DNA from: a virus
IMG/VR virus record: IMGVR_UViG_3300023181_000072
Location: 1 to 28,352 of that record
Strand: one strand, 5' to 3'
DNA length: 28,352 nucleotides
This document shows, one piece after another, positions 1 through 28,352 of the stretch (position 1 is the stretch's first letter; the number at the start of each line of letters is the position of its first letter). The notes beneath the pieces were generated by a model, which worked only from the letters and a program-made list of their open reading frames with translations, had not been told where the DNA came from and made no database searches. A program made the position numbers and the translations under genes.

Positions 1-441
1 TTGGTTATTTATACGCGATTGTGTATCATCACGTCCATATTTATATAAATCTATTGGATTAGTGCCAGTCACGACCCCCGCGCCTAAAGCACCGAGAAAA
101 TCTGTAGCCTCATCAGTGAAAGTTCCTACCAATGGGAGGCCTTGTAAACCTTGATCCAATAGCAATCTGGCCCTATCGCCTCTTGTCTCCTGCGGGACGG
201 CCTGAGATGTTTCAATAGGAGCGACCTCAACAGATTCAGCTCTTTTTCTCCAATCAGGAACTGGTGGAGAAATATCAGCAGGAACCCCTATAACTTGGCC
301 ATTTTCATCAGTTAAAGCCATGTTTGCGGGTTCCATAGCAATAGGCGCAGCCTTATAACCTGTCTTCGGGGAAGACGGTTCATATTCTTTTAAATCAAGC
401 CCTGCCTGAACAGGTATTGCTCTTTCGCGCCAACTTGCCAT
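1..441 (-). CDS. Large internal virion/ejection-type protein, N-terminal part only
   Basis: An open frame starts at ATG 441-439 and stays open for 147 codons to the window edge, so the C-terminus is missing. The start overlaps the stop of the upstream gene in a TAATG junction, which supports translational coupling. The visible part is proline-rich and polar at first. It is followed by a segment around residues 95-120 (GLPLVGTFTDEATDFLGALG) that resembles a short motif common near the N-termini of large phage internal virion or transglycosylase proteins. Its place at the end of the late operon, after two glycine/alanine-rich proteins, fits a protein ejected with the DNA. No catalytic motif is visible in this fragment. 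That it is coding is well supported; the role is inferred from position and composition. Confidence 0.6.
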   Translation of the reverse strand, partial: MASWRERAIPVQAGLDLKEYEPSSPKTGYKAAPIAMEPANMALTDENGQVIGVPADISPPVPDWRKRAESVEVAPIETSQAVPQETRGDRARLLLDQGLQGLPLVGTFTDEATDFLGALGAGVVTGTNPIDLYKYGRDDTQSRINNQ

Positions 442-1388
442 TATTCCGGATTAAACCCCTCTGCCTGAGCTTGGGGTAAATCTTCTGCCGGAATAGTAAA
501 ACGTTCTCTGGTATTTGGATTAAAAACCGTTATACGGGTTCCTGATCCCTGACCCGATAATCCGCCATTTTCAAGAGAGGTTCCCTTAACCGCATTGCCT
601 TTGGCGTTTTCAAGAATTGATTTGAGGTCTGCCAATGCTTCACGGGCCGATTTAGCCGATTGAGAACTTTGCAAACGAGTGACAGCCGCCGTTGCCGCCT
701 TACCCTCCGCATCAGACAATGCGCCCGATCCCTTCATTTCTCCGACAGCAGTAAGGAACGCACCGCCACGGATTTGGTCAATATAGGTTGCGGCATCTGC
801 TGCCTCGCTGCCGTACATATTCGGTAAAGCTCCCATTTTACCAAAGTTTTTATCGAATCCAGGCTTAGCTAGTGCGTCATTGATAACCTTTAGATTATTA
901 TCTATCATCGTCACCTTTTTAGGGGCGGCGTTCTCTTTTTCAACATCAAACTCGGCCTGATTAACTGCCGTTGTCTGGGCCGCTTTTGTCTCTGGCAATT
1001 GCTCAGGAGGAATCGTCTTGTCAATTTCCCTAACGGTCCGACCAGTTGAATCAAGCACAACCTGAGAACCGCCCCGATCAAACATCTGATTGGATCGTTT
1101 AGAAAGCAAGTATCTTGACTGTTCCTCGGGGCTTAACTTGCTAAAATATTCGTATTCCTGAATTGCACTAGGCACATCAGAACTAAATCCACGGGCAGCC
1201 GCCGCTTCTTTTAAGGCAGTTTGACGCGCCAAAAGTGCCAATTGCGACTGGTCATTCTTCGCGCCATAAAGCGTTTTTGCAAATTCAGGATTCGCGGCAA
1301 ACACCTTATTTATGTGCTGGTCGTTTTGATACCCCTGATATTGATTAGCCAATTGACCAAGGGCCGAGCCAAACCATTCGTTACCCAC
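441..1388 (-). CDS. Putative DNA ejection/internal virion protein
   Basis: A 315-residue protein when started at GTG 1388-1386. That codon has a GGAGG ribosome binding site five bases upstream; an earlier in-frame TTG at 1400 would lie inside this site, so GTG is preferred. The start overlaps the previous gene's stop by 8 bases. The protein is alanine- and glutamine-rich and mostly helical. Residues about 205-260 read as an IRGGAFLTAVGEMKGSGALS-type helix pair that recurs in phage virion proteins, with a predicted coiled coil of LQSSQ and ALADLKSILENA. The C-terminus has a small beta-like tail (RITVFNPNTRERFTIP). Its position after the tail hub and before the large ejection-type gene suggests an internal protein released into the host. 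No enzyme motif is visible. Confidence 0.6.
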   Translation of the reverse strand: MGNEWFGSALGQLANQYQGYQNDQHINKVFAANPEFAKTLYGAKNDQSQLALLARQTALKEAAAARGFSSDVPSAIQEYEYFSKLSPEEQSRYLLSKRSNQMFDRGGSQVVLDSTGRTVREIDKTIPPEQLPETKAAQTTAVNQAEFDVEKENAAPKKVTMIDNNLKVINDALAKPGFDKNFGKMGALPNMYGSEAADAATYIDQIRGGAFLTAVGEMKGSGALSDAEGKAATAAVTRLQSSQSAKSAREALADLKSILENAKGNAVKGTSLENGGLSGQGSGTRITVFNPNTRERFTIPAEDLPQAQAEGFNPE

Positions 1389-2244
1389 CGAAACCTCCAA
1401 AGAATCCGCCGCCGCTATTCCAGTTAATTCCGCTTGATGGGTCTAGCCCACCTGTAAGGCCGTATTGTGCGCCAAGTCCCGCAAGAGTCGAACCTATACC
1501 GCCGCCCATTGCCGCGCCTAGGGCCGTTCCCGCTCCCGGAGCGAAGGCATTAAGAGCCAACGGGGCCACGGTTTTAAGCAACCCGCCCAATCCACCACCC
1601 GTTTTAATCGTCTGCGCCTGAGTGCCGAAATTCCCGAATTGTGTCGGAACCTGATTAAGTATTCCCAGATTAGCGTTAACCGCAGCATACGGAGCCTGTT
1701 TAGTAGCGGAATCCAGACCACGCTCGAATTGACCGATGCCAAGTTGATTGGTCGCATCCTGTTGACGTAATCCAGCCAAGGGTCCAAGGACATTGTTAAC
1801 GGCATTATTATAGTTAGATTGGCGGAATTGCCCGATGTTATTCAAGCGGTTCTGCTCGACATCAGAAGAACCAAGGAAGGAACGGTTTGACCCCTGTTGC
1901 CCGGCTTGTGTCGCCGCCTGATTTACAAGCGAATTTTGACCTTGAGACTCCCGATTAATGCCGTCGATAACATAACTATCGAAAGGATTGGTAAACATGG
2001 AAATATCGTTTTGTAAGGATTGCTGATTAGGCGCGAATCCTTGGCGCATTGCGTTAAATGCGTTCGTCTCGTCTTGTGTCTGGGCCAACGGAGTAAAGGC
2101 ATCCGTGTTTAATTGTCCGGCAACCTGTCCGGCCTGACCAAGAACGTTGTTATAAAGGGACTGATATGCTGCTGGCTGCGAGTAAAAACCCGATGCAGGA
2201 ACATTGGTCTTTTGTCCGCCTGTGATTGAAGAAAAGAATCCCAT
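1381..2244 (-). CDS. Glycine/glutamine-rich putative DNA transfer/ejection protein
   Basis: A 287-residue protein from ATG 2244-2242, preceded by AAGGGC and lying 7 bases past the upstream stop. An upstream in-frame TTG at 2298 would overlap the previous gene by 47 bases and lacks a good ribosome binding site. The middle carries a NPFDSYVIDGINRESQGQNS segment followed by GSNRSFLGSSDVEQNR. This matches the pattern of phage DNA-transfer proteins, where a NPF...V helix precedes a G-S-R helix pair. The C-terminal third is very rich in glycine and alanine (LNAFAPGAGTALGAAMGGGI) and could insert into or cross a membrane. Membrane crossing is inference from composition. It belongs to the ejection-protein group of this late operon. 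Confidence 0.62.
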   Translation of the reverse strand: MGFFSSITGGQKTNVPASGFYSQPAAYQSLYNNVLGQAGQVAGQLNTDAFTPLAQTQDETNAFNAMRQGFAPNQQSLQNDISMFTNPFDSYVIDGINRESQGQNSLVNQAATQAGQQGSNRSFLGSSDVEQNRLNNIGQFRQSNYNNAVNNVLGPLAGLRQQDATNQLGIGQFERGLDSATKQAPYAAVNANLGILNQVPTQFGNFGTQAQTIKTGGGLGGLLKTVAPLALNAFAPGAGTALGAAMGGGIGSTLAGLGAQYGLTGGLDPSSGINWNSGGGFFGGFGG

Positions 2245-2251
2245 GAAGCCC

Positions 2252-2527
2252 TTACCACGCTGTCCAAGCGACTCTACGCCACTCGGAAGTTGCGCCAACA
2301 GGAACTACTAGATAAAAGTAGTCCTCATCAGCATTATAATCACCAATTCTATCAGTCGAACTAGTGGCGGCTCCTGTTGGAACTATGCCACTTTTACGCC
2401 CAGACATAAAGGTATTTTTTAAATTATCGAAATCCTTAACGTCACTTGCCCGTTCTTTTGAAACGTAGCGAACCCATTCTTTAAGGTCCTCAAAACTCTC
2501 CACAACATAAGCTGGAAAATCCTTCAT
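2252..2527 (-). CDS. Small virion-module protein, unknown function
   Basis: A 91-residue protein. Its ATG (2527-2525) overlaps the tail-hub stop in an ATGA junction, and it ends 7 bases before the next gene. The N-terminal half is charged and helical (FEDLKEWVRYVSKERASDVKDF); the C-terminal half ends in tryptophan-rich beta-like sequence (EWRRVAWTAW). I recognise no family. Small proteins in this position after tail hubs are common in podovirus-like genomes, so a minor structural or assembly role is likely, but this rests on position only. Confidence 0.55.
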   Translation of the reverse strand: MKDFPAYVVESFEDLKEWVRYVSKERASDVKDFDNLKNTFMSGRKSGIVPTGAATSSTDRIGDYNADEDYFYLVVPVGATSEWRRVAWTAW

Positions 2528-4572
2528 GGTGACTCCGATCCCTGTTGAGCTTCCTCAAACCATGTACCCATTTCCCAGTCCTGGCCCAGTTCGTTTCCGG
2601 ATATTTCAAGGTTATAAAATCTTCCGTTCATCTGGGTTGATATGTCTTCGGTGGTGGGGGTAACGTCATATGTTTTTGAATACATGAATTTTACCGATTG
2701 CGGGGCAATATATCCCGTGATTTTTGCCTGGATCGTCCCGGTCTGTTTGCTGTCAGGATAGAACCTTAATTGATTTGCCGTTCCTTTACCAAAGAACCTC
2801 TTAGGACCACGCGCCATAAACGGCATGGAAACACCGTCATTATCAGTCCCTATTTCGGTCTTATACAGCGTACCAATGTTAACCAGGCGAGGATTGACCA
2901 GTTTCGTATTAGGATATTCAGCCGCCGTATAATTCCCGGTATCGATAACCCACGTATAATCCAGGAGATTTACTCTCACGATACTGTCAGGCTCATTACT
3001 CCCCGCAGACGGATAATGAAACCAAACCTCATTAAAGGACTTGTTGTACCATGCAAAACACTTGGATTTTTGACCCCAGTTTATGTTATCGAAAACATAT
3101 TGCAGACAAGTAGATTGTGGAACCTGTGGGTTATTTGAACGAATTATCTCAACAGTCCCACCACGATACATGTAAAAGTTTTGCGATCCCATCCAGAACG
3201 CCATGCCCTTAACCGAAACTCGTGCCATGGGTGCGATAATGCCTATGGTTTCGTCAACTGGCGTGATTTCCCAAATTAAAGGAAGCCCGATATAGCGGAA
3301 CTTATAGGTCTTAAACTCAGTGAAGATAAGATTATAATCCTCTACCGGACAGTGAGACGTTAATCTCCCGGCCCCTTCTATATCATCATCAAACACCTGA
3401 TTAGTTGAAGAACTTGACCACTCTGTTATGTCGTTTTGATCTGAGGCATAGATACGGTTTTCAATATCACCTGCACCAAAAGTCACGATTATGTTATCTG
3501 ATACGAATTGATAATTGATGTTCAGGGGCGCATTGGTGATTAATTCAGGCGCGGTTTCAATACCGCCCATCCATTGATAAAGTCCTGTTTGCTCACCTGG
3601 ACTGAGTGTAATCGTATCTCCGTAACGGTCATCAAACCAGATTCGGGGATAGGCTCTTGACGTGTTGGAAATAAGAGCTGTGCCGTATAATCCAGCCCCG
3701 TACATGCCAGCACCATAACCTTGGGCATTCGTCTCATTCACCTGACCATTGGGAATTTCTTCAAAGTAAACGGTAGACGCACCCCCGGAGGCCGTAACCG
3801 CAGAGGTTGCATTTCCTATAGTCATGACATCAAAAGAATTGGCCAGGACATTTCTAATTGTAAATTCTCTATTGATATCTACGGCAAGGATGCCGCCTGT
3901 TGCCGCCGCACCTGATATTTTAACCCGGTCATCATCAAGATTCCCATGTGCCGCTGATGATACATTAATAAGTCCTGATGATCGATTTACCGCAGCACCT
4001 CCACCAGAGGCTGTGGACGTGGCATTAGTTCCTACGTTAATGGTATAGGAACCAATCCCGACTGATCTGACCACATTGTCACCGTTTATGTTTACAGCCG
4101 GGATACCTGCGAATGTTGTAGCACCGGAAAAATAAACAGTGTCTCCCGGTTGAAACCGTGCCGCCTGTGAATCCGTGACAGTCACCGTAGGACTACCATT
4201 GATAGCTGAGAAGGGGTTATTTCCAAGCGTTGCGTATTGTGTAGAGAGGGAATTTGCAGCCGCTACGGAAGTTATGAGCAAGGGTGTTATGTTATCAAGC
4301 CGCGTTCCGATAAGGCTATAGAGCTTCTCGTTTGAACCCAGAACTGAGTAATACTTCCCATTGATAAATTCAGCATAAAGGGACCGGACAACACCGTCGA
4401 TTGTCTCACCATAATCAAATTGAATGGATTGTCTGCCACCGATTTTCTCAGGCTTACCATTACGAAAACGAACCTTATCTGTCATAACCCAGTGAGGGCT
4501 TGTAACATTTGTTTGGTCTGTAATTGGTTGAACGCCCGGTTGAATGTCAATCGGGTTGAGGGTTGAGGCCAT
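2524..4572 (-). CDS. Tail hub/packaged-DNA stabilisation-like protein
   Basis: A 682-residue structural protein. The N-terminus (NPIDIQPGVQPITDQTNVTS, then a FRNGKPEKIGGRQ segment and repeated GVVRSLYAEFINGKYYSVLG) matches the pattern of the large beta-rich tail-hub proteins of podovirus-like phages, functionally comparable to P22 gp10, which plugs the portal and bears fibres. Residues about 110-275 hold two related beta repeats: each has a F/L-x-P/D-G/D-D-x-V-x-I/F-SGA start, a GI-x-A-V-x-IN middle and an A-T-S-x-x-x-A-SGGG/A end. The second half has aromatic repeats such as FWMGSQNFYMYRGG typical of a propeller-like fold. It overlaps the fibre gene by one base (TAATG) and the following small gene by four. 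The assignment rests on pattern and gene order, not a search. Confidence 0.72.
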   Translation of the reverse strand: MASTLNPIDIQPGVQPITDQTNVTSPHWVMTDKVRFRNGKPEKIGGRQSIQFDYGETIDGVVRSLYAEFINGKYYSVLGSNEKLYSLIGTRLDNITPLLITSVAAANSLSTQYATLGNNPFSAINGSPTVTVTDSQAARFQPGDTVYFSGATTFAGIPAVNINGDNVVRSVGIGSYTINVGTNATSTASGGGAAVNRSSGLINVSSAAHGNLDDDRVKISGAAATGGILAVDINREFTIRNVLANSFDVMTIGNATSAVTASGGASTVYFEEIPNGQVNETNAQGYGAGMYGAGLYGTALISNTSRAYPRIWFDDRYGDTITLSPGEQTGLYQWMGGIETAPELITNAPLNINYQFVSDNIIVTFGAGDIENRIYASDQNDITEWSSSSTNQVFDDDIEGAGRLTSHCPVEDYNLIFTEFKTYKFRYIGLPLIWEITPVDETIGIIAPMARVSVKGMAFWMGSQNFYMYRGGTVEIIRSNNPQVPQSTCLQYVFDNINWGQKSKCFAWYNKSFNEVWFHYPSAGSNEPDSIVRVNLLDYTWVIDTGNYTAAEYPNTKLVNPRLVNIGTLYKTEIGTDNDGVSMPFMARGPKRFFGKGTANQLRFYPDSKQTGTIQAKITGYIAPQSVKFMYSKTYDVTPTTEDISTQMNGRFYNLEISGNELGQDWEMGTWFEEAQQGSESP

Positions 4573-5456
4573 TAGGTCACCCTGAATTTAGTAACTACCA
4601 TGCGGGTCAATGTAGGCTCTGTGACAGCCGAACCGCCGCCGTTTCTCCATACCTGAAGTTTAAATACATCAGCCGGGGCGCATTTGATCTTTTGGCATAG
4701 CTCAACATCTACAGTTGGGGCGGAGGGGTCGCCTGAGAAACCAAGGCGCGCACTTTTAACGGAAACGCCGTTCTTGAGCAATCTCACATACGCTTCACCA
4801 TTGGGATTGTTGGAAGTAAAGCTTAGGTTTGCATCGACTTCAACATAACCATCGAAATCTACCGTTACGTCTGTGGAAGAGCCTGTATGCCAGCCAAAAT
4901 CATCATAATATTCACTGTCAAAAGCGATATCCTGAAACGTACTATTAAGATTATAAGCGGTTCCGGTTGTCTGGTATAAATAACATCCCCGGTTTAATGA
5001 CTCTTCTGGGGAATAATCATCGATAATAAACCATGAAGTCCCATTACAGATATAGGTCTGGGTGTCCCATTGATCCGTATAGGTCATGCTGGAAACGCCA
5101 TCGATAGTTTCTAATAGATAACCATCAACCGTTACTGTGTTTACAGAGGCATCGATCTTTTTAACCGATACACGAAAACCTGATCCAGCCGTAGCCGCAT
5201 CTAATAGCGTAACAGTTCTATTGCCTCCGGTTGCATCCATAAGAATGACTTTATTCTTATCAGAGGCCAGAACCGTATAATCAGCCGTTTGGGAATTAAC
5301 CGCAGGACTTGATAGATTGGCCTGGTCGGAAATGGCTTTCATTGTTGAATCAATGGTGTCCAAATCCGTGTTTAAGTAACCGCCCCACAAATCCTGATCT
5401 GTTGGGTCGTTAACGCCGGGCTTTATCAGGCTATAGTTTGTGGTGACCGTACTCAC
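4572..5456 (-). CDS. Tail fibre/appendage protein with C1q-like C-terminal domain
   Basis: A 294-residue protein. The N-terminus (NYSLIKPGVNDPTDQDLWGG followed by LNTDLDTID) is a common attachment module of phage fibre proteins. Residues about 58-145 form a beta-rich region (SDKNKVILMDATGGNRTVTL ... WDTQTYICNGTSWFII) that is widely shared by phage fibres. Residues about 155-294 look like a C1q/TNF-like jelly roll: a hydrophobic ladder, then VRLLKNGVSVKSARLGF and KLQVWRNGGGS. Such domains usually trimerise and contact receptors. The gene lies directly before the tail hub, overlapping it by one base. A role in host contact is inferred; no enzymatic site is visible. Confidence 0.72.
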   Translation of the reverse strand: MSTVTTNYSLIKPGVNDPTDQDLWGGYLNTDLDTIDSTMKAISDQANLSSPAVNSQTADYTVLASDKNKVILMDATGGNRTVTLLDAATAGSGFRVSVKKIDASVNTVTVDGYLLETIDGVSSMTYTDQWDTQTYICNGTSWFIIDDYSPEESLNRGCYLYQTTGTAYNLNSTFQDIAFDSEYYDDFGWHTGSSTDVTVDFDGYVEVDANLSFTSNNPNGEAYVRLLKNGVSVKSARLGFSGDPSAPTVDVELCQKIKCAPADVFKLQVWRNGGGSAVTEPTLTRMVVTKFRVT

Positions 5457-5461
5457 TTAGA

Positions 5462-5716
5462 TTATCCAATTACGACATAATTGTGGGTCGAGGTATCGCT
5501 GGCAGAACCTGTGACAGTGAAGCCAACACCTGGAGTAATCGAAGTGATGGTAGAGGAACCAGGAGTTCCGCCGACTGTTTTCAGTGTGCGCCCGATAATA
5601 GAGTTTGTGGTTACAAAACGATTGGCGACCACAACAGGGGTCGTTCCGTTAATTGTGTATGTACCAGAGCGTCCGCGAAGAAGTCTGAAAAATCCACCTA
5701 GTGTTTCGTTAGCCAT
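5462..5716 (-). CDS. Small beta-rich structural protein, unknown function
   Basis: An 84-residue protein starting at ATG 5716-5714, with AAGGAG six bases upstream. It is almost wholly made of small, threonine/glycine/valine-rich beta segments. The end (GTPGSSTITSITPGVGFTVT then DTSTHNYVVIG) resembles a short domain that recurs in phage virion proteins and at the tips of fibres. It lies 5 bases before the fibre gene and after the adaptor gene, so it is probably a minor virion component. I cannot give it a more exact role. Confidence 0.6.
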   Translation of the reverse strand: MANETLGGFFRLLRGRSGTYTINGTTPVVVANRFVTTNSIIGRTLKTVGGTPGSSTITSITPGVGFTVTGSASDTSTHNYVVIG

Positions 5717-5726
5717 GGTAGTCTCC

Positions 5727-6365
5727 TTAAAGTAGGTTTGAGTGAATTGTTAATCTGTTGGTTCCGTTAAGCTTGTTCGTAAATGAATTAAGTTCATTGT
5801 ATTCATTCTTGGCCGCTGCCCTGAAATACGCCTCCATCTTATCGTCCTGACGTAATTCAGCTATAAGATTGGCGCATGCCTCAAGAATGATTAATCTGTC
5901 TGCCTCATCGGTAAAATCGTTTGTCTCGTTAGGATTAACTAAATCGTCGTAATCCTTATAGTAGGATCGTCTGATATCATAAGCCCTGTCTGGAAGGGGG
6001 TACATCAAGTACTGTTGTCCAACCCTTGCATAGTACCTTGGTATTCCATATCCGTTATCCAGATACCAGTTATTAAACTGGTTTTCTGTAATCTTCATCA
6101 GGTTGTAGCGCATGTTAGAATACTGGATTGTAAAAGCACCATCAGCTTTAGAAGGGGCTAGTACATCTCCGGTTACAGGAAGAATTGCACTTTGCAGAGT
6201 AACCTGAACAACATCTTCTACAATATTAAACCAGAACTTCTTTCTCTTGTAAGTCCTGATAGCATCGTTAATCGCGGTGGAAACCTCCGGCAATTCTACA
6301 GCCGTGTTGTTAGCGTCTAGGAGCCGCTTTGACACTCTTGTCTGTATATCACCGAAGGTCGCCAT
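5727..6365 (-). CDS. Head-tail adaptor protein (SU10/P22 gp4-like position)
   Basis: A 212-residue protein from ATG 6365-6363, 7 bases past the stop of the decoration gene. An in-frame ATG at 6461 would add 32 residues by running through the 3' end of that gene, and those residues look like shadow translation (MLAQRLVRRVRSSV). The N-terminus (FGDIQTRVSKRLLDANNT) and following helix (VSTAINDAIRTYKRKKFWFN) match the pattern of phage adaptor proteins that attach below the portal. So does the middle (GIPRYYARVGQQYLMYPLPD) and the C-terminal D-EADRLIILEACANLIAEL helix. Gene order, after capsid and before fibre and hub, agrees. The assignment is by family pattern; exact subfamily is uncertain. Confidence 0.7.
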   Translation of the reverse strand: MATFGDIQTRVSKRLLDANNTAVELPEVSTAINDAIRTYKRKKFWFNIVEDVVQVTLQSAILPVTGDVLAPSKADGAFTIQYSNMRYNLMKITENQFNNWYLDNGYGIPRYYARVGQQYLMYPLPDRAYDIRRSYYKDYDDLVNPNETNDFTDEADRLIILEACANLIAELRQDDKMEAYFRAAAKNEYNELNSFTNKLNGTNRLTIHSNLL

Positions 6366-6372
6366 TCCGTTA

Positions 6373-6855
6373 TTACCTGTTAGATGTAGCTGATAAACCG
6401 TCATAAACAGCGGCGATTTGACCGAAGATCGAACCCGTCGAACCAGTCGTTGCGCCAGCAATAGAGACGGTCACCCATCCGTCTGCTTCCGCTGTGAAAG
6501 CCGAGAGGCCCACAGTTTCGTCAAACACGATAAGTCCGCCAGCAGCTGCCACAGTCAGGGCAGAAGCAAAAGCATCTGTATCATTGGTATAGGTCGTGTT
6601 GTCGCTGTAAACATAGCCGACATCAATCGTGACCGAAGTCCCGAGAGCTGCGACAGCCAGTTGAGTTCCACCGAGTGAGAAACGGAAACCTTTGTTAAAA
6701 GGGATCAGTCCTACAATGGTAGTTACGACTGTTCCTGATGGTACGGAAACTGAGAAAGCTTCTGTACGCATTGCACCTGAGCGGTCAACCTTTGTCTGAA
6801 GGTAATCGCGGTAAGTGCCGGAACGGTTAATAGGGACAATAGCTGGGGTTGTCAT
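6373..6855 (-). CDS. Putative capsid decoration/structural protein
   Basis: A 160-residue protein with an AAGGAGA ribosome binding site upstream of ATG 6855-6853, beginning 12 bases after the capsid stop. It is low in charge and rich in threonine, alanine, glycine and valine, predicted mostly beta. It has the segment GFRFSLGGTQLAVAALGTSV and a near C-terminal VSIAGATTGSTGSIFGQIAA. Close linkage to the major capsid gene suggests a head surface or accessory protein expressed in similar amounts. I recognise no named family with certainty, so the call is by position and composition. Confidence 0.55.
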   Translation of the reverse strand: MTTPAIVPINRSGTYRDYLQTKVDRSGAMRTEAFSVSVPSGTVVTTIVGLIPFNKGFRFSLGGTQLAVAALGTSVTIDVGYVYSDNTTYTNDTDAFASALTVAAAGGLIVFDETVGLSAFTAEADGWVTVSIAGATTGSTGSIFGQIAAVYDGLSATSNR

Positions 6856-6867
6856 GTGTATCTCTCC

Positions 6868-7986
6868 TTATGAGTGTGATGCTGCGTAAGTTGAAATAAC
6901 GATAACGCCGATATCTTCCGAGTTGGACGCTACTGTCTTTTTCAGACCATAGATCATCCGGCCCTCAAGACCTTTGTAGTAACCGTAGTCTTTCAACTGC
7001 TCGAAGTATTTCAGGGCAGACGCTTTAAGCGGTGAACCGAAATAGGAAGCGTATGTAAGAGCATCAGCTCCAACCAGTACCGCACGGCGAACCGTGGTGA
7101 TAACGGCGGAAGTATCTGAACGCTGACCATAAGCAACCCGAGGGGCTTCATAGATGTTTACGCGGCCATAGTTACCAGCGGAAACCATCTCGTCCATCAT
7201 TGTGTTATCAATGGAGTTCTTTTTACCGCCAGTGATACGTGCAAGCTGGATGTTGAACCACTGAATAGCTCCAGTTGTATCGCGTTTCAGATCGATGATC
7301 TGCTCAGGAGACAGGTACAAATCAAGAGTACCGTCCGGAAGGGCTTTGATCGGTTGATCAGAAGTCGCCGACTTCTCAAGAGCTGCATCAATCAGGTCAA
7401 GTGTCATCGTGTTGGATGATGTCAAAGACTGATCGTTAGCAACTGCACCCGCACGGATAATGCGGTTTGGTGAAGGAGCTACCGGAGTGTTGTGGCCCTG
7501 AACAAACAGTTTATTAACGCCTGACCATGTAGTTCCGTTTTGTGTAAACGAGGTCGGGTTAAATCCTGCAAGCTGGTTGAAACAGGCTGAATCAAGCAGT
7601 TCAAAGTGACGTGCCGGGATAACCTTACGGGTTTTCTCAGGGAAGTCTACCAATGTACGTTTTTGTTCAATTGTGTCGTCGTTAGGATTAAGTACGCCGA
7701 TACGGGTTGTATTGATGGCCATAGAGAAGGAACCGATATCAAGGGCTTCCTCATTACCATCAAGTGTACCGCCTTCACCGATTGGAATACCAGTCAGTTT
7801 ACCGACATAATCATAAGTGATTTGATCGCCACGGGCTTTGGAGCCTGTGAATTCTTCTGCCACAAAGACAGAACCGCGAGAAAATAGGTGTCCGAAAACC
7901 ACTTGCTGACCTGGGTTAACCCAGTCTTCTGTGGCCCATAGTTTACGGGTCAAGGCATTGTTTGATGCCATAGTTGTAGCTGCCAT
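6868..7986 (-). CDS. Major capsid protein, N4-gp56/DUF4043-like
   Basis: A 372-residue protein forming the icosahedral head lattice. Start ATG 7986-7984 has AAGGA upstream. The N-terminal half carries features seen in N4 gp56/DUF4043 capsids: an early RKLWATEDW segment, GSKARGDQITYDYVGKLTGI, then GEGGTLDGNEEALDIGSFSM, and a QKRTLVDFPEKTR helix. The C-terminal region (GVNKLFVQGHN; ADALTYASYFGSP; YGYYKGLEGRMIYGLKKTV) fits the usual capsid finish in this family. The length is normal for an HK97-fold capsid. It sits between scaffold and decoration genes and has its own 219-bp non-coding leader. I see no protease gene next to it, so maturation probably does not depend on a linked protease. Confidence 0.87.
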   Translation of the reverse strand: MAATTMASNNALTRKLWATEDWVNPGQQVVFGHLFSRGSVFVAEEFTGSKARGDQITYDYVGKLTGIPIGEGGTLDGNEEALDIGSFSMAINTTRIGVLNPNDDTIEQKRTLVDFPEKTRKVIPARHFELLDSACFNQLAGFNPTSFTQNGTTWSGVNKLFVQGHNTPVAPSPNRIIRAGAVANDQSLTSSNTMTLDLIDAALEKSATSDQPIKALPDGTLDLYLSPEQIIDLKRDTTGAIQWFNIQLARITGGKKNSIDNTMMDEMVSAGNYGRVNIYEAPRVAYGQRSDTSAVITTVRRAVLVGADALTYASYFGSPLKASALKYFEQLKDYGYYKGLEGRMIYGLKKTVASNSEDIGVIVISTYAASHS

Positions 7987-8205
7987 AGGAATATCCTTGT
8001 CAATTGGGTTGAATTAAATTTAACCGAAGGACAAAGATATTTAAGGGTCTTGACTCCCCTATCCGTAGCGTGGATGAGACGTTTTCTCGGTTGCCCCGTG
8101 TCGTGAGACATTCCGCACAATTTAAAGCCGAGTGATGGCCTGACAGTTAGGTTGCCGAGTCCTAGAGAGAATATGCCACAGGTTTATGGCCTATGGCAAT
8201 AGAAT
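7987..8205 (-). promoter_or_regulatory. Non-coding leader between scaffold and capsid genes
   Basis: This 219-base stretch holds no convincing gene on either strand and is the longest gap in the late operon. It contains several inverted repeats: a 9-bp near-perfect hairpin at 8174-8198 just after the scaffold stop; TGTC/GACA around a GTGA loop at 8099-8110; ATCC/GGAT at 8061-8075; CTCGG/CCGAG at 8086-8090 and 8128-8132; and GACTC/GAGTC at 8052-8056 and 8157-8161. GGTTGCC occurs twice. Together they could fold one compact RNA. It could be a promoter or processing region that raises capsid expression; no strong -35/-10 pair is clear to me. Function is inference. Confidence 0.45.
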
Positions 8206-9045
8206 TTATCCAGCTCTTAACAAACGGGCTTTTTCTTCTTTAGGAAGTTTCATCCATTCAGCCGGGGTATAGTTAGAAGCTGCTTCACGTGTAACCTTGA
8301 CGGCTCCGCCCTGGCCGGAGGTTGCTGTGGTTCCAGCGTTTCGTTCACGGTTTGCTGCAAGTTTAGCCTGATCCGGGGTTTTCTTTTCAGTTTCCTTAAC
8401 TTCAGCTTCTTTGGGAACGGCTTTAAAACCAAGCTCCTTAGCCTCATAGTACATTTCCTCAATAGGATCATGTTTGCTATTCATGTATTGGCTGGCTTTA
8501 TGCAAAAGCTGTTTAGTCGTGGCCTCTAAGAGTTCTTCATGTCCCATGCGTGGGTTTTGAATGCGGATAGATTGCATTAGAGCATTCTTATATTGTGTAG
8601 ATACGTCTTCAAAGTCTTCAGGTGCTGTGCGTTTGAAACTTTCTTCAAGCCTTGCGAACTCACGGCCAGCTCTCTCGTAGCGGTCACGTTCAACAATGCT
8701 TGTAATCTCGGCAGGAAGCTCAATAGTAGGGACCTCAACCTCTTTTTCAGCAGGAGACTCACGCTCAGCCTTAAGTCTGGCCACCTCATTTCTTAAATCT
8801 TCAGCCTCTTTTTTGGCTGCGTTTGCATCACGGCGCATTTTGGCAAAGTCTTTAGGCTCAGGGTCTTCTTTGACCTCTTCCTTAACAACTTCTTTTTCAA
8901 CTTCCTTAAATTCCGGCTCTTCGGTATCGTCCACCTCACCATCATCAATGATTTCATCTTCTTCATCGTCGTCAATGAGGGAATCCTGGTCAATTTCGGC
9001 CAGTGCTTTTTTATCGTCTTCGATTTCTTTTAGTAATTCATCCAT
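8206..9045 (-). CDS. Scaffolding protein
   Basis: A 279-residue protein starting at ATG 9045-9043 with AGGAGA upstream. The first 70 residues are extremely acidic (DDDEEDEIIDDGEVDDTEEP), followed by a charged coiled coil (about residues 65-100: NAAKKEAEDLRNEVARLKAE). The C-terminus is basic/polar and ends in a small helix (EWMKLPKEEKARLLRAG). This layout and the place between portal and major capsid are typical of podovirus and P22-like scaffolds, which guide capsid assembly and leave the head before packaging. The basic C-terminal helix would contact the capsid by analogy; this is not visible directly. Confidence 0.78.
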   Translation of the reverse strand: MDELLKEIEDDKKALAEIDQDSLIDDDEEDEIIDDGEVDDTEEPEFKEVEKEVVKEEVKEDPEPKDFAKMRRDANAAKKEAEDLRNEVARLKAERESPAEKEVEVPTIELPAEITSIVERDRYERAGREFARLEESFKRTAPEDFEDVSTQYKNALMQSIRIQNPRMGHEELLEATTKQLLHKASQYMNSKHDPIEEMYYEAKELGFKAVPKEAEVKETEKKTPDQAKLAANRERNAGTTATSGQGGAVKVTREAASNYTPAEWMKLPKEEKARLLRAG

Positions 9046-9055
9046 TGTCTATCTC

Positions 9056-11158
9056 CTAAATAGATACTGTTGCTTTTTCATATCCGCCTTGGCGTATAAG
9101 ATCGTTTTCCAAGCCCTTATTAGCGGCCTGTTCTAATTTATCAGCGGCATTCGCCTGTTCTGTGATTGTTTTGGCCTGTGACAAGGCTGTGTCTGCGGCG
9201 AGTTTGGCCATTTGTGCCTGATTGAGTTGGCTTGTAACTTCCTGCAATTGAGCCTGAAGTTTCTGCATCTCAGCCATTGGGACCATATCGGACGGTTGAA
9301 GCGTTTTAACAAGTCGCGCCCTGACATCTCCCGGTAGTGGAAGCATTTGAAGGGACTCGGCCAAGAATGCCTGACCAGCGGACGGATTGAACGGCATAAC
9401 ACGGTCTGCATACGTACCCAATACGGTAGCGGTTTCCTGCTTGTCTTCCGGTGTTTGTGGGGATTCCTGAACGCTTACAGCATATTCGGCATATAGCATG
9501 TCTTCAGCTACATCGATGAAGTCTTCGCCACCGTCAGGACCAGCAATCATAACGCTTGCTCCCTCATTATTCTGCACCCATACAGGAATAAGATCGAGAT
9601 GCAGCCTGGCATCTTCCTTCTGGTAAAGCGTAACTGAATCAAAGTACTTGGATAGTTTCGATATGATTTGACGAATGCGGCGTTTGAAGAAAATACCCGA
9701 CTGGTCTTCTCTCTCGACATTCCCCATGAACGCACTTGGCACGCCATTGGCTGATATATTCTGGTCTGCTAATGTAAGGATGGTTTCCAGTCCCGTTGGA
9801 ACGGCGGGTTGCGCCTTGGGCATGATCTTGTTGTTTTGGACTGTACCGGATCGAACAACACACACGCCATCCGTCTTGGCATAGTTCTCAGTGAACTCAA
9901 CAATGTCCTCAACTGCGTCTTCCTCAATAATAACCCCGCCCTTAGAATTAGCAGCAAGGGCGAAAAGCATTTCAGTTAAAGCTTTATTAAAATACTCCGC
10001 AGGTTCCATCATGGCATTGGTCATGCCGACCCAGATATTATGAGTTTCATCATAGTATCCAGTCTTGAACTTGATAGAGAAACCTTGCTGAGAAATGGAT
10101 TTAAACGCTGAGAATACGTGGTCACCGGAGACTACGGCTGTATAGAAGCATTTACGTGTAAAGGGAATGGGAGTGATTAAATCGCCAAACTCGGCAACCA
10201 ATCGGCCCTTGGTAGCCTGGTCAAAGAAGATTGTCTGAGCGGTAGGATCGAAGTCAAACATGTCACTAATGACAATGTTTTCAGGGCCCTCGTCTTTAAT
10301 CTCGGAGAAAATAACATCCAGCTTGGCTTTCATATAAAGCGCATCAAGCGGGTCTTCGGCTAAATAAATAGGGTTTTCAGCTTTATAAAACGTCTCGTAT
10401 TCCATCCATTGATGGTTATAAACCCGGACTGTTTCCTCTTCCTGAGAGGCCCACTCTACTGAATCAAGGACTTTAATCCTGTCATACAACCCACCCCAAG
10501 GATTGTAAGTATAGCCTTTTTGATTGTCATCAGTTGGAACGGGTTCAAAGTCTTCCTTCTTGCTCTTCTGAAATAGATTAAGAGCGTCTTTTAAATCGTA
10601 ATCATCGTGATATCCCATATACCGGGAATCAAGTAAGTTCTTTGCTCTTGCTCTGCCATCCCAGTAAACTTGATCGGCGCGCAGTTTCTTCTTTAATATC
10701 TCACCATTGGGTGTAGTAGTCGATCTGCCAACCATATATGACAAGTCTGTATCAATCCCCCCATAACCATTGATTAACATGTCTGTATCTTGGTCTGTTT
10801 CTAGCTGATCGGCGTTTTGATTGTCTCTATGAAATGTGTAATAAGCATTCATATTCTTTGAATACTGTTCCTGCCCCTGATCTTCACTGACTCTCGCTGT
10901 GAACTTGGCTTGTCGGCGGTTTTGTGCAAGGAACCCGGAGACGCTATCAATATTTTCCTGAATCTTACCGAAGTTAACCATGGCTCGACGCTTGGCTCCA
11001 TCCTTCTCGGCAAACTCTATCTGGTCACGATAGTAACCAATGTCGTTATTATAGAAAGCCTGACATTTTTTGGTATTTTGATACTGGCCATCCAAAGCAC
11101 GCTGGGACTGCTTGAGCTGTTTTTTAAATAGCTTGGCGACTTCTTCTTTAGACTTCAC
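9056..11158 (-). CDS. Portal protein, P22-like
   Basis: A 700-residue protein that would form the dodecameric ring at one head vertex, through which DNA is packaged and released. It starts with GTG 11158-11156, overlapping the terminase stop in a GTGA junction, with GGAGAG upstream. The N-terminus (QYQNTKKCQAFYNNDIGY, then RRAMVNFGKIQENIDSVSGF) resembles P22-type portals. So does the region NGYGGIDTDLSYMVGRSTTT and the core segment TGLETILTLADQNISANGVP. The last 100 residues are a long alanine/glutamine-rich helical stretch (QKLQAQLQEVTSQLNQAQMA) like the barrel of P22 gp1. The length matches P22-type portals (about 700). It ends with TAG, so amber is a normal stop in this genome. Confidence 0.86.
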   Translation of the reverse strand: MKSKEEVAKLFKKQLKQSQRALDGQYQNTKKCQAFYNNDIGYYRDQIEFAEKDGAKRRAMVNFGKIQENIDSVSGFLAQNRRQAKFTARVSEDQGQEQYSKNMNAYYTFHRDNQNADQLETDQDTDMLINGYGGIDTDLSYMVGRSTTTPNGEILKKKLRADQVYWDGRARAKNLLDSRYMGYHDDYDLKDALNLFQKSKKEDFEPVPTDDNQKGYTYNPWGGLYDRIKVLDSVEWASQEEETVRVYNHQWMEYETFYKAENPIYLAEDPLDALYMKAKLDVIFSEIKDEGPENIVISDMFDFDPTAQTIFFDQATKGRLVAEFGDLITPIPFTRKCFYTAVVSGDHVFSAFKSISQQGFSIKFKTGYYDETHNIWVGMTNAMMEPAEYFNKALTEMLFALAANSKGGVIIEEDAVEDIVEFTENYAKTDGVCVVRSGTVQNNKIMPKAQPAVPTGLETILTLADQNISANGVPSAFMGNVEREDQSGIFFKRRIRQIISKLSKYFDSVTLYQKEDARLHLDLIPVWVQNNEGASVMIAGPDGGEDFIDVAEDMLYAEYAVSVQESPQTPEDKQETATVLGTYADRVMPFNPSAGQAFLAESLQMLPLPGDVRARLVKTLQPSDMVPMAEMQKLQAQLQEVTSQLNQAQMAKLAADTALSQAKTITEQANAADKLEQAANKGLENDLIRQGGYEKATVSI

Positions 11159-12693
11159 GCATCTCTCCAGTCTTGGGGTCCTGGTTGGTTATAACCCCTT
11201 CCTGCGCGTTCTGTCATTGATAATTTTGGTTTTGGAAATACCATACTCAGGTCACTTTCATATATACGGCTCAACGCGTCAAGCATATCGTCATGTTTGG
11301 ACCTCGGGAAAGTTGGTATTTCTGTCTTTAAAAGCTCTTGCACAAGGTCCCATTTACGACCTTCACCATCAATATATATCAGACTTTGCGGAAAATACCA
11401 ACGTCCGTTTTGCATATCAGGAACTAATCTTGATACCCGTGAAGTTTTGGATTTAGGCCCAGCGACCTCGACTAATGGAAAATGATAAGCATCCAGTGAT
11501 TGTTTAGCCTTGATGTAATGATTGTCCGATTGCATGGAATACTTCTCATATCCAACTTTAGGCGGCTTACCACATAGGCCATTCCATTTACGATGCAACA
11601 TGAATAATGTGTCAATGCGCTCAGTTGGATTGAGCCTGTCCCTGATTATGTCCAGTAGATAATAATTATTATCCGGCGCAAGTCCGACAACCATCATGGC
11701 TGTCCAGTCGGAGTTTTTATCCTTCTTGTTTTTTTCATCCTCATCACCCCCGGCAGGATCGACCAGAATGGCGACATTCATTTCCTTCGGCTTGACTGAG
11801 CCTTGTTTATAATACTGGACCCATTCGACCTTGATTAATCCCCCACCGATAGGCACGGGTTCCTGTAAGTATTGCCCGGCATAGTTGTAATCGCCCAGAC
11901 GTTCACGGGCCTTATCCAGAACTTCTCGGGTCAACCTCTGTGGAAACAACAGCTCACCCTTCTCAAGCGTCCATGTCCGGCCACGGATTGAATATGAATA
12001 GCTCTTATTAATCGCCTCGGCTGGCAATTTCAGGTGATACCATCCCATGTCCTTGAGTAAGTTACCCGTGGCATCATCATCATGCAATCGCTGTTGAATG
12101 AGAATAAAGCGTCCGGTTCTGGGATCGTTGAAACGGGAGAACAATGTTCCCCGGATAGTATCAATGGTACTTTCCCTAATAGTATCCGACAACGCTTCAT
12201 CAGGAGATTGTGGATCATCACAGATTTGTATATCACAACCCTCACCCGTAACGCTTGACATAGAGCTGGAATAATATTGACCATACTCTGTAGTCTCAAA
12301 GTAATATTGTCGGTTAAGCTCCTCGGATATCTTTGTGTCGAACAGCCCCTGATACCATGATGACTTGATAATCTTGCGGGTTGATCGGGTCATCTTTTCA
12401 GCCAGTCCACCCTTAAAGGATGTGAGCATGAACTTAGTCGAGGGATTCTTTCCCAGTCCCCACGCTGGCATAGCAACAGGGCCAGAGAATGTCTTGAGCG
12501 TCCGGGGAGGGATGTTAATAACTATGTTCTGTATTTCATGTTCCCAAACAGCCTGAAGATGTTCGGATACGCAGCCTATGTGCCAATTATACATGAATGG
12601 TGTAGCTGGCTCTAAAGTCTCAAAAGCCTTACATGTGAAAGCCTCCAAGTTCTCCCGGCATAGTGCATCTAGGACTTCACTATCACTTGGCAT
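11155..12693 (-). CDS. terL: Terminase large subunit
   Basis: A 512-residue motor and nuclease that translocates and cuts DNA during head filling. The ATPase domain has a Walker A-like INIPPRTLKT at about 60-68, with a leucine in place of the usual glycine before the lysine. Walker B is DIQICDDP at 154-161, and the coupling segment is QQRLHDDD at 200-207. The nuclease domain begins with VDPAGGDEDE (Asp312), has GYEKYS at about 381-386, and ends with the acidic KHDDMLDALS at 467-475, fitting an RNase H-like three-acid site. It overlaps the upstream gene by 11 bases and the portal by 4, so it is translationally coupled. No clear Shine-Dalgarno precedes ATG 12693. Confidence 0.93.
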   Translation of the reverse strand: MPSDSEVLDALCRENLEAFTCKAFETLEPATPFMYNWHIGCVSEHLQAVWEHEIQNIVINIPPRTLKTFSGPVAMPAWGLGKNPSTKFMLTSFKGGLAEKMTRSTRKIIKSSWYQGLFDTKISEELNRQYYFETTEYGQYYSSSMSSVTGEGCDIQICDDPQSPDEALSDTIRESTIDTIRGTLFSRFNDPRTGRFILIQQRLHDDDATGNLLKDMGWYHLKLPAEAINKSYSYSIRGRTWTLEKGELLFPQRLTREVLDKARERLGDYNYAGQYLQEPVPIGGGLIKVEWVQYYKQGSVKPKEMNVAILVDPAGGDEDEKNKKDKNSDWTAMMVVGLAPDNNYYLLDIIRDRLNPTERIDTLFMLHRKWNGLCGKPPKVGYEKYSMQSDNHYIKAKQSLDAYHFPLVEVAGPKSKTSRVSRLVPDMQNGRWYFPQSLIYIDGEGRKWDLVQELLKTEIPTFPRSKHDDMLDALSRIYESDLSMVFPKPKLSMTERAGRGYNQPGPQDWRDA

Positions 12694-13063
12694 TCAAAAG
12701 TTTGTCCGCACATTGCATAACCACGCGTGGCGGCATACGAATAGTACCGTTATCCTCACGGTTCAATATTTGCATGTGCCATTCTTCCGGTGTTGGGAAC
12801 GTAACTCTTAAGCCCCTAGCGATATGAGGAGCCAATAGTCTCAGAATAGTCTCTTGGTCTGATATCCGGGCAGGTGGGCGTGTCATCAGGCTTGCGTCAT
12901 ACTCAGGCTTAGGTATCACCACTTCAAGCTTAGGAATGCTCTCCGTCTGCTTAACCTCGATAGCCTGACGCAGTTGAACATCAGTCTTTGCGAATATATC
13001 AGGGACATTATACCCCTGAGCTATTGCGCGTAATTCGTGGATGGATTTGCCCTGTAAGATCAC
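12683..13063 (-). CDS. Rho-N/SAP-like domain protein next to terminase
   Basis: A 126-residue protein with a GTG start (13063-13061) overlapping the upstream stop as GTGA. Residues about 6-38 (IHELRAIAQGYNVPDIFAKT) form a helix-extended-helix unit like Rho N-terminal or SAP domains, which bind nucleic acid. The C-terminal half holds ISDQETILRLLAPHIARGLR and FPTPEEWHMQILNREDNGTI, followed by a helix. The position directly upstream of the large terminase makes a packaging role possible (a small terminase-like function), but no HTH or oligomerisation feature proves that. The neighbour at 13060-13512 begins with a similar unit. Confidence 0.55.
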   Translation of the reverse strand: MILQGKSIHELRAIAQGYNVPDIFAKTDVQLRQAIEVKQTESIPKLEVVIPKPEYDASLMTRPPARISDQETILRLLAPHIARGLRVTFPTPEEWHMQILNREDNGTIRMPPRVVMQCADKLLNAK

Positions 13064-13512
13064 ATCAACACATTCTTGGCATAAGCTGCCTTACCTGTAT
13101 ATTGAAGCTTCTCGAACTCACCGTCTTCGAATGCTCTTAACTTCATACGGCTTGTCGTAATAACACGGGTTGCGGCTGTCACGATATGCTTCAATGGAAT
13201 ATCCAGATTGCATGATTCTGTCACGCCCTTGAATGAAAAGATAACCGTATTGTCTGCGAGGAAACGCGCATCAAAGCCATCCTTGGTAAAATGCTCTGCG
13301 ATAGCTTCCCGTACTTCTTCTTCAGTGTTATGAAATGTCTTGACCTCTACCACTTTATCCAGTCTTTGCTTCGGCTTGTTCTGAGCGGCGAGTTTCTCGG
13401 CAATCTCACCGATGATCTTATCTTTACCAGCCTTGTGATGCACTTGGATATCAAGCTTAGCAGCAATAACACGTAGCTCCTGGATGTCTTTTTCATTTAA
13501 CTCACTCAGCAT
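13060..13512 (-). CDS. Second Rho-N/SAP-like domain protein
   Basis: A 150-residue protein; ATG 13512-13510 lies inside the end of the previous gene, with an 11-base overlap. Residues about 8-40 (IQELRVIAAKLDIQVHHKAG, then KIIGEIAEKL) are a clear Rho-N/SAP/LEM-type helix-turn pair, closely parallel to the next gene's IHELRAIAQGYNV. The rest is a charged region and a mixed alpha/beta stretch with NLDIPLKHIVTAATRVIT near the end. DNA or RNA binding is a reasonable inference from the N-terminal unit. Its link to terminase suggests packaging, head assembly or nucleic-acid handling. I do not recognise a named family. Confidence 0.5.
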   Translation of the reverse strand: MLSELNEKDIQELRVIAAKLDIQVHHKAGKDKIIGEIAEKLAAQNKPKQRLDKVVEVKTFHNTEEEVREAIAEHFTKDGFDARFLADNTVIFSFKGVTESCNLDIPLKHIVTAATRVITTSRMKLRAFEDGEFEKLQYTGKAAYAKNVLM

Positions 13513-13831
13513 CGGTCAATTCCGTTCTTTTTGTTGCAGGAATTACGTAGTCATCACCCCATGAATACACGGCCAGTTTCTCGGCAAGTTCCCTGATCTG
13601 TTCAAAATCAGGCGCACGGTCTGATGACTTATTAATCTGGAATACCGCAATAGCCCGGTCAACCGCCCATCCCCGCAGTTTGCTCATCTGGTCTTTCTCG
13701 GACATCATTTCCTGAAGCGTCTTGTTCTCTTCGGCCAGAATCTCAAGCTGTCTTGTCAGGTGCGTCTCAATGCGCTGAGCTGCTTCCAGCTTTGCCATGA
13801 GGCCCGGTGGTTTGATACGTTCTACGCCCAT
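13502..13831 (-). CDS. Coiled-coil protein, unknown function
   Basis: A 109-residue protein from ATG 13831-13829, with AGGAGAAG eight bases upstream. Residues about 12-50 form a coiled coil (LMAKLEAAQRIETHLTRQLE then EENKTLQEMMSEKDQM). The second half is a charged helical region with a conserved-looking RAPDFEQIRELAEKLAVYSW. Coiled-coil proteins near terminase genes can be small terminase subunits or assembly chaperones, but no HTH is visible. The function is unknown. Confidence 0.5.
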   Translation of the reverse strand: MGVERIKPPGLMAKLEAAQRIETHLTRQLEILAEENKTLQEMMSEKDQMSKLRGWAVDRAIAVFQINKSSDRAPDFEQIRELAEKLAVYSWGDDYVIPATKRTELTDAE

Positions 13832-13841
13832 TTTACTTCTC

Positions 13842-14027
13842 CTAGTAGTTTAAGTTATTGTAACACTCGATAATCTGATCCTGCAACTGGGGACTTGTCA
13901 GAGCCATAAGGCCTTCATTCATGCGCCGGATAAACTGCGCTGTTTCCTCTGGTCCCTCAGCTTCATAAGCCCGTAATGCTGATTTAATCGCCACGATTGC
14001 GATCTGTTCACACTCAAGCGGGTCCAT
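13842..14027 (-). CDS. Small helical protein, unknown function
   Basis: A 61-residue, mostly helical, acidic protein (CEQIAIVAIKSALRAYEAEG; RRMNEGLMALTSPQLQDQII). Start ATG 14027-14025 overlaps the upstream gene by 14 bases, with AAGGG/AGAG upstream. It ends in TAG. No family is recognised; the spacing and codon use fit its neighbours. Confidence 0.5.
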   Translation of the reverse strand: MDPLECEQIAIVAIKSALRAYEAEGPEETAQFIRRMNEGLMALTSPQLQDQIIECYNNLNY

Positions 14028-14292
14028 TCTCTACCCTTGGCTTGCATACTCGTGCGGTGAAATATAGTCGGCCATCCATAATGCTCGTTTTGTGCTTGTG
14101 GACGTTCATATACCCTAGAACCATCAATACACCGACAAAGCGGCTGGCAATCTGGGGAAGGTCATATTTCTCAGGGGGTGTAATATCATAGGCCAACATC
14201 AATGTGCCGCCCTGTTCTGATTGTTCTACCGGACCGATATCGGTAAATCCCTGCTCTTGCAGTACGGCGTTGGTCATTTCGTCTAAGTTCAT
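14014..14292 (-). CDS. Small protein, unknown function
   Basis: A 92-residue mixed alpha/beta protein (MNLDEMTNAVLQEQGFTDIG; YDITPPEKYDLPQIASRFVG). Start ATG 14292-14290 has AGGAG upstream and lies only 18 bases past the T-run of the terminator at 14310-14339. So this gene is the first one expressed after any read-through. I recognise no family. Confidence 0.5.
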   Translation of the reverse strand: MNLDEMTNAVLQEQGFTDIGPVEQSEQGGTLMLAYDITPPEKYDLPQIASRFVGVLMVLGYMNVHKHKTSIMDGRLYFTARVCKPRVENGPA

Positions 14293-14309
14293 TCAGGCTC
14301 CTAGTTCTG

Positions 14310-14339
14310 AAAAAATACAGGGGCTTTTACACCCCTGTA
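14310..14339 (-). terminator. Intrinsic terminator inside the packaging operon
   Basis: On the minus strand an 8-bp perfect stem (TACAGGGG/CCCCTGTA, positions 14339-14332 and 14323-14316) with an 8-base loop is followed directly by TTTTTT (14315-14310). This is a textbook Rho-independent terminator. It lies 10 bases after the 153-residue gene and before six further genes of the same strand, including terminase. Late transcription must therefore read through it, be antiterminated, or restart from an internal promoter. Confidence 0.85.
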
Positions 14340-14348
14340 AACCTCACA

Positions 14349-14810
14349 TTATGATGCTGGCGGGGAGTCCATACGGGCCGCAGAAGCTAAAATAGCATCC
14401 GTACCAGCCGAGATATGGCCTGTGTCTTCCTTGCCTTTAACCATCAGTGTCCATGAATCATCCTTGAAGCTGATAGCAGCTCCTGGATATTCCTTGGCCA
14501 GACGGTCTTTAAGTTCCTTCTGTTCACCAGTGACTTTAGCGTCATTGTCTGCCCACAATGTGCGGAGCTGACCGACTTTCTCGTCATACTTGGCGGACTC
14601 TTGCGGGTCTTCCTGTTGTTTCTGCTTGGCGCGTTCCTCGCTGGCTTTAGTAGCTTCACGAACAAACTGTTCCTCGTCTTTAAACTCAATACCATAGAAC
14701 TTGCTGATTTGCTCAACCAGTAAATCTTCTGTGGTTTTAGGCTTTTTGGACTTGGTTTCTTTAGTGTCTGTATCTTTGTGGTCTGATTTAGATGATCCTG
14801 TGGATGCCAT
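14349..14810 (-). CDS. Highly charged protein, unknown function
   Basis: A 153-residue protein from ATG 14810-14808 with AGGAGA upstream. The first 30 residues are a low-complexity K/T/S/D segment (SKSDHKDTDTKETKSKKPKT). A charged helical region (EERAKQKQQEDPQESAKYDE) follows, then a more compact end with SWTLMVKGKEDTGHISAGTD. The composition suggests a disordered N-terminus and a flexible binding protein. A possible weak promoter, TTGACC about 15 bases before TATTAA, lies in the 40-base gap upstream. It ends just before the terminator. No family is recognised. Confidence 0.5.
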   Translation of the reverse strand: MASTGSSKSDHKDTDTKETKSKKPKTTEDLLVEQISKFYGIEFKDEEQFVREATKASEERAKQKQQEDPQESAKYDEKVGQLRTLWADNDAKVTGEQKELKDRLAKEYPGAAISFKDDSWTLMVKGKEDTGHISAGTDAILASAARMDSPPAS

Positions 14811-14850
14811 GTGAATTCTCCTGTTGGGTTATTTAATACTTAACCAACGC

Positions 14851-15177
14851 TCAGGTCAAGGTTTTGTTACTAGCCATCCACCTGTCAAGTATTTCACGGT
14901 CTGAGTCCTTCAGAGTGGTTTCTGTTCTGAATGTCTCGCCATCTGGATTTCTTAGTTCTGTCCGGGCGAGTTTAGGTATGTGATACTCCACCACACCCAT
15001 GAAACAATCAAACGCCTGTTTGGGGTCCTTATCTGCAATAGCGTCTAGCCAGCCATTTAAGCGGTCTACGTTGCCCTCTACAAATTGGGCTATTGCCTCC
15101 CGTGCTGCTCCTGTCGCCTTATTGGGAGTCCCTGCAACGCGTCCTCCGACCTTCTCTGATCCCTTTGGTTTTGCCAT
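14851..15177 (-). CDS. Putative small terminase subunit or DNA-binding protein
   Basis: A 108-residue protein. The N-terminus (MAKPKGSEKVGGRVAGTPNK) followed by a helix (AAREAIAQFVEGNVDRLNGW), a DPKQAFDCFMGVVEYHIPKL stretch and LARTEL matches a family of small phage proteins. Members are often found near terminases and sometimes annotated as small terminase subunits. If so, it would recognise phage DNA and recruit the large subunit. No Shine-Dalgarno precedes ATG 15177-15175. A weak promoter-like pair (TTGCAT about 17 bases before TTTATA) sits in the upstream AT-rich gap 15178-15218. The distance to terL (six genes) is unusual for a small terminase, so this is tentative. Confidence 0.5.
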   Translation of the reverse strand: MAKPKGSEKVGGRVAGTPNKATGAAREAIAQFVEGNVDRLNGWLDAIADKDPKQAFDCFMGVVEYHIPKLARTELRNPDGETFRTETTLKDSDREILDRWMASNKTLT

Positions 15178-15218
15178 TACTAATATAAACTACAATAGTT
15201 ATGAATATGCAAGTGTTT

Positions 15219-15494
15219 TCATGTTCTCTCCTGTAGCAGTCTACGGATGGTCTTACTGTGCGTATTGTACCATTTTGCAAGAGCCTCCATGTCCGGTAGG
15301 CTTCGGGCACTGTGATTTTGGGGCATACCTTCCAACGCCTCCTGTGCGTCTTTATCAGGGGCCTGACGAGCGTAAATAGCTCCTCCAGAAAATGAACATG
15401 ATCCTGTTGGTTCCCAAAATCTATCAGCCCCACCCATTGAGTCGAATTGCTGGAATACTTTTATCGTGTCTGGCAGTTCCTCAGTGTCACTCAT
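15219..15494 (-). CDS. Putative HTH-ended small protein
   Basis: A 91-residue protein from ATG 15494-15492, with AGGGAG upstream and an ATGA overlap with the 26-residue gene before it. The last 25 residues (DMEALAKWYNTHSKTIRRLL) have the spacing of a helix-turn-helix recognition unit. The earlier part contains a glycine-rich segment (GGADRFWEPTGSCSFSGGAI). It could bind DNA and regulate the late module that starts just downstream, but this is inference from one motif. After its stop a seven-codon frame with a strong AGGAGAG site (15199-15222) overlaps it as ATGA. Confidence 0.5.
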   Translation of the reverse strand: MSDTEELPDTIKVFQQFDSMGGADRFWEPTGSCSFSGGAIYARQAPDKDAQEALEGMPQNHSARSLPDMEALAKWYNTHSKTIRRLLQERT

Positions 15495-15571
15495 GCTTCG
15501 GTTCTCCCTAATAAATACCCTAGAATCATTCCTAAAAAGAAAAGCGCGACTACGTGCCAATCACTTGTCAT
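15491..15571 (-). CDS. 26-residue single-span membrane miniprotein
   Basis: A short frame from ATG 15571-15569, with AGGAGAAAC seven bases upstream, ending in TGA at 15491. Both ends make ATGA overlaps with the neighbouring genes, so it is a real link of the operon. The product is a short polar start (MTSDWHV), one hydrophobic span (VALFFLGMILGYLL) with a GxxxG-like spacing, and a charged end (GRTEA). The role could be holin-like, regulatory or membrane-modifying; nothing proves which. Confidence 0.7.
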   Translation of the reverse strand: MTSDWHVVALFFLGMILGYLLGRTEA

Positions 15572-16050
15572 TTGGTTTCTCCTGTAGGTGGGGATGGGAG
15601 GGGTCGCCAATGGGTCGGCGAAGTTATAAACTTACCGTGCGACCATCCTGTTACTTTCCACCCTATCCATGGGTTCCATTTGTCGGCCCAATGGCCCGTC
15701 AGGGGGCAATGAAACTGTTCCGGCCACCAAAGAAGTATATTTGTTCCATCCTTCGGAGCCGTTTCCATTGTCCGCCATTCAATCTCTGCGAATATGCGGT
15801 CAAGCGCGGCAACGGCCTCAGGCTTCTTCCAGCTTTCGTCATGATGCTCTGCCAGAAACTCGCGTATCAGCTCTATATCATCTCTTGTGTTGGTCATGCC
15901 TGTTCTCCGGTCTATGTAATCTTTAACATCTTGATCTGTTGGGTTGTCGGGCAAACTCAGTAAAGCATCGTAAACCAATTGGGAATTGCCCTTGGCATAT
16001 GCAACAAAGTCAGCGAAACGCTTTGCAGCTTCATCTCTGGTTCCTAACAT
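15568..16050 (-). CDS. DUF551-like protein
   Basis: A 160-residue protein. I prefer ATG 16050-16048, which has GAGAG seven bases upstream, over ATG 16071, which has none. Residues 1-90 are helical and acidic. Residues 92-152 carry the DUF551-like signature: WRTMETAPKDGTNILLWWP, a tryptophan-rich middle, and the end THWRPLPSPP. Such proteins are frequent in phage accessory regions and have no established biochemical role. At least one neighbour (16888-17277) has the same motif, so the family has multiplied here. Confidence 0.65.
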   Translation of the reverse strand: MLGTRDEAAKRFADFVAYAKGNSQLVYDALLSLPDNPTDQDVKDYIDRRTGMTNTRDDIELIREFLAEHHDESWKKPEAVAALDRIFAEIEWRTMETAPKDGTNILLWWPEQFHCPLTGHWADKWNPWIGWKVTGWSHGKFITSPTHWRPLPSPPTGETK

Positions 16051-16094
16051 TTTAAGCTCTCGATCATGCAAAGGATTTGCTTATGGTCGGTCAT
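16044..16094 (-). CDS. Possible 16-residue coupled peptide
   Basis: ATG 16094-16092 overlaps the stop of the 58-residue gene as ATGA and has a GAGG-like site upstream. The frame runs 16 codons to TAG and overlaps the next gene's start. It may be a true peptide or only a coupling device that carries ribosomes to the next start. Its size gives little evidence on its own. Confidence 0.3.
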   Translation of the reverse strand: MTDHKQILCMIESLKC

Positions 16095-16267
16095 GCTATT
16101 TCCTCTTCAAAATGTTTTTTCAAACGCAGTAGCCGATCAACCATGTCGTCAATTTTATGGTTTTCCATCTCAAACGTGAAACAAAAACCCTCTTCCTCTA
16201 TTTCAAAATGAATTGTCCCCTCATCGTTCATGGATATATGCGGAAAATATGTTTTCGGCTCTCCCAT
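16091..16267 (-). CDS. Small acidic protein, unknown function
   Basis: A 58-residue product from ATG 16267-16265, 6 bases after the methyltransferase-like gene's stop; an AAGGA site overlaps that stop. It has a beta-like segment rich in acid and aromatic residues (GTIHFEIEEEGFCFTFEMEN) followed by a helix (DDMVDRLLRLKKHFEEEI). Codon pattern and junctions support a real gene. No family is recognised. Confidence 0.6.
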   Translation of the reverse strand: MGEPKTYFPHISMNDEGTIHFEIEEEGFCFTFEMENHKIDDMVDRLLRLKKHFEEEIA

Positions 16268-16273
16268 ATTTAT

Positions 16274-16891
16274 TTATTCCTTCCCTATGGTTTCTGAATA
16301 CTGCTCTGCCATAGCTCTCGCCATGCCCGGCTTCGTCTCTGATCTGTCACGCTTCCTGTTGGGTCCGGGAGCCATACGCCACACGACTTCCCAAGCTTTA
16401 CGCTCAGGATCGCCCTGTTTCGGAGGAGGCCCTACGATATCCGTTGCGGCAAGCGGCGGAAGATTATGCGCAAGTATTCCTGTTTTCTTTGTCTCCCTGT
16501 GACCAAACCACCATGGATGGACATACTGGGGCTTGCCAATCCTGCCCCAAATGGTCGATACCGGGTTTTCCAGGGCACATCCAACCCGCGCATGCTGCTT
16601 TGCCAGTCGCCATAGTTTACTTGTCCACTCTTCCTGAGAAAGCCGCTTCTCATATCCGGGCGTTCCCTTGCCATAGTGCCTGTTACCCGCAACGGTCATT
16701 GTCGTGCAGTCAGGATGGAGAATAATGATATCCCACGGACCGTGATGTTCTATCGCTTCCATCACACACATTTGCAGGTGAGGGCCACCATTCCTGGCTG
16801 GCACAAGGTCATTGGAAAATGCATCGTGACCACGTTGTATAAACGCATCCCTGACAGTTCCGCTTTCTTCACAACCTATGAGGACTCTCAT
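16274..16891 (-). CDS. DNA cytosine methyltransferase-like protein
   Basis: A 205-residue protein from ATG 16891-16889 (ATGA overlap upstream); an earlier ATG at 16927 is inside the previous gene. The N-terminus MRVLIGCEESGTVRDAFIQR, then GHDAFSNDL, resembles the SAM-binding start of phage cytosine-methylase-like proteins. Residues 53-63 read WDIIILHPDCT: the candidate catalytic cysteine is present, but the usual HPPC is HPDC. A later ALENPVSTIWG (106-116) fits the ENP/ENV motif, and KKTGILAHNLPPL follows. It is much shorter than full 5-methylcytosine enzymes and has no clear target-recognition domain. Activity is possible but unproven; it could also act in restriction evasion. Confidence 0.7.
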   Translation of the reverse strand: MRVLIGCEESGTVRDAFIQRGHDAFSNDLVPARNGGPHLQMCVMEAIEHHGPWDIIILHPDCTTMTVAGNRHYGKGTPGYEKRLSQEEWTSKLWRLAKQHARVGCALENPVSTIWGRIGKPQYVHPWWFGHRETKKTGILAHNLPPLAATDIVGPPPKQGDPERKAWEVVWRMAPGPNRKRDRSETKPGMARAMAEQYSETIGKE

Positions 16892-17277
16892 TTGATGGTT
16901 TCCGGGTTTGAGGGCACTGGCATCCAAGCGATTATGCGTGGGGCAACCTGATAGTCTGACAAGTGGTAGCCTGGTCCGCTAAAATACCAATTGGAATTCT
17001 TTTTATCGAAGAAGCAGTCAGTGAATCGGTATTGCCCTTCTTCCATTTCAACCCATAAATCAACGGCTGTTCCATCAGTTGGCAAAGTGTCTATCCCTCT
17101 CCATCCATCAGGTGTCGGGGATTTGCGGAGGGAGGCGTTATTCATGGCCTGATAAAAACCAGTACAGAAATCCATTATTTCCATTGGGGGAAATTTACGG
17201 GATGCCTCCATGTAATACGCGTATCCGGCTTTCTTCATTTCTTCTGTTATCGCGTCCGGCGTTTGTTCTCTTGTCAT
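16888..17277 (-). CDS. DUF551-like protein
   Basis: A 129-residue protein from ATG 17277-17275, with AGGAGATAG eight bases upstream; the upstream in-frame ATG 17301 has no such site. The first 50 residues are helical, and the rest carries WRGIDTLPTDGTAVDLWVE (59-77), a tryptophan/phenylalanine-rich middle and the end IAWMPVP (116-122). This parallels the motif in the gene at 15568-16050. It overlaps the methyltransferase-like gene by four bases. No function is established for this family. Confidence 0.62.
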   Translation of the reverse strand: MTREQTPDAITEEMKKAGYAYYMEASRKFPPMEIMDFCTGFYQAMNNASLRKSPTPDGWRGIDTLPTDGTAVDLWVEMEEGQYRFTDCFFDKKNSNWYFSGPGYHLSDYQVAPRIIAWMPVPSNPETIK

Positions 17278-17281
17278 TGGT

Positions 17282-17392
17282 CTATCTCCTAAAATATTCA
17301 ATTAAAGCCATCAGTTCGTCAGCCGTAAACAATATCGTTGCTTGACCGCCGCGCTCTGCAAATTCGATTATTTCTTTAATGTCATCTTCCAT
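17282..17392 (-). CDS. 36-residue protein, unknown function
   Basis: ATG 17392-17390 has GGGAGAG directly upstream and overlaps the previous gene by 11 bases. The product is short, acidic and helical (DDIKEIIEFAERGGQATILF; ADELMALIEYF). Its last codons and TAG stop contain the ribosome binding site of the next gene. The tight packing supports translation. Confidence 0.55.
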   Translation of the reverse strand: MEDDIKEIIEFAERGGQATILFTADELMALIEYFRR

Positions 17393-17654
17393 TCTTCTCT
17401 CCCGTTTCGAGTAGTTTTAGGATTTGGTCAAGGGCGGCGTTTCTGCCGTAAATCATGCCATCGTCAAAAATACCGCATTCTTCCTCGGCTGCGTCCGTTG
17501 GGTACGGCTTGCGCATCCCCTCAATCTGTGATCGAAGCCAATCAATGAGAATGTATTTTGCATTATCGGGATGCGTTTCATCTGTCCACTGACCCCACAT
17601 AGTCCTTCCGCCAAAATATCCTGCAAATATCGTATTCGGCATCTCGTCGCTCAT
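17382..17654 (-). CDS. Protein of unknown function
   Basis: A 90-residue product starting at ATG 17654-17652, with AAGGA seven bases upstream and an ATGA overlap with the gene before it. Sequence features: an aromatic N-terminus (FAGYFGGRTMWGQWTDETHP), a central helix (YILIDWLRSQIEGMRK) and an acidic, glycine-containing end. No recognised domain. Confidence 0.55.
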   Translation of the reverse strand: MSDEMPNTIFAGYFGGRTMWGQWTDETHPDNAKYILIDWLRSQIEGMRKPYPTDAAEEECGIFDDGMIYGRNAALDQILKLLETGEKNGR

Positions 17655-17803
17655 TGGTCATCCTTTGTTTTGGTGTCTGAATCCATAGGAACATCAACCC
17701 ATCCATGCTGTCCCAAGTGTTGTTGCAATATTCTTTTCACGGTCCACCCTTTTCCGGGACCTTCATCAACTTCACGTTCAATAAATCTCAATCCATTTAT
17801 CAT
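17651..17803 (-). CDS. 50-residue protein, unknown function
   Basis: ATG 17803-17801 overlaps the upstream stop as ATGA, and TGA 17653-17651 overlaps the next start in the same way. The product has a mixed region (GLRFIEREVDEGPGKGWTVK) and a helix (RILQQHLGQHGW), ending in a polar tail. No family is recognised, but the junctions leave little doubt that it is translated. Confidence 0.6.
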   Translation of the reverse strand: MINGLRFIEREVDEGPGKGWTVKRILQQHLGQHGWVDVPMDSDTKTKDDQ

Positions 17804-18213
17804 GATGCCTTTCCCCCTGTTGAGGATAGGGCTTCACGGGCAATATCACCGCCATCAATATGAACGGGGGTCATTCTGAAATTAAAACCAACCCTGTCAT
17901 CTCCTACCGCGTCAGAATAAAGGGGCGCGAGATAATTATTCATATCCCTATAAAACTCCAACGCCTCCCTCAGCCTGTCGTATTCGGATTTGGGAACGGT
18001 TACATTCGGTGGGGAGAAATCCACAGGCTCAGGTTCTTTGATTAGTTTATCCACCCATTCTGGAATTTCTGGCAAAGGGCAATATGCGATATAACCAAAG
18101 TCAGACGCATCCCCATCGTAAATGAACCCCTCAACCCAGCGACCCGTATCGGTCAAGAATAAGCACATCGTGTCATACGGGGCATAATCAGCAGAAACAA
18201 CTTTCTTACTCAT
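17800..18213 (-). CDS. Protein with DUF551-like end motif
   Basis: A 137-residue product; ATG 18213-18211 has AGGGAG upstream. Residues 16-53 (MCLFLTDTGRWVEGFIYDGD then YIAYCPLPEIPEW) resemble the second half of DUF551-like proteins, whose end is usually W-x-P-L-P. A coiled-coil helix follows (EYDRLREALEFYRDMNNYLA). It may be a rearranged member of the group found at 15568-17277. Function unknown. Confidence 0.55.
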   Translation of the reverse strand: MSKKVVSADYAPYDTMCLFLTDTGRWVEGFIYDGDASDFGYIAYCPLPEIPEWVDKLIKEPEPVDFSPPNVTVPKSEYDRLREALEFYRDMNNYLAPLYSDAVGDDRVGFNFRMTPVHIDGGDIAREALSSTGGKAS

Positions 18214-18214
18214 C

Positions 18215-18652
18215 TCATTCTCCCTTTTGTTTTCGCGCTATAAGCATACGGTCAGCCAGTTCATATGACTCTTTGGAAATCTGGTCGTAGTAATTGTTTA
18301 CATTGCACATGCTTGGACTGGTCATGCCCTGCATCGCTGCCATTGCCAATTGATCGCGGAGCTTTTCTTCATACGAAGGCTCACTCCTGGTAACCACTCC
18401 TTTGGACTGCATCATGCGATTTACCTCTCCCTCATTTATCATTGGTTCCGATACAACGCGGTAGGCAACTATGTCACTGTAAGAACCATCATCTCTCCAA
18501 AAAGGTTGTGTCGCTTCATCAGCTTTACCGGGCTGGCTAACCAAAGCAGGGACTGGGCCAAATACAGTTCCATCACGCATTTCGCAGATAACCATGGTTC
18601 CGGCGGGAACCGGACACTCCCCTCCGGACCATGGGATGAATTCGTTAGACAT
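18215..18652 (-). CDS. Phage accessory protein with W-x-GG-x-CPVP motif
   Basis: A 145-residue product from ATG 18652-18650, with GGAG eight bases upstream, overlapping the previous gene by 8 bases. The N-terminus IPWSGGECPVPAGTMVICEM followed by RDG, then FWRDDGSYSDIVAYRVV, forms a pattern I know from many phage accessory proteins, often linked with DUF551-like genes. The second half is helical. Function unknown. Confidence 0.6.
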   Translation of the reverse strand: MSNEFIPWSGGECPVPAGTMVICEMRDGTVFGPVPALVSQPGKADEATQPFWRDDGSYSDIVAYRVVSEPMINEGEVNRMMQSKGVVTRSEPSYEEKLRDQLAMAAMQGMTSPSMCNVNNYYDQISKESYELADRMLIARKQKGE

Positions 18653-18857
18653 TGGTTTTCTCCGGGTCAATCCAAACCTGATTCAACGGAATGTGCTTGG
18701 TCCCAGTTTCAGTAGTTTCATAAACAACCATGCCACAGTTAAACAACTCGCTTGCCTCTTCTGGTGTCATTTCTCTTGCGGATAAATAACCGTTCGATGT
18801 TTTCTGAAACCAGGGCAATTGCACTGGCGGCAAATGGTGAAATTTTATCTTGCTCAT
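18645..18857 (-). CDS. 70-residue protein, unknown function
   Basis: ATG 18857-18855 overlaps the upstream stop by one base (TAATG) and follows GGAAGAG. An ATG 48 bases further up lies inside the previous gene. The product has a PPVQLPWFQKTSNGYLSARE stretch and a short helix (TPEEASELFNCGM), followed by beta-like sequence. No recognised family. Confidence 0.55.
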   Translation of the reverse strand: MSKIKFHHLPPVQLPWFQKTSNGYLSAREMTPEEASELFNCGMVVYETTETGTKHIPLNQVWIDPEKTNV

Positions 18858-19201
18858 TACTCTTCCCTTCCTTTGGTGGATTGTTTCTCTAAAATCTCTT
18901 CCCAATTCTTGTCAAAGTCTGCCATAGCATCTCTGGGGCTTTTTCCAAATCCCGCAACACCGTCTTGAAGATTGTCGCCGTAAAGCGCACACCAGCAGTC
19001 ACCATCGATTGATATTGATGGACGCATAAGAACATGAGGGGACATTTGCATGGATGCTGCTTCTTGGAATGAGTACATAGCCATTTGAACGTAATGGCCG
19101 CAATTCATCTGATTTATAGCTTGTTCAATTGCTGAGCCAACATCACAATTACTGAGCTTGCTTCTAACAGCGTCATAAACGGCTTGATAGTTATCAGACA
19201 T
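18857..19201 (-). CDS. Phage protein, first gene of the accessory operon
   Basis: A 114-residue product; ATG 19201-19199 has GGAG eight bases upstream. The segment CWCALYGDNLQDGVAGFGKS followed by DAMADFDKNWEEIL is a repeating pattern in phage accessory proteins. Function unknown. It is the first gene after a promoter and a hairpin leader, so its expression may be controlled by folding of that leader. Confidence 0.6.
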   Translation of the reverse strand: MSDNYQAVYDAVRSKLSNCDVGSAIEQAINQMNCGHYVQMAMYSFQEAASMQMSPHVLMRPSISIDGDCWCALYGDNLQDGVAGFGKSPRDAMADFDKNWEEILEKQSTKGREE

Positions 19202-19215
19202 AAAAAAATCTCCAT

Positions 19216-19247
19216 AAAAGATAGCTCGGGTTCGGGCCCAAACTATC
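19216..19247 (-). terminator. Leader hairpin, possible attenuator
   Basis: On the minus strand GATAGTTTGGG (19247-19237) can pair with CCCGAGCTATC (19230-19220) to give an 11-bp stem including G-U pairs, with a 6-base loop, followed by TTTT. It lies between the promoter at 19284-19311 and the first accessory gene. The U-run is short, so it could be a weak terminator/attenuator or an RNA-stabilising hairpin. A smaller hairpin, GCTTT/GAAGC, precedes it. Confidence 0.5.
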
Positions 19248-19283
19248 GTCTATAGAGATTCCGCTTCCCGAAAAGCTAAAGAG

Positions 19284-19311
19284 ATAATACCACAACCAAC
19301 CCCGATTGCAA
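19284..19311 (-). promoter_or_regulatory. Extended -10 promoter of the accessory operon
   Basis: Minus strand: a TTGCAA -35 element (19311-19306), a 16-base spacer, and TATTAT (19289-19284) preceded by TGG, the extended -10 form. It matches bacterial sigma70-type promoters and faces the accessory operon. Transcription would start about 19277, giving a leader of roughly 75 bases. Confidence 0.6.
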
Positions 19312-19340
19312 TACCCTAAATAAAATTATTTCCAGTTAAT

Positions 19341-19372
19341 AAACAACCCCGGAACGGGTGAGCGAACCGGGG
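19341..19372 (-). terminator. Intrinsic terminator after the HNH gene
   Basis: Minus strand: CCCCGG (19372-19367) and CCGGGG (19352-19347) form a GC-rich 6-bp stem with a 14-base loop, followed by TTGTTT. It begins 3 bases past the HNH stop and separates that operon from the next promoter. The loop is long, so strength is uncertain. Confidence 0.55.
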
Positions 19373-19374
19373 GA

Positions 19375-19683
19375 TCAAACAATGTTCAAATACTTTCCCT
19401 TAGAAATTTTATTGGTCAGGCTTTCCAATTTAGATTTGGTCAGTCCCCGGCAGAACTCGGCAAACTCTGCATAATCCATATTACCCTTCAACTGATTGCA
19501 CCTATAACACGCAGCAACCAAATTATCCCAGTCCTCAGTCCCGCCACGGGAAAGCGGCTGTACGTGGTCTATGGTACAATGGGTGAGCTTTGTTTTACCA
19601 AAACCCCGTTCGCAATAAAAGCACTTGTAACCCTGCTCTTTCCGTAATGCTTCTCGGATGAAAAACTTAAAATCATGATCCAT
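19375..19683 (-). CDS. HNH endonuclease
   Basis: A 102-residue nuclease of the HNH superfamily. The zinc-knuckle and active site are complete: C21-x2-C24, TIDHVQPLSRGG (37-48) with the general-base His40, Asn54 in DNLVAACYRCN (53-63), and C59-x2-C62. It starts at ATG 19683-19681 with AGGAA upstream. Phage HNH proteins may be homing endonucleases or part of the DNA-packaging machine. This one lies some 6.5 kb from terL and as a single domain could do either. It is followed by an intrinsic terminator. Confidence 0.85.
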   Translation of the reverse strand: MDHDFKFFIREALRKEQGYKCFYCERGFGKTKLTHCTIDHVQPLSRGGTEDWDNLVAACYRCNQLKGNMDYAEFAEFCRGLTKSKLESLTNKISKGKYLNIV

Positions 19684-19715
19684 GAGGCATTCCTACCTTG
19701 TTGTTTATTGGGTTA

Positions 19716-20297
19716 TCAAGCAAAAGGGATTGTATCCCCTTCTTTCCAGTCAAAAAATGTTATTTTCTCCTCAACCTGGTCAATTTTAACACTCAGGCCA
19801 TAAACCTGATTCTCTCTCTCATTCATAAGATTTGCCATTTCCTGCAAGGTGACAATCCGGCAATCTTCCGTTGCCTGATGTGCCAGTAATTTTGCATCAG
19901 CCACAGTATAACAAATCTTATAAAGCGTTCCTGACGGGTGTTGATATTCCACATACCTCGGGTCGTTAGGCTGATAGCCATTAGCCAGCGCATTATCCTC
20001 TAAAGCTTTCCAGCCCCTGATCGTGCCTTCCATGAGTTCTTTTAAAACGATAGGATTTTTATCCTGAATTGCCTGATTAACTTTTTCAAGCTGTCTCATC
20101 CATTTTGCTTTCATATCATCCGTGACCATGCCCTCCAGCCTGTTGACACCCCACCTGGCCTCATAGTCGATTGCCACTTGATCCAGTCTGTCAATAATCC
20201 TGTTTACCTGTAGCTCATCCGGTGTCGCGTTCATCTCTGAAATCCAATCTATTCTGTGGTTGTTGATAATGTTTCTCATGTGATTATGTTTACTCAT
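19716..20297 (-). CDS. Protein of unknown function next to the repeat cluster
   Basis: A 193-residue product from ATG 20297-20295, with a GGA-type site. A second ATG, at codon 7, is possible. It is mostly helical: ATPDELQVNRIIDRLDQVAI, then QLEKVNQAIQDKNPIVLKEL, with a mixed middle (SGTLYKICYTVADAKLLAHQ) and a coiled-coil end. It lies between the HNH gene and the CATACC cluster and would be the first gene transcribed leftward across or from that cluster. Its neighbourhood suggests replication control, but no domain is recognised. Confidence 0.5.
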   Translation of the reverse strand: MSKHNHMRNIINNHRIDWISEMNATPDELQVNRIIDRLDQVAIDYEARWGVNRLEGMVTDDMKAKWMRQLEKVNQAIQDKNPIVLKELMEGTIRGWKALEDNALANGYQPNDPRYVEYQHPSGTLYKICYTVADAKLLAHQATEDCRIVTLQEMANLMNERENQVYGLSVKIDQVEEKITFFDWKEGDTIPFA

Positions 20298-20342
20298 TCC
20301 ATATCCAATTATGTAATTAAAATTTAAAAGAATTTTTTAGTT

Positions 20343-20461
20343 GACATACCCGGTATGTCGGTGGTATGCCATAAAGGCATAACCACACGAAACATACCCG
20401 GTATGTAAGTATGTCCGGTATGAAACATACCCCGTCATACCTTCATTCATACCGTCATACC
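20343..20461. repeat. Cluster of ten CATACC/GGTATG motifs with two palindromes
   Basis: The hexamer CATACC or its complement occurs at 20345, 20352, 20363, 20393, 20400, 20417, 20426, 20436, 20448 and 20456. Two sites pair into near-perfect palindromes: GACATACCCGGTATGTC (20343-20359) and ACATACCCGGTATGT (20392-20406), centred 48 bp apart. The others form spaced or tandem half-sites, and the last one overlaps the stop of the primase-helicase gene. A TTGACA element (20341-20346) overlaps the first palindrome. This looks like a replication origin with iterons or a multi-site operator. Which one cannot be told from sequence. Confidence 0.75.
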
Positions 20462-22569
20462 TCGCCATTTTCAGCCTCAAACACAGGCCAGATATAGCCT
20501 CTGTCAAAGTTGACTTTTCCTAGTTTCTTAAGGCCCATTCTGGCAGTCTGGGTTGCTGATTTTACCTGTTCCGCAGTGGTCTTTTTCTCGGTTGCCATCA
20601 TTTCCTTAAAGCCTTTTTCTTCCATGACTATCCGCAGATCGTCATAAGAAACTGACAGAATTTTTGCCTGTCCTTTATAGATAGAACGCTCCGATCCGCT
20701 CCTTGTTATGGCCTCTACCAGGCAATCATAAATGAATGTCTGAATTGGATTAAGTCTTGCTGTTTTAGATTTTGCGACAGGTGCATCTTTTTCTATAACA
20801 ACGCAACTCGTAACCATCTCTCCATAATTATCCGGCGCAAGCTCTACAATTTTAAGACCGAAAAACATGTCTTCTGCCATCTCCATGTCCCTTTGTTTAA
20901 CGGATTTTATAAGACTAAAATCATCCCCTTCACCCCGGCTGATTTCAATTTCGGTATCAACCGCAGCCCGTAAGCTTGAGTGCCCCCTGGCCCCCTTGGC
21001 CGCATCTTTACCGCTATGATGAACAAAGCAGATATGCGCCCCTGTATGCGCCCTTAGAATGTCGGCGTGTTTTACAAGCATTCCCATATCCTGTCCGTTA
21101 TTCTCGTCGCCTCCTGCCATTGCACGGGCAAGAGTATCAATAACCACAAGCTTTACATCTCCGACCTGTTCTTTTATTTCCTCAATAACCTCGATAAATT
21201 CACCTATATTCCCTTTAGGGTCCAGAAAATCAATCGTGCAAGGAACAACCGCCAGAGGCATATTATCCTGCAAAATCATGTTTTCTTTCTTAAAGGCATA
21301 AATACGGTTTGACAGTCCATAAGAACCTTCCATCGGGACGTATATAACCCCTCCCTTATCCACCCGCCTGTCTCGCCATTGACGGCCAAGAGCGACATGA
21401 AAGGCGATATCTGCCATGAAGAAGGTTTTCCCACAGTTGGACTCCCCGTAAACAACCGACATCTGCCCGCGCCCGAACATGCCTTGCACAAAAGTATTAT
21501 TTTCAAGGGAGGGCTTTATGTCCTTTGAAAATATGTATTTAATTTTGCGTTCTTTGCGCTCAAACTCAGGCGGCGCGCCAGTTTCTATTATTTCGCCTGT
21601 TATTTCATCAAACTTATTGATTTCATTGATATTTTCTGTGCGCGCTTCTTTTATAGGCGGAACATAAGGAACCCTGGACTGAGGTTTCCACCCTCCATTT
21701 TTAGCATGATGAACAAGGCTCCCAATCGTAACACCAGAAGATTTAAAGCTATTCCATTTGGATATTGTTTCGCCCTGAACGTACTTTGAACCAGCTTGTG
21801 ACCATTGATCCCATATGGTGAATGGCACATTATAGGAATGCAGAGCCATACCGATCTGATACCAGTCATCATAATTCGAATCCGGGTCAATATAAGAAAG
21901 CATGTCCTTAATATCATCAATTGACCATTCCGAATCATGCAGATGCAAATGTGTTTTATTAGAAATATCTAATTTTGTCTTAGCTTCCGGCTTGGTAGCA
22001 ACAGCGCACACAATGTCCAATAACCATTCAGGGGCTGGCTCTATAACTTCTAACGGATTAACCCATTCATATTTACGACCAGACGCATGATTTGAACCGG
22101 GTCCCACAACCTGACCGCCCTCACCCCTGACATCCAGATTTTCGCCTAACTTTGACGTTCGCCCGAAAACTTTCCTGTCTGGGTACTGGAAGAACAAGTG
22201 CCTTCCCCCACTTCCGGTCTTTGCTGTGAGGGTAACTGGCAACTGCCCATGAATTTTTTGCAATTCAATTAAAGAAGCCTCGCCCACCATCCCATCTATA
22301 TCAAGAACAAAAATCCCCGACTCTGGTCCCGTAGCAATACCATAATTATAATTATCGTTTGTCCCGGAAAAGAGGTTAATAATTTCCTGCTTATCCTGGC
22401 TGGCCTTCTTTTGCCATTCTGAAATGCTAGGATGTTTACCAGCACTGGAACAATCAATTTTTCCGCAAGTGCATCCTCCGAATTCCAGTGGCCCATGTAC
22501 GGGCATAACACGGAATTTATAAACACTGGCTGTTGTGAGGGCGTTTTTTAAAGGAATTGTTTCGTTCAT
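20455..22569 (-). CDS. Fused primase-polymerase/replicative helicase
   Basis: A 704-residue protein from ATG 22569-22567; an upstream ATG at 22617 lies in the shared promoter and is not preferred. Residues 1-190 form a bifunctional primase-polymerase domain: CTCGKIDC (33-40), the metal-binding LDID (89-92), SGGRHLFF (120-127) and DVRGEGGQVV (146-155). Residues about 214-300 resemble a PriCT-type primase C-terminal domain. Residues about 350-545 are a RepA/KaiC-like ATPase: Walker A GESNCGKTF (375-383), Walker B LVVID (474-478) and HHSGKD (517-522). The end resembles a winged-helix tail. It should synthesise primers and unwind DNA. It is the key replication enzyme and lies beside a repeat cluster. 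Confidence 0.88.
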   Translation of the reverse strand: MNETIPLKNALTTASVYKFRVMPVHGPLEFGGCTCGKIDCSSAGKHPSISEWQKKASQDKQEIINLFSGTNDNYNYGIATGPESGIFVLDIDGMVGEASLIELQKIHGQLPVTLTAKTGSGGRHLFFQYPDRKVFGRTSKLGENLDVRGEGGQVVGPGSNHASGRKYEWVNPLEVIEPAPEWLLDIVCAVATKPEAKTKLDISNKTHLHLHDSEWSIDDIKDMLSYIDPDSNYDDWYQIGMALHSYNVPFTIWDQWSQAGSKYVQGETISKWNSFKSSGVTIGSLVHHAKNGGWKPQSRVPYVPPIKEARTENINEINKFDEITGEIIETGAPPEFERKERKIKYIFSKDIKPSLENNTFVQGMFGRGQMSVVYGESNCGKTFFMADIAFHVALGRQWRDRRVDKGGVIYVPMEGSYGLSNRIYAFKKENMILQDNMPLAVVPCTIDFLDPKGNIGEFIEVIEEIKEQVGDVKLVVIDTLARAMAGGDENNGQDMGMLVKHADILRAHTGAHICFVHHSGKDAAKGARGHSSLRAAVDTEIEISRGEGDDFSLIKSVKQRDMEMAEDMFFGLKIVELAPDNYGEMVTSCVVIEKDAPVAKSKTARLNPIQTFIYDCLVEAITRSGSERSIYKGQAKILSVSYDDLRIVMEEKGFKEMMATEKKTTAEQVKSATQTARMGLKKLGKVNFDRGYIWPVFEAENGEV

Positions 22570-22589
22570 TATTTTTTCTCTTTTATTTG

Positions 22590-22648
22590 TTGACACACCA
22601 AAAGATATTTTATACAAAGGTCATAGTCAATACAATTTGATACAAAGA
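22590..22648. promoter_or_regulatory. Divergent promoters with three ATACAA repeats
   Basis: Plus strand: TTGACA (22590-22595) with a candidate -10 at TACAAA (22613-22618, 17-base spacer) or TATACA (22611-22616). Minus strand: TTGTAT (22635-22630), 17-base spacer, TAAAAT (22612-22607). The two promoters overlap. Three direct repeats beginning ATACAA lie at 22612, 22630 and 22640, 18 and 10 bases apart, on top of the promoter elements. They are likely operators, perhaps for the ribbon-helix-helix protein next door; the -10 choice is uncertain. Confidence 0.55.
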
Positions 22649-22657
22649 GAAATAAAT

Positions 22658-22810
22658 ATGCCGGAGCCATTAGACGTTATTCATTGCACAATTACAAAGC
22701 AAATGAATAAAAGAATTAAAAAAGCACAAATGCTCACCTCTATAAAAAATCGCAGCGAGTTTATGCGATTGTTAATTGCGGAAGCTTTGCACGCCAGAGG
22801 TATTAAATGA
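22658..22810 (+). CDS. Ribbon-helix-helix-like regulator
   Basis: A 50-residue protein starting at ATG 22658; a longer frame from 22535 would run through the divergent promoter and is rejected. It has a short beta-like start (DVIHCTIT), then KQMNKRIKKAQMLTSI and NRSEFMRLLIAEALHARG, matching the strand-helix-helix plan of Arc/MetJ-type repressors, which bind DNA as dimers. Its gene abuts the divergent promoter with ATACAA repeats and overlaps the exonuclease gene by four bases, so it probably regulates both. The fold is inferred from pattern only. Confidence 0.6.
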   Translation: MPEPLDVIHCTITKQMNKRIKKAQMLTSIKNRSEFMRLLIAEALHARGIK

Positions 22811-23574
22811 ACGGCTTCGAATCCCACTCAATAGAACACACAAGCCCTTCATCTCTAAACATGTTTGCCGCAGCTCCATGTGCATGGGTAGCAAAATATC
22901 TTTTTGGCCATAAATTTAAATTCTCCCACGCTGCACGTGCCGGGGTTTTGGCAGAAGACGCGGTTGTTAATATCCTGGCTAATGGCTGGACACAGGAGAA
23001 AGCCACGGAAGAGGCTATTAAATCATATAACAAGGCTTGCGCCTTCGGAGCCTCTGATAGTGATCTGAAACGCGGAGACGCCATTACTGGCATGATTGAA
23101 AATGCTGTGACTGAGTTAAAACAATACGGGCAACCAGAATTCGAAGGACAATTAATTGGCACGGGAAAGCAGAAAAAGATTGAACTGGTATGTAATGGAG
23201 ACGGTTGGCGGCTACCAGTCATCGGATTTCTTGATCTGGATTACCCTAAACATGGCCTGACAGTGGATTTAAAAACAACAATGCGGCTTCCTTCTGAAAT
23301 GTCTGACGAACATAAAAGACAAGGCGCAATTTACAAAGCCGCTAAAGGTAATCATCAGGTTAAGTTTTTATATGTGTCCGGCAAATCCTTTAAATGGCAC
23401 GACATAGAAAACCATTTGCCAATTCTGGCAGAGGTAAAAGTTTTGCTAAACAGGCAAGAAAAGTTTTTAGCAGCCGGAGACAGGGATTTTCTGAAATCAA
23501 TTGTTCCTGTTAATTCCGGTTCTTATTACTGGTCGGATGATTCGGAACTTAGAAAATCAATTTACGGAATTTAG
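22807..23574 (+). CDS. PD-(D/E)XK exonuclease (RecB/Cas4-like)
   Basis: A 255-residue protein. The N-terminus (SIEHTSPSSLNMFAAAPCAW) is typical of RecB-like nucleases, starting with S-x-x-x-x-F...C-x-W. Active-site candidates: Glu50 (VLAEDAV), Asp143 in GFLDLD (141-145), Asp154-x-Lys156 in TVDLKTT (152-158), and Arg171-Gln172 in KRQGAIY. This order fits a lambda-exonuclease/Cas4-like PD-(D/E)XK fold that resects DNA for recombination. It overlaps the regulator by four bases and lies before the ssDNA-binding candidate, so it forms a recombination unit. It ends in TAG. Confidence 0.8.
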   Translation: MNGFESHSIEHTSPSSLNMFAAAPCAWVAKYLFGHKFKFSHAARAGVLAEDAVVNILANGWTQEKATEEAIKSYNKACAFGASDSDLKRGDAITGMIENAVTELKQYGQPEFEGQLIGTGKQKKIELVCNGDGWRLPVIGFLDLDYPKHGLTVDLKTTMRLPSEMSDEHKRQGAIYKAAKGNHQVKFLYVSGKSFKWHDIENHLPILAEVKVLLNRQEKFLAAGDRDFLKSIVPVNSGSYYWSDDSELRKSIYGI

Positions 23575-23648
23575 GCATAAGCCTTAAATCGGTGGCAGCT
23601 TCCGTCTAGCTGTAGAACGCGTAACGCTTAAAGAAAAGGAAACGCAAA

Positions 23649-24218
23649 ATGGCACTAAACATAGTACAGACACAATCGGGCGGATCATATGATCCATATA
23701 TCAAATATAACGGAAAGGCCGGGCGTTTCTATCTCAAGAACGAACAAGGTGATGAAGTTGAAGTTGTACCGACTTCATTCATTGCTGATCTTGAAAACAT
23801 TAAAACAGGTTGGATGATGTTTGCGGCTGGAATGGCTCCTGACAAAAAGTTTGATGAAAACCTTGCAACTCCTGCCCCAAGACCTTCTGAGAACCACAAG
23901 CGAGGTTTTGCTGTTCGTTTGTTCTCTAAAGCTTTCGGTGGCGTTGTAGAGCTATCCGGAACTTCCATGCACCTTTGCAATTCTATTAATGATTTGTATG
24001 AATCATTTGAGGCCGCGAAACAGCCAGGTAAGGTTCCGGTTGTTAAATTCTCCGGCACATCTGCAATGAAAGATAAGCAAGGCACAAACTATAAGCCTAA
24101 TTTTTCTATTGAAAAATGGGTTGACCGTCCTGCTGAGCTTGATGTTGCAAATGCTCCACAAACACAATCTGCGTCTTCTGCTGCGTCTCCCCCACCAGCC
24201 GTAGACAATGAGTTCTGA
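23649..24218 (+). CDS. Putative single-stranded DNA-binding protein
   Basis: A 189-residue protein from ATG 23649, with AAGGA upstream, 74 bases after the exonuclease. Residues 1-140 are beta-rich: GRFYLKNEQGDEVEVVPTSF, then GWMMFAAGMAPDKKF and FAVRLFSKAFGGVVELSGTS. A disordered, serine/proline-rich stretch leads to a C-terminal tip PPPAVDNEF, which resembles the acidic, phenylalanine-ended tips of bacterial SSB proteins. Position between exonuclease and resolvase supports ssDNA binding or annealing. I call it by pattern and context; it is not proven. The gene is followed by an intrinsic terminator. Confidence 0.6.
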   Translation: MALNIVQTQSGGSYDPYIKYNGKAGRFYLKNEQGDEVEVVPTSFIADLENIKTGWMMFAAGMAPDKKFDENLATPAPRPSENHKRGFAVRLFSKAFGGVVELSGTSMHLCNSINDLYESFEAAKQPGKVPVVKFSGTSAMKDKQGTNYKPNFSIEKWVDRPAELDVANAPQTQSASSAASPPPAVDNEF

Positions 24219-24233
24219 GTAAAACATTATCTG

Positions 24234-24263
24234 CCGGGGAGGTTTACGGCCTCTCCGGTTTTT
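24234..24263 (+). terminator. Intrinsic terminator after the SSB-like gene
   Basis: Plus strand: CCGGGGAGG (24234-24242) pairs with CCTCTCCGG (24250-24258), one G-U pair, with a 7-base loop, followed by TTTTT (24259-24263). It lies 16 bases past the SSB-like stop and before the RuvC-like gene. It should reduce transcription of the resolvase and DnaA-like genes relative to the SSB-like gene. Confidence 0.88.
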
Positions 24264-24278
24264 ATTTAAGGATTAAAA

Positions 24279-24737
24279 ATGAATATTCTAGGTGTAGACA
24301 TAGGCTTTTCCGGCGCACTTTCTTTTTATGATGGAAGCGAATTATTGATTTATGACATGCCGATTTATGAAGTTAAAAAAGGAAACGCCCTTGATATACG
24401 TCAATTGTCTCAAATCATAAAAACCAATAAACCGGAATCCTGTTATCTGGAACGGGCCATGCTTATGCCAAGCAATGGAAAAAGCTCTTATCAAAAACTT
24501 GGAATATCTCAGGGGGCCTTTGAGGGCATTCTGTGCGCTCTGGACATACCATATACAATTGTGGCCCCTGCGGTCTGGAAATCCAGGCTTGATTGTCCCA
24601 AAGATAAATCTGCGGCCCGTATGAGGGCATCTCAACTTCTACCAGCGCATTCCCACAATTGGGATTTGAAAAAGCATGATGGAAGGGCGGAGGCAAGCTT
24701 AATAGCTTTGTACGGTTACAATCATTTAAGAAAATGA
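24279..24737 (+). CDS. RuvC-like Holliday junction resolvase
   Basis: A 152-residue protein of the RNase H-fold RuvC group. The N-terminus MNILGVDIGFSGALSFYDGS carries Asp7; CYLERAML carries Glu58; and the C-terminal KKHDGRAEASLIALYGY carries His133, Asp134 and Glu138. These are the four acidic positions expected for metal binding. The length is normal. It resolves branched DNA before packaging. Start ATG 24279 has AAGGA upstream. It lies after a terminator, so its level depends on read-through. Its stop overlaps the next start as ATGA. Confidence 0.85.
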   Translation: MNILGVDIGFSGALSFYDGSELLIYDMPIYEVKKGNALDIRQLSQIIKTNKPESCYLERAMLMPSNGKSSYQKLGISQGAFEGILCALDIPYTIVAPAVWKSRLDCPKDKSAARMRASQLLPAHSHNWDLKKHDGRAEASLIALYGYNHLRK

Positions 24738-25027
24738 AATCCCACGATCAATCCCGCATTGACTCATATAGAAAAAGATTCAGGGAAGAAATATTTTTGA
24801 TTTGCGGAATTCATAATATCACTCCTCACGATTTATGGGGCAAAGACAAAAAGCATAAGTTTGTTTGCGCTCGCCGTGAGTTTTGTTTTAAGCTTCGGGA
24901 AAGGGGGATATCAATTGAAATGATAAGCAATATTTTAAACCGTGACCATACAAGCATTTGTTATCTTTTGGGTACAAAGAACAGGAACGTCAAGATGGGA
25001 CGGCCAAGGGCTTTTAAAGCCGATTAA
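24734..25027 (+). CDS. Stand-alone DnaA domain-IV-like protein
   Basis: A 97-residue protein starting inside the resolvase stop (ATGA). Residues 45-80 (CARREFCFKLRERGISIEMI then SNILNRDHTSICYLLG) match the DnaA C-terminal DNA-binding helix-turn-helix: the signature usually reads S-x-x-x-I-G-x-x-x-x-x-R-D-H-T-T-V, and RDHTSI is at 70-75. There is no ATPase domain. Such proteins may bind the phage origin or host DnaA boxes; the function is inference. Its 3' end overlaps the convergent membrane gene by 14 bases. Confidence 0.7.
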   Translation: MKSHDQSRIDSYRKRFREEIFLICGIHNITPHDLWGKDKKHKFVCARREFCFKLRERGISIEMISNILNRDHTSICYLLGTKNRNVKMGRPRAFKAD

Positions 25028-25220
25028 ACACCCTCCGCACCACATACCCCCTACCCAGACTAAGCAGGAAATAACACGCTGTAATACCCAGGGACGCGCC
25101 AGCCGAAGGGTTCAATCCAAACCACGGCAAGCAATAATAAGTAAATAACCATGAGATTATAAGACCGATGATTGCATTGGTTTTGGCTTCGTAAAAGGAC
25201 ATGCGGCGGGATTGGGTCAA
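25014..25220 (-). CDS. Two-span membrane protein, DUF7220-like
   Basis: A 68-residue protein. The TTG start (25220-25218) overlaps the upstream stop as TTGA. The N-terminus MTQSRRMSFYEAKTNAIIGL, two hydrophobic spans (IIGLIISWLFTYYCLPWFGL and GASLGITACYFLLSLGRG) and the end RRVFNRL match a family of small phage membrane proteins. Members commonly have S-R-x-x-S-x-x-E-A then N-x-x-x-G near the start and R-x-x-x-R-R-x-F-N at the end. Function unknown. It converges with the DnaA-like gene. Confidence 0.68.
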   Translation of the reverse strand: MTQSRRMSFYEAKTNAIIGLIISWLFTYYCLPWFGLNPSAGASLGITACYFLLSLGRGYVVRRVFNRL

Positions 25221-25414
25221 AACAAACTGCCGGAGATTAGAGTTTCCTTGCGTGGTGTTAGATCAGACCTGAAAATAAATAAGCTAGGATTGCGTCTGGA
25301 AAACATTTTTTCATAGCTTGCCTTCGCATTTTCGGCCTCGCACAATGTATCGTAATTTCCTAAATGGTCTAATCCGCCATCATCTAAGTTTTTCATTAGC
25401 ATGTATTGAATCAT
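25217..25414 (-). CDS. Protein of unknown function
   Basis: A 65-residue product from ATG 25414-25412, which overlaps the upstream stop as ATGA and has GGGAAG upstream. Sequence: MIQYMLMKNLDDGGLDHLGN, a helix (YDTLCEAENAKASYEKMF) and a beta-like end (PSLFIFRSDLTPRKETLISG). No recognised family. Confidence 0.5.
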   Translation of the reverse strand: MIQYMLMKNLDDGGLDHLGNYDTLCEAENAKASYEKMFSRRNPSLFIFRSDLTPRKETLISGSLF

Positions 25415-25680
25415 ATCGCTTCCCAATTCTTACCTCTGGTTGCGCCTATAGCATTCTTTCCGCTTTTGTTTCGCGCTTCATCAAAAGCTTTTATTGCCTC
25501 TACCTGCCGATCTATTTTTATCTCTTTTGATTGCCAACTTTCAGGCTCATCAGTATACGGAACGTCTTCCCAGACTTCCCCGTCAAATTGTTGAAGTTTT
25601 TTCATTTGGTACATAACATCGGACGGAAGAACATTATCCATCCAATATCTGATTTGTCCTTTATATGGTGGCTTGTTCAT
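25411..25680 (-). CDS. Protein of unknown function
   Basis: An 89-residue product; ATG 25680-25678 overlaps the upstream gene by four bases. It has a RYWMDNVLPSDVMYQMKKLQ helix, an acidic middle (GEVWEDVPYTDEPESWQSKE) and a basic end (NKSGKNAIGATRGKNW). No family is recognised. Confidence 0.5.
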   Translation of the reverse strand: MNKPPYKGQIRYWMDNVLPSDVMYQMKKLQQFDGEVWEDVPYTDEPESWQSKEIKIDRQVEAIKAFDEARNKSGKNAIGATRGKNWEAI

Positions 25681-25940
25681 ATCTGGTTCTCTTTCATCTT
25701 CTGGAAGGCCCCCATGGCTTCTTCTGCTCTTTCGGGAACATGCATACCCTCAGTTTTTAGCTCATGTACGCAAGCAGCAATAGCATCGTTCTGCTCATGT
25801 ATTACCAGAAACAACAAAGGAATTGCTTGATAACAAAGCTCATAAAAGTCTTCATCATCTTCCCAGACACCATCATAACCAACCCTTATCTCCGGTGCGG
25901 CATCTGCCTGTATTGATTCAAATTGTTCAAAAAAGTTCAT
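25677..25940 (-). CDS. Acidic protein of unknown function
   Basis: An 87-residue product. ATG 25940-25938 overlaps the stop of the amber-interrupted frame (TGA 25939-25937). It has an acidic start (EIRVGYDGVWEDDEDFYELC), a hydrophobic helix (QAIPLLFLVIHEQNDAIAAC), and a helical end (PERAEEAMGAFQKMKE). The hydrophobic stretch is too short and broken for a confident membrane span. Function unknown. Confidence 0.5.
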   Translation of the reverse strand: MNFFEQFESIQADAAPEIRVGYDGVWEDDEDFYELCYQAIPLLFLVIHEQNDAIAACVHELKTEGMHVPERAEEAMGAFQKMKENQI

Positions 25941-26080
25941 CGGTTCCAGTCCATATAAATTGCATTTCGTTGATTATTGTTTGAAGCCCTAGCCAATATC
26001 TTCCCCACTGGCGGCATTAGCAGATTTGACAGCCACTAGTTTGTGTCCTGGGCCATTAGGAATAGGTCGTTTGCGTTCAT
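25937..26080 (-). pseudogene. 48-codon frame interrupted by one in-frame amber codon
   Basis: The frame opens at ATG 26080-26078, which overlaps the previous gene's stop as ATGA, and ends at TGA 25939-25937, which overlaps the next gene's start as ATGA. In between, a single TAG falls at codon 15 (26038-26036). Translation either side reads MNANDLFLMAQDTN then WLSNLLMPPVGKILARASNN and further to MDWNR. Both ends share the frame (144 bases, 48 codons). It may be a nonsense-mutated gene, an amber read-through gene, or two small proteins with an internal ATG at 26017-26019. TAG is an ordinary stop elsewhere here. Confidence 0.65.
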
Positions 26081-26487
26081 TCTGTCACGCTCGGGGTTAT
26101 GTCGTGTTCTGGGGAGCGAACCAAATCCGATTTGCTTACCGATTTGGTCCCATAACTATTGCAATGTATTGGACTTGTGGTGCCGAAAACAACATCATTT
26201 CTGAGTTTCGAAAGCGAGGGTCCAATATAAAAAAATAATTCTCCGTCTTGCTTGAACGCCATTCCCGGCTTCACCGTATACCAGTCAAACGCTGGCGGCT
26301 CGATGCGAATGATGTCCAAAGGATGATTATCTGGCCTATTATAGTATCCGCTAGCCCAATATGAATGGCGAAAACCACTTTCAAAATAAACAACTGACGG
26401 ATTTTCAATGTTTTTAACCACATCTTCCCCGCCACAACGGAAATAAACCTTACTGCCTTTTACGGAGGTTGATAAATCGACGGTCAT
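26077..26487 (-). CDS. Protein of unknown function
   Basis: A 136-residue product; ATG 26487-26485 overlaps the upstream stop as ATGA, with GGAG seven bases upstream. The segment PLDIIRIEPPAFDWYTVKPG followed by MAF is a repeated pattern in phage accessory proteins. Earlier it has KVYFRCGGEDVVKNIENPSV with a single cysteine. No enzyme motif is seen. It belongs to a leftward operon of eight small genes. Confidence 0.55.
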   Translation of the reverse strand: MTVDLSTSVKGSKVYFRCGGEDVVKNIENPSVVYFESGFRHSYWASGYYNRPDNHPLDIIRIEPPAFDWYTVKPGMAFKQDGELFFYIGPSLSKLRNDVVFGTTSPIHCNSYGTKSVSKSDLVRSPEHDITPSVTE

Positions 26488-26816
26488 TTCTTAACTCCAT
26501 ATTTCTTTTGCAAGGCAGCTAATGTTTTAAGTTCCTGAATCTTGGCGGCGTCCTCATACATTTGGGAACGTTTAATTCGCGCAATCTCCTCTTCTTCCGT
26601 TTCCGGCCTTTTGTAAGTTGCCTTCATTCTTATTTGGCCATCCTCATATTCTGTTTCTATTTCAAATATAGCGGATTCCATAAATTCATCAGGAACTGTT
26701 TTCTTAATATTTTCCAACCAGTCGGCCCACTCATCAAAGTTCATTGATAATGCTGATTCGTAATCACTATAAGATTCTATAGTTATTATTTTGGGAACTT
26801 TAACTATCTCGCTCAT
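26484..26816 (-). CDS. Acidic protein of unknown function
   Basis: A 110-residue product from ATG 26816-26814, with GAGG eight bases upstream, overlapping the upstream stop by four. It is acidic through the middle (DEFMESAIFEIETEYEDGQI) and ends in a long charged helix (EEEEIARIKRSQMYEDAAKI then LAALQKKYGVKK). No family is recognised. Confidence 0.52.
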   Translation of the reverse strand: MSEIVKVPKIITIESYSDYESALSMNFDEWADWLENIKKTVPDEFMESAIFEIETEYEDGQIRMKATYKRPETEEEEIARIKRSQMYEDAAKIQELKTLAALQKKYGVKK

Positions 26817-26959
26817 TTCATGTCCTCATATATTAGATTTTCAACATATTTAGCAATGTGCGGCTCACCGTTCTTTTTAGTGAATCCTTTTTGTTTGGCT
26901 CTTTTCTTGATCTTGGCGGTAGTGCCTTTAATCAAAGGGCCTGTTGATACTTTTTCCAT
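26813..26959 (-). CDS. 48-residue basic protein, possible ribbon-helix-helix
   Basis: ATG 26959-26957 has AAGGAG five bases upstream; the stop overlaps the next start as ATGA. The product is strongly basic (GTTAKIKKRAKQKGFTKKNG) and ends with a helix (HIAKYVENLIYEDMK). The basic first helix, a turn and an I-x-x-Y-V-x-x-L-I helix suggest a ribbon-helix-helix DNA-binding protein. Being the first gene after a divergent promoter supports a regulatory role. The fold is inferred. Confidence 0.6.
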   Translation of the reverse strand: MEKVSTGPLIKGTTAKIKKRAKQKGFTKKNGEPHIAKYVENLIYEDMK

Positions 26960-26980
26960 CTTTACTCCTTGGTTAAACAT

Positions 26981-27036
26981 ACATTAACAGAAGTATTTTA
27001 CTTTTCAAGAAATATTTTTTATTTTTCTTGTTGACA
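26981..27036. promoter_or_regulatory. Divergent intergenic region with candidate promoters
   Basis: Minus strand: TTGAAA (27008-27003), a 16-base spacer and TAATGT (26986-26981) serve the leftward operon. Plus strand: TTGACA (27031-27036) is a perfect -35, but the best -10 (CAATCT, 27054-27059) is weak. The 25 bases between are very AT-rich. The same TGTTGACAC motif also occurs in the other divergent region at 22589. Two operons start here. Confidence 0.45.
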
Positions 27037-27084
27037 CCCCCATTTCTTTCGGGCAATCTGGCTTTAACGAAAAGGAACAACACC

Positions 27085-27351
27085 ATGCAAGTTATCAAAG
27101 TCTCACTGAGTTCAAACGAGTTTAAGCAATGCCTGGCTGATGAGGCCTCATGGAATGCATTTGATATTAACAACCCGCCACAGGGTTATGTAGAGGTTCG
27201 CTTTATGGATGGTGAAACTGACCGGGCAACTATTGAAGAGTTCGCCCAGCCGGAGGAAATCACTGACTGGAGAGCGGTATCCGAAGAGCAAAGACATCTT
27301 GATGAAGAAAACAAAAAGCGCATTCAGGCGATGGTTAGAGGTGTATTTTGA
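27085..27351 (+). CDS. Protein of unknown function
   Basis: An 88-residue product from ATG 27085, with AAGGAAC nine bases upstream; an earlier ATG at 27028 lies in the promoter region. Sequence: a beta-like start (MQVIKVSLSSNEFKQCLADE), a GYVEVRFMDGETDRATIEEF middle and a helical end (EQRHLDEENKKRIQAMVRGV). No recognised family. It heads a rightward chain of small overlapping genes. Confidence 0.55.
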   Translation: MQVIKVSLSSNEFKQCLADEASWNAFDINNPPQGYVEVRFMDGETDRATIEEFAQPEEITDWRAVSEEQRHLDEENKKRIQAMVRGVF

Positions 27352-27503
27352 TTTATTTAGAACACCACGCTTACCAAAGCGAAATTCGTAGTGCCAGATA
27401 TGCGTTCCGTGATCTGGTTATCCAAGGAGAGAAGGTTGCCGCACGGATGGCAATGGGTAGTTTGAGACGGTTAATTAACGAATATGAAGCGAGGAAGTCA
27501 TGA
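27348..27503 (+). CDS. 51-residue helical protein
   Basis: A TTG start (27348-27350) overlaps the previous stop as TTGA, with AGAGG eight bases upstream. The stop overlaps the next ATG. The product is basic and helical (YQSEIRSARYAFRDLVIQGE; VAARMAMGSLRRLINEYEAR). No family is recognised. Confidence 0.6.
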   Translation: MIYLEHHAYQSEIRSARYAFRDLVIQGEKVAARMAMGSLRRLINEYEARKS

Positions 27504-27595
27504 AACCAGATATATTAATTGAAGCCATAGCATTTTATGGATTGCTGATTGTTCTAGGTTCTTTAACGGTCATTATTTATCACGTGGTGAATTAG
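27500..27595 (+). CDS. 31-residue single-span membrane peptide
   Basis: ATG 27500-27502 overlaps the previous stop (ATGA), with GAGGAAG upstream. The stop TAG directly precedes the next ATG. After a polar start (MKPDILIEA) the product is one hydrophobic segment (IAFYGLLIVLGSLTVIIYHV) ending VN. The role is unknown; membrane insertion is a safe prediction. Confidence 0.65.
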   Translation: MKPDILIEAIAFYGLLIVLGSLTVIIYHVVN

Positions 27596-27757
27596 ATGTG
27601 TTGGCATAAATGGGGTAAGTGGAAAACGGAATACAGCGGCCTTGCTCATAAGCCGGGAACCGAATTAAAGGTGGTTACTGGCCTTGTTGTTTTGCAAACC
27701 AGAGCTTGTGAGAAGTGTAATTTTATCCAAACAAACAAAGAATGGGAAGTGCTATGA
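27596..27757 (+). CDS. Small Cys/His protein
   Basis: A 53-residue product directly after the previous stop. The start MCWHKWGKWKTEY and the later RACEKCNFIQTNKEWEVL give C2, H4 and C-x2-C, the arrangement of a small zinc-binding ribbon frequent in phage early regions. Zinc binding is inferred. The stop overlaps the next start as ATGA. Confidence 0.62.
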   Translation: MCWHKWGKWKTEYSGLAHKPGTELKVVTGLVVLQTRACEKCNFIQTNKEWEVL

Positions 27758-27897
27758 AAACCACAACAGCAATCATACTCACGGGTTTGATTATTGGGCC
27801 ACTGGCGGGAGTAATGGGTTGGTACATTTCCGATTATCAACAATGTAAATCTGATCTAGATGCGTATAATCAACCGATATTAGGAGACGACCAATGA
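27754..27897 (+). CDS. 47-residue membrane protein
   Basis: ATG 27754-27756 overlaps the previous stop (ATGA). After MKTTT there is one hydrophobic segment (AIILTGLIIGPLAGVMGWYI) then a polar, acidic tail (CKSDLDAYNQPILGDDQ). It is a one-span membrane protein or a secreted peptide with an uncleaved signal. No family is recognised. Confidence 0.6.
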   Translation: MKTTTAIILTGLIIGPLAGVMGWYISDYQQCKSDLDAYNQPILGDDQ

Positions 27898-28052
27898 CTG
27901 AATTTAACCGTTTTGGGGCAGAAATTACTCAGCATGATAAAGATGTGGATACGCTTAGAATGATGCTTCAAGATGCAGGATTGGGAGGATGGGTTGCGCC
28001 TTTAACAAGATTGGAATTTGCCCTTTGCGGCCCAAAGGAAGAAAAGAAATGA
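27894..28052 (+). CDS. 52-residue protein, unknown function
   Basis: ATG 27894-27896 overlaps the previous stop, with AGGAGA about ten bases upstream. The product is FGAEITQHDKDVDTLRMMLQ followed by GLGGWVAPLTRLEFALCG and a charged end. No family is recognised. Confidence 0.55.
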   Translation: MTEFNRFGAEITQHDKDVDTLRMMLQDAGLGGWVAPLTRLEFALCGPKEEKK

Positions 28053-28123
28053 ACCCGAAAACCGCCATTTACAAAGCCCACCTAGACTGGATTAAAACCG
28101 TAACGGAGGAAAACGATGATTGA
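28049..28123 (+). CDS. 24-residue peptide
   Basis: ATG 28049-28051 overlaps the previous stop as ATGA; it ends at TGA 28121-28123, after the next start. The sequence (MNPKTAIYKAHLDWIKTVTE) is helical and amphipathic. Its size makes the coding call less certain, but the spacing is ordered like its neighbours. Confidence 0.45.
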   Translation: MNPKTAIYKAHLDWIKTVTEENDD

Positions 28124-28352
28124 CATTATGGACAGCATACATGGATTGGAGCGTGGACACCGTGAAGAGAGAAATACGACATCCCAGATATTGGAGGCGT
28201 TGGGAGCCGTTGTCCGTGAATACGGACGCAGAGAAATGGCTGGTGATGAATTGCAACCGATTGAAAATCAGAGCCCAGAAATCCAATCAGCTATGCAAGC
28301 TCTCGCCGCAATGCAGGGGATGGTTTTAGTGCCTGTGATTCAAACTAAAGAA
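28116..28352 (+). CDS. Partial protein of unknown function
   Basis: ATG 28116-28118 has GGAGG six bases upstream and overlaps the 24-residue gene. The frame is open for 79 codons to the window edge, so the C-terminus is missing. The visible part is helical and charged (IMDSIHGLERGHREERNTTS; QILEALGAVVREYGRREMAG), then glutamine/alanine-rich. No family is recognised. Confidence 0.55.
   Translation, partial: MIDIMDSIHGLERGHREERNTTSQILEALGAVVREYGRREMAGDELQPIENQSPEIQSAMQALAAMQGMVLVPVIQTKE

Follow-up and report, generated by a model that had tools for sequence, protein, structure and literature searches.

The stretch of DNA analyzed here, referred to as the window, is a virus record of 28,352 bases that encodes a P22-type portal, a capsid, and a terminase. 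Positions 20455–22617 of its minus strand encode a primase-helicase of 720 amino acids, in which Prim-Pol, PriCT_2, and AAA_25 domains were recognized, the last being a RepA-like RecA-fold ATPase. The gene that follows next beyond the repeats described below, ORF-B (193 amino acids; 19716–20297, minus strand), has no Pfam or PHROG match; single-sequence searches for it were empty, and its predicted structure returned no meaningful match. An HNH protein, a RuvC-like resolvase, and a DnaA-domain-IV-like protein are encoded in the same neighborhood. At 24734–25027, a 97-amino acid protein resembles the DNA-binding domain IV of DnaA alone (Pfam, below the cut-off), and a 50-amino acid ORF without Pfam or PHROG match lies between divergent early genes (22658–22810); judged by eye, the latter could be a small DNA-binding regulator. 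The P22-type portal is encoded at 9056–11158, yet the replication module has its homolog in CRP-822-type roseophages, a combination that points to an exchange of modules across virion types.

Ten exact copies of the hexamer CATACC/GGTATG, in both orientations, are found at 20345–20461, with starts at 20345, 20352, 20363, 20393, 20400, 20417, 20426, 20436, 20448, and 20456, and are accompanied by degenerate copies (e.g. 20409–20414). This array, the palindromes within it, and the AT-rich stretch beside it were recorded without a strand. An earlier note on this DNA had described ten hexamers in two orientations and two palindromes with arms of 8 and 7 bp centered 48 bp apart, and the exact listing agreed on every count. 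Palindrome 1 (20344–20358; center 20351) reads ACATACCCGGTATGT, with 8-bp arms GACATACC-C-GGTATGTC, and palindrome 2 (20392–20406; center 20399) reads ACATACCCGGTATGT, with 7-bp arms ACATACC-C-GGTATGT. The array was also correctly said to end on the stop codon of the primase-helicase gene: the last copy overlaps the TGA at 20455–20457, so that the array starts inside the last codon, and the final Val and stop codons are written by an iteron. The top hexamer count in 20300–20480 is 10; dinucleotide shuffling of this stretch, done 2000 times, gave 6 at most, and among 100 shuffled windows there was none in which a hexamer reached 10 copies within 139 nt.

Within the array, an imperfect hairpin occupies 20363–20384 on the minus strand (GGTTATGCC-TTTAT-GGCATACC on the coding strand; GGTATGCC-ATAAA-GGCATAACC as presented), and its arms are themselves degenerate iteron copies. 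Adjoining the array, an AT-rich stretch (20300–20340) contains a 30-mer of 93% AT that is unequaled in control stretches of the window and is a candidate unwinding element. A check of GC skew, which the earlier note had proposed, was run on the window and gave a monotonic profile that is uninformative on an origin in either direction. DnaA-like boxes did not cluster at the array in a scan of the window, no Rfam family matched the array region, and a simple scan returned no promoter- or terminator-like site there.

Related loci were examined in two sets. Set 1 comprised 84 loci and was drawn from helicase-alignment searches, which gave viral loci, isolated phages, and 69 bacterial-genome loci, chiefly from Alphaproteobacteria with some from Akkermansiaceae. 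When the region 3′ of each helicase gene was scanned against other stretches of the same locus, it fell within the top 5% for repeated hexamers in 58 of the 84 loci (4.2 expected) and was strictly the most repeat-rich stretch in 48. Of the 26 loci that missed the 5% cut, some have a small array or one inside the end of the gene, and in others none was seen. Set 2 came from a separate scan around the helicase of the marine roseophage CRP-831 and added 76 loci; with L055 and L083 common to both, the two sets are not wholly independent. Arrays follow nearly all of the 79 helicase genes in set 2, often sharing the orientation scaffold ++----++-- despite different words.

In most relatives, the array sits where it does in the window, directly after the helicase gene or inside its end, with a different repeated word. 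Words found include CGGACA, CGTGACA, CCAGACA, GTAACA, CATCACA, TGTATAA, and ACTACAAA, among others, whereas L046 has GGTATGT, the same as the window. Relatives without an array beside the helicase had been named in advance as grounds against an origin; on inspection the array was at the same place, mostly with another word. A motif search in related phages had also been proposed, but CATACCCGGTATG alone would miss these arrays, as it finds unrelated single sites; it was arrays with other words that were present. Likewise, when viral contigs were searched for exact ACATACCCGGTATGT, single sites alone were returned and no cluster like that of the window. A short-repeat array adjoining an initiator helicase gene is thus a feature of the window and of its relatives, and across the sequences compared it is the architecture that is conserved and not the word. 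The proposal that the array is an origin beside a RepA-like helicase gains strong support from this comparison. In Rhizobium phage 16-3, CGTGACA occurs 25 times over the 49.7 kb covered, with 15 of these copies inside 367 bp after p101 (L129:45746–46112), and this array is likely to be the unannotated origin of this classic model phage.

The hairpin recurs as well. Perfect hairpins with an A/T loop between closing C-G pairs, typically of the form CCC-TWWA-GGG, were found in 22 of 84 set-1 loci and in 0.6% of control windows. This pattern was defined after set 1 had been seen, and set 2 was a fresh test of it: with the pattern fixed, it was present in 52 of 79 loci, many of them closely related to one another and thus not 79 independent cases, compared with 0.6% of controls. 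The hairpin at 20363–20384 is the window version of this conserved element. Constancy of the hairpin amid changing iterons suggests that some constant component acts there.

The other reading in the earlier note was that of a multi-site operator, on which a small phage repressor would control ORF-B or a transcript from a TTGACA box. The palindromes and inverted copies would fit a dimeric repressor, the TTGACA (20341–20346) overlaps palindrome 1, and ORF-B is next downstream of the array. However, ORF-B was listed in 12 of 85 related loci, the window included, and most array-bearing loci do without it; because ORF-B is limited to a minority of loci, the array belongs to the helicase and not to ORF-B. 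The TTGACA box, which had been taken to favor transcriptional control, has no −10 partner, and the simple scan found no promoter-like site at it. In phage 16-3, moreover, the mapped operators of the C repressor lie elsewhere and differ in sequence from the CGTGACA array. An operator bank tied to a regulated promoter or downstream gene was accordingly rejected as a class for the array, and the operator reading as a whole is improbable. At one locus (L045:3760–3766), ORF-B starts a few nucleotides past the helicase stop, and the array was not found there.

The most plausible reader of the repeats is the helicase itself, a possibility that the earlier note had not raised, just as it had not recorded the hairpin, the degenerate copies, or the AT-rich stretch. 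The C-terminal part of the primase-helicase (20455–20748, minus strand), the proposed iteron reader on the basis of AlphaFold, fold matches, and covariation, was predicted as a winged helix with a mean pLDDT of 89 and a recognition helix at approximately residues 682–698. Its fold matches in the PDB were weak, with E-values that were not significant, and were mostly to winged-helix proteins; a DNA-binding domain at the helicase C terminus is thus indicated by the prediction, with weak fold matches beside it. The C-terminal ∼100 residues are variable among relatives.

This variation was compared with that of the iterons. In the 48 array-bearing loci of set 1, iteron similarity correlated with similarity of the C-terminal domain once the ATPase core was corrected for (partial r 0.26, p 0.001), and the converse test, iteron against core with the domain corrected for, gave p 0.92 in the same 48 loci. 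Among 33 non-redundant members of set 2, the partial correlation with the domain given the core was 0.54 (p 0.0005) and that with the core given the domain was 0.08 (p 0.06) by Pearson, whereas in a rank-based test both partials were ∼0.28, so that signal also remains for the core. A word that tracks the helicase's own C-terminal domain is a further point against a phage repressor as the reader.

Natural swaps point the same way. The helicases of CRP-821 and CRP-823, roseophages of the same host strain, share 97.4% identity in the N-terminal part and 98.8% in the core but 67% in the C-terminal domain. Not one iteron is the same in the two (TGTATAA versus ACTACAAA), whereas the orientation scaffold and the central hairpin, written CCCTTTAGGG or AAACCCTTTAGGGTTT, are common to both. 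Nucleotide identity over the 4-kb replication segment compared is mostly 85–99%. It falls to 52–79% over ∼500 bp that comprise the domain codons and the array, rises again over the following gene, and declines once more past that gene. Because the domain codons adjoin the array, one recombination event could swap both. A smaller change separates L178 from L180, the cores of which are 97% identical: TGTTACG in one is TGGTACG in the other in essentially every copy, the one written into the last codons of the gene among them. In the word-switching pairs, the differing residues are spread over the domain and not limited to the recognition helix. Taken with the covariation, these swaps support a reading of the iterons by the helicase C-terminal domain, and a word that changes together with the helicase end looks like a swappable replication password.

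We therefore consider the array very probably a phage replication origin, the iterons of which would be bound by the C-terminal domain of the initiator helicase, a reading built on sequence comparison, structure prediction, and analogy. The winged-helix domain of the primase-helicase would bind the CATACC/GGTATG iterons directly after its own gene, and this binding would load the RepA-like hexameric ATPase at the array. The AT-rich stretch and the hairpin would be opened after loading, and the first primer would be made by the PrimPol part, possibly at the hairpin. Because the iteron word and the proposed DNA-binding domain adjoin and change together, each lineage would have an origin of its own specificity around a constant central hairpin.

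Covariation points to a probable binder and not to the effect of binding, and iterons in plasmids often have negative roles. The C-terminal domain might accordingly bind the array mainly for autoregulation of the helicase gene or for silencing of replication by handcuffing, with initiation elsewhere. This is quite improbable, as a site 3′ of the gene is poorly placed for promoter control, the array with its conserved central hairpin and neighboring AT-rich DNA fits an origin, and the precedents at such a position (SaPI, Cch2, and pRN1) are origins or putative origins. Repeats can also expand neutrally, and the array might be an RNA element or a selfish or neutral expansion; such an account is extremely improbable for copies held in both orientations in a fixed scaffold, with words that change in concert and in step with a protein domain, recurrence over many lineages, and neither an Rfam match nor a terminator-like site. 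Partition (centromere) and packaging (pac or cos) sites can likewise be repeat arrays, but either function is highly improbable here: the array is tied to the helicase, and the annotated cos of 16-3 lies ∼3.6 kb from its array. The array is also present in phages for which a probably strictly lytic lifestyle has been described (PMC12629253).

If the array is an origin, as we favor, it would be the likely replication origin for a large, mostly uncharacterized set of phages and prophages. Its natural matched protein–DNA pairs, some of them one base apart per repeat, could reveal the rules by which winged helices read iterons. In the literature searched, a collection with few subscription papers, this element was not found described for this helicase family, and the description of CRP-822-type phages (PMC12629253) contains neither "origin of replication" nor "repeat." The swaps raise the question of why origin specificity should change in strictly lytic phages of the same host. 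One answer, to which we give even weight for and against, is that the winged-helix codons and the iteron array form a physically linked origin-identity cassette that is swapped or diversified as a unit, even by strictly lytic phages of the same host, and keeps the replication machineries of co-infecting relatives apart, with the invariant TWWA hairpin as a common core for opening or priming.

Across the class, a search for prophages that share a genome but differ in iterons returned one genome with two and no more. In one Methylocystis metagenome-assembled genome, the related prophage helicases of L105 and L106 are followed by CGGGACA and CGTGACA iterons, respectively, which are one base apart, as expected if co-resident elements avoid a common origin word. 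The iterons of L123 and L126 likewise differ.

Four known systems share parts of this arrangement. The alpha protein of satellite phage P4 has an SF3-type helicase and a TOPRIM primase, whereas the window protein joins a PrimPol to a RecA-fold RepA-like helicase and its array begins at the stop codon; with a Prim-Pol domain in place of TOPRIM, membership in the P4 alpha family proper was rejected. As summarized in a published account (PMC4234260), P4 alpha unites primase, helicase, and a winged helix that binds origin repeats in one protein, a combination that is matched here if the predicted winged helix is counted. The same source describes, for oriV of RSF1010 (IncQ), a RepA-type helicase, an AEP primase, iterons, and the primase-recognized stem-loops ssiA and ssiB (PMC4234260); the counterpart of the latter here would be the hairpin, a candidate priming signal. 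RSF1010 has separate RepA, RepB′, and RepC proteins with iterons read by RepC, whereas the window has one polypeptide of 720 amino acids with its own predicted winged helix, and an RSF1010 replicon proper, with separate RepA, RepB, and RepC, was rejected on this basis.

In position, there is a likeness to SaPI Rep of Staphylococcus pathogenicity islands and to Cch2 of SCCmec, in which a C-terminal domain recognizes iterons directly downstream of its own gene (PMC7581432); the iterons of the window also lie just 3′ of the helicase gene, with a putative C-terminal reader. Those proteins are DUF927 or D5/Primase_Cterm helicases, whereas in the window a RepA-like AAA_25 domain is fused to a primase, and with AAA_25, Prim-Pol, and PriCT_2 domains the protein was not assigned to the SaPI Rep family proper. 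The arrays described here further differ in holding the conserved CCC-TWWA-GGG hairpin and in belonging mainly to alphaproteobacterial phages and prophages. Plasmids of the pRN1 family resemble the window in encoding a PrimPol-helicase-winged-helix protein with the origin, here proposed, 3′ of the gene; in pRN1 that origin is a stem-loop just beyond the gene (PMC4234260). The pRN1 stem-loop is 100 nt long and its system has an SF3 helicase and no iterons, whereas the window has an iteron array with a short hairpin. In three close relatives of the window (L003:7260–7455, L044:6224–6430, and L048:8034–8220), a long imperfect stem-loop with few repeats follows the helicase gene, in a form reminiscent of the pRN1 origin.
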